Below are positions 1-64,000 of a stretch of DNA of 64,000 nucleotides, in pieces. This stretch comes from Pseudanabaena sp. ABRG5-3 (lineage in GTDB: Bacteria > Cyanobacteriota > Cyanobacteriia > Pseudanabaenales > Pseudanabaenaceae). Position 1 is the stretch's first letter, and every line of letters begins with the position of its first letter. The DNA lies in NCBI RefSeq assembly GCF_003967015.1, contig NZ_AP017560.1:310001-374000 (forward strand), in the 5' to 3' direction. The translations under genes were made by a program, and so were the position numbers. Below the pieces are notes generated by a model. It ran no database searches. It was not told the DNA's origin and saw only the letters and a list, made by a program, of their open reading frames with translations.

Positions 1-2
1 CG

Positions 3-158
3 GACATGAGCTACGAAATGACATTAGAAAACTCAGAATTTGTAGGCTACTTAATTGATGTTGTCTCCAGTATTCGAGATAAAGGCTATGTAGATTTCCC
101 TCAAGTCTTTTACAGCAAGCTCTTTAGAATCAAACTTGCTAGTACTGAAGGCAATTAA
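3..158 (+). CDS. 3' end of an unidentified protein gene (partial)
   Basis: An open frame enters from the left edge of the window and runs for 51 codons to a TAA stop. The visible C-terminus is mixed hydrophobic and charged, with no motif I recognise. Methionines at codons 2 and 6 could be internal starts, but the frame is open to the edge, so I treat this as the tail of a longer gene. The next gene follows after 179 bases on the same strand. Because only the tail is visible, no function is proposed. Confidence 0.5.
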   Translation, partial: DMSYEMTLENSEFVGYLIDVVSSIRDKGYVDFPQVFYSKLFRIKLASTEGN

Positions 159-337
159 AGGCAATTACATAGATAGTTCAAAAAATTTGGCAAATTTTTT
201 AGCAGCTAGCAAACCAAAAAATATCAATTAATGTATAATCCTAAGCTCAAATCTTGCCAAAAAAAACAAAGTCAGCTACAGTCCTGATGCAGCTTTTCCA
301 AAGGCAAAAGAACAGTCAAATTTAAGGGGACTACATT

Positions 338-601
338 GTGACATATGCCACCCAAAGCCTTGAGAAACCTGAGCGCCAGTCAGAAACTGTCGCAAAAAAG
401 GTCGATCCGATGATTGTCAGAGCCGCTAAACAGATTTATCGCTACTATGCCGATTCTTACGCTGCCCAACTGCCACGTCCTATGGGAATCGCCATTAATC
501 GCATAGATATGAGTGGCAAGTTGATTTACTCTCAATTAATTTTGCTCCCGCAGGAAAGTTTTGTGCCAATGGAATTGATTGAGCTATCTGACTATCATTA
601 A
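338..601 (+). CDS. Small hypothetical protein, 87 aa
   Basis: The gene encodes 87 residues starting at a GTG codon about 8 bases after a purine-rich AAGGGGA stretch that can serve as ribosome binding site. The protein has a polar N-terminal 20 residues, then a basic/aromatic helix (KQIYRYYADSY, about 31-41) and a short hydrophobic beta-like stretch (LIYSQLILL, about 62-70). There is no signal peptide or membrane segment. It precedes a same-strand group of other unrecognised genes. I do not recognise the family and propose no function. Confidence 0.6.
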   Translation: MTYATQSLEKPERQSETVAKKVDPMIVRAAKQIYRYYADSYAAQLPRPMGIAINRIDMSGKLIYSQLILLPQESFVPMELIELSDYH

Positions 602-839
602 AGCTAGTTCGAGGTTGGTTCGAGGTTGGTTCTAGAAATTGCTAAACCAATTTAGATATAGTTAGCCTTGAATTTTATAGAAAATATAGAAAATAAATTT
701 ATAAAAATTTTTATTGTGAACAATTGCATCACTAAGCGATTAAGTAAACGATTAAGATTTTAGTTAATGTTTTTAGCTTGTTGATTGTCATTATCTTAAT
801 CACAGGCTCTATATCTGTTTTTTATATCGGCTATCAATT

Positions 840-1286
840 ATGACATACGCAAATTCTTCGGTAACAGTTACAGCGACAGCATCAGCATCAGTACGGTTCC
901 AAAGCAAACTCAAAGAATCCAAAAACTTTGGCGATGCTTTAGTTGAGGTATTTTCTGACCTTGTGGAATTAGAAATTGTGACTTGGGTTGCCCATGAAGG
1001 CGACACAGCGCATAAACCAGGTAATCGTTTAAAGACAACTATTAATCTCATTGATGGTGATATCGAAAATGAGATTGGCGCAGATTTCTTACAGGGTTCT
1101 CCCTATGCTGAGCTACGCGGATTTCATGAAACCCAAGTCGAGAAGGGTGCTGAGACGATCGCCAATAATCTCAAAACCTTAGTGGATATTGGTCAGAAAG
1201 TAACAGGCTTGTTAAATGGTGAAAAGGATACGGATGCAGAATATTCTGCAAGCCTAAGTAGCGATCGCTTACCTAGTTATGTCTAG
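840..1286 (+). CDS. Hypothetical protein with DGD motif, 148 aa
   Basis: The protein has a Ser/Thr-rich N-terminus (1-18), then a helix with the pattern F..AL.EVF.DL..LEI.T (about 30-48), a short loop, and the motif LIDGDIENEI (70-79) followed by an amphipathic helix to about residue 120. The 30-48 helix and the DGD segment have counterparts in the next gene (KDVLEEITSLEVNT at 61-74 and LDGDLTNRFI at 243-252), and the DGD segment also occurs in the gene after that. The three are therefore probably diverged relatives. No membrane segment or known catalytic motif is visible. Function unknown; soluble and cytoplasmic by appearance. Confidence 0.65.
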   Translation: MTYANSSVTVTATASASVRFQSKLKESKNFGDALVEVFSDLVELEIVTWVAHEGDTAHKPGNRLKTTINLIDGDIENEIGADFLQGSPYAELRGFHETQVEKGAETIANNLKTLVDIGQKVTGLLNGEKDTDAEYSASLSSDRLPSYV

Positions 1287-1316
1287 TTTTGCGCTTAGAG
1301 CGCTTAGGAGATCTGT

Positions 1317-2237
1317 ATGCAAGTTGATAGGGCTACAAGTAACAAAAGGATTGCCGAAGACACGACAAACCAGATCACGTCTAGGCGCGAACAGCCTGCA
1401 AAGCAGTCAGCATCAGATTTAGTAGTTGTCCCTAAAACAGCAGCAAAAGACAGTGAGGGGCAAAGCACATCTCTTAATAACTTTCGGGAAACTCTCAAAG
1501 ATGTTTTAGAAGAGATTACTTCCCTAGAAGTCAATACCATGATCGTCGGTAATATCCCGATGAAAAAGTTTGACGCAAAGGAGTTTTATCAAGATCTGAG
1601 CAACAATATTAAATACAGAACTGAGGAGGGACTACAAAATGTGAAGGAGTCTCTCCTTGAGCGAAGTACCCAACTTAAGCAAAAAGGATTTTCCCTTCCT
1701 CAACAAACATCAACACCTTTATTACCCAAGGAAGCGGCAGTTATAGAGCAGTATCGAGCAGAGCTAACGCGCTATAACCAAGATTTAGAGGTTTACAAAG
1801 AGGCTGAGTTTATTTTCAATGAGCGTAAAAACTCATTAGATCCACAAGAAAAAGCAAAGTTTATTGTAGAGGAATCTTGTTATATCGAACTGTCTAGACA
1901 GTTGATGAAACTAGACATTAAAACAGATGCCGATGGAGACGTAATCGTTGATGCACCAATGATTCGCTATTTCAGGAAATTATGGGAATTTGAACAGTCA
2001 GTGTTAAATGGCGATCGCATTTATGCTCAGACTAAATTTCATCTTGATGGAGATTTGACTAATCGGTTTATCGAAGATTTGTTCACACCTAGTAAAAGCA
2101 AGATTGATCCCAAAATGACACAGCTCATTTTTGATCTGCATCGCCAAGGTGTAGAAAATGCTCAAAAACAATGGTCAGGATTGATTGAGACCTGTGTAAA
2201 TCTAGTAAAAAGTTTGATGCCATTTCGATCCAAATAG
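1317..2237 (+). CDS. Hypothetical coiled-coil-rich protein with DGD motif, 306 aa
   Basis: This gene starts 31 bases after the previous one, with an AGGAG ribosome binding site nearby, so the two are probably co-transcribed. Residues 1-50 are polar and low in structure. Residues 55-77 resemble the helix at 30-50 of the upstream protein. Residues 95-200 are charged and predominantly helical, probably coiled coil. Residues 238-300 carry the second shared block, with LDGD at 243-246 and a following helix. It looks like the upstream protein with a long helical insertion. No signal peptide, membrane segment or enzymatic motif is seen. Function unknown. Confidence 0.65.
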   Translation: MQVDRATSNKRIAEDTTNQITSRREQPAKQSASDLVVVPKTAAKDSEGQSTSLNNFRETLKDVLEEITSLEVNTMIVGNIPMKKFDAKEFYQDLSNNIKYRTEEGLQNVKESLLERSTQLKQKGFSLPQQTSTPLLPKEAAVIEQYRAELTRYNQDLEVYKEAEFIFNERKNSLDPQEKAKFIVEESCYIELSRQLMKLDIKTDADGDVIVDAPMIRYFRKLWEFEQSVLNGDRIYAQTKFHLDGDLTNRFIEDLFTPSKSKIDPKMTQLIFDLHRQGVENAQKQWSGLIETCVNLVKSLMPFRSK

Positions 2238-2241
2238 AAAT

Positions 2242-2310
2242 GAGCGTGCTTTGCGCTCTCATTCTAAAAAATCCTAATAAACTTGAGCGTGCAAAGCACG
2301 CTCAAGTTTA
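2242..2310. terminator. Two adjacent hairpins between hypothetical genes
   Basis: A short stem (GAGCG/CGCTC, 2242-2258) is followed by a perfect 15-bp stem with an AAA loop at 2278-2310. The stem ends in A/T runs on both sides, so it could terminate transcription in either direction. Both hairpins carry the same GAGCGTGC core, suggesting one derives from the other. Confidence 0.55.
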
Positions 2311-2339
2311 AAAAACCTATATAGCAATATGGAGTTACG

Positions 2340-3284
2340 GTGGCTGCGCCTGAGTGGTTAGCTATTGTCGAAGAAGAAATTATTGTGCGTCTTAACCCCA
2401 AAGTTTTGGCTCAAATTGAGGAGGATACTTTAGGGTTGAATCGCCATAATCGTGATGGAGACATTGTCTATAAACTCAATAGCCAAGAATTATTGCAAGT
2501 TTTAGCCTCAAGTGTTGGCATTGCACCCTCAAGTCAAGGGGCAATTACTATTTGGACTTATTACCAAGATTTACCTGACAAAAATGGAGATGCTGTCAAC
2601 AGGGAAGCTAAATCAGACTCAACCCCATCGCCAATCTTACGCACATTAATGAATATTGATGGCGATCTGAGCCAAAAGGTTTGTCTGGATATTTTGCAGC
2701 ATCCCCTCAGCGATCGCATTTTTAAAGCCCATAGTTTTGTCGTTGGGCAAATTTCTCGGCAATTTATCACCGCCATTGAAGATTATGTTGAGGCAAAATT
2801 ACGCCCCTTTGCGATCGCTACTATTTCAATGGTGACTGTATTTACATGGTGTGAACCATTACGACAGCATTTCCATTTGTCCGATTCCCTCATCGGTAAT
2901 TGTTGGAGCATCGTTATTGCTGCCCCCATCACGGTACTAATAATTTGGTGGCTGATCTCCAAATTGCCGTTTCAATTGCCTGATTTGCCCAAGTCATTGC
3001 TAGATGTTGGAAAGTGGTTGGTTGTTCTGTTAGAAAGTCGCTTTCTCCAAATCGTAGCGATCGCCATTATTGGCTTTTTGATTTTGGGCTGGCTAGCCAT
3101 TACCTTTGCCTTGCCTGTCAATGCTCAGGTTAGTCACATCATTTCTAATCTACAAACCTATGCCGAGCCATATTTACCAATCGCGATTATTAGTTTACGC
3201 AAAGTGATTGTCAACATCCTTGGCAAAATCTTCCTACGTTATTCATTTTTTGTGAAATTGATTTTTGGACGTTTCATTAAATGA
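2340..3284 (+). CDS. Hypothetical membrane protein with DGD motif, 314 aa
   Basis: The start is a GTG preceded by GGAG at good spacing. The N-terminal half (1-155) is soluble and contains IDGDLSQKV at 106-114, matching the DGD blocks of the two genes upstream, followed by a helix with H131 and V134-V135. The C-terminal half is hydrophobic: probable membrane segments at about 158-172, 184-203 and 230-258, with a further hydrophobic stretch near 280-310. This suggests the shared domain faces the cytoplasm and is anchored to the membrane here. It could be a membrane partner of the upstream soluble proteins, but that is inference. Family not recognised. Confidence 0.65.
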   Translation: MAAPEWLAIVEEEIIVRLNPKVLAQIEEDTLGLNRHNRDGDIVYKLNSQELLQVLASSVGIAPSSQGAITIWTYYQDLPDKNGDAVNREAKSDSTPSPILRTLMNIDGDLSQKVCLDILQHPLSDRIFKAHSFVVGQISRQFITAIEDYVEAKLRPFAIATISMVTVFTWCEPLRQHFHLSDSLIGNCWSIVIAAPITVLIIWWLISKLPFQLPDLPKSLLDVGKWLVVLLESRFLQIVAIAIIGFLILGWLAITFALPVNAQVSHIISNLQTYAEPYLPIAIISLRKVIVNILGKIFLRYSFFVKLIFGRFIK

Positions 3285-3329
3285 TGTAATAGAGACACAT
3301 GTAAGTCGCTATTACATTACCCAAAGACG

Positions 3330-4580
3330 ATGAAACAAATTGAGATTTGGCGATCGCAAGCTGCGGCAACCCTAGCTTTTCTAGTCCCTAAAATTGCTGG
3401 TACTTCCCCTACAACCAACGATGGCTTAGTCGATGATCTAGTGAGGGTACTCAATAATTTACCTGCTCGACCTGAAGCGAGACAGCCCTATGCAGGGATT
3501 TTTCCTGCGGCGGATCTGCAAACTTGGCGGAATCGAGCCGCAGTTACGCTCCAAACTTTAGTACCCAAAATTCAGAATGTTGAAGGTAGTGTCTATGATG
3601 GGGCGATCGATGATTTGATTCGCTTTATTCGTAAATTACCCCCACGTCCCACAGGTCGTGCGCCCTATGCAGGACTATTTGCACCCGCCGACCTTGCCAC
3701 ATGGCGCAAGCAAGCATCCCAGACTTTAATTGCCGCGATCGCCAAGATCACCGATCCCAAGTACACCGATGCCGATAGCAAAATTGATGACTTAGTTCGG
3801 GCTATGAGCGGCTTGCCCCTACGCCCCATCCTTCGCAAACCCTATGAAGGGCTTTACCCAGCACCAAATCTTGTCGCATCCCGTCAATTAGTTGCAAAGC
3901 GCTTACAACAATTAATTGATGCTCTTAAAGATGATTTCAATCCTAAAGATGTACTCGTAGATAGTACGATTCGGGCTTTAAATAATTTGCCACCACGCTC
4001 TGCTAATCAAGAACCCTATGCAGGCTTATATCCACCAACCCCAACCACACCTAATTTACTCACAGCAGATCAACTAGGGGCGATCGCTATCTACACTAGC
4101 CGAAATCGTCTCAATCAGTTACTCCCAAACCTCAATACCACCATGCAGCGTTATGGTATTACGACCCCATTACGCAAGGCCCATTTCCTTGCTCAAACTG
4201 CCCATGAAAGTGATGGGTTTAACACCAACGAAGAATATGCCTCTGGGGCAGACTATGAAGGACGACGAGATCTTGGCAATACCAAAGCAGGTGACGGCGT
4301 GCGGTTTAAAGGTCGTGGCTTAATCCAAGTCACAGGACGCTCTAATTACGCCGAATGTGGCAAGGCTCTGGGCGTGGACTTAATCAATAATCCGCAGCGC
4401 CTCGCCGACTACGATCTTGCCTGCCTCAGTGCAGGTTGGTTTTGGGATTCGCGATCGCTAAATAACTATGCCGATAATGATGATGTCATTCAAATTACCC
4501 GCATTATCAACGGTGGTTTCAATGGTCTAGCCGATCGCCAAGCCTATCTTGCTAGAGCCAAACAAGTATTCGGGATTTAG
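3330..4580 (+). CDS. GH19 (chitinase/lysozyme-like) protein with four N-terminal repeats, 416 aa
   Basis: Residues 243-416 match glycoside hydrolase family 19: AQTAHESDGF (288-297) holds the expected catalytic glutamate E293, and FKGRGLIQVTGRSNY (326-340) is the family's signature stretch. GH19 enzymes cleave beta-1,4 N-acetylglucosamine linkages in chitin or peptidoglycan. Residues 4-236 are four tandem repeats of about 59 residues, each with W/R...TL..L..KI, a D.L.DDL.R helix, LP.RP and PYAGL(F/Y)P; the fourth is most diverged. No signal peptide is visible, so the export route is unclear. The repeats resemble neither LysM nor SH3 cell-wall modules that I know. Cell-wall remodelling is likely; chitin as substrate is unlikely. 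Confidence 0.85.
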   Translation: MKQIEIWRSQAAATLAFLVPKIAGTSPTTNDGLVDDLVRVLNNLPARPEARQPYAGIFPAADLQTWRNRAAVTLQTLVPKIQNVEGSVYDGAIDDLIRFIRKLPPRPTGRAPYAGLFAPADLATWRKQASQTLIAAIAKITDPKYTDADSKIDDLVRAMSGLPLRPILRKPYEGLYPAPNLVASRQLVAKRLQQLIDALKDDFNPKDVLVDSTIRALNNLPPRSANQEPYAGLYPPTPTTPNLLTADQLGAIAIYTSRNRLNQLLPNLNTTMQRYGITTPLRKAHFLAQTAHESDGFNTNEEYASGADYEGRRDLGNTKAGDGVRFKGRGLIQVTGRSNYAECGKALGVDLINNPQRLADYDLACLSAGWFWDSRSLNNYADNDDVIQITRIINGGFNGLADRQAYLARAKQVFGI

Positions 4581-4631
4581 AGTGGTTGTAGAATAGATTG
4601 CATATTTACAGGTTTTGGCGAGGGCAAATCT

Positions 4632-5447
4632 ATGACTCTGCAACCTTTAACCCCTGAATCAGCGATTCCCGATGGGATGCGTACCGCCACGTCAAATACA
4701 CTTCCAGAGATCGACTATCCCGACAGTGATGGCAATCCCATGTCTGACAATACCGAACAATATCGCTGGATCGTAATTATTAAAGAAAATCTAGAGATCA
4801 TGTTTGCCGATGATCCAAATGTGTTTATTGCAGGGGATTTGCTCTGGTATCCCGTCCGCCATACGCAAAAACGATTTGCCCCAGATGTAATGGTGGCACT
4901 TGGTAGACCCAAGGGGCGGCGAGGCTCCTATAAGCAATGGTTAGAAGATAATATTGCTCCCCAAGTCGTATTTGAGATTTTATCGCCCAGCAATAAAGAT
5001 CGCCGAGGGATGGATTCCCTTGAAGAAAAATTTGATTTTTATGAAACTTATGGCGTTAAAGAATATTACATTTACGATCCAGACGATCTGATTCTAGAAG
5101 GTTGGCAAAGGGTGGGCGATCGCCTAGTCAAAATACCATCGATGATGGATTGGGTTAGTCCACTTTTGGGTATTAGATTTGACTGGACAACTGGACAAGA
5201 ACTAGTGTTATCTCGCCCTGATGGTCAGAGATTCTTATCTTCGATCGAGTTGGATCGCCGTTTACAACAATCAAAAATCCAAGTTTGGCACGAGCAACAA
5301 CGTGCCGAGCAAGAACGCAAACGCGCCGAAATTCAGCGTCAACGTGCGGAACAAGAAAGCCAACGTGCCGAGCAAGAAAGCCAACGTGCAAATCGCCTTG
5401 CTGCACGTTTACGAGAATTAGGTATAGATCCTGACGATGAACTTTAA
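4632..5447 (+). CDS. Uma2 family (DUF820) endonuclease-like protein with coiled-coil tail, 271 aa
   Basis: The core (about 35-190) has the Uma2 pattern: a FAPDVMVAL strand, VVFEILSPSNKD with the conserved E and S-N, then EEKFDFYETYGVKEYYIYDP. Uma2 proteins have a PD-(D/E)XK nuclease-like fold and are highly multiplied in cyanobacteria; their biological role is not established. Residues 215-258 form a Q/E/R-rich coiled coil with repeats of RAEQES(Q)-type units (the DNA repeat GTGCCGAGCAAGAA is visible). An upstream GAGGG supports the ATG. The stop overlaps the next gene by 11 bases, indicating translational coupling. Confidence 0.85.
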   Translation: MTLQPLTPESAIPDGMRTATSNTLPEIDYPDSDGNPMSDNTEQYRWIVIIKENLEIMFADDPNVFIAGDLLWYPVRHTQKRFAPDVMVALGRPKGRRGSYKQWLEDNIAPQVVFEILSPSNKDRRGMDSLEEKFDFYETYGVKEYYIYDPDDLILEGWQRVGDRLVKIPSMMDWVSPLLGIRFDWTTGQELVLSRPDGQRFLSSIELDRRLQQSKIQVWHEQQRAEQERKRAEIQRQRAEQESQRAEQESQRANRLAARLRELGIDPDDEL

Positions 5448-6018
5448 GCTTAATGGGAATCTCGGTCTGTGTGGGGCGCATCGCACTGGAAAAACCACAT
5501 TAGCGATCGCTTTAGCAGATCGCCTTAATATTCCCTTTGTCCGCACCACCACTAGCCAAGTTTTTGCCCATCTAGGCTTAGATCCTGCGGAGCCAATGGA
5601 TTTTAAAACGCGCCTGTTTGTGCAGAATCATGTCCTCGATGCTGCTGAACAAGTCTGGCAAAATTCCGCAAAACCCTTTATTAGCGATCGCACCCCCATC
5701 GATATGATCGCCTATACCCTTGGTGATATCCAAGGCAAAACCGAGGTGGACTTTGACTTACTCAATCAATATATAGATCGCTGCTTTGTCAGTACCAATC
5801 AGTTTTTTCAAAATCTAGCAATCATTCAACCCGGAATCCCCCTTGTCTACGAAGAAGGAAAAGCCGCACTAAACGCCGCCTATATCGAGCATATTAATAT
5901 TTTAGTTATCGGTCTCTGTAGCGATCGCCGCCTCACCGCCGATGTATTTTGTAACGATAGAGAAGCGATCGATCTCGAAATAAGAATACTTAATATTTTG
6001 GAGCTGTTTAATAGCTAA
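5437..6018 (+). CDS. P-loop ATPase/kinase-like protein, 193 aa
   Basis: A Walker A motif GAHRTGKTT lies at about residues 13-21, and FISDRTPIDMIAY (about 80) gives a plausible lid or Walker B-type acidic region. The overall look is of a nucleotide-kinase-like AAA/NadR-type P-loop protein that phosphorylates or binds a small substrate, but the substrate cannot be read. No membrane segments. The ATG lies inside the end of the Uma2 gene, so the two are probably translated together. The tail (170-193) is acidic. Assignment beyond P-loop NTPase is uncertain. Confidence 0.75.
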   Translation: MNFKLNGNLGLCGAHRTGKTTLAIALADRLNIPFVRTTTSQVFAHLGLDPAEPMDFKTRLFVQNHVLDAAEQVWQNSAKPFISDRTPIDMIAYTLGDIQGKTEVDFDLLNQYIDRCFVSTNQFFQNLAIIQPGIPLVYEEGKAALNAAYIEHINILVIGLCSDRRLTADVFCNDREAIDLEIRILNILELFNS

Positions 6019-6075
6019 AAACTGGGTAACTTGATCACAGGGTAAGGGGTACAAGTTAGCCGTAGGTAAGGGACA

Positions 6076-6639
6076 GTGGACTTCAAAAATGTAGAATATA
6101 TCGTTAGTTTATGGCTTCGCGATCGTCGCTTTGTCAACGCTCAAAATGATGATAGTAAAGGCTTTACACTAATTGAGTTGTTAGTAGTAATTATTATTAT
6201 TGGCATTCTGGCTGCGATCGCCCTGCCCTCATTTCTCAGTCAAGCTAACAAAGCAAGATATGCTGAAGCCAAGTCTTTTATTGGCACAATGAGTCGGCTG
6301 CAACAAGCATATTACTTAGAAAAACAGACATTTGCTGGCTCCATAACACAATTAAGTTTAGGTGCAAATACCTCTTCGGGCAATTTTAGCTATTCTATAA
6401 TTACAGGTAGCGTTACTGGAACTCCTACCCCAGTTGAGTTAAATCAAATTGTAACCAATGCCGCACAGCCAACGTCTTCAACTTTAAAGGCTTTTGTTGG
6501 AGTTGTAGGAATACCAGGTGTAGTGAGAATAGACACAGTCTTCTGTATAGCTAACTCTCCAAATATCACCATCAACCCTGGCTCATTGAATATTAGCGCT
6601 CAAACCATGGTCTGCCCTTCTAGCTTTTCTATCGAATAA
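6076..6639 (+). CDS. Type IV pilin-like protein (minor pilin candidate), 187 aa
   Basis: A 28-residue leader ends in KG, followed by FTLIELLVVIII, the prepilin peptidase site and N-terminal helix of type IV pilins. Cleavage is expected after G29. Two cysteines near the C-terminus (about 157 and 180) can form the disulphide-bounded D-loop, which the second pilin in this locus lacks. The start is GTG; ATG triplets nearby are out of frame, and the leader is unusually long and contains aromatic residues. It would be processed by PilD and inserted in the inner membrane before pilus assembly. Whether it is a major or minor subunit cannot be told. Confidence 0.88.
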   Translation: MDFKNVEYIVSLWLRDRRFVNAQNDDSKGFTLIELLVVIIIIGILAAIALPSFLSQANKARYAEAKSFIGTMSRLQQAYYLEKQTFAGSITQLSLGANTSSGNFSYSIITGSVTGTPTPVELNQIVTNAAQPTSSTLKAFVGVVGIPGVVRIDTVFCIANSPNITINPGSLNISAQTMVCPSSFSIE

Positions 6640-6739
6640 TAGTTAGCATTAAGGGCGTGATGTCCCACATTCGGTACAAGGCTATCACATCAAAAATATT
6701 CTTCGTTAGTGCTATCAAATAGCTATAGCTGTCTTGTTA

Positions 6740-7030
6740 AGACACAAAACCCATGAGATGAGAGTCCCTCATCTCATGGGTTTCGATTTGTCCCAACGCA
6801 ATGAACTATAAACTTCATATATAGCAGTGAAAGTTTTGCTTAGGACATAAAACCCAAATAGACAAAGACGGTGCTTCGCGCCGTCTTTGTCTATTTGGGT
6901 TTTGATTTGTCCTAGCTATCTCTTTCATTGCTATAGGACAAAAGGGTTAAAATCCAAAATACATGTGGCAGAGCTTTGCTCTGCCACATGTATTTTGGAT
7001 TTTAATTTTTCCTGTTTATCTATTTTTTGC
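6740..7030. repeat. Three tandem palindromic elements with differing inner stems
   Basis: Three elements lie head to tail. Each has similar outer arms (GGACAtAAAACCC-like on the left, GGGTTTTgATTTGTCCT-like on the right) enclosing a different perfect stem: 6747-6783 (16 bp), 6849-6903 (23 bp, extended by the GC-rich tip) and 6947-7005 (28 bp, TTT loop). The second is also bounded by imperfect inverted ends TATAGCAGTGAAAG / CTTTCATTGCTATA (6820-6935). A reduced copy with only the outer arms occurs at 50679-50732. No coding potential is seen. They sit between two pilin genes. Confidence 0.75.
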
Positions 7031-7192
7031 TATGTAACCCCAAAAAAATAGGGGGAGATCCCTACTCCTCAGTTCTCGAGATTGGCACAAAAAAATTTTT
7101 TTCTCTGAAGTGATATCATCCTGTTTTTTTGTGGGTAAGTTATTTTCACAAGCAAACAGTTAACGTTCTTGACATACACGGGATAAAGAATT

Positions 7193-7777
7193 ATGAAATC
7201 TGAATTCAAGACCAAGCTCATTCAACACATCCTCAACAAGAAGAATGGCGAAAAAGGCTTCACCCTGATCGAACTTCTAGTTGTTATCATCATCATCGGT
7301 ATTCTTGCTGCGATCGCACTTCCTTCCTTCCTCAACCAAGCATCGAAAGCTCGTCAGTCTGAAGCTAAGTCCTATGTTGGTTCCGCCAACCGTTCTCAAC
7401 AAGCATACTACCTAGAAAAGCAACAGTTTGCACCTAGTCTTTCTGCACTAGCTTTGGGTATTGCCGCTCAAACAGAAAACTATGACTATGAGACTACTGG
7501 TTCTAGCAAGGGGACAACTGGAACTAACGCTAACGCCTTCAGCTCTGCTAAGCCTAGAGCAACTAACCTGAAAGCTTATGTTGGAGCTGTCAGCGTATCT
7601 ACTCCTACTGGTAGTAACGAAGCTACCACCTTGGCAACCTTAGGGGAAGCAACACTTGCAGTTGTTAACAGTGGTATTACCAACGCGAACATTACCCTCG
7701 CTAACTCTTTCACAATTACCACCAACGCAGCTCCCGCAGTTGTAACTGGTAACACTGGCTTCGTTGCAGTTAACTAA
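7193..7777 (+). CDS. pilA: Type IV pilin PilA, 194 aa
   Basis: The leader of 23 residues is basic and ends in KG; FTLIELLVVIIII follows, with the conserved Glu at position +5 of the mature protein. The mature domain is rich in Ser, Thr, Ala, Asn and Gly and has no cysteines, unlike the pilin upstream. The codon use (many CTC, ACC, AAC codons) looks more like a highly expressed gene than its neighbours. A 415-base leader region with palindromes separates it from the upstream pilin gene. The many Ser/Thr residues are candidate O-glycosylation sites for the glycosyltransferase encoded 123 bases downstream. Probably the major pilin or a close paralogue. Confidence 0.88.
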   Translation: MKSEFKTKLIQHILNKKNGEKGFTLIELLVVIIIIGILAAIALPSFLNQASKARQSEAKSYVGSANRSQQAYYLEKQQFAPSLSALALGIAAQTENYDYETTGSSKGTTGTNANAFSSAKPRATNLKAYVGAVSVSTPTGSNEATTLATLGEATLAVVNSGITNANITLANSFTITTNAAPAVVTGNTGFVAVN

Positions 7778-7900
7778 TAGTTAGTTAATCAAATTTAATT
7801 ATTTCTCAACTATCTCCAATGGTTGAGTTTAAGATAGAGGGTGGGTAAATTACCTACCCTCTCTTAGTTTTATGTATTATTTATGTAAATTTTTAATCTC

Positions 7901-10900
7901 ATGAACGACACATCCTTTTTGTTTAATTTAAGTAATCGATCGCAACTAGAGCAACAGGCTGATGATCATTACATAAATGGCAAATATGATGTGGCAGCTA
8001 GCCTCTATGAGCAAGCGATCGCTATTAATCCAAGCAACAAAACTAACTATTGGTATCTTGGTTTATCTCAACTATTACAAGATCAAGAAAACGATGCTCA
8101 AATGACTTGGTTCTTAGCTTTAGATGACGCAGAACCAGAGGAGGTTGAACAGTTTTCTGAAGAACTATATCAAGTTTTAGAGATAGAAGCTAATAGACAT
8201 GCAACTCTATCCCATGAACAAGCAGCTATTACCATTCGTTACAGCTTACGCGAAGTCAATCCCTATAGTCTCAGCAATCTTGTTTCTATTGTCTTACTAT
8301 CCATTAAACTAAAAATATTTACATCGGAAATATTAATTGATCTAGGACTAATTGAGTTAATAGAGTCAGGTGATTTTCTCGCAATTGATTCCCACCTACT
8401 ACAAGAAACATTAGTCAGAATTTTTACTGTTAAGACAACCGAGCCAATTATCTTCCAATTTGCAGAATTACTATGTCTGTCACATCTTCAGTATCGTCAA
8501 GGCATAGTTGAGCAGTTACTCCGCATTAGTGGAAATTGGACTCATGACTCAGAATTTGCGATCAGAATATTGGAAATGGGGCTGCGGATAGCTCCACAAA
8601 ATACCGAACTATTTTTATATCTCATTGATTTCAATTACCAAACTGATAATGAGAAATGTATAGAGATCGCTAAAGAATTCTATGCTATATCTATTCAGCA
8701 AGACCGAGCGATCAATAAAGTACTGGCGAGTCAATGGCTAATCAAGGCTTTGGTCTATAACTGTGACTACTGGAATGAAGCTGCTAAGGTTCACCAAGAA
8801 TGTAATAAATATTTCTGGGACTTAGTTAAAGGAGATCCTAACGATCTTTCTGCGAAAGAAGCCAGTTACTACTTACAAGTTACAGGCTACTACGCACCAT
8901 ATTTTAGCGATAATCCTCAAGAAGCCCATGCCATCAGACAAGCAGTGCGTCAATTCGCTTATCAAAAAATTTATAATCTCGAAAAAGAACATATTGAAAA
9001 CTATAAAAAGCGTTCAGCAATTAGGAAAAGAATTAACAATCTTAATCGACCACTCAAAATCGGTTATTTATCTAACTTCTTAAGGAGACATTCTGTTGGT
9101 TTTCTAGCAAGATGGTTAATTCAATACCATAATCGCGATCGCTTTGAGCTATACGGATATCTAGGTAGCTACCAAGAAAATGATCCCTTACAAGTATGGT
9201 TTGCCAATCAATTCCATAGGGTTTACAAAGATAAATCCTATAACCCTCTAGATCTTGCCAATCAAATCCATCAAGATCGTATTGACATCCTTATAGACTT
9301 AGATAGCCTTACGAATGCTTTTAACCCTGGAGTCCTAGCCCTTAAGCCAGCTCCAATACAAGCAACATGGCTAGGTTGGGATGCTATAGGACAGCCTAAT
9401 ATTGACTATTTTATTGCTGATCCCTATGTTTTACCTGAATCAGCACAAGAATATTACACTGAAAAGATTTGGCGCTTACCCAGTACCTATCTAGCCGTAG
9501 ATGGATTTGAAACCATTGCCCCAACTATTCGTAGAGATCTCCTAAATATCCCCAATGATGCAATAGTTTATCTAAGTTCGCAAGCTGCGATGAAACGACA
9601 TCCAGATACGATTCGCTTACAAATGCGAATTATCAAATTAGTTCCCAATAGCTATTTATTACTTAAGGGTTTTGGTAATCAAACCTCTTTACAAGAATTT
9701 TTCTATCAACTTGCTGACTTAGAAGGCATCAGCACCGATCGACTAGTATTTTTACCCTATGCGAATGGAGAAGCTGAACATCGAGCTAATTTGACTATTG
9801 CTGATGTGGTGCTAGATACCTATCCCTACAATGGAGCTACACACACAATGGAGACTCTTTGGATGGGAGTACCAATGGTGACCAGAGTAGGGGAACAATT
9901 TGTCGCCAGAAATAGCTATGGCATGATGATTAATGCGGGCATTACTGAGGGAATTGCTTGGACAGATGAAGAATATGTAGAATGGGGCGTAAGATTAGGA
10001 ACTGATGCTGATTTACGTCAACAGGTAGTTTGGAAATTACGCCAAGGTCGGCAAACTGCGCCTCTGTGGGATTCTCGGAAATTCACGCAAGAGATGGAAA
10101 ATGCCTATGAACAAATGTGGGCAAAGTATTTAGAATCAGAGGAGCAAGAAATAGATTTAGATCCCGAAAGAGATCGTTCTCTATTTATGGCTGAAGCAGA
10201 GTTGCAAAATACTCAAGGTATTCAGTTTGCTCAGCAAAATCAATTAGATTCAGCGATAGTCTCTTTTCAAAATGCGATCGCTCTACAGTCTAATTATGCC
10301 GATGCCTACTATAACTTAGGGATTGCTTTGAGCGAACAAGAAGACTTTGCACAAGCTTTAGTTAATTTTCAAAAAACTGTTTCCCTCAATCCCAATCATG
10401 CCAATGCTCTATACAACTTAGGCTTAATCTGCTCAAAACAAGACCATCTAGATGCAGCGATCGCTTATTATTCTCAAGCACTTGTCATAAATCCCGATGA
10501 TATTGATACACACCTAGCGTTAGGCAATGCGCTATTTGAGCAAGGTCAATGGGATTCTGCTATTAAAGCCTATCAGTCGGCACTAGCGATCGATCCCAAT
10601 AGTGCATCTGCCCATTGCAGTATTGGGGCAGCACTATCTGAACAAGGACATTTGGAACAATCTATCGACTCTCTCCAGATCGCAATTAGGCTTGATCCTA
10701 ATGATGCACAAGCCTATTGCAACCTAGGTCATGTTTTGAGTAAGTCTAACCAAATGACCGAGGCAATAGATTCCTATAGTAAAGCTTTGCAACTTAAGCC
10801 CGATCTAGGCAATGCCTATTGGAACTTCAATAATGATATTTTGGCTAGTAGTGATTATCCACTCAAGTACAACTATGCTTTACGCAGGCAAATCGCACAA

Positions 10901-12376
10901 CAATTTGTCGATAATTGTGGCGATACTGACAAGGTTAGATCACTAATTAACTTCATTTCTAACTATACCCACTCTGGGCTTAGTAATACAGTTCTTACAG
11001 CACTTGCAGAACTCGAAAAATACATTTTTACCAATAGAGAGCGCTTAAACAATATAGAGATTGAAGTTCTCTATAATAATTTTCTGTTTATAGTTTATAG
11101 CCTCAGAGATGAATTATCAGTTAATACTCACCTCTCTCGGTTTATTGGCAACCTCTATGCTGAAAGAGTGATTAAAGCTAAGATTAAGGGAGAAAATACT
11201 AAAGCTCAATTCCCTGCAACTAAGTCAAGCAAATCATCTAGAAAAACAGATCAACTAAGAATTGGGTTTATATCTCCGCATTTTGCCAGACATCCCGTCA
11301 GTTGGTGTAGTTTTGATGTAATTCAAGAATTATCCAAGATCACACCACATATCTATCTCTATGCTACTGGTAAGATCAAACGTGATGATCGAACTCAAAT
11401 GTTTGAGCAAGTCGCCGAAAAATATTATTGGTATGTCCAAGATGATCCCAGCAAAGGAGTAACTTTCTCTGAGAGACTCACAAAAGTCACTGACGATATA
11501 TCTCAAGATGGTTTAGATGTACTAATCGATCTAGATTCCCTGACTATCCCCCTAAATATTCATGTATTATATCGCCGTTTAGCTCCTGTCTGCATTTCTT
11601 GGTTAGGATTAGATGCACCTTTTATTTCCTCTGAAAACTATTGCCTATGTGATTGGCATACACATCCTTCCACCTCTAATCAACATTACCTAGAGAAACT
11701 AGTCAGACTACCAGATGCCCACATGGCGATCGCAGGATTTGAATGTTTACCTATAGATCGTCAGCAACAAAGAAATCTACTAGGAATTACAGATGAACAA
11801 GTTGTCTATCTCTTTGCAGCCCCTGGGCGCAAATTTAATCGAGAAAATGCTCAAGCCTGTATCCAAATTCTTCACCATGTTCCTAATAGTGTTTTATTGC
11901 ATAAAGGAACTGGAGATATAGAAATTATCAAATCTATATACCAAAGAGAATGTGATGTGTTCGGTTTAGATTACAACCGAGTCAAGTTTTTACCAAGTTA
12001 CAAAACCGAAGAAGAACATAGGGCTGCTTACTTACTTGCTGATATTTTTCTTGACTCCTATCCATACAATGGTGGTAGCCATAATTTGGAAGCTTTATGG
12101 TTTAACTTACCTATCGTAACTAGAGTAGGTCAACAATCATTTGCTAGAATGGGCTACTCATTTTTGCAATCTATTGGTCTCACAGAAGAAGGTATTGCCA
12201 ATAATTTGGAAGAATATGTGCAATGGGGAATTAATCTAGGTATAGATGCAGAATTACGAAACTCTATCAAAAAAAGATTAAGGCAATCTAAAGAACCTGA
12301 CACATTGTCACCCCTCTGGAACCCAAATAAGCTTGCCAAAGATATGTATAGTCTCTTAGAAAACTTGTTAGAGTAA
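7901..12376 (+). CDS. Two-domain SPINDLY/OGT-type (GT41) glycosyltransferase with TPRs, 1491 aa
   Basis: Order: an N-terminal TPR (about 20-55) and helical region, a first GT41-like domain (about 383-745: KIGYLSNFLRRHSVGFL, DIDLDSL-type strand ILIDLDSL, ATWLGWD, and GATHTMETLWMGVPMV), six or so TPRs (about 765-976, with repeats such as YADAYYNLGIALSEQ), then a second GT41-like domain (about 1118-1485: RIGFISPHFARHPVSW, VLIDLDSL, ISWLGLDAP, SHNLEALWFNLPIV). GT41 enzymes transfer a sugar from a nucleotide donor to Ser/Thr of proteins. Both domains keep the DLDSL strand and C-terminal donor-site motif. The double catalytic layout is unusual. Placed after pilin genes, it is a candidate pilin O-glycosyltransferase; that link is inference. 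Confidence 0.85.
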   Translation: MNDTSFLFNLSNRSQLEQQADDHYINGKYDVAASLYEQAIAINPSNKTNYWYLGLSQLLQDQENDAQMTWFLALDDAEPEEVEQFSEELYQVLEIEANRHATLSHEQAAITIRYSLREVNPYSLSNLVSIVLLSIKLKIFTSEILIDLGLIELIESGDFLAIDSHLLQETLVRIFTVKTTEPIIFQFAELLCLSHLQYRQGIVEQLLRISGNWTHDSEFAIRILEMGLRIAPQNTELFLYLIDFNYQTDNEKCIEIAKEFYAISIQQDRAINKVLASQWLIKALVYNCDYWNEAAKVHQECNKYFWDLVKGDPNDLSAKEASYYLQVTGYYAPYFSDNPQEAHAIRQAVRQFAYQKIYNLEKEHIENYKKRSAIRKRINNLNRPLKIGYLSNFLRRHSVGFLARWLIQYHNRDRFELYGYLGSYQENDPLQVWFANQFHRVYKDKSYNPLDLANQIHQDRIDILIDLDSLTNAFNPGVLALKPAPIQATWLGWDAIGQPNIDYFIADPYVLPESAQEYYTEKIWRLPSTYLAVDGFETIAPTIRRDLLNIPNDAIVYLSSQAAMKRHPDTIRLQMRIIKLVPNSYLLLKGFGNQTSLQEFFYQLADLEGISTDRLVFLPYANGEAEHRANLTIADVVLDTYPYNGATHTMETLWMGVPMVTRVGEQFVARNSYGMMINAGITEGIAWTDEEYVEWGVRLGTDADLRQQVVWKLRQGRQTAPLWDSRKFTQEMENAYEQMWAKYLESEEQEIDLDPERDRSLFMAEAELQNTQGIQFAQQNQLDSAIVSFQNAIALQSNYADAYYNLGIALSEQEDFAQALVNFQKTVSLNPNHANALYNLGLICSKQDHLDAAIAYYSQALVINPDDIDTHLALGNALFEQGQWDSAIKAYQSALAIDPNSASAHCSIGAALSEQGHLEQSIDSLQIAIRLDPNDAQAYCNLGHVLSKSNQMTEAIDSYSKALQLKPDLGNAYWNFNNDILASSDYPLKYNYALRRQIAQQFVDNCGDTDKVRSLINFISNYTHSGLSNTVLTALAELEKYIFTNRERLNNIEIEVLYNNFLFIVYSLRDELSVNTHLSRFIGNLYAERVIKAKIKGENTKAQFPATKSSKSSRKTDQLRIGFISPHFARHPVSWCSFDVIQELSKITPHIYLYATGKIKRDDRTQMFEQVAEKYYWYVQDDPSKGVTFSERLTKVTDDISQDGLDVLIDLDSLTIPLNIHVLYRRLAPVCISWLGLDAPFISSENYCLCDWHTHPSTSNQHYLEKLVRLPDAHMAIAGFECLPIDRQQQRNLLGITDEQVVYLFAAPGRKFNRENAQACIQILHHVPNSVLLHKGTGDIEIIKSIYQRECDVFGLDYNRVKFLPSYKTEEEHRAAYLLADIFLDSYPYNGGSHNLEALWFNLPIVTRVGQQSFARMGYSFLQSIGLTEEGIANNLEEYVQWGINLGIDAELRNSIKKRLRQSKEPDTLSPLWNPNKLAKDMYSLLENLLE

Positions 12377-12403
12377 AGCATCTACCAAATAAAACATAAA
12401 TTC

Positions 12404-13558
12404 ATGAAATATCAAATGACAATTGAAGGATGGCGTTTTTTACCTCATTCCTATTCAATTATTAATCAATTTCAATGTCTTGAACTTTTAAAAAGAGAAA
12501 ATATTGAACTTTTTCATCAAGACGCTCCATATTTGAAAGAATCTTGGACTCAGCATGAAAACTTATTTAGTACTAGTGATGAAATATCGCTAGCCAAGCT
12601 CCAGCATCCTATCATCACCCAAATTTCTGATGCTACCCTGCGGATAGATTTTCCTTTTCGATTTGATTTGACTACTTCTAAACGTACATATGTTTTTATA
12701 ACCGCCGAGATTGGTTATGTACCAAATGAATTCTTATGGCGCAACTGCTCTCTTGAAGAAGCTCATCATAATTTTGATGTTACTTTGATCACACCTTCTA
12801 ATTGGTCTAAAAAAGGGCTTTTACATAGTGGAGCAGATCCAAAACGGATTAAAGTTGTTCCCCATGGCATTGATCCTAATATATATAAACCATTACCAGA
12901 TCAAGAACGAGAATTACTCCGCAATCAGTTTGGGCTGAAGGATAACTTTGTATTTTTGAGTATCAGTGCAATGACTCACAATAAACGTATAGATTTATTA
13001 ATGAAAGCCTTTGCGAAAGTAGTAGCCAAATATCCAAACGCAAGATTAGTGCTAAAGGGGTTAGACAGCATATACACCAGTCAAGAAGCTCTGGTTAAAA
13101 TCATCAAAAAACATCTTACTGAAAAAGAGACTGAGCTCGTACTTGAGCGCTTGACATACATCGGCTTACCATTACCATTTAGTGAAGTTGCGAAACTGTA
13201 TCAAATGGCTGATGCTTATATTTCCCCTTACGGAGCAGAAGGATTTAATTTGCCTGTATTAGAAGCTGCTGCTTGCGGTCTTCCTATTATTTGCACAAAA
13301 GGAGGTTCAACTGATGACTTTACTGATTCAGACTTTGCCCTACATATCAATAGTCAGCTAGTAGTACCGCATTGGGATGAGGAAGCAACTTGGTTAGATC
13401 CTGATTTAGAGCATTTAACTGAGCTTATGTATTTTGTCATAGAAAAAGATGATTTTCGTAACTCTGCAAAAATTAAAGGTTCAACTTTTGCACACCAAAA
13501 TTTTACTTGGAAAAACGCAGTAGATAAACTACTCAATGCTCTTGAGTTAGAGGGCTAG
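12404..13558 (+). CDS. Glycosyltransferase family 4-type (GT-B), 384 aa
   Basis: The C-terminal half shows the GT4 hallmarks: FVFLSISAMTHNKRIDLL (about 184-201), a DAYISPYGAEGFNLPVLEA segment with the EX7E-like donor-binding motif (G-E-G-F...E, about 276-288), and AACGLPIICT. The N-terminal half has the VVPHGIDP motif typical of the interdomain region (about 151-158). It probably transfers a sugar from an NDP-sugar to a glycan. It begins 27 bases after the dual GT41 gene and reads the same way, so it is probably in the same operon. Acceptor unknown. Confidence 0.85.
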   Translation: MKYQMTIEGWRFLPHSYSIINQFQCLELLKRENIELFHQDAPYLKESWTQHENLFSTSDEISLAKLQHPIITQISDATLRIDFPFRFDLTTSKRTYVFITAEIGYVPNEFLWRNCSLEEAHHNFDVTLITPSNWSKKGLLHSGADPKRIKVVPHGIDPNIYKPLPDQERELLRNQFGLKDNFVFLSISAMTHNKRIDLLMKAFAKVVAKYPNARLVLKGLDSIYTSQEALVKIIKKHLTEKETELVLERLTYIGLPLPFSEVAKLYQMADAYISPYGAEGFNLPVLEAAACGLPIICTKGGSTDDFTDSDFALHINSQLVVPHWDEEATWLDPDLEHLTELMYFVIEKDDFRNSAKIKGSTFAHQNFTWKNAVDKLLNALELEG

Positions 13559-13561
13559 TCT

Positions 13562-14143
13562 TTATGGGTTCCTAATCAAGAAAACTACATCAAATTCATA
13601 TTCCCAGTTAAAGTGTCGATAGCAAGTAAACTTATGAAAAATATTGAGAATATCCTGTAGTTTGAAATCATACAAATGATATTGATTATAATGAGTCGTC
13701 TTTTTCGATGGATAAGTTAAAATTACGTGATTGATATTGTTGCGATCGCAAAAATTTGGCAATATATCTTGATCTTCTATATGTTCAATCGTTTCTACTG
13801 AAAATAACATATCAATTTTTTGATCAGTAATCCACTCATTTATATTGACATTGGAGAACTGCGTCTTATTACTTCTATATTCTTTATTTGCAAAATCAAT
13901 AATATCTGAGTTAGCATCTAAACCAATCACAGAAATAACATCAGGATTGGTAGAGAGTAAATAGCTACCATATCCACAACCACAAGCAGCATCACAAACT
14001 ACACCTTTAGCAAATTGCCGCAACAAAGCATATCTTTCAACATGTCTCTGTATACGAATCTTCTGCTCTATTTCTAGTAGCTGATTCTTATCTAGATAAA
14101 TGTGTTGGTCGGCAATTTTATTATTTTTAGATAAAGATGACAT
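13562..14143 (-). CDS. Class I SAM-dependent methyltransferase, 193 aa
   Basis: Motif I is CDAACGCGYGSYLL (about 50-63), with the acidic motif II at VIGLDAN (about 73-79) and a motif IV-like MLFSVETIEHIED (about 111-123). These define the Rossmann fold that binds S-adenosylmethionine. The protein is close to the small methyltransferases found among polysaccharide and surface-glycan genes. It converges with the GT4 gene, their stops only 3 bases apart, and lies 20 bases downstream of the reverse-strand glycosyltransferase. It may methylate a sugar or peptide end; the substrate is unknown. Confidence 0.8.
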   Translation of the reverse strand: MSSLSKNNKIADQHIYLDKNQLLEIEQKIRIQRHVERYALLRQFAKGVVCDAACGCGYGSYLLSTNPDVISVIGLDANSDIIDFANKEYRSNKTQFSNVNINEWITDQKIDMLFSVETIEHIEDQDILPNFCDRNNINHVILTYPSKKTTHYNQYHLYDFKLQDILNIFHKFTCYRHFNWEYEFDVVFLIRNP

Positions 14144-14163
14144 TATATTTCAATTAGTATTGT

Positions 14164-15246
14164 TTAAGGTTGAGATTTAATTTTTCGAGATTCAACATCT
14201 TCAGTAATTACATCCCAAATTTTACCGAAGATATTTTCCCAGTTATGTTCTCTAACAATTTGCTCTCTCAATAACTCACTACGTTTTAGTAAGTCTTCTT
14301 CTGGCAAGTTTAAAGCCCATTCTATAATCTTATGATTTTCATGAGGGTCGTGAGTTAAATAGATTGCATGAGGACTAGAAAAACCACTTTCAGGAGTAAT
14401 GAGCGGAATCAATCCTCTAGCACAGTTTTCTAGAATAGTTGTAGCTTGTGCATCCATAGTTGCAGTATGGATGTAAAAGTCACAATTTTCTACAATCCAA
14501 GCATTGGTTTCGGGATCGTTATTGTTGATCGTACCAAGAAAATTAAAGAGAAAAATATCATCATCGCCAAGATCCATCTTTACCATACCCACAGGTGCTT
14601 GAAAAGAAGAACTTGCCACATGCAAAAGTGCTTCAACATTGACTAAGCTTCTACAAGTGACATCAAATCCTTTATATGTACCTAGGTTACTAATATGCAG
14701 TAGTTGGCGATCGCCTATCGGATTAAAACTTGTTTTGTGGATAGAAAAGTTTTGAGCCGCAAGTCCCATATTGCAATGCACTAGTTTATCTCTTACATTG
14801 AATTGGATTGAGTTGTCTTGCTTTGCTAATGTGCGTTCCATCCAAATCTCACCACATAGAGCAAATATTTTCTGTGATTGCAATAATTGAGAATTAATCC
14901 AAGGCATTTTCCACTCTTGTGGAAATTCAGGAACCCAAGGCATAAGAATATATGTATTTGGATGGGCTAAATCTTGAGGGTAAATTGCATTATCTTTGAC
15001 CCAGTTCCTTAACGATTTACCTTTGATTGGATCATCTATACCATTATTACCATGCCAAGTCGGATGACCAATTAATATATCATTAACGTTATTGGTTATT
15101 CTCCCAAACAAACAACTAGATTGATGAAAAGTATCTTTTTGACTTAAATAATACTCAGCCCATTTGGGAATTTCTAGATTGGAGAATTCGTAAATAGAAT
15201 AGCTATTCTCATATAGTACGTAACCGCTCCACAAGAAATTTAACAT
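14164..15246 (-). CDS. Glycosyltransferase (GT-B-like), 360 aa
   Basis: The C-terminal half has LLHISNLGTYKGFDVTCR (about 184-201), then CDFYIHTATMDAQATTILENCARGLIPLITPESGF (in short segments: DAQATTILENCARG, LIPLITPESGF), the arrangement of a GT-B donor site with a Glu in the position of the GT4 EX7E region. The N-terminus is aromatic-rich and lacks a signal peptide. The gene shares a strand and probably a transcript with the methyltransferase that follows. It is more diverged than the GT4 at 12404, so family assignment is moderate. Confidence 0.7.
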   Translation of the reverse strand: MLNFLWSGYVLYENSYSIYEFSNLEIPKWAEYYLSQKDTFHQSSCLFGRITNNVNDILIGHPTWHGNNGIDDPIKGKSLRNWVKDNAIYPQDLAHPNTYILMPWVPEFPQEWKMPWINSQLLQSQKIFALCGEIWMERTLAKQDNSIQFNVRDKLVHCNMGLAAQNFSIHKTSFNPIGDRQLLHISNLGTYKGFDVTCRSLVNVEALLHVASSSFQAPVGMVKMDLGDDDIFLFNFLGTINNNDPETNAWIVENCDFYIHTATMDAQATTILENCARGLIPLITPESGFSSPHAIYLTHDPHENHKIIEWALNLPEEDLLKRSELLREQIVREHNWENIFGKIWDVITEDVESRKIKSQP

Positions 15247-15330
15247 TGTAGTAGATACATAATTTTCTCAAATTTTATCATGATTTAGGAGATATCTTGG
15301 CTCGCATAATCTTTTAACAAAACATCACAT

Positions 15331-15423
15331 ATATAGCAATCCTACATGTTTTTTGGAAGCGCACCCCTTAGGGGTGCGCTTCCAAAAAAACAAAAATCTA
15401 CAAATGATTTAGGATTGCTATAT
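15331..15423. repeat. Palindromic repeat, family B (copy 1, complete)
   Basis: The element has 13-bp terminal inverted repeats ATATAGCAATCCT / AGGATTGCTATAT and an inner near-perfect stem GGAAGCGCACCCC with a TTA loop. Further copies are at 42385-42470 (inverted), 33407-33483 and 62313-62382 (decayed). No transposase is encoded; it looks like a small non-autonomous element. Confidence 0.7.
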
Positions 15424-15468
15424 GTATAATTTTCTATTGAATCACTCAGCTTCTAGTAGAGAAATTAA

Positions 15469-15987
15469 ATGAAACTACATATTGGTGGAAAAGAAATTCA
15501 TCCTGAATGGAAAATCCTTGATGTCGAGAAACGTGATGAAGTTGATTATGTTGGAGATGCTTCAGATTTAAGCCAATTTACAGATGAATCGATTGGGGCA
15601 ATATATGCGAGCCATGTGCTAGAGCATTTTTATTATGGAGTTAATAATGAGCTAGCTCTTACTCTGTCTGAGTGGTATCGTGTGCTGAAGCAAGACGGCG
15701 AACTGATGATTAGTGTCCCTGACATACAAACTTTATGTCAACTCTATTCTCAACCAGAAATGGGGATTCAAGAACGTTTTGGCATTATGAGAATGATGTT
15801 TGGTGGTCAGATCAATCAATATGATGTGCACAAAGTAGGATTCGATTTTGATATTTTGTGCTACTATCTGGCAGAAGCTGGATTTACAGAATGTAGAAGG
15901 GTATCTGGCTTTAATCTGTTCAAGGATAGTAGTACTTTGCATGTCTTTGGTAGTCCAATTAGCCTTAATGTCATTGTAAGTAAATAA
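15469..15987 (+). CDS. Predicted SAM-dependent methyltransferase, 172 aa
   Basis: The N-terminus MKLHIGGKEIHPEW followed by ILDV...VDYVGDASDLSQF and IYASHVLEHF (about 48-57) is the compact pattern of short methyltransferases often encoded in glycan clusters. Motif post-I is represented by the EWYRVLKQDGEL segment (about 69-80). Motif I itself (L-H-I-G-G) is the short version used in this subfamily. It reads opposite to the preceding glycosyltransferase gene, separated by a palindromic repeat, and probably belongs to the same functional locus. Its substrate is unknown. Confidence 0.75.
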   Translation: MKLHIGGKEIHPEWKILDVEKRDEVDYVGDASDLSQFTDESIGAIYASHVLEHFYYGVNNELALTLSEWYRVLKQDGELMISVPDIQTLCQLYSQPEMGIQERFGIMRMMFGGQINQYDVHKVGFDFDILCYYLAEAGFTECRRVSGFNLFKDSSTLHVFGSPISLNVIVSK

Positions 15988-15990
15988 ATA

Positions 15991-16028
15991 ACCCCGCCAC
16001 AAAAGGACGGGGTATCAATTTCTTTTTT
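15991..16028 (+). terminator. Rho-independent terminator after the methyltransferase gene
   Basis: A GC-rich stem ACCCCGcC/GgACGGGGT with an AAAA-containing loop lies 4 bases after the stop and is followed by a T-rich tract (TTTCTTTTTT). It sits between convergent genes. Confidence 0.65.
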
Positions 16029-16111
16029 GTTAGAATTGATTCACACAATCGAGTAGTGGAGTATTTATTTACTTAATTTAAACAAAAAAGGAAGGAGTCC
16101 CTCTTTTTTGC

Positions 16112-17314
16112 TTAGATTTCAAAGCCTGTGGAAGCTTCCTCGATCGCCATTTTGTGCATCACTTTGGCAAGTTCCGCCGCCACTTCAGGACGGGAGAACT
16201 CAGGAGGAGGACATTCACCACGACGGAGCATCTCGCGGACTTTTGTACCAGAGAGATGGACTCGCTCTTCGGGTAAACTCGCACTAGTTTTAGTAGTTGC
16301 CATGCCACCAGTGCGCTTGCAATAGAAAGCATGTTCAAACATCAAAGGAATAATGCCTAATTCACCAATTTCAAATTCATCGAAAATATATTGCGCGTCA
16401 TAGGTTCCATAATAATCACCCACACCCGCATGGTCACGACCAACAATGAAGTGAGTACAGCCATAGTTTTTACGAATCAAAGCATGGAAAATCGCTTCAC
16501 GGGGACCCGCATAGCGCATCGCCGCAGGATTAATCGCTAAGGTGACACGATCTAGAGGGAAATAATGTTCCAGCATGATTTCATAGCAACGCATCCGCAC
16601 ATCGGCAGGTACGTCATCACTCTTAGTTGCGCCCACTAGAGGGTGTAGGAACAAACCATCAACGATTTCCAGCGCACATTTTTGGATGTATTCATGGGCG
16701 CGGTGGATGGGGTTACGAGTTTGAAAACCAACTATAGTCTTCCAACCTTTTTGAATAAATAGCTCACGGGATTCCGCAGGATCGATTTGATAGGTAGGAA
16801 AAAGTGGATGGGGACGACGTTCTAGTAGCCATACATCTCCAGCAAGATATACCTCACCTTGGTTATAAACAACCTTTACTCCTGGATGGCGATCTTCATT
16901 AGTGCGGTAAACATGCAATGCTTCCTTGAGCTTGTCGTACTTATATTTTTCGCTTAGTTCGAGTACACCGATAAAAATGCCATCGGGATCGTCGAGACGA
17001 ACTAAGTTACCAACTGTCAAAGTATCTGCAACTTCAATGCTTACTGGCAAAGTGATCGGAATTGACCAAGGCAAGCCATTGGCAAGACGCATATTCATGA
17101 CCACAGACTCATAGTCAGCTTTGCCCAAGAAACCTGTGAGGGGGCTAAAGCCACCGATCGCAATTAGTTCTAGATCGGAGAGTGCGCGCTCAGTCAGTTG
17201 CACACGGGGCAAGTGGTCAGCTTTGCTATAAAAGACTTCTTTTTGTGCTTCTGAGGCAATGCGATTGATCAGTTGACCACCGTGCGGTGCGATGCTTTTG
17301 AGTTGTCGAGCCAT
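16112..17314 (-). CDS. sat: Sulfate adenylyltransferase (ATP sulfurylase), 400 aa
   Basis: The protein carries the ATP sulfurylase motifs [11 protein letters not shown] (about 198-208) and [12 protein letters not shown] (about 289-300), and the C-terminal [24 protein letters not shown] region (read in parts: [23 protein letters not shown]). It activates sulfate with ATP to adenosine 5'-phosphosulfate, the first step of assimilatory sulfate reduction. Length is normal for the monofunctional form; no APS kinase domain is fused. The ATG has no strong Shine-Dalgarno, which is common in cyanobacteria. It converges with the methyltransferase gene and is monocistronic by layout. Confidence 0.97.
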
Positions 17315-17442
17315 GACTTTTGAGTTTAAAAGGTTGAAATTACTAGGTTTAATTCAATATAGACAATGCTTTACATCGCCTATACCAAAAACATTTGAGG
17401 TTACCAGCTTTGGAAAGATTGCTTGGTAATATTTATAGAATT

Positions 17443-17471
17443 ATTAAGTTTATGTTAACTTTTTTTGTCAA
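17443..17471 (-). promoter_or_regulatory. Candidate promoter of sat
   Basis: On the reverse strand a TTGACA box (17466-17471) is followed after 17 bases by CTTAAT (17443-17448), with further TATAAAT-like sequence just downstream. This lies about 130-155 bases before the sat start, leaving a long leader. Confidence 0.35.
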
Positions 17472-17550
17472 CAAAATTTGATTTTCTATGTATTTTGCCC
17501 CAAAACTTTTTAGAGAGCCGAGGCAGTCTTGGTTAATTTGCTGAAAATCC

Positions 17551-17654
17551 AATAGGAACTACAGCCTATTGAGGGATTAAGGGATACACATATTGAAACG
17601 CAAACATGGCGAGAGCAAGCCCCAGCCTGTATTACTTATAACCTCAACAGGCTG
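17551..17654 (+). ncRNA. Possible structured RNA in the sat / membrane-protein gap
   Basis: This part of a 454-base gap has a stem AATAGG/CCTATT (17551-17570), an unpaired purine-rich stretch with GAAACGCAAACA, and a stem CAGCCTGT/ACAGGCTG (17623-17654). The AAAC...AAACA stretch is reminiscent of loop motifs of cyanobacterial Yfr2-type RNAs but does not match exactly. No T-run follows the second stem. The remainder of the gap (17315-17768) is AT-rich with nothing else I can name. Transcription is unproven. Confidence 0.22.
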
Positions 17655-17768
17655 TATGTAAACAATCCAATAAATCAAGTTAAGTAGCTCAAAGCTAAAG
17701 TAGACTATGAAATCCTAACTAGACCCTTTTGCTATATTTATGGCAACCGTGTTTTGATTTTTTAATAT

Positions 17769-18173
17769 ATGCAGAAACTATTTGCAGGTATTCTTTTCTC
17801 GATTGGCTTTATATTTCTAACTGTTACAGTTGCCTCAATCAGCACGAAAAATCCTACTGAAAAAGATAGAAGTGCTGCATTAGGTGGAATAATTCTTGGT
17901 GTGCCTGCAATAGCTAGTGGAGCTTGGATTGTATGGGGATTGAGGAAAAAACAAGAACAGTTAGAAAAGGAACGTTATAGCCAAATTGAGACTACTTTTT
18001 TAGAACTATTGCAAGCAAATAACGGAAATATTACGGCAATTAATTTCGCGATCGCCACCAAGCTCTCCTTAGAAGAGTCTAAGCAATATCTAGACCAGAA
18101 AGCTATTCAATTGAACGCGAACTTCAATGTGAGCGAAGATGGGGGTATCAGCTACCAGTTTTTACTTTCATAA
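17769..18173 (+). CDS. Small membrane protein with soluble C-terminal domain, 134 aa
   Basis: Residues 5-25 and about 38-57 are two hydrophobic helices joined by a polar loop (STKNPTEKDR). A positively charged, coiled-coil-like segment (RKKQEQLEKER) follows, then a helical C-terminal region (about 73-134) with two short helices and a beta-like end that resembles a small winged-helix arrangement. The protein would be anchored in the membrane with its C-terminus in the cytoplasm. I do not recognise a named family. It lies alone between sat and the phosphoketolase gene, on the same strand as the latter but separated from it by 306 bases. Confidence 0.65.
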   Translation: MQKLFAGILFSIGFIFLTVTVASISTKNPTEKDRSAALGGIILGVPAIASGAWIVWGLRKKQEQLEKERYSQIETTFLELLQANNGNITAINFAIATKLSLEESKQYLDQKAIQLNANFNVSEDGGISYQFLLS

Positions 18174-18224
18174 AGTAAATCAAAAACAAGAGTGATCGCT
18201 AATACCATTAGCAATAAGTATTCG

Positions 18225-18371
18225 TTAATTGAGAATAATAGATTAATTGAGAATAACTGTCCTTAATTGAGAACTAGAGATTATTCACTATCTGCTAAAC
18301 CCTATTAAATAAAAGCTTTTACGACTTAGAACCCTATACTTGACTATAGGGATAATCAATAGATTCTCAAT
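18225..18371 (+). promoter_or_regulatory. Iterated ATTGAGAAT sites and a dyad upstream of phosphoketolase
   Basis: The word TTAATTGAGAATAA occurs at 18225-18238 and 18243-18256, a shortened copy at 18263-18273, and the inverse ATTCTCAAT at 18363-18371. Spacings of the direct copies are 18 and 20 bases. Between them lies a perfect dyad CCCTATA-CTTGAC-TATAGGG (18332-18351). This cluster in a 306-base gap looks like binding sites for a regulator of the downstream gene. Confidence 0.45.
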
Positions 18372-18479
18372 GCAAATCTAAAGGAAATATACATATAATA
18401 GAAAGAGAGAGAAATATCATGTAAGGTTATGGTGTGAGAAGTCAAAACACTAATTATTGACAGGAACAATCGTAATTTT

Positions 18480-20939
18480 ATGGTATCTACTCCTCTCAAA
18501 TTGTCTGAGCCAGACCTAGCGAATAACTTAAGTAATGGGTCGATTAGTAGCTATGGTATTGCTCGTTCCACCGTTACAGGGACTCCTCTTAGTGCTGAAG
18601 AACTCCGTAAGATCGATGCCTACTGGCGTGCTTGTAATTATTTAGCGATCGGCATGATCTATCTGCGCGAAAATCCACTTTTGCGTGAACCTTTGAAATC
18701 AGAACATGTCAAAAATCGTTTACTAGGACATTGGGGATCAAGTCCTGGCATGAGTTTCGTATATACCCATCTCAATCGATTGATCAAGAAATATGATCTC
18801 AATACGATCTTTCTTGCAGGTCCTGGACATGGCGCTCCAGGGATTTTAGGTCCCGTCTATCTGGAGGGAACCTATTCTGAGATTTATCACGATATTAGCG
18901 AAGATGAAGAAGGGCTGAAGCATTTCTTCAAGCAATTTTCCTTTCCGGGAGGAATTGGTAGTCACTGCACACCTGAAACGCCCGGTTCGATTCATGAAGG
19001 TGGTGAACTCGGTTATAGCGTTTCCCATGCCTATGGAACTGTCTTTGATAACCCTGACTTAATCTCCGTGGTGATGGTTGGTGATGGTGAGTCGGAAACT
19101 GGCCCCCTCGCAACAGCTTGGCATTCTAACAAATTTATTAATCCTATTCGTGACGGTGCAGTACTTCCCATTCTGCATTTGAATGGTTACAAGATTAATA
19201 ACCCCACAGTGCTATCACGGATTAGTCATGAAGAACTAGAAAGCCTATTTATTGGCTATGGCTACCAGCCCTACTTTGTGGAAGGTTCCGATCCTGAGTC
19301 GATGCACCAAGCGATCGCCGCAACCCTAGAACATTGCATTAACGAAATTAGAAGTATCCAGCAAGAATCTCGGAGTACGGGTATTCCCAAACGCGCCAAA
19401 TTCCCCATGATTGTATTGCGGACTCCTAAGGGCTGGACGGGACCTGCGGAAGTGGATGGGCATAAGGTTGAGGGATTCTGGAGAGCGCACCAAGTACCTC
19501 TGTCGGGAATGCACAATAACCCTGAACATTTAAAAATGTTATCGGACTGGATGCTCAGCTATAAACCCGATGAATTATTTGATGCGTCAGGTAAGTTGCT
19601 CCCTGAACTGAAGGAACTTGCGCCAAAGGGCGATCGCCGCATGAGTGCCAACCCGATCGCTAATGGTGGTTTACTTCGTCGTGCTTTGAGGATGCCAGAT
19701 TTCCGCAACTATGGCGTAAATATCGCTAAGGCTGGAACAACCGAGGCGGAAAACACGAAGCCCTTGGGTGTATTCCTGCGGGATGTGATGCGTCAAAACA
19801 TGGATAATTTCCGTGTATTTGGTCCCGATGAAAACACATCGAACAAACTGCAAGCGATTTACGAAGTCAGTAAGAAATTCTGGATTGCCGAATATCTACC
19901 TGAAGATGCTGATGGTGGCGAACTTGCTACCGATGGGCGCGTGATGGAAATCCTCAGCGAACATACCCTAGAGGGTTGGTTAGAGGGTTATCTACTAACA
20001 GGAAGACATGGATTCTTCTCGACCTATGAATCCTTTGTTCATGTCATTGACTCGATGATCAACCAGCATTGCAAATGGTTGGAAATTAGCCAAGATATTC
20101 CTTGGCGATCACCGATCGCTTCTCTAAATTTGTTGATTACTTCAACGGTTTGGCGGCAGGATCACAATGGTTTCACCCATCAAGACCCCGGCTTCTTGGA
20201 TGTGGTAGTCAATAAGAGTGCTGAAGTGACTCGTATCTATTTACCACCTGATGTAAATACATTGCTATCGGTTGCCGATCATTGCTTGCGTAGTACCGAT
20301 TATGTGAATGTAATTGTTTCTGATAAGCAATCCCATTTGCAATTCTTGAGCATGGATGAAGCGATTAAGCATTGCACCAAGGGCTTAGGAATTTGGGATT
20401 GGGCAAGTAACGATCAAGGTACGGAGCCAGATGTGGTGATGGTGGGATGTGGTGATGTCCTCACGCAAGAGGCTCTAGCCGCAACGATCTTGCTCTGGGA
20501 ACAGTTTCCTGAATTGAAGATTCGCTTTATCAATGTGGTGGATCTGTTCAAGCTCCAGCCTGATACAGAGCATCCTCATGGTTTAAGCGATCGCGATTTT
20601 GATTCGCTCTTCACTACTGACAAGCCGATTATTTTCAACTTCCACGGCTATCCTTGGTTGATTCACCGTCTCGCCTATCGCCGCACTAATCACAAAAACC
20701 TCCATGTGCGTGGTTACAAGGAGAAGGGCAATATCAACACGCCTTTAGAATTGGCGATTAGTAACCAAGTTGACCGCTTTAGCCTGGCGATTGACGTGAT
20801 CGATCGCGTGCCTAAATTGCAAAATATCGGCGCTCATGCGAAGCAAGCCCTACTCGATCAGCAAATCGAATGTCGTCAATATGCCTACGAGCATGGCATC
20901 GATAAGCCCGAAATTGTGAACTGGCGCTATCCCCATTAA
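18480..20939 (+). CDS. xfp: Phosphoketolase (xylulose 5-phosphate / fructose 6-phosphate), 819 aa
   Basis: The protein is full length for the family. It has GPGHGAPG (about 119-126), GGELGYS (about 174-180) and the thiamine-diphosphate motif [15 protein letters not shown] (about 201-215) with conserved downstream N. Phosphoketolase splits xylulose 5-phosphate or fructose 6-phosphate with phosphate to give acetyl-phosphate and a triose or tetrose phosphate. In cyanobacteria it bypasses pyruvate dehydrogenase and carbon loss. A GACAGGAA stretch about 15 bases upstream may aid translation. A histidine phosphatase gene follows after 49 bases. Which of the two sugar phosphates is preferred cannot be read here. 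Confidence 0.96.
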
Positions 20940-20946
20940 CTAAATT

Positions 20947-20979
20947 GCCTTTGGACGGCGCTTCGCGCCGTCCAAAGGC
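20947..20979 (+). terminator. GC-rich hairpin between phosphoketolase and phosphatase genes
   Basis: A perfect 15-bp stem GCCTTTGGACGGCGC with TTC loop fills the 49-base gap and is followed by AAAAAATT. It could terminate or attenuate the transcript or protect the mRNA end, so the downstream gene may be expressed at a different level. Confidence 0.55.
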
Positions 20980-20988
20980 TAAAAAATT

Positions 20989-21627
20989 ATGAGCTTAAAA
21001 TTATATCTACTGCGTCATGGCGAAACTGCCTATAGCCGCACTGGTGGCTATTGTGGCGAGCTTGATCCTGAATTAACAGAGAATGGCGAAAAAATGGCCC
21101 AAGCTTTTGGCGATGCTTATAAAGCGATCGCATGGGATGCCGTGTTTGTCAGTCCAATGAAACGCACGATCGCCACAGCCACACCTCTATGCACAGCAGT
21201 CAACATAGAAATGCAATTTCGAGATGGTTTAAAAGAATTGCGCTATGGCAAATGGGAAGGATTAACTAATGAGTTCGTGAAGGATAACTATAGCGATGAT
21301 TATCTGCGATGGCTAACGGAGCCTGCATGGAATCCGCCCACAGGTGGCGAAACCGCCGTGCAACTTGCAAGCCGAGCTTCATTTGTAATTGCCGAAATCC
21401 AAGAGATGTATCCATCGGGGAATGTATTAGTTGTTTCCCATAAGGCGACTATTCGCGTGATTCTCTGTAGCTTATTGGGAATTGATATGGGTAGATATCG
21501 CGATCGCATTGATGTCCCTGCTGCCTCACTCAGCATCGTTCAGTTTGGCGCACTTGGTCCCATGCTCAAGGTGTTAGGCGATCGCAGTTTTATGGATGCT
21601 GACTTGCGATCGCTAGTTGGAACTTAA
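20989..21627 (+). CDS. Histidine phosphatase superfamily protein, 212 aa
   Basis: The N-terminus LYLLRHGETAYS (4-15) carries the RHG catalytic signature with the histidine that is phosphorylated, and the second histidine lies in VVSHKATIRVILCSLLG (about 149-165). The conserved Glu is in KELRYGKWEG. The family includes cofactor-dependent phosphoglycerate mutase-like enzymes and phosphatases acting on sugar phosphates. Its place directly behind phosphoketolase suggests a substrate in the same sugar-phosphate pathway, but this is inference. The ATG follows a short AT-rich stretch without a clear Shine-Dalgarno. Confidence 0.88.
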   Translation: MSLKLYLLRHGETAYSRTGGYCGELDPELTENGEKMAQAFGDAYKAIAWDAVFVSPMKRTIATATPLCTAVNIEMQFRDGLKELRYGKWEGLTNEFVKDNYSDDYLRWLTEPAWNPPTGGETAVQLASRASFVIAEIQEMYPSGNVLVVSHKATIRVILCSLLGIDMGRYRDRIDVPAASLSIVQFGALGPMLKVLGDRSFMDADLRSLVGT

Positions 21628-21630
21628 TCC

Positions 21631-21685
21631 ATATCTAAAGAGGTTTTGATTTTGTCGCAGGCAAAATCAAAACCTCTTTAGATAT
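21631..21685. terminator. Long perfect hairpin between phosphatase gene and purL
   Basis: A 24-bp perfect stem starting ATATCTAAAGAGGTTTTGAT with a 7-base loop lies between two convergent genes. T/A-rich ends allow it to work for both. Its length exceeds ordinary terminators and fits the palindromic elements seen elsewhere in the window. Confidence 0.6.
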
Positions 21686-21693
21686 AGCGCTTT

Positions 21694-24021
21694 TTACAAA
21701 GTATGTCCCATGCGTTTGGGAATAGACTCATTGAAATTTTTGGTGATGTCTGAGAGAGAGACAGCGATCGCCTTTTCTCCTGCAACCACGATTTCCAAAT
21801 CGCTAGCTGCATCGCTTACCGTACCAATATGCTGCCAAGCATTACCTAGCTGACTGGCGAGATAAGCTTCCCATGTAGGGCGATCGCTTTCTTTGACCGA
21901 AACGACAATGCGACTTGCGCCTTCACCAAAGAGAAGTTGAGTGAGATTTAAACCTTCAGGAATAGAGAGTTGAATCTGCGCTGTGAGTTTGCCAGAAATT
22001 GAGGATTCGGCGATCGCTACAGCAAGCCCACCTTCGGCACAATCATGGGCGGATTGGATTAAGCCTTGGGTGATGCCTTGGCGACAGGTAAATTGGACTT
22101 TGCGCTCTAGTTCAAAATCGACAGGTTGGGGACGACCTGTGACTTCACCGATAACTGAGGCGAGATATTCAGACCCTGCGAGACTAGCGCGATCGCTACC
22201 GAGTAAATAAATCGCATCGCCAACATTCTGCCAACTCTGACCAACGACCTTGGTGACATCTTCCACTAAACCGACCATACCGATCACAGGTGTCGGATAA
22301 ATGGGCTGAGCATTACCTTCGGAGTCGATGGTTTCGTTATAGAGAGAAACATTACCGCCAGTCACAGGAGTGGACAACTCACGGCAAGCATCGGCAATAC
22401 CGCGACAAGCTTCGTGTAATTGCCAATAACCGATCGCATGTTCGGGACTGCCAAAGTTCAAATTATCGGTGACAGATAGAGGCTCAGAACCAACACAGGA
22501 GAGATTTCTGGCTGCCTCCGCAACGGCTAGCTTTGCGCCTTCGTAGGGGTCAAGATAGACATAACGCGCATTGCAATCAACGGTAGCGGCAACCCCTGCA
22601 AGGGAATCGATTTGACATTGCGCTGAGTTTAGTTCCCCTGCGCCAAAACCTTGACTGCGTAGACGAATTACTGCCGCATCAGCGCCTCCGGGAAATATCA
22701 CCGTATTATTTTGAACTTGATGATCGTATTGGCGATAGACCCACGCTTTGGAGGCGATCGCAGGGGTATCGAGTAATTTCAAGAGTGCTTCGTTAGGATT
22801 AATTTCTGGGAAATTAGCGATCGCTGTTTTCTCATCCCACGCCCAAGCTTTCTTTGCATAGTCAGGAGTATCAGCTAGCTGACGATGATAAATAGGTGTA
22901 TTGTCAGCGAGGGCAGTAGCAGGAATCTCCGCCGCAACTTCACCATGCCAGAGAATCCGCACAATTGGCTCCGCGAGAACTTCTCCAGCAACTACCGCAT
23001 GAAGTCCCCACCGTTCAAAAATTTCAATTAGTTCCGCTTCTCTTCCCTTATGAGCAACAAAGAGCATTCGCTCCTGTGATTCCGACAGCAGATATTCATA
23101 GGGAGTCATGCCTGATTCTCTCGCAGGAATCTTATCCAAGTCGAGGGATACACCCACTCCACCTTTCGCCGCCATTTCCGAAGTGGAACAGGTTAAGCCT
23201 GCTGCGCCCATATCCTGCGCCGCCACCACAGCCCCAGTTTTAAATGCTTCCAAACAAGCTTCCACTAGGGACTTTTCTAAAAAGGGATCGCCCACCTGCA
23301 CCGCAGGACGACTTTGTTCGGATTTATCGGAAAGCTCAGCACTGGCGAAACTTGCACCTTTCATGCCATCACGTCCAGTGGTGGAACCAACATAAACAAC
23401 GGGATTGCCAATGCCAGCAGCACCTGACTTGACGATTTCCTTAGCTTCCATAATCCCGATCGCCATCGCATTCACAAGCGGATTACGGTTATATGCCTTG
23501 TCAAAATAAACTTCGCCACCAACGGTCGGAACGCCGATACAATTGCCATAGCCAGCGATGCCATTGACAATCCCATTGACACGACTGCGTACCCAAGGAT
23601 CGGACAGTTCACCAAAGCGTAATGAGTTCAAAATCGCGACAGGACGCGCTCCCATCGTGAAAATATCTCGCAAAATACCACCCACACCTGTAGCTGCGCC
23701 TTGGTACGGCTCGACCGCCGAAGGACGGTTATGGCTTTCAATCTTAAAACTAATGGCAATATCATCGGTAATCTTGACTACGCCTGCATTTTCCCCTGGC
23801 CCAACCAAAATGCGATCGCCTGTGGTGGGAAATTGTTTAAGTAAAGGTCGCGAATTTTTATAGCAGCAATGCTCTGACCACATCACACCAAACATCCCTA
23901 ATTCGGCTTTGTTGGGTTCACGACCAAGGCGATCGCAAATCATTTGATATTCGTCTAGGGTCAAACCTTCAGCTTTGATTTCGGCTGGGGAAAATTTGGG
24001 TGTGGTGATATTTGCGGTCAT
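21694..24021 (-). CDS. purL: Phosphoribosylformylglycinamidine synthase subunit PurL, 775 aa
   Basis: The protein begins with the PurL pattern [18 protein letters not shown] and [15 protein letters not shown] (about 49-63), followed by [32 protein letters not shown] (read as [13 protein letters not shown] and GAATGVGG), and duplicated AIRS-like ATP-binding halves. It is the small-form PurL (about 750-780 aa) that works with PurS and PurQ to convert FGAR, ATP and glutamine to FGAM in purine synthesis. PurS and PurQ are not in this window. It is read opposite to the phosphatase gene and apparently single. Confidence 0.97.
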
Positions 24022-24332
24022 AGTTAATGCAAAAAATGTTTAGGCTGCTGCTGAGATTGCTTGGTGATTGCTCTTAGCAGCTATTAATCTAACATTTTAG
24101 CCGCAAAAAGCATAAAGAGACGGTACTGGTCAGTTAAATCGTGAGGGAGTAAAAGCCGCGCAATGATAGTAACTCCAGAACTGCTCGTTGTAGTCCTTCC
24201 GTACCCAAATAAACGAAGACGGCGCGAAGCGCCGTCTTCGTTTATTATTGTTTGCCCATATCCATGCTGTTTGTATTGCTTTCGCAAATAGTTCGGTGTT
24301 TTTGATTCCTGTCGTGCTTATTCTCTTAATCC
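24022..24332. other. Gap between purL and CheW-like gene with hairpin at 24208-24246
   Basis: The 311-base gap contains a perfect 18-bp stem with GAA loop (24208-24246, GAAGACGGCGC core, like the inner stem at 6849-6903). Reverse-strand frames on either side encode short peptides that switch frame at the hairpin; this may be a decayed small gene interrupted by the palindrome, but similarity to a real protein cannot be shown here. Confidence 0.35.
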
Positions 24333-24845
24333 TCATATTTTGCTTGAAATTGAAGCAATAAGGCGATCGCTATCAATGGAAAATAGAGAAGGTCGCTCCT
24401 TTGTAGGAAGAGTCATCGCAGTAATAAAGTCAACTTTCCACCTTTGGCTATAGGTTGTAGGTAGAGAGACAAGATCATCTTGAGATATCCTTTGAAGTGC
24501 TGGTTGCGAATTGCTAAGTATACCCACCAGTTTCTCTGCCTGATTGCGGACAATAATTAGAGATGGCTTAGAAGCAACAACTGCACCATTAATTACTAAT
24601 TGTTGAATATCACTACTCTGGACTTTTGTTTGGTGAAACAGCAATTTTCCAAGATCAATGATGGGAATATTGTCACCAGCGAAGGTGACTTTAGGAACAT
24701 GCTTCTCAAGGGGAATAACGCGATAAATGGACTCTATTGGTAAAATAAACCACGCAATGCGTAGTCGAAACGTGACATATTGCTGTCCGATATCAGGTCG
24801 AAGTTCGAGAAGTCTTTGCGATCGCAGGGAAGAGATGGCTGGCAT
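24333..24845 (-). CDS. CheW-like scaffold protein, 170 aa
   Basis: The protein begins with a polar stretch, then QYVTFRLRIAWFILPIESIYRVIPL (partly: FRLRIAWFILPIES), the beta-strand pattern of a CheW domain, followed by VTFAGDNIPIIDLGKLL and VVINGAVV-like strands. CheW domains link the CheA kinase to chemoreceptors. It is the last gene of the chemosensory run, 44 bases after CheA. It differs strongly from the CheW at 30225 in the same operon, so the two scaffolds may serve different arrays or receptors. Medium confidence in detail; the CheW fold is clear from pattern. Confidence 0.75.
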   Translation of the reverse strand: MPAISSLRSQRLLELRPDIGQQYVTFRLRIAWFILPIESIYRVIPLEKHVPKVTFAGDNIPIIDLGKLLFHQTKVQSSDIQQLVINGAVVASKPSLIIVRNQAEKLVGILSNSQPALQRISQDDLVSLPTTYSQRWKVDFITAMTLPTKERPSLFSIDSDRLIASISSKI

Positions 24846-24889
24846 AGTCTAGGTAATGGGTAATTGATACAGGACAGAATCTCTACAAA

Positions 24890-27799
24890 TTATTTAGCTA
24901 CAAGTTGAGATAGCGTTTGGAGAAGTTCATTATCTTTAAAGGGTTTAGAAAAATATGCCGAAGCTCCTAGACGCATTGCTAAATCACGATGTTTTGTACC
25001 ACTTCGAGAAGTAAGCATAATTACAGGAAGATCTTTGCATTTCTCATCAGCACGGGATTGGACTAAAAAGCCAAACCCATCAAGTCTGGGCATTTCAATA
25101 TCGCAAATGACTGCACTGACTCTAGAGCCTTGAGATAGCATTTGCAGTTTCCCCAATTTTTCCATTGCTTCGTACCCATCCTTGGCTTGCTCGACACGAT
25201 ATCCAGACTTTTCTAGGGTCATGGCTAAAAATCGACGTACATTGATCGAATCATCAACTACGAGAACTGTCGTGCGGCGATCGCTTCTTTCTGAGGGTAA
25301 AGTAAGATTGGGATTTGTTGGTGCATCAGCATCGTCGATCGCCCAATCAAGAAGATTGTCAATATCTACCAGTGGCACAATTTTACCGCCGCCAAGAATT
25401 GCACAACCCATAAAGCCATTAGGCATAGGAATTGTACTTTGCACACCACGAATAGTAACTTCCTGTTCACCCCAATAGCGATCGACTTGCAAGCCAAAGG
25501 GAACATTGTCTTTTGCCACGATTAACATTAATGGCTCATCAACAATGGGGCGAGTTGCTGTCTCGATTTGAAATTGTGGACGTGAGAAGTGGAGATGCTC
25601 GCCTAATTTGAGTAAAGGGACAGAATAGCCTTCCCAATCTAATACTTCTTGATTAGCTACAGTATAAATAGAAGTATCACGAATTAGCAAAATCTCCTCA
25701 ACCGCACTGGTGAGGATTGCCATCTGCAAACTATTACTTTCAAACAGTAGGACACGAGCAATGGACAGTGATACAGGTACTGTCAGGACAAAAGTTGTAC
25801 CTTTGCCAGCTTCAGTTTCAATCCGTACATTGCCCCCAATCATACTGAGATTTGACCGCACAACATCCATACCTACGCCACGCCCTGACAGCTCAGTCAC
25901 GCGATCGGCGGTACTAAATCCCGCTTCAAAGATTAACTCCAATAAAGCTTCTTGCTCAGAATTATCAAGATCACTTTCACTTAATCCCATTTGTAAAGCG
26001 CGATCGCGAAGTTTCGCAAAGTTAACGCCATTGCCATCATCACTGACGGTAATCACAGTTTGGTTGCCACGATAACCTGCGGCGATTTCGATTTTTCCTT
26101 TAGGAGATTTACCCGCAGCAACACGAGCTTCAGGAGTTTCAATACCATGATCAAAGGCATTGCGAACTAGATGGAGAAGTGGATCTTCTAGGGCTTCTAA
26201 AACCGATCGCTCAACTAAAGTAGAGCTACCCCGCACTACCAGTTCCACCTGTTTACCATAGTTGAGGGACAGATCTCTCAATAGGCGCGGAAATCTGCCC
26301 AAAATTTCACTGAGCATCCGCATTCTTGCTTGCTCGATCGCAGTTTGCATTTGCCGTGAAGCTCGCCCTAGTTCCCTTTCTGTACCTTCAGTTTCTGTTA
26401 AAGCAGTTTCCAAATCGCTGGAAACTTCCTGTAACTGCACCACACTATCCATGATTTCCCGCGATAGTACATGCAGTTCGCTGTAGCGATCCATTTCTAG
26501 CAGGTCAAAGCGACTAGCATAGGGCAGAAATTCGGCATTATTTTGCGCGTCATTAGCTACATAATTGCTAGCAATATTGCCTATGGGGGCATTAATCGCA
26601 GTACCTAAGGGAAGTAGTGATTCCGATGATGTGACCACGCGATCATAGGCAGCTCGGAGTTGAGCATTAGATTGTTCTAATCCGTGCATTCGTGTATTTA
26701 ACAGTTGCACTAAATCTCGCATTCGTTTTAGTTGCAGACGCAACCCACTACGTTCAGCATTCAACTCCCCAAAGCGATCGCTTAGTGCTTCTAAATGACG
26801 GTGAGGTATACGGATTGTGGAATCTAGATTGGTCACGACATTAGGATTAGTCTCACTAGGTGGAGAAGCAGGAGTCGTTACATCTTGAATGTTTGCTAAG
26901 TTGAGAGCATGATGATCGAGAACAAATACGTCATCTTCATGCCGCAGATCTGGAGTTGGTAAATTTATTGATAAGTCGGCAATGGGGGATGCAGCAGCAG
27001 GTATTACATTTTGAGGAAGAGATGATATCTCGAAACTTGCTGGTAAAGCATCAAATTGTCCAACCAATACAAGGGCTTGCGATCGCTTCCAAGCTCCTAA
27101 CGCGGAGGTGGTGACGGTGCGTAGATCATTATCTTGATTCTCTAAGGCTTTGCTAATGCTTTCACACAGTTTAGTGAATGCTGGCAGTTCCAACATTTCA
27201 CCAAGACAGCCAAATTCTTGACTTGTGAGTTCAAATTCTTCGCGAAGTACCTGCGATTGGGGATCAGCGAGTACATTGGTCAACCTTTCTAAGCAGGCAT
27301 CTACCTCTGTAGCAAACATAAGGACACGCATATCCTGTCCTGCTTCCTCAGATAGAAGATTAGCTTCATCCTGTGCCGACAAATCCCCCAATATTTCATG
27401 CAAACGGTTGAACGGTGGCAGAATATGCAACTGTATCCATTCATCTCGCGGCGCTTTACGCTGTTTGTGAATAGTAGCAATTTTGCCCATGCCATCAATC
27501 ACAGCGAGAAATAGACTTTCTACTTCATCGACAATCTCTGTTTGATTATTTGCCTGTAGGATTTTAAAGAAATCTTCTAGGCGGTGGGCTAGATCACTTA
27601 GAGCATGAAAGCCCATCATTCCTGCTCCACCCTTCATTGAGTGAGCCGCTCGCAAAATCTTGTTAGTAGCTGATTTCTGTAAGCCGCGATTGCTTAAGCC
27701 CAAGATCTCAGCTTCAATATCTGCTAAAAAATCTCGAACTTCATCGAGAAATAGTAATCGAACTTCCCACTCGCGATCGCTTAAGGTATTAGTTAACAT
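24890..27799 (-). CDS. CheA-type hybrid histidine kinase with response regulator, 969 aa
   Basis: Order: Hpt domain with LRAAHSMKGGAG (phosphorylated H53), a long linker (about 130-330), a dimerisation region with coiled coil (about 330-460), the HATPase domain (HLVRNAFDHGIETPEARVAAGK read as HLVRNAFDHGI near 546, and the G boxes SDDGNGVNF and GRGVGMDVV), a CheW-like regulatory domain (about 680-830), and a C-terminal receiver (about 845-969: VLVVDDSINVRRFL, ICDIEMPRLDGF with phospho-acceptor Asp near 899). This is the layout of PilL/PixL/HmpE-type kinases of cyanobacterial pilus chemotaxis. It follows the receptor gene by 61 bases and is followed by a CheW-like gene. Confidence 0.95.
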   Translation of the reverse strand: MLTNTLSDREWEVRLLFLDEVRDFLADIEAEILGLSNRGLQKSATNKILRAAHSMKGGAGMMGFHALSDLAHRLEDFFKILQANNQTEIVDEVESLFLAVIDGMGKIATIHKQRKAPRDEWIQLHILPPFNRLHEILGDLSAQDEANLLSEEAGQDMRVLMFATEVDACLERLTNVLADPQSQVLREEFELTSQEFGCLGEMLELPAFTKLCESISKALENQDNDLRTVTTSALGAWKRSQALVLVGQFDALPASFEISSLPQNVIPAAASPIADLSINLPTPDLRHEDDVFVLDHHALNLANIQDVTTPASPPSETNPNVVTNLDSTIRIPHRHLEALSDRFGELNAERSGLRLQLKRMRDLVQLLNTRMHGLEQSNAQLRAAYDRVVTSSESLLPLGTAINAPIGNIASNYVANDAQNNAEFLPYASRFDLLEMDRYSELHVLSREIMDSVVQLQEVSSDLETALTETEGTERELGRASRQMQTAIEQARMRMLSEILGRFPRLLRDLSLNYGKQVELVVRGSSTLVERSVLEALEDPLLHLVRNAFDHGIETPEARVAAGKSPKGKIEIAAGYRGNQTVITVSDDGNGVNFAKLRDRALQMGLSESDLDNSEQEALLELIFEAGFSTADRVTELSGRGVGMDVVRSNLSMIGGNVRIETEAGKGTTFVLTVPVSLSIARVLLFESNSLQMAILTSAVEEILLIRDTSIYTVANQEVLDWEGYSVPLLKLGEHLHFSRPQFQIETATRPIVDEPLMLIVAKDNVPFGLQVDRYWGEQEVTIRGVQSTIPMPNGFMGCAILGGGKIVPLVDIDNLLDWAIDDADAPTNPNLTLPSERSDRRTTVLVVDDSINVRRFLAMTLEKSGYRVEQAKDGYEAMEKLGKLQMLSQGSRVSAVICDIEMPRLDGFGFLVQSRADEKCKDLPVIMLTSRSGTKHRDLAMRLGASAYFSKPFKDNELLQTLSQLVAK

Positions 27800-27825
27800 A
27801 TCGACCTCTACTGATTATTTAATTG

Positions 27826-27860
27826 TTTTCAAAGTCTGTGCTTAGCACAGACTTTGAAAA
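27826..27860 (-). terminator. Hairpin between receptor and kinase genes
   Basis: A perfect 16-bp stem TTTTCAAAGTCTGTGC with TTA loop lies in the 61-base gap. Because the neighbouring genes belong to one operon, it may be an attenuator or mRNA stabiliser rather than a full terminator. Confidence 0.5.
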
Positions 27861-30173
27861 TTAGGTAGCTTCAACCTTAAAGGTCTCTACGGAAGCCTGT
27901 AACTTACTAGCAACGTTAGCGGTTTCCTGTAGAGCGATCGCAACTTCACGGGAAGTTTCAGAAGACTTTTGTGATTGCGTAGAAAGATTTTCCATAACCT
28001 GCTTCACCGATTGCGATGTTTGCACCTGTGAAGTCGTCGCTTTGGAAATACCTTGGAAAAGTTCATTTACCTTTCGCGCTACTTCCACAATCTGACTTAA
28101 GCTCTTTCTCGCATCTTCAACCTTATTTGTACCTTCAACGACTTGTAAAGTACTAGCTTCCATCGATTCAACCACTTCACTGGTTTCCTGTTGAATGCTT
28201 TCGACAATTCGAGCGATTTCTTTAGTCGCTGTCGCTGACTGCGCTGCCAATGCACCGACTTCTTCCGCAACTACCGCAAAGCCTCGACCTTCTTCACCTG
28301 CACGCGCTGCCTCAATACTAGCGTTAACTGCAAGCATATTCGTTTTCAGTGCAATTTGGTCGATCAGAACAACTACTTTAGAAATCTGTTGCGATGCTTC
28401 ACCGAGTCTCTTTACCTTTTTAGCAGTTTCCGCAACAGTTTGACGTAGTTGCAAGATACTGACTGCGGATTGCTCGATCGCTTGACTACCACTTTCTGCC
28501 GTTGTCGCCGCGATGTTGGATGCATCCGCCGCTTGTCTCGCATTACTTGCCACCTGCTGAATTGAGCTAGTCATTTGTTCCACAGATTGCAGCGCTGCAT
28601 CAAGTTGTTCTGCTTGCAGGGTCGCATCTTCAGCTAGGGTGCGAATTGATTCATTGTTGGTATTTACCGATGTATTTACTTGTAAAGTTGCTTGTTTTAC
28701 CTGTGTAACAACTTCCCGTAAATTTTCCACAATCGCGTTAAAGAAGTCGGCAACGATCCCAATTTCACCCGCCGAGATTTGAGCACGAACAGTTAAGTCT
28801 CCACTTACCGCGCCTTCAACATCCGATAAAAGGGTAATTAACTCACGCTGAATTTCTTCACTTCGTTGACGTTCTTTCTCTGCTAGTTCTTCAGATTTCC
28901 GAGTTTGTTCTTCTTGCAGAGCAATGAAATCTTGCAACTGTCCTGCCATTAAGTTGATGTTACTACCCAATTGTGCCATTTCATCCTGACCTTGGACTGT
29001 AAGACGAGTCTCAAGATTCCCTTTCCCTAGCTCAATCACGGCATCAGTTGCTTCAAGAATTGGGCGAGTAGCGCGACGAGATATTAATAGTGCTAATAGC
29101 GCTCCAAATATTGCGACAAATATAGTTGCTGTCGCCAAGATCACTAACAATTGCAGTACAGGTTTGAACGCGATATCACTGTCAATCGCAATTACCGCAT
29201 CCCACTTTAGCTCTGGTAGTCCCTCGACCTTGGGTAAAGGTGCATATCCCACAAATTGTTCTTTATTAGAAACTAAGTCAATAGAAATTGCAGAACCAAC
29301 TTCACGTTTACTAACGATCGGAGCCAGCGATGGGAAATCAGCTTTCAGTTCACGTCCAACTTGCTCTTTTTCTAATGCCACAAAGAACTTACCATCGGAT
29401 TCAGCTAAGTGATACTGTTCCCCACCTTCGCCCAAGTCTTTGATCGCCTCCTCTAGTGCTGATGCCTGCATTCTTGTCCGAATTACTGCAATAGTTTTTC
29501 CCGTATTCGCATCTTTGACAGGTGCGGCAACAAAAATACTAACTTTCTTGGTGACAACCGAAGGTTCTGGCTGACTGATAAATGGTTTATCGGTTTTCAA
29601 AACTGTTTGAAAGTATTCACGTTTGGCAATATTGGCTGGTGGTGGCTCAGTACTTGCATCAACCATCAAGCTACCATCTAGTCGATAGACCGCAATACTG
29701 TCATAAACGCCATAGCCTCTAATATAGCTATCTAAAATAGCCTTCTGCTCAGTTATGGGAATAAGTTCTTTCACCTTAGAATTGGTTAAGAAAGATAGCT
29801 GGGCAAGAACTTGAATGTCGCCGTAGCGCTCTTTCATAAAATAGGCAACCCGATAGGCTAATACATTAGCATTTTCTGCTTCCTTCCGTTTCGTGAATTC
29901 AGTAACGTTTTGTCCAACATATAAGGCTGTAAAACCGCCTAACGCAAGCAAAGGAACAGTGATCGCTGTAATCGCTACAAGTGTAGTTTTTGTCCTTAGA
30001 CCTAGTGATTGCCACCATTTCTTGATAGAATTTTGCTTGATTGCAGGAGCTTTAGGTATCGAAATAGGTACATCACTGAGTAATGTCTCAAGATCTCCAG
30101 TTCCATTACTAGATGATTGGGTTACATGTTTAGCCTCAGGGCTATCAACATGAGAACGTGAATCAAGAACCAT
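27861..30173 (-). CDS. Methyl-accepting chemotaxis protein, PilJ-like, 770 aa
   Basis: After a polar cytoplasmic N-terminus (1-60), transmembrane helix 1 lies at about 61-87 and helix 2 at about 337-365. The periplasmic part between them (about 88-336) has a double-Cache-like composition ([29 protein letters not shown]-type strands), so ligand sensing is periplasmic. A HAMP region, coiled coil (residues about 425-450) and the signalling domain follow; the tip [16 protein letters not shown] is near 624. No GAF domains are present, so it is not PixJ/TaxD1-like. GGAG precedes the ATG. It should pass signals through CheW to the CheA encoded downstream and steer pilus motility. Confidence 0.93.
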
Positions 30174-30224
30174 GGTTTAAAACTCCGTTTTTCAAGGAAA
30201 AATTTACAAAGAAAATGGTGACAA

Positions 30225-30737
30225 CTAGATGCTGAGCCTGTGGCTAGCGATCGCTTGTGCGTCCAATACATACAAATGCTTGTTACTGTCTTCGGGTTGC
30301 GACACCCAACCACGCAAAAATGGCACGGTTTCAATCGGTGTCTTTGTCTTCGGTAATTCTAGAGGTGAGACAATTTCTGTATCGTTAATACGGACTACAC
30401 GTCCAATGCGATACACCCCTAATCCTAAAAATGCCCCATCAATTTGCAAGATCGCGATGTGAGTCTCGATCGCAGTGCCATCAAGGGGTGTAAAGCCTAG
30501 TAACTGAGGTAAGTCTAGTACCCAAAAAACGCTACTACGATGTTCCACCAAACCCATCAAACAAGGATGGACATTGGGCATCTGGGTAAATCGCTCTGAG
30601 GCTAATACTAAGGTTTCACGCACAGATTTTAATTGTACTGCCACCACAATCTCTGGACTCAACTGCAAACTGAGATAAGGCAATCCTGCGATCGCCTGCT
30701 CCTGTTGGTCATATAATTCGATGGTCAAGCCGTCCAT
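30225..30737 (-). CDS. CheW-like adaptor, 170 aa
   Basis: The protein has YLSLQLSPEIVVAVQLKSVRE (partly: SPEIVVAVQLKSV), VLDLPQLLGFTPLDG (about 73-87) and FLGLGVYRIGRVVRI (about 101-115), the strand order of a CheW domain. The gene starts one base after the CheY stop (TGA-G-ATG) with GGAGGA inside the CheY end, indicating translational coupling. It should couple the downstream receptor to the CheA kinase. In the pil/pix/hmp type operons of cyanobacteria a CheW sits in the same position. Confidence 0.88.
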   Translation of the reverse strand: MDGLTIELYDQQEQAIAGLPYLSLQLSPEIVVAVQLKSVRETLVLASERFTQMPNVHPCLMGLVEHRSSVFWVLDLPQLLGFTPLDGTAIETHIAILQIDGAFLGLGVYRIGRVVRINDTEIVSPLELPKTKTPIETVPFLRGWVSQPEDSNKHLYVLDAQAIASHRLSI

Positions 30738-30738
30738 C

Positions 30739-31104
30739 TCATCCTCCTACACCCAGCGATCGCACTGCTTGGATAATATCCTCCTTAGTAAATGGTTTCG
30801 TGAGGTAGACATCCACACCTTGCTTCATTCCCCAAAGACGATCAAGTTCTTGATTTTTAGAAGTACAGGCAATTACAGGCACTTTGGTGGTAGCTAGTTT
30901 TTTGATCGCTCGACATAGCTCCAAACCACTCATGCCTGGCATCACTAAATCGGTAATTACCACATTCGGTTTAGTCTTCTCAAATTTTTCTAAACCTTCT
31001 GTCCCATCAGCAGCACTTACTACAGTATATCCCCCCTGTCGCAAGTACTCACAGATCAACTCACGCTCAGATGTCGTATCTTCTACAACTAATACTGTAA
31101 CCAA
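30739..31104 (-). CDS. CheY-like response regulator (PilH/PixH type), 121 aa
   Basis: A stand-alone receiver domain: VLVVEDTTSERELI (acidic pocket), NVVITDLVMPGMSGLELC with phospho-acceptor D52, the conserved Thr/Cys region IACTSKNQE and Lys in LTKPF. Residues LWGMKQGVDVYLTKPF typify the cyanobacterial pilus CheY group. It has no output domain, so it should act by binding a motor or other regulator. Together with the second CheY 96 bases upstream it appears to be a duplicated gene. Confidence 0.93.
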   Translation of the reverse strand: MVTVLVVEDTTSERELICEYLRQGGYTVVSAADGTEGLEKFEKTKPNVVITDLVMPGMSGLELCRAIKKLATTKVPVIACTSKNQELDRLWGMKQGVDVYLTKPFTKEDIIQAVRSLGVGG

Positions 31105-31199
31105 GATTTTGTCTCCTTAACTATGCCGATATATAGAAGCTAATGGGATAGATTTTTGGCTCTAAAAATAATAGCTACATTTGCTATTACCAGATTTGC

Positions 31200-31559
31200 T
31201 TAAGCAACAGAACGAATAGCTCGAAGAATATCCTCACGAGAGAAAGGCTTAGTCAAATACACATCAATTCCTTGTTTCATTCCCCATAATTTATCAAGTT
31301 CTTGATTTTTAGAAGTGCAAGCAACAATTGGTACATCCTTAGTCTCGCTGTTTTTTTTCAAACTGCGGCATAGCTCTAAACCACTCATCCCTGGCATGAC
31401 CAAATCTGTAATTACGACATCAGGCTTTTTTCCCTCAATTTTTTTGAGAGCCTCTTGCCCATTATTAGCACTAATTACACTGTACCCACTTTCAATTAAA
31501 TAGGTAACAATCAAGTCCTGCTCAGAAGCAGTATCTTCAACTACAAGAACCGTCGTCAT
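31200..31559 (-). CDS. CheY-like response regulator, second copy, 119 aa
   Basis: A receiver domain highly similar to the CheY at 30739 (shared DVVITDLVMPGMSGLELCR and TSKNQELDKLWGMKQG). The start is set at ATG 31559 because GGAG lies 6-7 bases before it; an in-frame TTG four codons upstream would contain this ribosome binding site. All key residues of a phosphorylatable receiver are present. The two copies sharing an operon suggest either a phosphate sink plus effector or separate extension and retraction outputs. Confidence 0.92.
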   Translation of the reverse strand: MTTVLVVEDTASEQDLIVTYLIESGYSVISANNGQEALKKIEGKKPDVVITDLVMPGMSGLELCRSLKKNSETKDVPIVACTSKNQELDKLWGMKQGIDVYLTKPFSREDILRAIRSVA

Positions 31560-31800
31560 AAAAATCTCCAATTAGCTTTATTTTGGGTTGTATTTGAGAT
31601 TTTATTTTGGAAATAAATAGAAATTTGTTAACCAGATTTCGACACAAGATAAAATTCTAATTTTGAATCCCGCAATCCTTCCCAAAACACAAAGATAGCA
31701 TATAAGAGATAGGCAGAGCGTGATGGGATAAGTTAACTCCTGTAAAGATAGAGTTTAAGCTCACAAAAAATGTTTGTACACTCACATATCGTTACAATCG

Positions 31801-33087
31801 TTACATCAGATGTCGCATCATCATTTTCAGCAAATCAGCTTGAGCAAATGGTTTAGTGAGATAGTCCGTCGCTCCTGCTATGCGAGCGCGAGCGCGATCA
31901 ATTATCCCTTTATTGCCAGTCACCATCACAATTGGAATATCTTTTAAAACTGAAGACTTGCGAATTAAAGAACAAAGTTGATAGCCATCAACATTGGGCA
32001 TCCCGATATCTAGCAAGATTAAATCAGGGCGGATCGAAGTGATTTTCATTAAAGCTTTCATAGAGTCTTGAATGAGTGTTACTTGAAAATCTTCACGTCC
32101 TAAGTAACTGCTAATAATACTCAACATCGATTCACTATCATCTATACAGACGATTTTCCATGTTTTGGTTGATTGACTGGCAAAAACCTGTGAAATACTA
32201 GCAATATCATCGCCTGTACCAGCTTCGTCGGCAAAGGTCTCTGAAAGTCTGTCAATGTTTTCGCGTTCCTCATCTGGGGCTAGATAGTAGGTGCGCGGCA
32301 ACATATCAAAAGGAGGCAAAGGCTCTCTCAATAAAATTGAGCCATCGCCTATGAGGGGGCTGAGTTGCTTGGCGATCACAAGGGGATCTTTACCTAGCAA
32401 GGCTCCAAGCTGACAAAAGTTAAACCCACGGAGAATCCGCCCAAGTCTTTGGACAGTTTCGGTGGACATTCGTTTTTTAGCTGATGTTTGGCTAACGAGG
32501 TATGGGCATTGATAGGGGGAACAAATCGTTGGGCCAAGGCTGTACCATGCTTGTAGTCTTTGTTCAACAACTCCTAAAATGCGATCAACTGCCAAACTGC
32601 AATAGGTGTCCTGCAATAGGTGCTCGTAATGGATCTTGTTAAATTGACCATCGGGCAAACAGAGAAAAGCTTCAATTACCTCTTGGATAATTCGAGCTAC
32701 TAGCTTACTAGCCATTGAGCTAAGTAAATAGCGCTCACTAACCAGCCATAGGATAGCGTTGTATTCAGTACAGAGAATTTCACTAGTAACTTTGTACTTA
32801 GCATTGTCGGGGGTTGGATCATCAAACATCAGCCGCAGTTGAGAGCGTAGCTTGTCATCTAATGCTGGGACTTCTCGGTTGAGGGCGCGTAAATGTCTTT
32901 CTAGCCTTTCAAAACTTTCTAGAGAATGGGAGGCATATACGAGTTTGCCACCATTTATATAGAATGACCATCGGATGCGATCGCGCACAACATATACGCA
33001 TCCGTCTTTACTTAATTCCAGACTTTTTAAAAGTTCTTTAGCAGATTGTGTTTGATCTTTAGTCATATCAGTATCAGCACAAATCAT
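31801..33087 (-). CDS. PatA-type response regulator, 428 aa
   Basis: The N-terminal part (about 1-280) resembles the PATAN region of cyanobacterial PatA/PixG/PilG proteins (TKDQTQSAKELLKSLELSKD, WSFYINGGKLVYASHSLE in parts), and residues about 311-428 form a receiver: IVCIDDSESMLSII, LILLDIGMPNVDG with the phospho-acceptor Asp, and LTKPF. AGGAG precedes the ATG. PatA-type regulators head the pil, pix and hmp chemotaxis operons and govern pilus motility, hormogonia or cell pattern. It is the first gene of the operon, 241 bases before the second CheY. Confidence 0.9.
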   Translation of the reverse strand: MICADTDMTKDQTQSAKELLKSLELSKDGCVYVVRDRIRWSFYINGGKLVYASHSLESFERLERHLRALNREVPALDDKLRSQLRLMFDDPTPDNAKYKVTSEILCTEYNAILWLVSERYLLSSMASKLVARIIQEVIEAFLCLPDGQFNKIHYEHLLQDTYCSLAVDRILGVVEQRLQAWYSLGPTICSPYQCPYLVSQTSAKKRMSTETVQRLGRILRGFNFCQLGALLGKDPLVIAKQLSPLIGDGSILLREPLPPFDMLPRTYYLAPDEERENIDRLSETFADEAGTGDDIASISQVFASQSTKTWKIVCIDDSESMLSIISSYLGREDFQVTLIQDSMKALMKITSIRPDLILLDIGMPNVDGYQLCSLIRKSSVLKDIPIVMVTGNKGIIDRARARIAGATDYLTKPFAQADLLKMMMRHLM

Positions 33088-33524
33088 GATTAGCTCCTAT
33101 TACAAAACCCATCAATGCCATAATCTATCCTCCCCGCATTTCGATAACATTCAATTTTGCAGACCATAGATTAGAGCAAATTTCTATAGTCTTTTTAGAA
33201 TATATCGAATTTTAGTTTTATCTTTAGAATAAGTTGCTGCTTTTACTAGATTTTACAAAATCTGGCGATTATCTAAAATTTAGAATTTAATTTCTAAAGT
33301 ATATACTCCCTATTAAAGCATTATTACCTTATTTATTAAGTATCCTACTAGATAATTTATCCTAAAAAATAGATATAATTTTCGCAATCAAATATTTTTT
33401 CTTAGATATAGTAAGCCTAAATAATTTTCAGTGGAAGCACACTAAAAAACCAAAAATCTCCAAATACTTTAGGACTATTATAGAAAAACTATTTTCTTTC
33501 TTGAAAAATATAGATTTTTAAGCT
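33088..33524. other. AT-rich gap upstream of the chemosensory operon
   Basis: This 437-base gap holds the divergent promoters of the chemosensory operon and of the YdcF-like gene. It contains a decayed family-B repeat (33407-33483: ATATAGTAAGCCTAA at the left and AGGACTATTATAG at the right). No ORF of note or RNA gene is visible. Confidence 0.45.
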
Positions 33525-34364
33525 GTGTCGCTCTTTTTATCCAAGCTTTTACCCATTTTCTTTTATCCCCTTGGGCTATCTAGCCTCCTAATTGCGATCG
33601 CTTTAGTTAATTTGTTATGGAAATCTCGGCTATCCCGCAATGCTAGTCCAGCGAAAACATCATTTACACTCTTCAAAAAAAATCGAATTTCCTCAATTCT
33701 TTTAGCAATTGTACTGATAATTTTGTTGTTCAGTAGTAATGAAATTTTTTCTAAGTTTTTGGTGCGATCGCTAGAATGGCGATATCTTCCCAATGGTGAA
33801 TTGCCTCAAGCTGAAGCGATTGTGGTTTTAGGGGGTGGCACGCGCCCACGCATCTCGCCGCGCCCTTGGTATGAGGTCAATGAAGCAGGTGATCGCATTT
33901 TATATGGATCGTGGCTATATAAACAGGGCAAAGCCCCGCTATTAGTAGTCACTGGCGGTAGGGCTGATTGGTACAGCGAAGGGGGCAATCCTGAGTCGGA
34001 GGATATGGCGGCGATCGCTGAGGCAATGGGTGTACCCGCCAGTGCCATTATCCAAGAATCACAATCCTTCAACACCCGTGATAATGCGGTGAATACTAAG
34101 CACATCCTCGATCAAAGAGGCATTAATAAGGTCTTGCTCGTCACCTCGGCTCTACATATGCCGCGATCGATGGAAATTTTCCGTAAGGTTGGCTTAGAGG
34201 TCATTCCTGCCCCAACGGACTTTTTAGCGGTAAATAATGAAAACAGTAAGGGTTTTGCAATAGTTTTAGATTTATTACCCAGTGCAGAGGCTCTCAAAAA
34301 TACAACTAATGCGATCAAAGAATATATTGGGCTATTTATTTATCAATTAGCAGGTTGGGCATAA
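33525..34364 (+). CDS. YdcF/ElyC-like DUF218 membrane protein, 279 aa
   Basis: Two N-terminal membrane helices (about 10-28 and 50-68) precede a DUF218 domain: AEAIVVLGGGTRPR (about 95-108), GDRILYGSWLYKQGKAPLLVVTGG, DNAVNTKHILDQRG and VLLVTSALHMPRSMEIF. DUF218 proteins of the YdcF/SanA/ElyC group are implicated in cell envelope functions, for ElyC peptidoglycan precursor synthesis. The start is GTG; no ATG lies in frame before the first helix. The stop codon is inside a terminator hairpin. Exact reaction unknown. Confidence 0.88.
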   Translation: MSLFLSKLLPIFFYPLGLSSLLIAIALVNLLWKSRLSRNASPAKTSFTLFKKNRISSILLAIVLIILLFSSNEIFSKFLVRSLEWRYLPNGELPQAEAIVVLGGGTRPRISPRPWYEVNEAGDRILYGSWLYKQGKAPLLVVTGGRADWYSEGGNPESEDMAAIAEAMGVPASAIIQESQSFNTRDNAVNTKHILDQRGINKVLLVTSALHMPRSMEIFRKVGLEVIPAPTDFLAVNNENSKGFAIVLDLLPSAEALKNTTNAIKEYIGLFIYQLAGWA

Positions 34365-34407
34365 AAACAAAAGTAGCAGCGCAAAGCGCTGCTACTTTTG
34401 TTTTTAT
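34361..34407 (+). terminator. Terminator after the YdcF-like gene
   Basis: A perfect 22-bp stem with AAA loop (core AAGTAGCAGCGC) overlaps the stop codon and ends in TTTTTAT. Confidence 0.7.
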
Positions 34408-34494
34408 AAATATTCGTGATCTCTAGGTACTTGTTTACATCATGGCTGTCTGATTAAATAAGCGCTAGTAATATTAAAAAATTTATAAATCTTT

Positions 34495-36357
34495 ATGAGC
34501 AGGGGCAACGGAAAAAATAGCAGCAGCATGAACGTAATTTGGGTCGTGCTAGCATTGGCTGCCCTCGGTACTGGCATGGGTGCAGCGATCGCTTCACGGT
34601 TTGTCACCTATCGTACTTCCTCCACCAGTAGTGTAGAGACTCCTGACCTAAATCCCAATAATTCCGTTACCCAATCTAGAAATTCCCCATCATTCTGCCA
34701 ATACAATGCACTGGACTCGGTAACAGCTTCGCTATATCAGGTTAGAGCCATCAATGCGATCGCCAATGATCCCTTACCCACCCTCTCAAATTTAAGTAAT
34801 GCGATTAATGCGGATCTCGTCGCCAGTTTTAATCCTGCTCCATTTCCGCAAATTAGCGATCGCGCCCGTGCCGCAAAAGTCCCAATCATCATGTATCACG
34901 ACATTACTGCCACCAAAGATGTGGAGTGGGATGTCACCCCAGAGGATCTCGAAAAGCATTTTCAAGCCTTACAAGATGGTGGCTATACACCAATTACGAT
35001 GGATCGTTTAGTTAACCATCTGCGGACTGGCTCCCAATTGCCAGAGAAGCCCGTATTGCTGACCTTTGATGATAACTATGTTGGTCAGTACAAATATGCT
35101 TTTCCCCTACTCCAAAAGTATAACTATCCTGCGGTATGGTCAGTGCATACCCGTTTTGTGGGTACTGCGGGTCAGAAGCCCAAGGCAACATGGGATCAAC
35201 TGCGAGAAATGCAGAAAAGCGGCTTGATCACCATTGCTTCCCATACGGTGAATCACCTCAATATGAAGAACCTCAGCAATGCAGAACTAGAACGTGAGGT
35301 ACTAGAGTCCAAGAAAACTCTGGAAAAGGAACTGGGTATAACCATTGATTATTTCACTTATCCTGAAGGTGATTTCACGGAACGCGCTAAGGATAAGGTG
35401 AAGGATGCGGGTTACAAGGCAGCGCTGTCAATGAGTCTCGATCCTCGACAAGAGCGCTCGGCTAATGAATCCGATGATTTACTTACGATTATGCGCTTTG
35501 GACAGTCTCGCTTTAGTGAGGCGATCGAACAAGCTTCCAGTGGAACTTCCGCAAGTCAAGTTTCACTTTTGCCCACGGTCAGCAGTGGAACTATCAATTT
35601 CACTACACCTGTAGAGAAAAAGAAAGTTACGGTTGATGGTTTACCCCTGACTTTGGTATATGGCGGTCGTGCTGTTACAGCCCATGCCGATAAACGCGCT
35701 CAGGTTGCCGAGATTTTAGCGATGACTCCCAATGCGATCGCTGCCGTTGATGGCGGCTTTTTCTCCTTGGAGCGCATTGATGGCAATACGATGATTGGGC
35801 CAGTGATGAGTCAATTCTCTAGCAATGCAGGAGTATTTAATGCTGGTAATAAAGGTGAAAATCCACTCCTCAACGGTCGTCCCTTAGTATTAATTAGCCC
35901 CACCGCAATTAAATTTATTCCCTTTAATGCTGCTAAGCATAATTCTCTCGAAGCCGTCAAAGCGGAATTACCCGATGTCACCGATGCCTTTGTTGCCGCA
36001 GGTTGGCTCGTCCGCGATGGTAAACCCCAATCCGCCGAGTCCTTTGGTAAGCTCTATGGTTTTGATGCAAGTCGCGATCGTGCATTTTGGGGAATTGATA
36101 AATCTGGTAGACCTGTCATTGGTGTAACCATGGAAATGATCGATTCCGTTGGTTTAGGCAAGATCTTAGCAAAGGCAGGTTTACAGGATGTCGTGATGCT
36201 AGATTCAGGGGCAAGTGCTGCCCTTGCCTATCGAGGTAAATCCGTAATGGCGTATGAGCCTCGCCCTGTTCCCCATATTGTCGCGCTCTTACCCCCTGAT
36301 CCCGCCCCCGTAGAAACTACTGAGAAGCCTAATTGTCCCGTCAGTCTAAATCGCTAG
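34495..36357 (+). CDS. Polysaccharide deacetylase fused to phosphodiester glycosidase (DUF2233) domain, 620 aa
   Basis: An N-terminal hydrophobic anchor (about 11-37) is followed by a NodB domain: VPIIMYHDI (about 130), LLTFDDNYV (about 189) and ITIASHTVNHLNM (about 243-255), with YFTYPEGDF near 282. This region should remove acetyl groups from an N-acetylated wall or exopolysaccharide. From about residue 365 a DUF2233/NAGPA-like domain follows: NAIAAVDGGFFSLERIDGN (partly: IAAVDGGFFS), VAAGWLVRDG, VVMLDSGASAALAYRGK (partly: VMLDSGASAAL). That family cleaves phosphodiester-linked sugars. The fusion would act outside the inner membrane on a cell-surface glycan. Preceded by a terminator; single gene. 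Confidence 0.88.
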   Translation: MSRGNGKNSSSMNVIWVVLALAALGTGMGAAIASRFVTYRTSSTSSVETPDLNPNNSVTQSRNSPSFCQYNALDSVTASLYQVRAINAIANDPLPTLSNLSNAINADLVASFNPAPFPQISDRARAAKVPIIMYHDITATKDVEWDVTPEDLEKHFQALQDGGYTPITMDRLVNHLRTGSQLPEKPVLLTFDDNYVGQYKYAFPLLQKYNYPAVWSVHTRFVGTAGQKPKATWDQLREMQKSGLITIASHTVNHLNMKNLSNAELEREVLESKKTLEKELGITIDYFTYPEGDFTERAKDKVKDAGYKAALSMSLDPRQERSANESDDLLTIMRFGQSRFSEAIEQASSGTSASQVSLLPTVSSGTINFTTPVEKKKVTVDGLPLTLVYGGRAVTAHADKRAQVAEILAMTPNAIAAVDGGFFSLERIDGNTMIGPVMSQFSSNAGVFNAGNKGENPLLNGRPLVLISPTAIKFIPFNAAKHNSLEAVKAELPDVTDAFVAAGWLVRDGKPQSAESFGKLYGFDASRDRAFWGIDKSGRPVIGVTMEMIDSVGLGKILAKAGLQDVVMLDSGASAALAYRGKSVMAYEPRPVPHIVALLPPDPAPVETTEKPNCPVSLNR

Positions 36358-36444
36358 ATACTATAAGAGGTGCAACCACATGATGTACCTCTTATAACTC
36401 CTTGCAGATTAGAGATTTAAGAATGGTCTTGTGGAGAGTAATAA

Positions 36445-37005
36445 TTGACTACGGCAAAACAATATGAAGACATAATTACATCTTTGCAGTGGGATGGTTT
36501 GAAATCACTATGGAATAAAATTGAGGAGCGTAATACTCCGACATGGGATGCGGGCAAAGCTTTTGAATATTTAGTGTTAAGAGCATTTCAACTGGACGGT
36601 GCAGAAGTTAGATATCCCTATGGGGTAAAACTTTTTGGTCAGAGTCAAGAGATTGAGCAAATTGATGGTGTTATTCATTGCCATGGACTATCTTGCTTAA
36701 TTGAGAGCAAGGATTTTCAAGACAAAGTAAACGTTGATTTTGCACCTATTGCTAAACTTCGTAATCAACTTTTACGTCGTCCTGCAAGTACAATTGGGGC
36801 AGTATTTAGTAGAACAGGTTTTACGGAATCAGCACGTAGTCTTTCGTGTTTTTGTCTACCTCAGACAATTCTTTTATGGAGTGGAGAAGAAATAAAATAT
36901 GCACTAGAAAAAGAAGTTATATGTGAGCTATTAGTTCTTAAATATCGCTTTTGTGTAGAACATGCTCTAACTGATTACAACGTTACAGAGAGGGACATTT
37001 TATGA
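36445..37005 (+). CDS. PD-(D/E)XK nuclease-like (Mrr-type) protein, 186 aa
   Basis: The protein has the order of a restriction-endonuclease fold: WDAGKAFEYLVLRAF with E41, EIEQIDGVIHCHGLSCLIESKDF with D74, E87 and K89 (read as EQIDGVIHCHG and LIESKDF), the PD-(D/E)XK catalytic set. The C-terminal third (about 115-186) is helical and contains several cysteines. The start is a TTG without strong Shine-Dalgarno. The stop overlaps the next ATG as ATGA, so it is translationally coupled to a TOPRIM protein. A nuclease acting with that partner, for example in defence, is inference; I cannot name the family exactly. Confidence 0.72.
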   Translation: MTTAKQYEDIITSLQWDGLKSLWNKIEERNTPTWDAGKAFEYLVLRAFQLDGAEVRYPYGVKLFGQSQEIEQIDGVIHCHGLSCLIESKDFQDKVNVDFAPIAKLRNQLLRRPASTIGAVFSRTGFTESARSLSCFCLPQTILLWSGEEIKYALEKEVICELLVLKYRFCVEHALTDYNVTERDIL

Positions 37006-37550
37006 TTGCTTACATTGTTTGTGAAGGCGATTTTGATACCCAGTTACTCAAGGCTGTTCTCCCCAAAGACTTACTCCAAAAAGTTGAAATTGTTTCTGCG
37101 GGTGGTCAATATGCGGCTAAGTCCCTTGCCCGTTCGCTAATTGTGCGTAGGCAAGCTCCAGTTGCACTTGTTCTTGATGCAGATTTAATAGATCCCGATC
37201 TAATTCAAGAGCGTTGTACTAGTATTCAAGAATTACTTGAAAGCGTATCTATTAATACTCCTGTGAAAGTGATACTTGCCGTTCCTCAGATTGAGTCTAT
37301 TTTATTTCAGGATAGGGGATTACTTTGCCGCTTAATGGGACTAGAAATTACTTCAGATACAGTCGTTAATGCTAGAAATCAACCTAAGAAAGCTCTAGAG
37401 AAATTAATTTCACAATCTAAAAGTTATCAGGGTCAATCTCAAATTATCAATCAATTAGTCCATGAAGATCTTGAGATTCTCCGCAAAGATCCAGTGATTC
37501 AAGAATTAGTTCAGTTTCTTCAATCTGTGCGAGAACCAGCAAAAGTATAA
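37002..37550 (+). CDS. TOPRIM-domain protein, 182 aa
   Basis: The N-terminus AYIVCEGDFDTQLLKAVL gives the TOPRIM Glu (E8) and first motif; VALVLDADLID (54-64) holds the D-x-D pair (D59, D61), and VPQIESILFQD (about 92-102) is a later conserved acid region. TOPRIM folds occur in primases, topoisomerases, OLD nucleases and small stand-alone proteins of defence and mobile loci. The GG of SAGGQYAAK lies between the motifs. There is no ATPase domain here, unlike OLD nucleases. It is coupled by a 4-base overlap to the PD-(D/E)XK protein. A terminator follows. Molecular activity is inferred from motifs only. Confidence 0.72.
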   Translation: MIAYIVCEGDFDTQLLKAVLPKDLLQKVEIVSAGGQYAAKSLARSLIVRRQAPVALVLDADLIDPDLIQERCTSIQELLESVSINTPVKVILAVPQIESILFQDRGLLCRLMGLEITSDTVVNARNQPKKALEKLISQSKSYQGQSQIINQLVHEDLEILRKDPVIQELVQFLQSVREPAKV

Positions 37551-37563
37551 TCAACGATTAAAA

Positions 37564-37590
37564 TAAAAGCCTCGCTTTGCGAGGCTTTTA
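37564..37590. terminator. Bidirectional terminator between the TOPRIM gene and ctaB
   Basis: A perfect 12-bp stem TAAAAGCCTCGC with TTT loop ends in A/T on both sides and lies between the two converging genes. Confidence 0.75.
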
Positions 37591-37595
37591 AGGGT

Positions 37596-38600
37596 TTAGA
37601 TGCTACTTGGTATTTGTAACAGGGCGATCGCCTGTTGACTGGAAATATGGGCGAGGGGCAAGCTATCAATTCCCATCGCGACGCAGAGTAGGGCTAAATA
37701 GAGAATTGAATATTTGAAGACTGATCGCGCCACATTGCGATCGCTAGGTTCCTTGAGTAACTGCATCGCCTTATAAATAAAGGCTATCCCTAGTCCAACT
37801 GCGGACACTGCATATACTACTCCCATTACATTGCAAGGAAAAACTAACAAGAGAGACACAGGGATAATTAGCAATGTATAGAGCAAAATCTGGTTAGCTG
37901 TTACCGCATCACCCTTGACCACGGGCAACATCGGTACACCGACCTTGGCATACTCATCACGAATCATCAGTGCCAAAGCCCAAAAGTGAGGTGGAGTCCA
38001 GACAAAGATAATTGCAAATAAGACCCATGCTGCCCAACTCAGTTCACCTGTTACAGCCGCCCAACCAACTAGGGGGGGGATTGCACCTGCTGCCCCACCA
38101 ATGACGATATTTTGAGTACTAGAACGCTTGAGCCAAATCGTATAAACACCGACGTAGGTAGCGATCCCCGACATGGCGAGACAGGCGGCTAAGAGATTGG
38201 CATAGACCGCTAGCAACGTAAAGGAAATTGCGGCAAGGGCGATCGCAAAAATCAGCGCATTCAGTGGCTGAATTCTACCCGATGGAATGGGTCGCCAACT
38301 GGTGCGCTCCATTTTGGCATCAATGTCGCGATCGTATAAACAGTTAATCGCATTTGCCGAAGCTGCCGCGATCGCTCCTCCCAAAACCGTAATAAACATC
38401 AAAAATCCGTCAACTTGCCCCTCCGATGCAATCCACATCGCCCCTGCGGTGGTAATGAGCAACAGTACGATAATCCGTGGTTTGGTTAATTCTGTGTAAT
38501 CTTGGATCACCTCGCGCCAGTTCCGATTCATCGATGGATTGGCGGGTGCAAAGATATTTTCTTCGGAAATAGTTAATTCTTGAATAGCTGTTTCTTGCAT
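37596..38600 (-). CDS. ctaB: Protoheme IX farnesyltransferase (heme O synthase), 334 aa
   Basis: The UbiA-type motif [15 protein letters not shown] (read as [12 protein letters not shown], about 85-96) with the DxxxD acids and the second region [24 protein letters not shown] fit CtaB. It farnesylates heme b to heme O for the aa3-type cytochrome oxidase and is a polytopic membrane protein with about nine hydrophobic segments. It follows the heme A synthase gene by 37 bases on the same strand. Cox subunit genes are not adjacent in this window. Confidence 0.95.
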
Positions 38601-38637
38601 TGCGCTTAACTCCTAAAATATTTCGCAGTTATGACAG

Positions 38638-39642
38638 TTAGCGAATCGCAGGTTGCGCTTGATTCTGTTCTGTTTGAGATGGGCTAGTAGCTTTTTTGGT
38701 GAGTCTAAAGGCTAACACAGCAAAACAAACAAGGGTTCCTAGCAATGCTGAACCTGTAGCTTGGTGAGCAATTGTGAGTGGTTCGACTTGCAAATGTAGT
38801 TTATAGGTGGCATAGCCGATCGCTACTTGGGCAATCACTAGTAAGCCAGCCAATGAACCGACAAATCGTAGTACGGGAGCGATCGCTTTAGTTAGCAATA
38901 CAGTCACCACCAACGCAACACTAGCAAGGGTTGCAGGAATTACGCCGATTAAATGTGCATTCAAAACAATGCACATATCCTGTGTCGCAAAACATTGGTG
39001 GAGTGCCCATTGAGAGGCAACTAAAGCACCGAGAATACTTTGTAAATAAATTAAAACTGCTGCTGTTAGACCTAACCAAGCGATTTTGGGTGAAGTACGA
39101 GTTTGGTCAGAAATCGTTTGGCTAGTCAGCGAGGTGGCGATCGCCAATAAGCTAGAGAAAAATAACAACCCCGTTCCCAAGTGAGCTGTGACAATATCAA
39201 ATCTGAGTAATTGCGTTACCGTCAGTCCGCCCAAAATTCCTTGAAAAACTACCAGAGACAATGATCCCGAAGTTGCCCAAGGTAGCCATTTTGGTAAAGA
39301 CTGTCGAAAATACCAGCTTGCCCCAAATAGAACAATCGTGGCGAATCCCACAGTGGAGGCAACGAGACGATGGAACCATTCTAAAAATACTTGGAGATTC
39401 ATCTGCTCCGCAGGCAACACCGATCCATAACATAGGGGCCAGTCTGGACAAGCCAAACCCGCATTCATCACACGAGTAGCACTACCGATCGCCATTACCA
39501 TCCAAGTAGCGATCGCAATTCCAAGCGCAATGCGACGGATGAGGACAACTGGCTCTATAAATTGGCTTTTAGCTTGAGGATTGCTATTAGCAAAGGTTTC
39601 AGATGCTTGTGCTGGTTTGGAAGAAGTTAAAGAGTCAGTCAT
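38638..39642 (-). CDS. ctaA: Heme A synthase (COX15/CtaA), 334 aa
   Basis: Eight or so membrane helices begin after a polar N-terminus (1-30). Motifs GLACPDWPLCYGS (about 62-74), EWFHRLVAS (heme-ligand histidine, about 88-96), HLGTGLLF and a later HQATGSALLG (about 296) are those of CtaA/COX15. It oxidises a methyl of heme O to the formyl group of heme A. The second half also has the disulphide-like Cys pair near HQCFATQDMC. It precedes ctaB as in other cyanobacterial heme A loci. Confidence 0.95.
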   Translation of the reverse strand: MTDSLTSSKPAQASETFANSNPQAKSQFIEPVVLIRRIALGIAIATWMVMAIGSATRVMNAGLACPDWPLCYGSVLPAEQMNLQVFLEWFHRLVASTVGFATIVLFGASWYFRQSLPKWLPWATSGSLSLVVFQGILGGLTVTQLLRFDIVTAHLGTGLLFFSSLLAIATSLTSQTISDQTRTSPKIAWLGLTAAVLIYLQSILGALVASQWALHQCFATQDMCIVLNAHLIGVIPATLASVALVVTVLLTKAIAPVLRFVGSLAGLLVIAQVAIGYATYKLHLQVEPLTIAHQATGSALLGTLVCFAVLAFRLTKKATSPSQTEQNQAQPAIR

Positions 39643-39787
39643 GCAAGTTCAATAAGTTCAGGATTTCTTCGTGAATCTCTATAAAACTCAACAGAAGTAT
39701 GAATAAGAGTTACGACCCATCTTAAGAGCAGTTCCAGATTTGGTGGGGGGATTTAACAATTTCTTCGCGTTAGGTATTTACACTGAT

Positions 39788-39860
39788 GCAAAAACAGCAT
39801 CGCTCAGCGATGCTGTTTTGCGTCTTGATCCAGAACAAGGGGCTTAAGCCTCTTGTTCTG
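39788..39860 (-). terminator. Two hairpins downstream of the sigma/anti-sigma operon
   Basis: An about 15-bp stem (AAACAGCATCGC core, TCA loop, 39788-39821) and a second stem CAGAACAAG...CTTGTTCTG (39831-39860) lie after the Spy/CpxP-like gene and upstream of ctaA on the same strand. They should terminate the operon. Confidence 0.6.
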
Positions 39861-39864
39861 CTGG

Positions 39865-40536
39865 TTATAGTGTTGAGCGATCGCGCAGATTATCTAGCCG
39901 CTCTCTACGGTTTTCCAAGCGATTTTGCATACGGTCTTTCATGCCCTCTCTCATGCGATCACGATTTTTTTGCATGATGTCCTTAAGTTGCGATCGCTGT
40001 TGGGGTGTGAGAATGTCACGCATAGCTAGCATTCGCTCAAAATGTTTATTTTGTAATTCCTGTTGCAGCTCCATTACTTGCTTATGCTTGGCTCGAATGA
40101 CATCGCTACCTTCAGTACTAGCTAATAAATCTTGTAATTCCTTATTTGCTTGACGTAATTTTTGCCCCAGTTCACGCATTTGCGGTTGATCGCGATCGCG
40201 CACAGCCTTAAGTTTTTGTAATTGCTCAGGAGTCAGGTTTAGCTGTTTGAGGACTTTTCCTGATGGCATATCGGGACTATTGGCAGCAAATTTATCTGCG
40301 GGATCTGTCAAATCGGCTAATTTGTCAGGTGATTTATCGGGACTTGCTAATTGGGATTGCGTCTCAACCTTTGCTTGATTTTGGGGTTTCACAGACTGAG
40401 ATTGCAAACTCGCAGTACTAGAGACAATCACACCACTGGTGATTGCGGCTGTGGCAGCGATCGCGCAATATTGAAAGATCTTTGACTTAAACATATTAAA
40501 CATATATTTCTCGTTTTCTTGATTTTTACTGTTCAT
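39865..40536 (-). CDS. Spy/CpxP-like periplasmic protein, about 223 aa
   Basis: After an N-terminal signal-like segment (FKSKIFQYCAIAATAAITSG), the protein contains the LTPEQLQKLKAV and LTPQQRSQLKDIM motifs of the LTXXQ family and a long basic, Arg-rich helical tail ending RDRSTL. Spy/CpxP-type proteins are small envelope chaperones or metal/stress sensors. I set the start at ATG 40536 because the upstream TTG (40569) overlaps the previous gene; an ATG at 40503 is a further option. It is the last gene of the ECF sigma operon and may be a target or sensor of that system. Confidence 0.78.
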   Translation of the reverse strand: MNSKNQENEKYMFNMFKSKIFQYCAIAATAAITSGVIVSSTASLQSQSVKPQNQAKVETQSQLASPDKSPDKLADLTDPADKFAANSPDMPSGKVLKQLNLTPEQLQKLKAVRDRDQPQMRELGQKLRQANKELQDLLASTEGSDVIRAKHKQVMELQQELQNKHFERMLAMRDILTPQQRSQLKDIMQKNRDRMREGMKDRMQNRLENRRERLDNLRDRSTL

Positions 40537-40555
40537 GCTCTGAATTAGCAATGAT

Positions 40556-40996
40556 CTACTCGTATTCAATGGGCGATAACTCCATCAAAAGTTGGGTATC
40601 CGTTGAAGTTGTGGTGCTAGTAGGTTGAGCAACACTGACATCGGTAGCATCCCAGCTATTAATTAATGACTGTTCGATCGCCGCGCGATCAGCTTCACTC
40701 ATGGAATTACTAGCAATTTGTAACTGAGAGCGATTATTTGCCAAGTTGAAACCAATGCCAGTGGCAAGTGCAACAGGGATCACCAAAGCCCAAGGTAACC
40801 AGCGTTTGAGATTTCTATTTTTTGATTTGCGGGGATATTTGCTAATCTCCACAAATAGTTGCTGCTCAAAATTGGGAGCAGGTGGTGGGGCGATCAGCTT
40901 GTTTTGCTTGAGAAAATTCACTAGAGCCATATCAGTTTGATCACGAGGATCTCCATCAAAGTTTTCTTGGGGCTGTGGAAAATTAGGATTATTCAT
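40556..40996 (-). CDS. Putative membrane anti-sigma factor, 146 aa
   Basis: Residues 1-66 are soluble and carry QTDMALVNFLKQNKLIAPP, a short zinc-less anti-sigma-like N-terminus. One transmembrane helix lies at about 68-87 (WLPWALVIPVALATGIGF), followed by a periplasmic tail of 60 residues rich in Ser, Thr and Asp. The gene overlaps the ECF sigma stop by 4 bases (ATGA). Anti-sigma function rests on this position and layout and not on a family match; no HxxxCxxC zinc motif is visible. Confidence 0.75.
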   Translation of the reverse strand: MNNPNFPQPQENFDGDPRDQTDMALVNFLKQNKLIAPPPAPNFEQQLFVEISKYPRKSKNRNLKRWLPWALVIPVALATGIGFNLANNRSQLQIASNSMSEADRAAIEQSLINSWDATDVSVAQPTSTTTSTDTQLLMELSPIEYE

Positions 40997-41604
40997 AGTT
41001 CGACTCCTTGCGCTTCTAAAAACTTTCTGATGGCACTACGGGCATGAAACAATCGCGATTTCACTGTACCGACAGGGATGGACAAAATTTCCGCGATATC
41101 TTTTTGGGGTAACTCTTCGAGATCATGCAGTACCAATACCGCTCGATGATCTTCACTGAGCTTGGCTAGCCCCCGTTGCATCAAGTCTTGATAATGCATT
41201 TGATTTAGCCCCGCTTGCTGATAGCCATCACGGGCGATCGCATCATCTGAAAGGTTTTCGAGTTGCTCATCTTCGACAGATACATTACGTGATCGCATTT
41301 TTGCTAGAGCTTTGCGGCGATCGCTTGCCACATTAAAGGCGATCCGATAGAGCCATGTCGAGAATTGGGAAGATTGCCGAAATTTACCTAACCCTTTCCA
41401 AGCTCTAAGAAAGACATCCTGCACCAAATCATCTAAACCATCGGAGCCACATAGCTGAAATAGTGTTGATCGCACCTTGTGATGGTGACGTTGATACAGC
41501 TTTTTAAAGCTATGGGGATCGCCCTGCAAGCTTGCTTGCACCAGATGAAGATCGGGATCAGTGGGATTAGGAGTTTCGATATTTGTAGTTATGGTTTTGA
41601 ACAT
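40993..41604 (-). CDS. ECF-type RNA polymerase sigma factor, 203 aa
   Basis: Region 2 is visible at about 38-105 (FKKLYQRHHHKVRSTLF, DDLVQDVFLRAWKGLGKFR, FSTWLYRIAFNVASD), and region 4 at about 145-196 (LSEDHRAVLVLHDLEELPQKDIAEIL read as LVLHDLEELPQKDIAEIL, GTVKSRLFHARSAIRKFL). The layout is that of an ECF/SigE-type factor. It heads a three-gene unit with the putative anti-sigma and the Spy/CpxP-like protein, the arrangement of envelope-stress or metal-response sigma systems. Likely autoregulated; the promoter is not identifiable with confidence. Confidence 0.92.
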   Translation of the reverse strand: MFKTITTNIETPNPTDPDLHLVQASLQGDPHSFKKLYQRHHHKVRSTLFQLCGSDGLDDLVQDVFLRAWKGLGKFRQSSQFSTWLYRIAFNVASDRRKALAKMRSRNVSVEDEQLENLSDDAIARDGYQQAGLNQMHYQDLMQRGLAKLSEDHRAVLVLHDLEELPQKDIAEILSIPVGTVKSRLFHARSAIRKFLEAQGVEL

Positions 41605-41633
41605 CGACTATCAACATCCATTCTCGGCTTAAT

Positions 41634-41731
41634 GTGGTTTTCATTTTGCTTACGGCAAAATAAAAACCGCAAACTCTTAAAGTGATTGTTTATTGTTTTG
41701 CAAATGAGTATGCACTCATTTGCAAAACAAT
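41634..41731. repeat. Two palindromes upstream of the ECF sigma gene
   Basis: An imperfect stem (GTGGTTTT..GCCAAAAC-like, 41634-41669) is followed by a perfect 18-bp stem ATTGTTTTGCAAATGAGT with ATGC loop (41692-41731). They lie in the 277-base divergent gap between the sigma gene and the DUF2993 gene. Both are of the palindrome type scattered through this window and may be mRNA or regulatory elements. Confidence 0.5.
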
Positions 41732-41881
41732 ATAGTAATGACCTTGTTTTGCATCGCCATTACCAAAATTAACCTTGTCAGCATCTATACTTATTGAGGC
41801 AATATCGTATGGCTATCAACTTATAGGTTTTGACCGCCATCACTGCAAAAAGGTTCACCCCAAAAAGGGTTCTAAAAATTC

Positions 41882-42382
41882 ATGTCCGTTGTTAGTTCTG
41901 TATTAATTCCGATCATTAAACTGTGGTTGCGATCGCAGGTAGAACATATCGATACTCTCGAAATTGAGATCGCAGGCAAAAGTCGCCAAATTTTAAGCGG
42001 TGATATTCCTAAAGCAAATGTGATTGGGGCGGGGGCAAAATATCAAGGCTTAGCAGTAACTAATATCGATTTATGTGCAGAAGCGATTCATCTCAATATT
42101 GCCCAAATCCTTAAGGGTGAAGCTTTACGACTGCTCGATCCCATTCGCGTAACGATGGATGTCGAGCTATCTCCCGCAGATCTCCAAAGCTGTCTCAAGT
42201 CCCCTATTTTCCTCGATGCGATCGCTCCTGATACGCCGCCTATAGCCACAACCGATGACGAGATTCGCGCTTTACTAGAGCATCTAGTCCATAAACTTGG
42301 TGATGAATTTACCTTGCATGAATTAATCATCACTAATGGCAGTGCAAAATGTCGTGGGGAATTTGCGATCGCTGCCACCTAA
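41882..42382 (+). CDS. DUF2993 family protein, 166 aa
   Basis: The pattern of LWLRSQVEHIDTLEIEIAGKSRQILSGDIPKANV (in parts: VEHIDTLEIEIAGKSRQ) and YQGLAVTNIDLCAEAIHLN is that of DUF2993, a family well represented in cyanobacteria. The later part (EFTLHELIITNGSAKCRGEF) completes a beta-rich, lipid-binding-like fold. No signal peptide is seen. Function is not established. It is divergent from the ECF operon and followed by a family-B palindrome. Start ATG has no clear Shine-Dalgarno. Confidence 0.8.
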   Translation: MSVVSSVLIPIIKLWLRSQVEHIDTLEIEIAGKSRQILSGDIPKANVIGAGAKYQGLAVTNIDLCAEAIHLNIAQILKGEALRLLDPIRVTMDVELSPADLQSCLKSPIFLDAIAPDTPPIATTDDEIRALLEHLVHKLGDEFTLHELIITNGSAKCRGEFAIAAT

Positions 42383-42384
42383 CC

Positions 42385-42470
42385 CTATATAGCAGCCCTA
42401 GATCATTTGTAGATTTTTTGTTTTTTGGAAGCGCACTCCAAAGGAGACACTTCCAAAAAACATTTATGAT
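42385..42470. repeat. Palindromic repeat, family B (copy 2, inverted)
   Basis: Compared with the copy at 15331-15423 this one is read on the opposite strand: ATATAGCAGCCCTAGAT, then ATCATTTGTAGATTTT and the inner stem TTTTTTGGAAGCGCAC with changed loop, ending in a damaged right arm. It follows the DUF2993 stop by 2 bases and may act as its terminator. The rest of the gap up to 42730 is AT-rich with no other feature I can name. Confidence 0.65.
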
Positions 42471-42730
42471 TAACGTATAAATTTAATTAATATTAATTAT
42501 TAATTTTTGAAATTTAAAAAGTTACTTAAAGTTATCAATAAGTTATAACCATTTCAATTTAAAAAGTGCTGTTTCATTTGCTTTTAAAGTTTTTCAGCCA
42601 ATCACTATTTTTTCGTGTTATATGATACACAACAAATTTTTAAGTATATGCTTAGATAAAAGACACAATCATATTTTATGATTTACACAAGTGAAATATA
42701 ACTGACTGAATATTTCGATATTCTTGTATT

Positions 42731-43072
42731 TTGAATTTCTTAGCATCGAAATCAATTGAAGACGGGGTATTGAGACAAATGCAGACTAACAATAATGTCA
42801 AGACTGTGATAGCAAGTGATAGTCTAGTACTGGATATTTTGTGTAGCGAGTTTGGTTGTTGTACAGTTAACCAAGCGATGAAATATATAGATTCTTACAA
42901 TAGTCATAAAAGAGAAATGTTTGGTGTCATACAAGAACATTTCAATAGGCTTTCCTATGAATGGCAAATGGGCAATGCTAAAAACTATCTAGAATCATTA
43001 GCTACAGAGTTGCGGTACTACATAATCTGTCATCTAATGTTGGACTATATGAATGATAAACAACGTACGTAA
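42731..43072 (+). CDS. Hypothetical protein, 113 aa
   Basis: The frame opens at a TTG; an ATG 16 codons further (42779) is an equally good start. The protein has four cysteines in the first 65 residues (LDILCSEFGCCTVNQ region) and a helical, aromatic C-terminus (about 80-105, LATELRYYIICHLMLDYM). It has no membrane segment and no recognised motif. It is flanked by palindromic repeats on both sides and its composition is AT-rich. Function unknown. Confidence 0.5.
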   Translation: MNFLASKSIEDGVLRQMQTNNNVKTVIASDSLVLDILCSEFGCCTVNQAMKYIDSYNSHKREMFGVIQEHFNRLSYEWQMGNAKNYLESLATELRYYIICHLMLDYMNDKQRT

Positions 43073-43250
43073 CTGAGCGCAATAAATATAAACCCTAAAA
43101 ACCTGTGGCGCAAGCTGAGCTTGCACCACAGGTTTTTAGTATGATTTTCTTATATCAATTCACGAAAGTGTGACAACACTCTTGTGAATTAAAAACCAAA
43201 CCCAGTAGCGGTTTTCAAAACTAGAAATGGCTACGCCATTTCTAGTTTTG
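43073..43250. repeat. Palindromic repeat, family C copy (43073-43142) and a second hairpin (43216-43250)
   Basis: The first element starts CTGAGCGCAATAAATATAAA and has an inner stem CCTGTGGCGCAAGC / GCTTGCACCACAGG; it belongs to the family also seen at 51323-51418 and 62415-62559. The second is a perfect 15-bp stem CAAAACTAGAAATGG. Together they fill most of the 265-base gap before the nuclease-like gene. Confidence 0.55.
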
Positions 43251-43337
43251 GTATTACATAGGCTTTATAAAGCAATAAAAGTAGATAGAATTGCACTACA
43301 AAAGTTAATTTCCTTAAACTTTTGTCATTCCATATAA

Positions 43338-43874
43338 ATGTCCTTTAAATATCTTATTTTTCAGAAATTGCCAAAGTTTTTTTTAATTGTTATCGCCAAT
43401 CTAGCTTGCTTAGCGATCGCCATCCAACCTGTATGGGCGCAATTTGGAGCAGTACCGATGCGGGTAAAGGTTTTTGATGGCGATAATATTACCCTTGTAG
43501 ATCGGGGTATCAAAAATAAAATCCATCTTGCCTGTATCGATGCGCCTGAGTTACTACAAGCCGAAGGGGAACATGCCCGCAAAGTATTACAAAATATCCT
43601 TGCCGATGAAGAAATCTATGTCAGGGTTTTCAAAAAAGATAAATTTGGGCGCTACTACGGTGAAGTGATAGCAGGTGGACAAAATGCCAATAAATTAATG
43701 CTTTCCCTCGGACTTGCCCACTACGATCGCCTCCAAGAAAAGGACTGTCAAGGCTATGCAGAGTTAGAGTCAAAAGCACAAAGCGATCGCGCTGGTATTT
43801 GGGCAAATGGTACAGATGTAATGACACCTAGCCAATTTCGGCGTGAAAATAAATTATTAGGAGTTGGCTACTAA
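43338..43874 (+). CDS. Thermonuclease (SNase-like) family protein, secreted, 178 aa
   Basis: A signal peptide is visible (LIVIANLACLAIAIQPVWAQ, cleavage near 35). The mature part is an SNase-like OB fold: VKVFDGDNITLVD, KIHLACIDAPELLQAEG, KKDKFGRYYGEVI, GLAHYD. The family cleaves nucleic acids with a Ca2+-binding Asp, two Arg and a Glu. Here the first catalytic Arg position (before ...IDAPE) is His in KIHLACIDAPE, while the Arg of FGRYYGE and the Glu of DAPE are kept, so activity may be reduced. Likely periplasmic or extracellular. Confidence 0.87.
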   Translation: MSFKYLIFQKLPKFFLIVIANLACLAIAIQPVWAQFGAVPMRVKVFDGDNITLVDRGIKNKIHLACIDAPELLQAEGEHARKVLQNILADEEIYVRVFKKDKFGRYYGEVIAGGQNANKLMLSLGLAHYDRLQEKDCQGYAELESKAQSDRAGIWANGTDVMTPSQFRRENKLLGVGY

Positions 43875-43936
43875 ACAAAAAAGCTGTGCATTGCACAGCT
43901 TTTTTGTTATTACGGGATTGGGCATTGCCCAATCCC
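43875..43936. terminator. Back-to-back hairpins between the nuclease-like gene and rpsU
   Basis: A perfect 15-bp stem ACAAAAAAGCTGTGC with ATT loop (43875-43907) ends in TTTTTTG and serves the forward gene. A second stem GGGATTGGGC with ATT loop (43914-43936) can serve rpsU on the other strand. Confidence 0.7.
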
Positions 43937-43949
43937 TATTTTTGTAAAC

Positions 43950-44141
43950 TTAGACATCACGACGACGGAAACGACCACGACGCTTAGCATTTTCGGCTTT
44001 GCGCTTACGTTTTTCGCCTGCTGTTTCATGATACTGACAGCGACGAATATCTGCTAGTAAGCCAGCTTTTTGGATTTTTTTCTTAAATCGGCGTAGTGCC
44101 GACTCAATCCCTTCATTTTCACCAACGATTATTTGAGTCAT
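43950..44141 (-). CDS. rpsU: 30S ribosomal protein S21, 63 aa
   Basis: The sequence [18 protein letters not shown] and [16 protein letters not shown], with a basic tail [10 protein letters not shown], is the bS21 pattern (family length about 58-70). bS21 binds near the anti-Shine-Dalgarno region of the 16S rRNA. The gene is alone on its strand; the 290-base gap before it contains a GTAGGATG inverted element and AT-rich sequence. Confidence 0.96.
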
Positions 44142-44329
44142 GCTTATTTTGGGAGCAAAGTATTGTTCTTATTATGCTTTAGTTTGGCGCATTTTAATTT
44201 AGGCGGCGACTATCTAGATTAGCAAATCTAAGCCTATGTTGTAAAGTTTATTTTTGTGTAGCGGCGATCGCCTGCTGATCGTTTTGCAAAAAGATTGCTC
44301 TTAAAAGAGAGTTTGCAGCTTAATTATTT

Positions 44330-44400
44330 GTAGGATGCGTTAATACAAACGCATCAATTATCCTCAAATGATGGGTTACGCGATCGCGAACCCATCCTAC
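44330..44400. repeat. MITE-like inverted-repeat element GTAGGATG...CATCCTAC
   Basis: Ends GTAGGATGCGTT and AACCCATCCTAC pair imperfectly around a body with a second inverted pair (ATGCGTT / AACGCAT-like). The pattern GTAGGATG/CATCCTAC with GCGT is a common cyanobacterial dispersed element. No coding. Confidence 0.55.
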
Positions 44401-44448
44401 ATTTAATTTCAATAACTTACTCAAGCAAAAGGTTTGTCAAGAGATAAC

Positions 44449-46107
44449 ATGAGTCCCCATCCTTCTACAGAAGTTTACGATGCGATCGTAGTTGGCTCTG
44501 GAGCCAATGGCGGCGTGGCTGCCAAGGAATTAAGCGAACGTGGTTTAAAAGTCCTTGTTTTAGAAGCAGGTCGGACTCCCGCAGCAACTGAAATCGGCAA
44601 TCAGGCAAGGGATATGGCAAAGCGGATATATAACCTTGCGATCGCGAAGCGTCAGTCCTATCAATCCATGCATCCCGGATATTGGAAGGCAAATCCCGAT
44701 CTGTTTATTGATGAAAAGGACAATCCCTACACCACGCCGCCCGATCAGCCCTTTTATTGGATTCGGGGTCGTCAGGTGGGGGGCAAAAGCTTAACTTGGG
44801 GCGGGATCACTTTACGTTTATCGGATTATGAATTTAAGGCAGCTAGTCGTGATGGACATGAGCAGGACTGGCCGATCGCCTATGCCGATCTCGCTCCCTA
44901 CTACAGTAAGTTAGAAAAATTCTTTCAGGTGCGGGGCAGCCAAGAAGGTTTAGCACAATTGCCTGATGGTTACTATCAGCCGACTTTGCCGCTAACGCCT
45001 GCGGAGGAACATCTCAAACATGTGGTTGAAAGTACATGGTCAGATCGTCGCCTGATTCCTTCACGGGGGTTTGGGTTGCACCGTCCCACACCAGAACAGC
45101 CTTGGCCCGCGTATTCCAGTTTGGGTTCTTCGCTGAAGGCGGCAATCGCCACGGGAAATGTGACTTTGCGATCGGATGCGATGGTCAGCCATGTAATTTT
45201 TGATCCTGATACCCACAAGGCGCGTGGGGTAGGCTATATCGATCGCAATACCAATCAAGCCTATGAGGCACTTGGGCGGACTGTGGTTTTATGCGCTTCG
45301 ACGATTGAATCGGTGCGGATTCTGTTGCACTCTACGGAGAAATATCAAACTGCGGGCTTAACCAATCCTTCGGGAATGCTCGGTAGATTTTTGATGGATC
45401 ATGTGTCCACCTCGACTTTCTTTTTCTTACCGAAGATCAAGCAAACTAAAACCTTTGATCTTTCAGGCTGTGACAGCTTTTTCATTCCCTGCTTCTGCAA
45501 TTTAGAATCGCAACAGGAGAAATTCTTGCGTGGCTATGGCATCTGGGGCGGCGTGCAGCGCTTTGATTTACCGCATATTTTGCGAAAAGTTGGCGATGGC
45601 TCGATTGGGTTCCTGATTGCCCACGGTGAGGTTTTGCCGCGCTATGACAATCGTGTGCAGCTTAGTCAGGATGTCGTGGATGCTTGGGGTCTGCCTGTGC
45701 CGCACATTGAATGTGCATGGTCAGAGAATGAGCATCTAATGCTCGATCATATGCACCGCCAGATTGACGAGATCATTAAACTGGCTGGGGGCAAAAATAT
45801 GCAGTTGACAGAGATGTTTCATGTGCCTGTATTTTCCGAATTTGTCAGTCGCATGGAAGAAACCATGTCATACTCTGCGCCCCCCGGTTATTACATCCAT
45901 GAAGTCGGCGGCGCGAGAATGGGCAATTCACCTGATCATTCGGTTGTTAATGCCCATAATCAAATATGGGAAGCGCCAAATCTTTTTGTCACCGATGGTG
46001 CTTGTTGGACTTCCTCTGGTTGGCAAAGTCCAACTTTAACAGAGATGGCGATTACCGCGAGAGCCAGTGAGTTTATTGCCGAAGAAATGCGAAAAGGTAA
46101 TTTGTAA
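44449..46107 (+). CDS. GMC-type oxidoreductase, FAD-binding, 552 aa
   Basis: AIVVGSGANGGVAAKEL (about 11-27) is the FAD-binding Rossmann motif, followed by LEAG; later GGKSLTWGGITLRL (about 105-118) and HEVGGARMGNSPDHSVV (about 481-497) match the GMC C-terminal region. GMC enzymes oxidise alcohols or sugars. ATG 44449 preceded by AGAGATAA is chosen; the TTG 15 bases earlier has no better signal. The stop lies inside a terminator stem. Substrate is unknown; the bacterial glucose/fructose dehydrogenase-like type is likely. Confidence 0.9.
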   Translation: MSPHPSTEVYDAIVVGSGANGGVAAKELSERGLKVLVLEAGRTPAATEIGNQARDMAKRIYNLAIAKRQSYQSMHPGYWKANPDLFIDEKDNPYTTPPDQPFYWIRGRQVGGKSLTWGGITLRLSDYEFKAASRDGHEQDWPIAYADLAPYYSKLEKFFQVRGSQEGLAQLPDGYYQPTLPLTPAEEHLKHVVESTWSDRRLIPSRGFGLHRPTPEQPWPAYSSLGSSLKAAIATGNVTLRSDAMVSHVIFDPDTHKARGVGYIDRNTNQAYEALGRTVVLCASTIESVRILLHSTEKYQTAGLTNPSGMLGRFLMDHVSTSTFFFLPKIKQTKTFDLSGCDSFFIPCFCNLESQQEKFLRGYGIWGGVQRFDLPHILRKVGDGSIGFLIAHGEVLPRYDNRVQLSQDVVDAWGLPVPHIECAWSENEHLMLDHMHRQIDEIIKLAGGKNMQLTEMFHVPVFSEFVSRMEETMSYSAPPGYYIHEVGGARMGNSPDHSVVNAHNQIWEAPNLFVTDGACWTSSGWQSPTLTEMAITARASEFIAEEMRKGNL

Positions 46108-46142
46108 TTAAAAGCCATTGCAAAGCAATGGCTTTTAATTAC
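46104..46142. terminator. Bidirectional terminator between GMC and acyl-CoA synthetase genes
   Basis: A perfect 18-bp stem GTAATTAAAAGCCATTGC with AAA loop overlaps the GMC stop and lies between convergent genes. Confidence 0.7.
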
Positions 46143-46150
46143 AGGACTAA

Positions 46151-48895
46151 TTACAGGACAAAGGTAGCTTTCAACATGCCTTCATCGGGATCTGGCTGGA
46201 GTTTGAATCCTAACCTGCGACAAATGCTTTGCATTGGGTCATTGCTATTGAGGATATAGCCAACGATCGCTTCTAGATTTTGTTCCTTGCCAATTTCTAA
46301 AATGCGGCGCAATAGCTCAGTGCCTAGCCCTTGATGATGGTAACGATCGCTAACAATGAGTGCAAATTCGGCTTCATTTGTGCCATGTAACTTACTCAAC
46401 CTTGCCACACCCAAAATCTCATGTTCGGAGGTTTCAGGATTTTTGTAATCGGCGGCTAAGACCATTTCGCGATCGTAATCAATAAAGCAGATGCGGGTCA
46501 AACGTTCATGGGCGATCCGCTTTGTCAATTTCACCGTATGGGCATAACGCAAATAGACGCTTTCTTCCGAGAGACTTTGATGGAACTGCACCATTAATGG
46601 CTCATCTTCAGGACGAATAGGACGAATGGTAACGCGATCGCCCTTACGAGATTGCCAACATTCTACATATTTAGTGGGATAGGGCGTAATCGCAGGGATC
46701 GGACGTTGAGCGATGTCATCATCCGTATGCAATACAACTCTGGCATCAAGGGCAATCATCCCATCCGCAGAAACTAACAAAGGATTAATATCAATTTCGC
46801 GAATTTGGGGTTGCTCAACTACCAGTTGACTGAAGTTGACTAGTAATTGCTCAAGTTTTGCCATATCGATCGCTTTTCTACCTCGAACTCCCTGCAAAGC
46901 TTGGTAAATACGTGTTTGTTCCATCATCCGCCTTGCAAGGGTGGTGTTTAATGGTGGCAAAGCAAGCGCCCGATCTCGAAATACTTCCACCAATTGACCA
47001 CCCATCCCAAATAGCATCACTTCCCCAAATTGAGGATCAAGGCTACTGCCGAGAATCAGTTCGTAGCCTTCCATTTTCACCATTGGCTGCACCGTGACAC
47101 CCAAAAAGGCTTCGGGATCAATGGTACGAACTTTAGAGGCGATCACCATAAAAGCGCGGGTAACTGCCGCCGCATCTTCTAGATTCAACCGCACACCACC
47201 CACATCAGTTTTATGGGTGATCTTTTCTGAATGGAGCTTGAGAACTACGGGATAGCCAAAGCGATCGGCGATTTCTACGGCTTCAATGTCACTGGTGGCG
47301 ATTTCAGTCGGTACTGTGGGAATACCATAGGCGGCAAGTAATTTTTTCGATTCGTATTCAGTTAATAGCAGGCGATCGCTTTTTGTGGCTTGCGCGAGAA
47401 TCCGTTCAGCTAACTGGCGATCGGGCGCATGTAAATCCGAATCCACAGGCAAGGAAGGCGTTTCATAGATTCCCTTCAGATTGTAGGTATACCGCCACAT
47501 ATAGTTAAACAAGCGCACAGCCGTATCGGGATAGGGAAATGTGGGAATATTCGCTTGATTGAGAATTTCAGTTCCTGCGGCAATTTCTGCGCCACCCATC
47601 CAACTCGATAAAATGGGCTTTCCTAATTTGCTGTAGGACTTGAGCTTCTCTGCGGTTTGAGTGGGATTGGTCATCGCCTGCGGAGTTAAGATCACTAACA
47701 TCGCGTCACTATTGGGATCATCGGCAACTACTTCAAGGGTTTGGGCATAGCGATCGCTACTGGCATCTCCGAGAATGTCAATGGGATTGTGATGACTCCA
47801 TTGCGCTGGTAAAAACTGATTTAATTTCTGGATCGTCTCTGGTGCGAGTTCCGATAATGTACCGCCGCCACTGATCAGTGCATCGGTAGCGATCGCCCCC
47901 GGACCTCCCGCATTGGTGACGATCGAGAGACGGTTGCCCTTGGGTCTCGGTTGTTTTGCCAAAGTTTCCGCCATATCAAACAGATCCGATATGGTATGTA
48001 CTCGCAATACGCCACAACGCCGAAAGGCCGCATTTAAAACTTCATCACTACCCGTCAAAGCTCCTGTATGCGAAGCCGCCGCCTTTGCTGCTGCCTCCGT
48101 ATGTCCGACTTTCAAGACAATGATCGGCTTGTCCATCGCTACCTCACGGGCTGCGGAGAGAAAGGCATGGGCATCACCGATGGATTCCATATAGAGAACG
48201 ATGCTGTGGGTATGGGGATCATCACCGAGATATTCAATCAAATCGCCCCAACCCACATCCAGCATGGAACCAATGGAAACGAAGGCACTAAAGCCAACAT
48301 TTTCACCTAAGCTCCAATCTAAAATCGAAGTACAGAGCGCTCCACTTTGACTGATAAACGCGACATTTCCCGAACGAGCACTTGTACCTGCAAAAGTGGC
48401 ATTTAGCCCTGCAAGCGGATTCATTAAACCTAAACAATTGGGACCAATAATTCGCATTCCCCCATTACGTGCTTCTGCTAAAACTTCCTTTTCTAGTGCT
48501 GCCCCCTGCTCCCCAATTTCCTTAAAGCCTGCGGAAATAATAATCGCTCCCTTCACTCCTGCTCCTACACATTCACGAATTACCTGTGGAACGGTCGCCG
48601 CAGGTGTAGCAATTATGGCAAGATCAACTACTTCAGGGACGCTTGCAATATCACGATAAGACTTAATTCCTAAAACGCTATGACGTTGGGGATTGACGGG
48701 AAAGACAGTGCCACCAAAGGGACTACGAATTAAGTTCCACAATAATGTACGTCCGACACTTCCTTCTCTTTCGCTTGCGCCAATTACAGCAACAGAACGA
48801 GGACGGAAAATACAATCAAGAGGATGACGTTGTTTTTTCCAAATATCATGGGCGGGATCGCTAGCACACACTTGGTTTATGAGAATTTTCTCCAT
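46151..48895 (-). CDS. Acyl-CoA synthetase (ADP-forming) fused to GNAT acetyltransferase, 914 aa
   Basis: The N-terminus (about 25-150) has the CoA-binding fold ([21 protein letters not shown]), the second domain [17 protein letters not shown] and the succinyl-CoA synthetase-like middle (about 160-480), and an ATP-grasp domain (about 495-700, [21 protein letters not shown]). The last 150 residues form a GNAT fold ([38 protein letters not shown]). Such fusions, as in Pat/Acs-type lysine acetyltransferases, occur in many bacteria and can acetylate metabolic enzymes. The synthetase part may have a regulatory rather than catalytic role; the ligand (acetyl-CoA, acyl-CoA) is inferred. Confidence 0.92.
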
Positions 48896-49317
48896 ACTAA
48901 CCTCCTGTTCTAAAACACCAATTTTTATATCTTGTATGGTGTATTAACTTCCACAGTAACTCTTTCTCAGTTTATAGCTACAAAATTTAATCTAATTAAA
49001 CTTAATTTAAGGAATATTCTTCCCAAATAGCACTAGCTCTGTCATAAATTATGGGTCAAAAGCTTAAACCTATTGAAACTGGTTGATCATAGAGGTTGTT
49101 TAGTCTGCTTTAGCTGACTTTATCTTTGAGCTAAGAACTTTAGTTCTTGGTTATCTTGCGTAATTCCTAAAAGGAATATTCAAGATCATTACCTCAAGCT
49201 GCAAAATGGAGCAAAGCTTCATCTTGTAGCTTGAGATTTTAAATTCATAAAAATGTTTGACGATTACACCTATTTAAAGTTACTATAGTGAGTTCGGAAT
49301 TCTAAAACTGTAAAGCC
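48896..49317. other. 422-base gap with hairpin cluster before der
   Basis: The gap holds stems AAGAACT/AGTTCTT (49133-49148), ATTCC/GGAAT (49163-49177) and a longer imperfect one CTCAAGCTGCAA...TTGTAGCTTGAG (49193-49235) with an internal ATGGAGC/GCTTCAT pair. It precedes der by 82 bases and may be a leader structure or a remnant repeat. No protein is encoded. Confidence 0.35.
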
Positions 49318-50676
49318 ATGCCGCTACCGATTGTTGCCGTTGTCGGTCGCCCCAATGTGGGCAAATCTACCCTTGTAAACCGCCTATCAGGAGAACAATA
49401 TGCGATCGTCTACGATCAACCAGGTGTAACCCGCGATCGCGTTTATCGCGAATGTTTTTGGGGAGCCCATGAATTTCAAGTTGTGGATACAGGCGGATTA
49501 GTATTTGACGACGAGACTGAGTTTTTGCCGATGATTCGTGAACAGGCTGAGATTGCCATCCGTGAATCGGCAGCAGTAATTTTTGTAGTGGATGGACAGG
49601 CAGGAATCACCGATGCTGATGAGCAACTAGGTGGCTGGTTACGTCGGCAAAATATTCCCGTGCTATTAGCAGTGAACAAATGCGAAGGTTCCAAATATGG
49701 ACTCTCCTTGGCAGCAGAATTTTGGAATTTGGGGCTAGGCGAGCCAATCCCCATGTCTGGTATTCATGGTAATGGCACAGGCGAATTACTTGATGAGTTG
49801 ATCAAACATTTGCCACCTCCTGACGAAGTAGTTAAGGAAAGCGACGAAATTAAAGTAGCGATTATTGGTCGTCCCAATGTTGGCAAGTCCAGCTTGCTCA
49901 ATTCTTTCATTGGCGAAAATCGAAGTATTGTTAGTCCAATTTCTGGGACAACTCGTGATGCGATCGATATGTCGGTGGAACGCGATGGCAAGAAATATCG
50001 CCTGATCGATACCGCAGGAGTTCGTCGTAAAAAGAATATTGATTACGGCATCGAATTTTTTAGTATTAACCGTGCTTTTAAAGCGATCGGACGTTCTGAT
50101 GTCGTTTTGTTAGTCATTGATGCCCTTGATGGTGTTACCGATCAAGATCAAAAGCTCGCAGGGCGCATCAATGATGAAGGAAAAGCTTGCGTAATCGTGG
50201 TCAATAAGTGGGATGCGATCGAAAAAGATTCCTACACCATCTATGACTACACTGCCGAAGTGAAAAGCCGCTTGATGTTTGTAGAATATGCGCCAATTAT
50301 TTTTGTCAGTGCATTGACTGGTCAGCGTGTAACCCAAATTCTTGATCGCGTCGATATTGCTGCCGAGCAGCATAAACGTCGCGTCCCCACTGCGGTTTTA
50401 AATGAAGCGCTCACCGAGGCAGTCACATGGCACGCACCACCGACCAGTCGCGGTGGCAAACAGGGCAAGGTTTATTACTGCACTCAAATTTCCGATAGTC
50501 CACCGACCATTATCCTGTTCGTAAATGATCCCCATCGCTTTAACGATAACTACAAGCGTTATATCGAAAATCAATTCCGTAAGAGCCTTGGCTTTGAAGG
50601 GACTCCCGTAAGGTTTATCTTCCGAGGCAAAAAAGATCGCGAAGTTGAAAAATCAAAAAATTCAGCCCTTAGATAA
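49318..50676 (+). CDS. der: Ribosome biogenesis GTPase Der (EngA), 452 aa
   Basis: Two GTPase domains are clear: [16 protein letters not shown] (about 8-23) and [16 protein letters not shown] (about 182-197), each with a DTAG/DTGG switch ([16 protein letters not shown]) and an NKxD motif ([15 protein letters not shown]). The C-terminal KH-like domain ends [17 protein letters not shown]. Der acts in 50S subunit assembly. The first G4 reads NKCE rather than NKxD, a known variation. The ATG has no strong Shine-Dalgarno. Confidence 0.97.
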
Positions 50677-50678
50677 AT

Positions 50679-50762
50679 TAAGACATAAAACCCAAAAGAT
50701 GATTTGTCCTAGCTCTCTCTTTGGTTGCGATAAATAAAGGGGAGCATTGCTCCCCTTTATTT
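50679..50762. repeat. Reduced palindromic element (family A arms) plus terminator after der
   Basis: AGACATAAAACCCAAAAGAT and GATTTGTCCTAGCTCTCTCT are the outer arms of the tandem elements at 6740-7030, joined without the inner stem. Directly behind is a perfect 13-bp stem AAATAAAGGGGAG with CATTG loop (50732-50762), a likely der terminator. Confidence 0.65.
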
Positions 50763-50870
50763 TATCTAAGCCTGATGACGGTTGCTATGATGACTTTGCT
50801 ATTTGGTACGATTGAATAATTTAAGTAGCATGAAGCACTTACTGAAGAGCGATCGCTTGCTACCACAACT

Positions 50871-51236
50871 ATGACAGCCTTAGAAGACAACAAATTTGAG
50901 ACTTACACCCTTGGGGCTGCTACTTTTGACTTAAGTGGGCTGCCCAAGGAATACTACACCCTTGTTGATGGTAGCAAGAGTATTATCTGGGTACAGCCGA
51001 TTTTCCAATCGTTGGGCTTAAAATCTTTGCTAGCAGCTTCTTTGCCTGTGGAAAATTTTACCCATGCCGTTATTCATGGAAGTGACTACACTGCTATAGT
51101 GATCAAGCAGCAGGGCAACTATCTAGCCCTATTGATCGATCCTAAAAGTAAAATTCTGAGCGAAAAATTTTTAAGCTGGGCGCAATCCTTTGATGCTACA
51201 TCTCTCAGGAATAATCCGAAATTCCAAGTAATTTAA
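50871..51236 (+). CDS. Hypothetical protein, 121 aa
   Basis: The protein is mixed alpha/beta with a central strand pattern (FTHAVIHGSDYTAIVIKQQGNYLALLID) and a short C-terminal helix (EKFLSWAQSF). It has no signal peptide, membrane segment or known catalytic motif. A terminator follows at 51238. It could belong to a small cyanobacterium-specific family, but I cannot name it. The gene is single, between der and dxr, and in the same direction. Confidence 0.6.
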   Translation: MTALEDNKFETYTLGAATFDLSGLPKEYYTLVDGSKSIIWVQPIFQSLGLKSLLAASLPVENFTHAVIHGSDYTAIVIKQQGNYLALLIDPKSKILSEKFLSWAQSFDATSLRNNPKFQVI

Positions 51237-51237
51237 T

Positions 51238-51272
51238 AAAAATAGAGGGACGCTTTGCGTCCCTCTATTTTT
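51238..51272 (+). terminator. Terminator after the 121-aa gene
   Basis: A perfect 16-bp stem AAAAATAGAGGGACGC with TTT loop ends in a T run immediately after the stop. Confidence 0.75.
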
Positions 51273-51322
51273 TAGGTAAGGATAGTCTAGTCTACGCTGT
51301 GTGCAAACTATCCTTGCTCATA

Positions 51323-51418
51323 AGTAGCTGAGCATAATTAAAAGCCCAAAACTTGTGGCGCACGCGCAGCGTGCGCCACAAGTTTTGGGCTTTTATATTT
51401 AATTGCGCTCATTTACTT
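51323..51418. repeat. Palindromic repeat, family C (complete copy)
   Basis: AGTAGCTGAGCATAATTAAA... and ...TTTAATTGCGCTCATTTACTT are inverted outer arms around a long perfect stem AAAAGCCCAAAACTTGTGGC with GCGCACGCGCAGCGTGCGCC tip. A decayed counterpart with the same outer arms lies at 62415-62559, and a related one at 43073-43142. Confidence 0.7.
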
Positions 51419-51532
51419 GTATGGCAATACTCTATTTTTTTGGAGTAAATCGCGATCGCTCAAAAATTTATGCAAGACTTTAAAGCAAGACTGTACGCAA
51501 AACTTTAATAAATACTTAACAAGCCCATTTTT

Positions 51533-52696
51533 ATGAAACGTATTACCCTGCTTGGCTCCACTGGCTCAATTGGTACACAAACCCTCGATATCGTCGCGGA
51601 ATATCCTGAAAAATTTCAAGTCGTGGGCATGACCGCAGGGGGAAATATTGAGCTTTTTGCCCAGCAGATTCGTAAGTTTCAGCCTGAAATTGTAGCGATC
51701 GCTAATGACACGAAACTTGCCGAACTAAAAGAAGCGATCGCCGATCTAGCCGTGAAGCCGATCATGCTAGCAGGAGCCGAAGGTGTAGAAACCGTGGCTG
51801 CCTACGGAGATTCTGAAGCAGTCGTTACAGGGATTGTCGGCTGTGCAGGACTATTACCCACCATCGCCGCCATCAAAGCGGGAAAAAATATTGCCCTAGC
51901 TAACAAAGAAACCTTGATCGCTGGCGGTGAAGTAGTTGTGCCATTGGTGAAAAAACATGGCGTGAAGTTATTCCCCGCCGATTCGGAACATTCAGCAATT
52001 TTCCAATGTTTGCAAGGAGTGCCTGAAGGCGGATTGCGGCGGATTATCCTCACGGCTTCAGGTGGTGCTTTTCGCGATCGCCCCACGGAGGAACTCGCAT
52101 CAGTCACCGTTGCCGATGCCTTAAAACATCCCAACTGGGCGATGGGTAAAAAAATTACGATTGATTCCGCAACCTTGATGAATAAAGGTTTAGAAGTGAT
52201 CGAAGCCCATTATCTCTTTGGCGTAGATTATGACAAAATCGAGATTGTGATTCATCCCCAAAGTATTATCCATTCACTCATTGAATTAGAAGACACTTCC
52301 GTATTAGCGCAACTCGGCATTCCCGATATGCGTCTACCTCTGCTCTATTCCCTCTCCTATCCCGATCGCATTCCCACCCAATGGGAGCGCCTCGATCTCG
52401 TCAAATGTGGCACGCTCACCTTCCGCGCCCCCGATCATCAGAAATATCCCTGTATGGAACTAGCCTATGCCGCAGGTCGTGCAGGTGGCACGATGCCTGC
52501 GGTCTTGAATGCTGCCAATGAGCAAGTAGTCGAGCTATTCCTCCAAGAACGTGTGCGTTATGTGCAGATTGCCGATCTGATTAAGCATGTATGCGATCGG
52601 CACAATCTGATCTCTAAGCCAGAACTTGAGGATATTCTCGAAGCTGATAAATGGGCAAGAAATGAGGTAATTAATCAAGTTATGGCTACGATTTAG
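51533..52696 (+). CDS. dxr: 1-deoxy-D-xylulose 5-phosphate reductoisomerase, 387 aa
   Basis: [16 protein letters not shown] (4-19) is the NADPH-binding motif. The active-site stretches [14 protein letters not shown] (about 122-135), [15 protein letters not shown] (about 149-163), [27 protein letters not shown] (read as [21 protein letters not shown]) and [13 protein letters not shown] fit DXR. It makes 2-C-methylerythritol 4-phosphate in the MEP isoprenoid pathway, essential for carotenoids, chlorophyll tails and quinones. Length matches the family. Single gene, bounded by palindromic repeats upstream and a terminator downstream. Confidence 0.97.
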
Positions 52697-52829
52697 CTAT
52701 TAACTGATGTTACGTGGAAGTTTCTAAAGTAGGGGCGGGTTTAGTTGATAATTCTGGGCTGAACGCAAGATATATATGCTAAACCCGCCCCTACTCTGTA
52801 CACGATAGCCTGATGGAGTGACAGTTCCT

Positions 52830-52865
52830 AAAAAAAGAGACTCGCTTAGCGAGTCTCTTTTTTTA
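52830..52865. terminator. Bidirectional terminator between dxr and the desaturase gene
   Basis: A perfect 16-bp stem AAAAAAAGAGACTCGC with TTA loop is flanked by A and T runs. Confidence 0.75.
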
Positions 52866-53714
52866 TTTGGCGATCGCTGGAGGCATGACCACTTTTGTTG
52901 CTAAACCGAAAGCTCTAAGTACTTGAATAGCCCACCAAGTCACATCAACTTCCCACCAACGCCAACCCGCTTTTGCCACATTGGGGTAAGCATGGTGATT
53001 ATTGTGCCAACCTTCGCCGTAGGTAACGATCGCCGCCCACCAAAGATTGCGCGAATTATCATTAGTCTCAAAGGTGCGATAGCCCCACATATGGGTAACA
53101 GAATTAATAAACCAAGTGCTATGCCATAGAAAGACTGAACGTACACACATTCCCCAAATGACGTAAGACCAACCGCCAAGCAAATATAAACCAACGCCTA
53201 CAGGAATTTGCAGTAAGAGAAAGTACTTATCTAACCAGAGATAGAAGGGGTCGCGAGCCAAATCAGGAGCATATCGGAAATACTTATCCGCATCGAAAAA
53301 GTCTGATTTAGGATACAGAATCCACAACATATGACTCCACCAAAAACCTCTCCTTGCCGAATAAGGATCTTTCTCTTCATCTTCAGTATGGGCATGGTGT
53401 AAGCGGTGTCCTGCAATCCAAAAGATTGGACCACCTTGTAAAGCTGCCGCCCCAATTAAGGCAATTAGATATTCTAACCACTTCGGCACTTGAAAACTGC
53501 GATGACTCAGCAAGCGGTGATAGCCCAAGCAAATACCAATGCTTCCTAAAAACCAATGCAGTAAGATTGTGATTCCTAAAGCTGACCATGAAAAGAACCA
53601 AGGGGCTAACAGGGCTAGACCATGAACAATAGTAAAGAAACCCACCGATATCCAACTCAGTTTTAGTTTTTCAGGTTGAGGATCAGGAATGATATCTGAA
53701 AATAGTCTTGTCAT
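52863..53714 (-). CDS. desC: Acyl-lipid/acyl-CoA delta-9-type fatty acid desaturase, 283 aa
   Basis: Three histidine boxes are visible: HRLLSHRSF (about 66-74), HRLHHAHTE (about 103-111) and HNNHHAYP (about 240-247), the di-iron ligands of membrane desaturases. Four hydrophobic stretches fit the desaturase topology (about 27-60, 82-98, 168-190, 200-220). The H-box spacing is that of stearoyl-type delta-9 desaturases (DesC), which place the first double bond in C18 chains. Expected in the thylakoid and cell membrane. The name desC is my assignment; delta-9 position is by family. Confidence 0.9.
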   Translation of the reverse strand: MTRLFSDIIPDPQPEKLKLSWISVGFFTIVHGLALLAPWFFSWSALGITILLHWFLGSIGICLGYHRLLSHRSFQVPKWLEYLIALIGAAALQGGPIFWIAGHRLHHAHTEDEEKDPYSARRGFWWSHMLWILYPKSDFFDADKYFRYAPDLARDPFYLWLDKYFLLLQIPVGVGLYLLGGWSYVIWGMCVRSVFLWHSTWFINSVTHMWGYRTFETNDNSRNLWWAAIVTYGEGWHNNHHAYPNVAKAGWRWWEVDVTWWAIQVLRAFGLATKVVMPPAIAK

Positions 53715-54044
53715 ATTTTAAGCGTCTATATCTAAATGGCATTGCTAAAGGTTTTGAGAAGAAGAGAAGAATCGCTAATTCTCTATCTAAAAATTTGGAT
53801 AAGTGTGTGATCAAAAATTGCAAGCACAACCCTTTCCCATCATGCTAAGGAAGGATATCCAGCACAAAGCGTCGCCTATCCTATGCAAAACTTGCGTTAG
53901 CAAATGATGGCTATTTGAATTTGATGAACTTATGAATTTATTTAATGAGCTTTAAATACAAAGTTAGCCACTGAGCGATCGCCTATGAAACCTTAACCCG
54001 CAGAGGCTCAGTGATTTGTGTGAAGTAAAGACCAAAACCGCCAA
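53715..54044. other. Gap between the desaturase and MerR genes
   Basis: This 330-base gap carries the leader and promoter region of the desaturase gene and the 3' flank of the MerR gene. It is AT-rich, with one HIP1-like GCGATCGC near 53975. I see no hairpin with a T-run, ORF or RNA gene. Confidence 0.4.
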
Positions 54045-54527
54045 TCAATTCACAGCTAAAATCTGTTCTTCAGATTTAGCAAGCCCTTGCCAAGAACTGC
54101 AAGCTTGCTGAAAGTCATGACGAGGATCATCTGATACAGCGCAAGATTCTTTGGGACTGGAACAATCTTTGCACTCAATATTTTGATGACAGTGATTAAT
54201 GAGGGGGTGAAGTTCATCCAGTAAGATTTGTAGTTGCTGAATGGTTTCTTCGATCGCTCTTGCCTTTTTTGACAAACAATCATGCACTGTTTGACAAGTC
54301 GGGGATTTGCTATCTTTAGCAGCTAAGATTTCTCTGATGTCATCCAAGCTCAATCCCATCGATTTGGTATGGGTAATGAAGGATAGGCGATCTACATCTT
54401 CTTGACTAAACAAGCGATAGCCAGATTCAGTCCTATGAGGAGGAGGAATTAGCCCAATCCGCTCATAAAAATAAAGTGTCTGAGGATTAAGACCTAATTT
54501 GCGAGAGACTTCACCAACTTGCAGCAT
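54045..54527 (-). CDS. MerR-family metal-responsive regulator, about 160 aa
   Basis: The N-terminus LQVGEVSRKLGLNPQTLYFYERIGLIPPP and GYRLFSQEDVDRLSFI (read in parts) is the MerR helix-turn-helix and wing. A helical dimerisation stretch follows, then a C-terminal region with CHQNIECKDCSSPKESC, suitable for metal coordination. I use ATG 54527, preceded by AAGGA; the TTG at 54554 and ATG 54533 are weaker. A perfect 24-bp dyad lies 39 bases upstream. Similar proteins sense Cu, Zn, Pb or Hg and switch their own gene and a transporter; no transporter is adjacent here. Confidence 0.88.
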   Translation of the reverse strand: MLQVGEVSRKLGLNPQTLYFYERIGLIPPPHRTESGYRLFSQEDVDRLSFITHTKSMGLSLDDIREILAAKDSKSPTCQTVHDCLSKKARAIEETIQQLQILLDELHPLINHCHQNIECKDCSSPKESCAVSDDPRHDFQQACSSWQGLAKSEEQILAVN

Positions 54528-54565
54528 TGCCATCCTTGTTTTCACATCCAACAATTACAAGCTTA

Positions 54566-54589
54566 GACCTTATACTATGGTATAAGGTC
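54566..54589. promoter_or_regulatory. MerR-type operator with perfect dyad
   Basis: GACCTTATAC-TATG-GTATAAGGTC is a perfect 10-bp inverted repeat. Read on the reverse strand it overlaps a TTGACC -35 box, with a -10-like TAAGCT after about 20 bases, the long spacing typical of MerR-controlled promoters. It should control the merR gene. Confidence 0.75.
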
Positions 54590-54757
54590 AAGGGTTTCAG
54601 TCAAGTTTCTGGATTGTAAAGATTTTTCTGTAAATAAAATTCACATAGAAATTTTTGAAAGCGTTGCGAAGCCGCACTTTCAAAAAGCTATAGTGCAACG
54701 CGCTGAAGGCGATCGCTATATCATTGAGATCATGAAGATACTAACCAAGAGGGCGTT

Positions 54758-55348
54758 ATGGTGACGACAACGAAACTCGCTGCAATATCTACACCAGCAA
54801 AATATCGCCTTACGGTAGAGCAGTATTACAAAATGGCAGAGGTTGGCATTTTAGGAATAGAGCAGCGTACAGAATTAATCGAAGGAGAAATCATTGAAAT
54901 GTCGGCAATTGGCACAAAACATGCGATTTGTGTTTCTAATCTTTCGGAATTACTGACTATTCAAACTATCCAAATTGCCCATGTGCGCCAGCAAAATCCT
55001 ATACATTTAAGCGATCGCTCTGAGCCACAACCTGACATTGCTCTAGTGAAACGCCCCAGTAGTCGCTATGCTGATTGCCACCCCCGACCTGAAGATATTT
55101 TTTTATTGATCGAGGTATCCGATTCCACATTGAAATACGATCGCGAGGTTAAACTTCCCCTCTATGTCAAGGCAGGAATTGCTGAAGTATGGATTGTGAA
55201 TATCGAAGAGCAAGTATTTGAAGTTTATAGATCGCCTAATCAAGATAGATATGAGCAGGTCAAGATTTATGGCAAAGGCGAAGAAGTTTCTATGAGTATG
55301 TTTGAGAATATGGCGATCTCAGTTAATCAGATCTTTGAAACTATATAG
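54758..55348 (+). CDS. Uma2 family (DUF820) endonuclease-like protein, 196 aa
   Basis: The Uma2 pattern is visible: RLTVEQYYKMAEVGILG (17-33), ELIEGEIIEMSAIG, SEPQPDIALVKRPSSRY (about 90-106, with the PD motif), DIFLLIEVSDSTLKYDREVKLPLY (partly: LLIEVSDSTLKYD) and GIAEVWIVNIEEQ. These acids form the PD-(D/E)XK-like active site. GAGG lies before the ATG. It is shorter than the Uma2 at 4632 and lacks the coiled-coil tail. No partner gene is obvious; role not established. Confidence 0.87.
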   Translation: MVTTTKLAAISTPAKYRLTVEQYYKMAEVGILGIEQRTELIEGEIIEMSAIGTKHAICVSNLSELLTIQTIQIAHVRQQNPIHLSDRSEPQPDIALVKRPSSRYADCHPRPEDIFLLIEVSDSTLKYDREVKLPLYVKAGIAEVWIVNIEEQVFEVYRSPNQDRYEQVKIYGKGEEVSMSMFENMAISVNQIFETI

Positions 55349-55390
55349 TAATAAAATGGTTGCTTAGAATATAAACCCCAAAATACAAGT

Positions 55391-55987
55391 CTAGAAGCTA
55401 TAGTCAATTTTTTTTGCTTGATTGAAATAAATCTGTTTGCTATCAAGCAGGTTTTGATAAACCGAATCTATTATAGGATTGACTTCTTTTAAACCTAACT
55501 GTGCCTTGATATAATTTTTTAGCGTCGCTTCAGATTTAGGTCTACATTTTTTATCAATTGATGTAAGTTTTTGGACTATTATTGTGCACGTGTCTTCTAG
55601 AGAAATTCCTTCGTTCCACATCAAAATTGTAATTAAAGAAATATCTTCTTTCCGACTACAAAATATTTTTTGATTTTTTAAATAGCTAATTAATGGGTCA
55701 AAGCCAGTGTCTTTGGAAATAATATGAAAAAATGATTCTGGCTCTTTTTGAACTAATCTGCCTAAAATAAAGGTGATATGAAAATCAAGAGCATTCTTGC
55801 CACTGCCATTAATTTGAATCCACTCAACTTGATTACCTAGTTCTTGAGATTTTAAAACTAAATCAATGGGGATTTTAGTTTGATTTGTCCCAATAAATAT
55901 TTTGATAAAAAAAGTCTTTTCTTTAAAACAAGTTAGATCTATATTTTGAACGTTTTCATAGTCTACTAGAATGTAATTATTTTTCAT
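55391..55987 (-). CDS. PIN-like domain protein, 198 aa
   Basis: The N-terminus YILVDYENVQNIDL gives D9, then GSGKNALDFHITFILGRL with D68 and HIISKDTGFDPLISYLK with D93 and D97: the acidic set of NYN/PIN-type RNase-like domains. The remaining C-terminus is helical and basic. Proteins of this type are candidates for RNA cleavage and occur near defence or toxin genes. It converges with the Uma2 gene; no antitoxin-like small gene is adjacent, so it is not a classical toxin pair. Composition is AT-rich compared with neighbours, a possible sign of transfer. Confidence 0.75.
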   Translation of the reverse strand: MKNNYILVDYENVQNIDLTCFKEKTFFIKIFIGTNQTKIPIDLVLKSQELGNQVEWIQINGSGKNALDFHITFILGRLVQKEPESFFHIISKDTGFDPLISYLKNQKIFCSRKEDISLITILMWNEGISLEDTCTIIVQKLTSIDKKCRPKSEATLKNYIKAQLGLKEVNPIIDSVYQNLLDSKQIYFNQAKKIDYSF

Positions 55988-56236
55988 TGATTGAAATTAG
56001 CTAAAACGTGATTTAATAACGAATATTTAGCGTAGCAGATAAATGATCGTCATTATCCTAAACAAACAGCGCAAAGTGCCATATCTTCGACATAAATCAT
56101 AAATTAAGTTGAATTATCGAAAGATTTAGCGATCGCAAGGATTAAGATCTGATGTATACAAACTGATATAGCGAGTTTGAGCTTACCAATGGCAAGTTTG
56201 AGCTTGATGTAGCTACTCAGGAATGGAGAAAAGATC

Positions 56237-57601
56237 ATGGCGATCGCATCAATAAATCCTGTAACGGGAGAAGTGTTAAAGACCTTTGAGCCTTTGACGG
56301 ATGAGCAACTTGAACATAAGCTAGCACTCGCCGATCGCACCTTTGCCACCTATAAACAGACGAGTTTTCGCGATCGCGCCCAATGGATGCACCAAGCCGC
56401 CGATATTCTGGAAGCTAAGAAAACTGAATTCGGGATCATCATGACCCTTGAGATGGGGAAAACGCTCAAAAGTGCGATCGCCGAAATTGAGAAGTGCGCC
56501 AATCTTTGCCGTTTTTACGCCGAACAAGCACCGATTTTTTTAGCCGATACTCCTGCCCAAACCGATGCTAGTCGCACGATCATTCGCTATCAACCTTTAG
56601 GAATTATCCTCGCAGTCATGCCTTGGAACTTTCCTTTTTGGCAGGTGTTTCGCTTTGCTGTACCTGCACTTATGGCAGGGAATGTGGGACTACTAAAGCA
56701 CGCCTCAAATGTGCCGCAATGTGCCTTAGCGATCGCTGAAGTCTTCCATGCCGCAGGCATACCTGAAGGTGCATTTCAAACCCTGTTAATTGGGGCGGAT
56801 CGCGTAGCGGGACTAGTTGCCGACTCAAGGGTAAAAGCAGCGACATTGACAGGAAGTGAACCTGCGGGACAAAGCTTAGCCGCGATCGCAGGACATCATC
56901 TCAAAAAAGTAGTATTGGAACTTGGGGGCAGCGATCCATTTATTGTGCTTAAAAGTGCGGATTTGGAATTGGCGGTAAATACTGCGGTAACAGCGCGAGT
57001 GATGAACAATGGGCAGACCTGTATTGCTGCGAAGAGATTTATTCTTGAAGAAGCGATCGCTGATCAGTTCACCTCCAAATTTGTGGAGAAATTCAAAGCT
57101 TTGAAAGTAGGAGATCCGATGCAGCCTGAAACCGATGTGGGGCCTCTTGCTACGCCGCAAATCTTGAATGAACTGGATGCACAGGTGAAAACTACTGTTG
57201 ATGCAGGGGCAAAGCTTTTAGTTGGTGGCTATCGTCTTAAAGAGAAGGGGAATTTCTATGCGCCAACGATTCTTGACAAGATTCCCCTTGGTGCACCACC
57301 TTATCAAGAAGAATTTTTTGGTCCCGTTGCTTCTATATTTCGAGTGCAGAATCTTGATGAGGCGATCGCGCTAGCCAATAGTACTAGTTTTGGCTTAGGG
57401 GCAAGCTTTTGGAGTAATGATCCACAGGAAATCGAACAGGCGATCGAACAAATCGAGGCGGGAGCAGTCTTTGTAAATGGGATGGTCAAATCCGATCCGC
57501 GTGTTCCCTTTGGGGGCATCAAGCGATCGGGCTTTGGACGTGAATTGGGAATTGAAGGTATTCGCGAATTCGTGAATATCAAAACTATTTGGATTAAGTA
57601 A
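56237..57601 (+). CDS. NAD(P)-dependent succinate-semialdehyde dehydrogenase, 454 aa
   Basis: An aldehyde dehydrogenase with [14 protein letters not shown] (catalytic Glu, about 221-234), [12 protein letters not shown] (catalytic Cys, about 256-267), [13 protein letters not shown] cofactor motif and [11 protein letters not shown]. The start has GGAGAA before ATG. It oxidises succinic semialdehyde to succinate. In cyanobacteria this enzyme works with a 2-oxoglutarate decarboxylase to close the TCA cycle; such a gene lies 188 bases downstream, supporting the assignment over a general aldehyde dehydrogenase. Similar length (about 454) to cyanobacterial SSADH. Confidence 0.93.
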
Positions 57602-57666
57602 ACCCTGTTTTTAGTCATCAGAGCATGTCTGAGAACTATCCTATTTAGCATAAATTTCTGCTTTCA

Positions 57667-57739
57667 CCCCCCTTAATCTTCCCTTAAAAAGGGGAAAACT
57701 CAAATCCTCCCCCTTTTTAAGGGGGAGTTAGAGGGGGTA
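57667..57739. repeat. C-rich/G-rich palindromic repeat (family D) upstream of the decarboxylase gene
   Basis: CCCCCTTAATCTTCCCTTAAA and its complementary right arm (CCCCCTTTTTAAGGGGGAG ... GAGGGGGT) form an imperfect nested palindrome. A sister copy lies at 59507-59583 after the gene. Confidence 0.65.
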
Positions 57740-57789
57740 AAAATGTCTCAAACACACTCTCAGCCTAGTTTACGATTTGTGAGGACTCT

Positions 57790-59430
57790 ATGAATACCGC
57801 AGAACTATTAGTCAAATGTCTAGAGAATGAAGGAGTCGAATATATTTTCGGACTTCCGGGGGAAGAGAATATGGCAGTTCTCAATGCCCTTGAGAATTCA
57901 TCAATCAAATTTATTACCACTCGCCATGAGCAAGGGGCAGCCTTCATGGCAGATGTCTATGGCAGACTCACAGGCAAACCGGGGGTATGCCTATCGACGC
58001 TAGGGCCGGGAGCCACAAATTTAATGACAGGAGTTGCTGATGCGAACTTAGACTGCGCTCCCTTGATCGCAATCACAGGACAGGTGGGAACCGATCGAAT
58101 GCACACCAATTCCCATCAATATCTCGATCTGGTGGCTATGTTTGAGCCTGTGACCAAATGGAATGCTCAAGTAGTCCGTCCTAGCATCACTCCTGAAATT
58201 GTGCGTAAAGCATTTAAGCTCGCCAAGTCAGAGAAACCGGGAGCCGTACATATTGACTTACCTGAAAATATTGCTGATATGGAAGTTGATGCAAAACCCT
58301 TATTGATTAAGGACGATCGCCATCCTATGTATGCTTCCTATCGTAGTCTTTCCGAAGCTGCTATCCTGATTGCACAGGCAAAAAATCCTCTAATTTTGGT
58401 AGGGAATGGGGCAATTCGTTCCCATGCTAGCCAAGCTGTCACTGACTTTGCAACACGCTTAAATATCCCTGTCGCTAATACCTTCATGGGCAAAGGTGTT
58501 ATTCCCTACCGCCATCCTCTAGCCCTATGGTCATTGGGATTACAGCAAAGAGATATTATTAACTGCGCCTTTGATGAAACGGATTTGGTGATTGCTATCG
58601 GTTATGACCTCATCGAATACTCACCGAAGAAATGGAATCCTAATAGTACAATTCCCATTATTCACATCGCTGAATTATCGGCGGAAGTGGATAGTAGCTA
58701 TATGCCACAGGTGGAAATCGTTGGCGATATTTCTGACTCATTAGTAGAAATTATGCACCGTTGCGATCGCACAGGCATGACCGACCCTCACGCGATCGCC
58801 TTACGTCCGCAGATTTTAGCAACCTATGAGCAATATGCCCATGATGAAGAATTTCCGATTAAACCGCAAAAAATTGTCTATGACCTGCGCCAAGTGATGG
58901 GAGCCGAGGATGTGGTGATTTCCGATGTGGGCGCACATAAAATGTGGATGGCGAGACATTACCACTGCGATCGCCCCAATACCTGTATTATTTCCAATGG
59001 TTTTGCTGCGATGGGTATCGCGATTCCGGGGGCGATCGCAGCAAAATTAGTAAATCCCGATCGCAAGATTGTCGCAGTGACAGGCGATGGTGGCTTCATG
59101 ATGAATATGCAGGAACTAGAAACGGCTACCCGCATTGGTACAAATTTTGTCACCTTGATCTTCAATGATGGTGGCTATGGACTGATCGAGTGGAAGCAAC
59201 AAATTCATTATGGCAAATCCTCATTTATTAAATTTGGGAATCCTGACTTTGTGAAACTCGCCGAGAGTATGGGGCTAAAAGGCTATCGAGTTAATTCAGC
59301 GATCGATCTGATTCCAACTCTCAAAGAGGCTCTGGAACAGAATGTTCCCGCCGTGATCGATTGTCTCGTTGATTATCGCGAAAATATGCGCTTCTCCCGC
59401 AAGGTTGGCGAATTATCTTGTCCCCTTTAA
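57790..59430 (+). CDS. 2-oxoglutarate decarboxylase (acetolactate synthase-like ThDP enzyme), 546 aa
   Basis: A thiamine-diphosphate enzyme of the acetolactate synthase type: EYIFGLPGEENMAVLNAL, TTRHEQGAAFMADVYGRLTG (Glu of ThDP activation, about 46), GPGATNLMTG, and the ThDP motif GDGGFMMNMQELETATRIG...FNDGGYG (in parts: GDGGFMMNMQELETA, FNDGGYG, near 428-456). Many such genes are annotated acetolactate synthase. Pairing with SSADH marks it as the cyanobacterial 2-oxoglutarate decarboxylase, producing succinic semialdehyde. GAGG precedes the ATG. Family D repeats bracket the gene. Biosynthetic acetolactate synthase remains the alternative. Confidence 0.88.
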   Translation: MNTAELLVKCLENEGVEYIFGLPGEENMAVLNALENSSIKFITTRHEQGAAFMADVYGRLTGKPGVCLSTLGPGATNLMTGVADANLDCAPLIAITGQVGTDRMHTNSHQYLDLVAMFEPVTKWNAQVVRPSITPEIVRKAFKLAKSEKPGAVHIDLPENIADMEVDAKPLLIKDDRHPMYASYRSLSEAAILIAQAKNPLILVGNGAIRSHASQAVTDFATRLNIPVANTFMGKGVIPYRHPLALWSLGLQQRDIINCAFDETDLVIAIGYDLIEYSPKKWNPNSTIPIIHIAELSAEVDSSYMPQVEIVGDISDSLVEIMHRCDRTGMTDPHAIALRPQILATYEQYAHDEEFPIKPQKIVYDLRQVMGAEDVVISDVGAHKMWMARHYHCDRPNTCIISNGFAAMGIAIPGAIAAKLVNPDRKIVAVTGDGGFMMNMQELETATRIGTNFVTLIFNDGGYGLIEWKQQIHYGKSSFIKFGNPDFVKLAESMGLKGYRVNSAIDLIPTLKEALEQNVPAVIDCLVDYRENMRFSRKVGELSCPL

Positions 59431-59466
59431 ACAGAAAGAGGTCGCATAGCGACCTCTTTCTGTTTA
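59428..59466 (+). terminator. Terminator after the decarboxylase gene
   Basis: A perfect 18-bp stem TAAACAGAAAGAGGTCGC with ATA loop overlaps the stop codon. Confidence 0.7.
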
Positions 59467-59506
59467 GGAATCATTTGAATTATTTTTTGTGATCAAAAGC
59501 TCTAAG

Positions 59507-59583
59507 AGATCCCCCTCAATCCCCCTTAAAAAGGGGGAAGAAGATTATTTTCCCCCCTTTTTAAGGGGGGCTGGGGGGGATCT
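59507..59583. repeat. Palindromic repeat, family D (complete copy)
   Basis: The element begins AGATCCCCCTCAATCCCCCT and ends CTGGGGGGGATCT, with an inner stem CCCCCTTTTTAAGGGGGG region. The ends are perfect inverted repeats (AGATCCCCC/GGGGGATCT). Cyanobacterial genomes often carry such elements; it has no coding capacity. A related copy is at 57667. Confidence 0.7.
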
Positions 59584-59624
59584 AGACAATTCTTAAATGA
59601 TTTCTTGAAACTCTAAATAAATTA

Positions 59625-60704
59625 CTAATCTTTATCAGATTGGTAATATACTCCAGTACCTGAATCAGGAACAAAAATACATTCCTTTTGAGAAGTAAAG
59701 AAAGCTTTCCAGATTGGCACATTAGACACTCGGTAATATTTACCTAAAACTGGTTTAATCGCTTCCGTAGCAGTTTTGAGGTGATAGTGAGGAATGCCAA
59801 TAAAGATGTGATGGGCAACGTGAGTACCGATATTGTGATGAATATCGTTGAAAATGCCGTAATCACGATCAATCGTCGAAAGCGCTCCCTTTAAGAAATA
59901 CCAATCTTTGCCGCGATACCAAGGAATATCAGCTTCAGTGTGATGCAGGTAGGTGACAAGATCCAACCATACAACAAAGATTAGATAAGGAACGATATAG
60001 AACTTGAATAGGAATAGGAAACCATAGGTAACGCCTAAGTATCCCAAAAAGCCGACCATTGCTAACCAAAGGCTAGTGCTAGTGATAATGTCTTGAGTTT
60101 CCGATTCGCGGAAAAGATCATTATTGGGCATGAAATGGGAAGCAGTAGGACGTGCAGGCGATCGCTTAAATAAATAAAGAGGATAGGCCAACAACAGGGC
60201 ATCGAAACGAATGAATTTGCCCAGCCAATCCATTTGTTTATATTGAGTTTCAGTAACAGGATACCAACTTTCATCGGTATCAATATTTCCTGTATTTTGG
60301 TGATGGGTGCGATGACTAATGCGCCAACCGTGATAAGGAACGAGAATAGGAATATGAGTTAGGTGTCCAATCAGGTTATTTAGCCATTTCAAACGAGAGA
60401 AGGAACCATGTCCGCAGTCGTGACCGACGACGAAGAAAGCCCAAAACATTGTCCCCGTGGCAAACCAGAAAATAGGATAAAACCACCAAGCATCTATATA
60501 TACCGCAGCCGCATACAACCCCACAATAATTGCGGTATCGGCAAAAAAATAGGCGAGCGATCGCCATACATTAGGAGCAAAACATTCAGCAGGAATAGCA
60601 GACTTTACATCTTGAAAGGTAAACGGAAGTTCAGTTTGAGCTGTTGAAGATGTATCGGTAAGAGGGTTTTCTAGATTGATCCGATGAATAGTCGTAGACG
60701 ACAC
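59625..60704 (-). CDS. desB: Omega-3 (delta-15) fatty acid desaturase, DesB-like, 359 aa
   Basis: Three histidine boxes are visible: HDCGHGSF (about 114-121), HRTHHQNTG (about 150-158) and HVAHHIF (about 313-319). Membrane helices lie in between. The regions TGNIDTDESWYPVTE, DWYFLKGALSTIDRDYG and GTHVAHHIFIGIPHYHLK, and the C-terminus VYYQSDKD match the layout of cyanobacterial DesB as I recall it, as does the length of 359. DesB introduces the omega-3 double bond into lipid-bound C18 chains at low temperature. DesA (delta-12) is the less likely alternative. Confidence 0.88.
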   Translation of the reverse strand: MSSTTIHRINLENPLTDTSSTAQTELPFTFQDVKSAIPAECFAPNVWRSLAYFFADTAIIVGLYAAAVYIDAWWFYPIFWFATGTMFWAFFVVGHDCGHGSFSRLKWLNNLIGHLTHIPILVPYHGWRISHRTHHQNTGNIDTDESWYPVTETQYKQMDWLGKFIRFDALLLAYPLYLFKRSPARPTASHFMPNNDLFRESETQDIITSTSLWLAMVGFLGYLGVTYGFLFLFKFYIVPYLIFVVWLDLVTYLHHTEADIPWYRGKDWYFLKGALSTIDRDYGIFNDIHHNIGTHVAHHIFIGIPHYHLKTATEAIKPVLGKYYRVSNVPIWKAFFTSQKECIFVPDSGTGVYYQSDKD

Positions 60705-60736
60705 GTATTATTTCCCTGTTGTTAAGAAAAATTAAG

Positions 60737-62176
60737 TTAATTTTTTGATTTTAGCAGTAACTTGGCTTCTTCCTCAAATCCAAAGTTATTCAGCAAAAAA
60801 GCCCAACGATCGCCCTTTACCCGAATATAGTCTTGCATTTGCGCGACTGCACTCTGTACCCCAACCGCTTGTTTTATTTTTTGTTGCTGCTGGGGCAAGT
60901 TGTAAATTTCATATTCAAAGGGTGTCAACCAAACTAAATTACCCGCACGGTGTAACAGTCCTAAGGCGATCGCTGCATCAGGATGTAGCTTAGTAACTTC
61001 TACAAAATTACCGCGCCGAGGCAGTTGGGGCAGCAGCAATTGCGCCTGCTGTTGCAATTTTTGTTGTTGCTGTAGGAAAAAGTTCACTCTCTGGCGATCA
61101 CTATCATCGAGTAATCCCGTTGGCTCACTCACTAGCATTAATGCCTCCGCAGGTTTATCATCACGTCCCGCTCGACCAATTTCTTGGATATATTCCGAAA
61201 GCGTCAAAGGCGGATGAAAATGTAATACCCATCGGGTATCTGGCTTGTTAATTCCGAGACCAAACGCTGAAGTGCAAATCACAAAAGGATATTGATTATT
61301 GAGCCATTGCTGCTCAATATGCCGACGCTCTTGAGGTGGTAAGCCCGCATGATAGGCAGCAGTTGCCAAGGAATTGTCTTGCAACCATGCTGCTAATTTC
61401 TCCGCATCGCCACGACTACGGACATAAATTAAGCCCGACTGCCCCTTGCGATCGCGAATAAATTTTAAAGTGCGCGATTTCCGTCCTGCGGGTGTCCATG
61501 CAATTTCCACCTTGAGACTTAAATGGGAACGATAGGGACTAGTTCTCACAAGGTGAGGATTTTCCATTTGCAAGCAAGACTTTAATTCCGCAGTCGCATC
61601 GACATCAGCAGTTGCGGTAAATGCTGCCAGAGATATGCGCGGATGGTTGTCTGGCTTCTGCTGTATTAGTGCCGAGCGCACTGCCCCCAAGCGCCGATAA
61701 CTCGGACGAAATGAGTCGCCCCACTGCACCAAACAATGTGCCTCATCCAGCATTAATCCTGTAATTTTTAACTGGCGATCGCATAGCTTTTCCCAAACAG
61801 GCTGACTCAGCAATGTCTCTGGCGAAATGTAAAGTAAACGAATATTAGCGAGGTTGCGTAATACTTCTCGACGCGCTGTCTGCGATAGGTTGCTATGCAA
61901 GGTGGCTGCGGGTAAATTGCGTGATCGTAAATCCCTCACCTGATCTTCCATCAAAGCTAGTAGGGGGGAAATCACCAGAGTTAAACCTTCATTCAGGATC
62001 GCAGGCAACTGAAAACAAATAGACTTTCCCCCACCTGTAGCCATAATTGCCAAACTATCTTGACCCTGCATTAAGCTGGCAACTATCTCACGCTGAGATT
62101 GGCGTAAATCCTTATATCCCCAAATCTTTTGAAATGTTTGCTGAACTTTTGTCCATTCTCCAGATATTTCGCCCAT
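60737..62176 (-). CDS. RecQ-family ATP-dependent DNA helicase, 479 aa
   Basis: Superfamily 2 helicase motifs: MATGGGKSICFQLPA (motif I, about 41-55), VISPLLALMEDQV (Ia), LMLDEAHCLVQWGDSFRPSYRRLG (II, RecQ type), AAFTATAD (III), LIYVRSRGDAEKLA, AYHAGLPPQERR and GRAGRDDKP (VI). Compared with Escherichia coli RecQ (about 609 aa) the C-terminal part is short, with no visible HRDC and no full zinc-binding module, so it is a minimal RecQ-like enzyme. ATG 62176 is used; the upstream TTG adds two residues. Role in DNA repair is by family. Confidence 0.9.
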   Translation of the reverse strand: MGEISGEWTKVQQTFQKIWGYKDLRQSQREIVASLMQGQDSLAIMATGGGKSICFQLPAILNEGLTLVISPLLALMEDQVRDLRSRNLPAATLHSNLSQTARREVLRNLANIRLLYISPETLLSQPVWEKLCDRQLKITGLMLDEAHCLVQWGDSFRPSYRRLGAVRSALIQQKPDNHPRISLAAFTATADVDATAELKSCLQMENPHLVRTSPYRSHLSLKVEIAWTPAGRKSRTLKFIRDRKGQSGLIYVRSRGDAEKLAAWLQDNSLATAAYHAGLPPQERRHIEQQWLNNQYPFVICTSAFGLGINKPDTRWVLHFHPPLTLSEYIQEIGRAGRDDKPAEALMLVSEPTGLLDDSDRQRVNFFLQQQQKLQQQAQLLLPQLPRRGNFVEVTKLHPDAAIALGLLHRAGNLVWLTPFEYEIYNLPQQQQKIKQAVGVQSAVAQMQDYIRVKGDRWAFLLNNFGFEEEAKLLLKSKN

Positions 62177-62312
62177 TAGCAATGATTATGAATATTTTAT
62201 ATTTAATCTTGTCTATAATGTAAGCTATTAATTAGATTAATGGCTTTTTAATTATTTATTATCTATGATAATGACTCTAAAATAATATATTTCATGGTTT
62301 GACATTAATAAC

Positions 62313-62382
62313 TGGATTGCAGGCAACAGGTATACCGACCCCAAAGGGGGTGTGCCTCCACAAACCATTTAGGATTCTATAT
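62313..62382. repeat. Decayed family-B palindromic repeat
   Basis: The right arm CCATTTAGGATTCTATAT and the stem-like GACCCCAAAGGGGGTGTGCC part resemble the copies at 15331 and 42385, but the left arm is eroded. Confidence 0.45.
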
Positions 62383-62414
62383 CTACAAATCTATACAAAA
62401 GCACCGACAGTTAA

Positions 62415-62559
62415 ATAGCTGAGCATAATTAAAAGTAGATAAAAGAGGTATATCGCATATCTATCTTTTATTCCTCTTGTTTATCTTCATTCCCCAATAA
62501 AGTAACTGTGTGTACGTCGCAGGTTCTAGGGTTTTATATTTAATTAAGCCTACTTACTT
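62415..62559. repeat. Decayed family-C element
   Basis: It opens with TAGCTGAGCATAATTAAAAG and closes with GGTTTTATATTTAATTAAGC followed by CTTACTT, matching the outer arms of the copy at 51323-51418 (AGTAGCTGAGCATAATTAAA and TTTATATTTAATTGCGCTCA). The palindromic inside has been lost and replaced by about 90 unrelated bases. Confidence 0.5.
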
Positions 62560-63016
62560 AATAGAAATAAATTGCAACTTAAAAATGTGATATGAGGATT
62601 ACACTTTCTTAAGAAGCTATGAAGCATAACTAAGTCATAGTCATCCTAGCCGTAAATGTATAATTGGCAATCTTCAAGTTTTGGTTTGAGTTTCAGAGTC
62701 TTAATGTATTGCCACATTGTCGAGGATTGGGCTAAGGTATCTACTAGGAGTGACAAATAACAGAACTAGATAGTACAAACTAAATAAATTTATATAATCT
62801 GATAAATCACCCTTAAAAACAATGGTAGTCCTAAAGAAGTAATGATTTTCTGCGTAAAGGGTGGGATATCATCACACCAAAAAATAATACTCTTCTTTAG
62901 AACTAACAAAATAAGATAGTCATTGGCTTCAAGAGTAAGTTTTAAGATAAATTGTTCAAAGCTCGTTGTAAAGGAAAATTATTCAGGTGAGATCAGAGGA
63001 GTCATCTACTCTTGCA

Positions 63017-64000
63017 ATGAAAGATATACTTCATCACGTACTGACGGTTGAAGACCCGAAGGGATTTCGCAATTTTCTTTTGCAGAACATGACTTACTCC
63101 TTAGGACGCAGTTTAGACAATCTAATTGTGCTGCGTTCTAATCTCGTATCTCGCCAGCACGCGACGATATTGGCAGTAAATATCCCGAACAAAAATTCAT
63201 GTCTTTTTCGGATTATTGATGGCACTCTCGAAGGCACAAGGAGTACTAATGGCATTCTCATCAATGGCAAAAAGCGCTTCTCTCATATCCTGTCTCATGG
63301 GGATGAAATTCTCTTTAGTAAAGATACTAAAGCTGTATATCAAATTATTAGTTCACTTTCTCCACGATCTAAAAATATAGCTTCTCCAAATCATTCTGCC
63401 AATGAGGATAGTTTTGGAGAAAACAAGCAGAGTTTAGATTTTATCGGCACTATTAGATGCTCTAACTTACTGTCTATTGCCGATAGTGACTTATCCGCAC
63501 ATATTCGGGACACGATCAATCAGTTTGTTTCATCTCCCGAACTAAATCCTCAACCAATTATCGAGTTAAATTTAGTAGGCAAAATTTTATATCTCAATCC
63601 TGCGGCTCTATATCAATTTCCAGAAGTTGATGATATGCAGCTTAATCATCCATTACTCCAAAATTTGTTAGCTCAGTTAATACCTCTAGTTACTCCCGTT
63701 CGTAACTTCTTTACTCGCGAAGTAGAAATCAATGGCAAGGTATTTGAAGAAGTGATCCATTTTATGCCTTGGAATGAAGTAGTACGCGTACATATATCGG
63801 ACATCACTAAGCAAAAGCAAGCTGAGGCAATTATTTCTTATCAGATGTATCATGACTCCCTGACTGGTCTGCCTAATCGCAAATATCTACATCAATATTT
63901 AGTTGAGTTTGTCGAAAAGTTAGAGGATAAGAACCAAAAATTTGCAGTGTTATTCCTTGATATTGATCGATTTAAATTAATCAATGATTCTCTAGGTCAT
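63017..64000 (+). CDS. FHA-PAS-GGDEF signalling protein, N-terminal part (runs off the window)
   Basis: The open frame from ATG 63017 continues past the right edge (328 codons visible). Residues about 25-105 are an FHA domain: YSLGRSLDNLIVLRSNLVSRQHATI with the G-R, S-R-H and N-G signature (STNGILINGKK). Residues about 170-270 resemble a PAS-like sensor (LVGKILYLNPAALYQF). From about 280 the GGDEF diguanylate cyclase begins: YHDSLTGLPNRKYL and VLFLDIDRFKLINDSLGH. It should bind phospho-Thr peptides and probably make cyclic di-GMP; whether an EAL domain follows lies outside the window. Confidence 0.88.
   Translation, partial: MKDILHHVLTVEDPKGFRNFLLQNMTYSLGRSLDNLIVLRSNLVSRQHATILAVNIPNKNSCLFRIIDGTLEGTRSTNGILINGKKRFSHILSHGDEILFSKDTKAVYQIISSLSPRSKNIASPNHSANEDSFGENKQSLDFIGTIRCSNLLSIADSDLSAHIRDTINQFVSSPELNPQPIIELNLVGKILYLNPAALYQFPEVDDMQLNHPLLQNLLAQLIPLVTPVRNFFTREVEINGKVFEEVIHFMPWNEVVRVHISDITKQKQAEAIISYQMYHDSLTGLPNRKYLHQYLVEFVEKLEDKNQKFAVLFLDIDRFKLINDSLGH

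Follow-up and report, generated by a model that had tools for sequence, protein, structure and literature searches.

TOPRIM domains and PD-(D/E)XK domains are both well known in defence, and OLD-type TOPRIM proteins are nuclease effectors driven by ATPases. In OLD proteins of class 1 and class 2 (BpOLD, GajA), a C-terminal TOPRIM region is combined with an N-terminal ABC-type ATPase, and Gabija couples such an ATPase-TOPRIM protein (GajA) with the helicase GajB. In PARIS (AriA/AriB) and in MADS (MAD3/MAD4) the TOPRIM domain has its own gene beside that of its partner. HEC-01, a candidate system of PADLOC, consists of the ATPase HEC-01A and the TOPRIM-like HEC-01B. On the nuclease side, the analogues are proteins whose cleavage part is separate or under control: the small subunit of R.BspD6I and the Can2/Card1/Cdn1 group of type III CRISPR, in which a PD-(D/E)XK nuclease is governed by a separate CARF regulatory domain. 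In PARIS, AriA holds AriB in an inactive state, from which a phage protein releases it (PMC12409363), and an N-terminal domain is reported to be fused to TOPRIM or to an Mrr-like REase, in separate proteins (PMC3710099). OLD-ABC ATPases paired with PD-(D/E)XK nucleases that replace the TOPRIM, as reported in PMC12839542, are a different combination from the one reported here. In the open-licence literature that we searched, PMC10568477, PMC10853773 and PMC12988326 included, we found no description of a stand-alone TOPRIM gene with an Mrr-type nuclease as its partner, although absence from print is unproven. No match in Pfam, NCBIfam or PADLOC (2023) names it.

Such a pair is found in Pseudanabaena sp. 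ABRG5-3. The window is a stretch of 64,000 nt (NZ_AP017560.1, positions 310,001 to 374,000, forward strand), and the features of the locus are collected in Table 1. Both small genes of the original prediction are present with their ATGA overlap, and its flanks are identified as well, namely a deacetylase gene, a heme O synthase-like UbiA-type gene and, next after the latter, a heme A synthase gene. The GGAG just 5' of the nuclease gene also occurs in 6 of 6 further upstream stretches inspected (out of 79 relatives). Between the deacetylase and nuclease genes lies a perfect inverted repeat, which may be a terminator or an operator.

Table 1. Features of the nuclease-TOPRIM locus, in positions of the window.
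Feature	Position	Strand	Remarks
PD-(D/E)XK (Mrr_cat) nuclease gene	36445-37005	+	186 aa; TTG start; catalytic E41, D74, E87, K89
Stand-alone OLD-type TOPRIM protein gene (assigned from model)	37002-37550	+	182 aa; E8, D59, D61, P95, E98
ATGA start/stop overlap of nuclease and TOPRIM genes	37002-37005	+	putative translational coupling
GGAG, likely ribosome-binding site of nuclease gene	36433-36436	+
Inserted stretch, approximate	36358-37564	.	from deacetylase gene to terminator-like repeat; relatives L129/L130 lack the pair
Perfect 10-bp inverted repeat, 15-nt spacer	36362-36396		within inserted stretch
Terminator-like repeat	37565-37589		follows heme O synthase-like gene
Polysaccharide deacetylase gene	34495-36357		flank of pair
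UbiA-type prenyltransferase gene, fits heme O synthase	37596-38600	-	flank of pair

The slot that the pair occupies is variable, about 1.2 kb long, empty in close relatives and free of mobile-element genes, in agreement with the earlier remark that no known mobile elements flank it. The close relatives L129 and L130 lack the pair; there, only a short gap separates the deacetylase gene from a similar terminator-like repeat, and in L141 the slot is a short empty gap. L126 carries a different small gene there (1124-1456, 110 aa), which we take to be DUF433-like, so this slot could in itself be a small hot spot of integration. Other coding remnants are observed in the slot of L147. The pair is patchy in the genus: a relative of the heme gene is found in 26 of 26 genomes and the nuclease in 4 of 26, the window genome included. 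In most other genomes of the genus the stretch examined does not show the deacetylase gene beside the heme gene, and the slot is not comparable there.

AlphaFold models were predicted separately for the two window proteins, each built from an alignment of relatives. The TOPRIM model (mean pLDDT 93.6, pTM 0.89) matches the C-terminal region of OLD proteins in fold, with a Z score of 12.8 over 166 aligned residues (rmsd 3.7; Foldseek E 6.1e-5) for 6nk8 and Z scores of 12.8-11.7 along its length for the C-terminal regions of BpOLD and XccOLD. The TOPRIM part of GajA follows with Z 8.7-10.6, and PH0156 (2p62) with Z 10.4. The match by sequence is only weak. Pfam gives OLD-like_TOPRIM at 15.3 bits, under the cut-off of 23.2; the PADLOC model HEC-01B matches with E 1.7e-6, and NCBIfam MAD4 with E 3.3e-5 and 24.1 bits against a cut-off of 160. 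A search of the PDB by sequence profile returns just three matches for the TOPRIM protein (E 0.35-0.42), all of them unrelated proteins. In the family, HEC-01B (PDLC04194) matches 27 of the 57 members of TOPRIM alignment A7 (the window protein and 56 of 70 dereplicated rows) at E up to 0.01.

By its model, the window TOPRIM protein (182 aa) is a whole OLD-type C-terminal TOPRIM region without the ATPase domain, as it aligns along its length to that region. The original prediction that it is not an ordinary OLD nuclease is borne out. Compared with OLD proteins of class 1 and class 2, it has no N-terminal ABC-type ATPase, no ATPase gene adjoins it and its partner is a PD-(D/E)XK nuclease. Unlike HEC-01, the window holds only the HEC-01B-like component, with no adjoining ATPase gene; unlike Gabija, it has neither the ATPase domain nor an adjoining helicase gene. 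No ABC ATPase gene of the AriA kind adjoins the pair as it would in PARIS or a class 4 OLD system, the neighbours being the nuclease, the deacetylase and the UbiA-type prenyltransferase. MAD4 scores far under its cut-off, and the adjoining genes of the window fall outside the MADS gene set. The partner is therefore a nuclease and not the ABC ATPase of PARIS and MADS, and TOPRIM may here be a restraint instead of an effector.

The nuclease has Mrr_cat as the sole Pfam domain found (residues 37-151), at 21.0 bits and exactly at the cut-off of 21, so that the catalytic domain of Mrr and type IV restriction is present with its cut-off just reached. Mrr_cat matches 51 of the 55 members of nuclease alignment A8 (the window protein and 54 of 59 rows) at E up to 0.1, and the Csx1 'ARF+Nuclease' model matches 2 of the 55. 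PADLOC assigns no family to the nuclease, and the PDB gives no match for it by sequence profile. Its model (mean pLDDT 93.9, pTM 0.90) is closest to AF1548 (1y88; Z 12.9, rmsd 2.5, 116 aligned) and to the R.BspD6I small subunit (2p14; Z 12.8, 149 aligned), followed by FokI (Z 11.8), HindIII (Z 11.6), the Can2/Card1/Cdn1 group (Z 8.5-11.0) and EndoMS (Z 9.1). MspJI is the top match in Foldseek (E 5.4e-5). The fold-match lists of either protein leave other families possible. The predicted nuclease core is common to the window protein, the R.BspD6I small subunit, the FokI cleavage domain, MspJI and AF1548.

From these Pfam and fold matches, the nuclease is best modelled as a cleavage-type PD-(D/E)XK domain of Mrr-like fold without a recognisable recognition domain. 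Pfam shows Mrr_cat alone and the remaining helices belong to one compact predicted model, in which a small recognition element is possible. The window pair differs from R.BspD6I, FokI, MspJI and AF1548 in that no recognition domain is found, no methyltransferase is present and the nuclease is linked to a TOPRIM gene. It differs from Can2 and Card1 in that the nuclease (186 aa) has no fused CARF domain, its model aligning to their nuclease part only; the regulator would here be the TOPRIM protein, encoded by its own gene. The catalytic residues of the nuclease are near invariant. E41 is conserved in 78 of the 78 rows with a residue at this position (3 are gapped), D74 in 81/81, E87 in 80/81 and K89 in 81/81. 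The E41/D74/E87-x-K89 set of a restriction-type nuclease, read originally from the window alone, is therefore real and conserved, and the fold matches restriction-type nucleases.

To follow the recurrence of the pair, the nuclease alignment was run against some 85,000 species genomes; this gave 113 relatives, and the loci of the best 80 of these 113 were analysed. In 80/80 of these best loci the ORF directly downstream, with the same orientation, is a TOPRIM ORF, far exceeding chance. The recurrent co-occurrence expected by the original prediction is thus found, and neither gene gave a match to a characterised housekeeping complex. Among the same best 80 of 113, the overlap is exactly 4 nt in 53 loci and the two genes form one single fused ORF in a Caldithrix bin (L110:7986-9056). 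The TOPRIM half of this fusion is without E8. By record title, the 80 loci belong to Cyanobacteriota (50), Pseudomonadota (7), Bacteroidota (6), Chloroflexota (6), Thermodesulfobacteriota (5), Planctomycetota (3), Acidobacteriota (1), Calditrichota (1) and Myxococcota (1); many of the records in this nine-phyla tally are metagenome bins, and single assignments may err. In a sample of 292 cyanobacterial genomes, a TOPRIM match is found in 19 and a nuclease match in 18. There, a whole or partial nuclease lies beside 19 of 21 TOPRIM places, and TOPRIM is found at 18 of 19 nuclease places, the remaining one being a nuclease fragment.

The gene-tree distances of the two proteins correlate, with a Mantel r of 0.84 over 81 rows (0 of 999 permutations as high) and of 0.64 over the 30 non-cyanobacterial rows. 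In the nuclease tree the phyla are interleaved in part, with 16 label changes where 8 would be the minimum possible, so that joint transfer is indicated in addition to shared descent. To be noted, both trees were built by a quick method and have long branches, flagged by warnings in the case of TOPRIM, and label-change counts are no proof of transfer. Plasmids do carry the pair, but rarely: it is present in 3 of 72,556 plasmid records, namely Leptolyngbya NIES-3755 plasmids 1 and 3 and Rhizobium pRlX3. Leptolyngbya plasmid 1 bears two copies about 10 kb apart (L024:11398-12450 and 21263-22284), one of them with a split nuclease. A phage-borne module was also considered and was dropped, because viral contigs scanned with either protein or with alignments A1/A2 gave no relative and tblastn against 50,697 phage records gave no match.

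The two genes evolve differently. In seven close pairs dN/dS is 0.05-0.19 for the nuclease vs 0.19-0.37 for TOPRIM, the latter being higher in 7 of 7, and mean pairwise identity is 54% for the nuclease vs 34% for TOPRIM. The nuclease is thus the constrained part under strong purifying selection, whereas TOPRIM is its faster-evolving partner. The TOPRIM residues E8, D59 and D61 named in the original prediction are real; they are less conserved than those of the nuclease, with counts of 73/81, 74/81 and 65/81. The E8/D59/D61(or E) set is complete in 59/81 members, the window protein included, and incomplete in 22/81, where the incomplete state corresponds to 19 changes on the quick nuclease tree, the motif strings having been inspected by eye. 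In 21 of these 22 the adjoining nuclease has the full E-D-E-K set, and the original suggestion that both proteins could act on DNA or RNA is not supported in the sense of two nucleases. Other parts of TOPRIM are conserved even where catalysis is doubtful, since P95 is invariant and E98 is kept in 76/81.

The decay of the pair is asymmetric as well. A gene was called broken when less than 90% (nuclease) or 85% (TOPRIM) of the profile lay within one ORF; the TOPRIM of L103 (55%) was counted complete by eye, its ORF ending in the C-terminal motif of the family. In the nuclease-anchored set (best 80 of 113), the nuclease is broken beside an intact TOPRIM ORF in 6 loci, while, with L103 counted complete, none of the 78 loci uncut by a contig end has a broken TOPRIM next to a whole nuclease. 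In-frame nuclease stops occur at different places in L048, L061, L090, L099 and L123, and a frameshift is found in L069. Sequencing errors in draft genomes may lie behind some of these stops, less likely for the in-frame stops than for frameshifts. In the TOPRIM-anchored set (n=21) the nuclease is broken, truncated or missing in 8 of the 20 loci uncut by a contig end, and the reverse is seen in 0 of 20. This set is biased to intact TOPRIM genes; the nuclease-anchored set is biased the opposite way and yet gives 6 vs 0. L007 and L099 are one locus present in both sets, leaving 13 different loci with nuclease loss. On plasmids, 2 of 4 nuclease copies are split, and the only counter-case is a Rhizobium plasmid (L022), where it is the TOPRIM ORF that ends prematurely, next to a complete nuclease. 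TOPRIM genes next to a lost or broken nuclease do not show raised dN/dS (0.19-0.37), which fits recent nuclease loss and also fits a function of TOPRIM on its own.

The neighbours of the pair are diverse. Of the 155 immediate neighbours, 150 entered the neighbour scan (A3), after removal of five ORFs that were short and doubtful, and its first 25 families were tallied; neighbour genes were called by a longest-ORF rule and short ones may be wrong. Co-directional neighbours are observed upstream in 54 of 77 and downstream in 54 of 78 cases. Many neighbours are housekeeping genes, such as a SUF pair in L122, an ABC transporter in L121 and methylmalonyl-CoA mutase in L101, and the zinc uptake protein ZnuA accounts for 6 of 150 among the families listed. 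Clustering of 563 neighbour proteins from 80 loci (best 80 of 113) gave no third partner, as no family, ATPase included, tracks the pair. The largest cluster occurs at varying positions in 13 of these best 80 loci, and presumably contains ABC-transporter-like and other P-loop proteins; the other clusters represent sites common to related strains or widespread cyanobacterial families. Similar upstream genes, which we take to be ATP synthase subunits a and c, are found at L063, L084 and L104 in bins of three different phyla, as a shared site, transfer or misbinning would give. In a search for an upstream operator, 12 of the 80 stretches contained a perfect inverted repeat, its sequence varying between loci, vs 21 of 1600 shuffles; terminators of the upstream genes might explain this excess.

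Known or candidate defence genes adjoin the pair at a minority of loci. In L030 (L007/L030) PDC-M38A and a DUF3226 gene follow it. In L096 the pair and a pentapeptide-type gene lie between HsdS and HsdM, a site that L092 and L098 share by their neighbour clusters. In L032 (L009/L032) an AriAB-like (PARIS) gene directly precedes a remnant nuclease with TOPRIM intact (L032:8499-10913), an arrangement that looks as if one defence system had inserted into another. Neighbours in some Nostocales loci look like toxin-antitoxin genes. In L106 the pair lies between a PAPS-reductase-fold gene and an EF-Tu-like gene (L106:7090-10730), which we assume to be CysD and CysN. In L105 it also follows a PAPS-reductase-fold gene, again presumably cysD (L105:1936-6766), and right after it come HEC-01A (PDLC04177, 4.1e-156), a DUF4276 partner and another AAA_21 ATPase. 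This full HEC-01A with its own DUF4276 partner is a separate system adjoining the pair. Both L105 and L106 are Methylococcaceae with the pair in the place after the PAPS-reductase-fold gene, L105 having HEC-01 and an OLD-like ATPase in addition, and this place within a housekeeping operon may be a hot spot for defence genes. Because so many neighbours are housekeeping genes, the defence reading draws on a minority of loci. Of the recurrent adjacency in variable islands that the original prediction envisaged, the adjacency and the variable slots are observed, and many of the neighbours are housekeeping genes.

We consider the pair a self-contained two-component nuclease module whose most likely task is defence against phages or plasmids, a reading that we put at about an even chance. 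The pairing foreseen by the original prediction stands on joint inheritance, tight coupling, one fusion, variable slots and, at a minority of loci, defence neighbours; its defence role we infer. The conserved nuclease is often discarded whole, and TOPRIM evolves fast and often loses its residues and yet is kept; therefore we read the nuclease as a costly effector and TOPRIM as its fast-evolving restraint or sensor. Given its patchiness, wide spread, occurrence on plasmids and defence neighbours, a role against phages or plasmids is the best guess for the pair. In a possible mechanism, both proteins would be made together and form a complex, in which the TOPRIM protein would bind the nuclease and hold it off. 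TOPRIM would then couple release or targeting of the nuclease to some sign of invasion, and the freed nuclease would cut DNA, either that of the invader or, in an abortive response, that of the cell itself. By analogy, such a sequestering partner would follow the logic of PARIS, but with the TOPRIM protein on the opposite side.

The main rivals of this defence module are a two-headed nuclease and an addiction module. Both proteins could be active nucleases of a restriction-like enzyme, cutting for example one strand each. The window TOPRIM protein, which retains E8, D12, D59, D61 and E98, the 59/81 members with the set and the fold of OLD nucleases are all consistent with this possibility, but it is made unlikely by the 22/81 members with an incomplete set (19 tree changes), of which 21 sit beside a full-set nuclease. 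We likewise regard it as improbable that the pair is an addiction or toxin-antitoxin-like module, in which the nuclease would be the toxin and TOPRIM the antitoxin, the cassette stabilising itself and defence being secondary or absent. The strong purifying selection on the nuclease, with the partner as the faster-evolving gene, argues against it, even if a tiny two-gene cassette that loses its nuclease before the partner and is carried on plasmids fits such a module, and even if the supposed toxin-antitoxin-like neighbours in some Nostocales loci would suit it. This possibility overlaps with the defence module and may be inseparable from it.

Two further explanations are weaker. TOPRIM and PD-(D/E)XK domains are both found in repair proteins. 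A housekeeping or accessory pair for DNA repair or recombination would agree with this, with the resemblance of the nuclease fold to EndoMS (Z 9.1) and with one copy, on a Rhizobium plasmid, that has Ku genes some 6 kb away. It is disfavoured by the distribution, as the pair is patchy (nuclease in 18 of 292 genomes and 4 of 26 in the genus), occupies varied genomic sites, leaves empty slots in close relatives and decays frequently, and we judge it very unlikely. Least likely would be a mobile, selfish nuclease cassette whose spread relies on cleavage of the empty target site. The many different intergenic slots, some of them inside apparent operons (SUF, ABC transporter, the PAPS-reductase/EF-Tu-like pair), could be understood in this way, but the sites differ between loci, the pair has no integrase or transposase gene and the TOPRIM partner would stay unexplained.

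Returning to the defence module, it is possible, if somewhat short of probable, that the pair represents a widespread two-component immune module in which a TOPRIM protein, stripped of its ATPase and repeatedly also of its active site, serves as sensor and safety catch for a nuclease of the Mrr/FokI type. A module without an ATPase gene of its own, in which the TOPRIM set is lost repeatedly and the nuclease stays intact, would make a defence candidate of compact size (1.2 kb), spread over nine phyla by record title. The pair is small enough for cloning and testing in a laboratory strain, and its naturally inactive or degenerate members are ready-made controls. If this reading is true, the TOPRIM domain would have a new role here, that of a pseudo-nuclease acting as a regulator.
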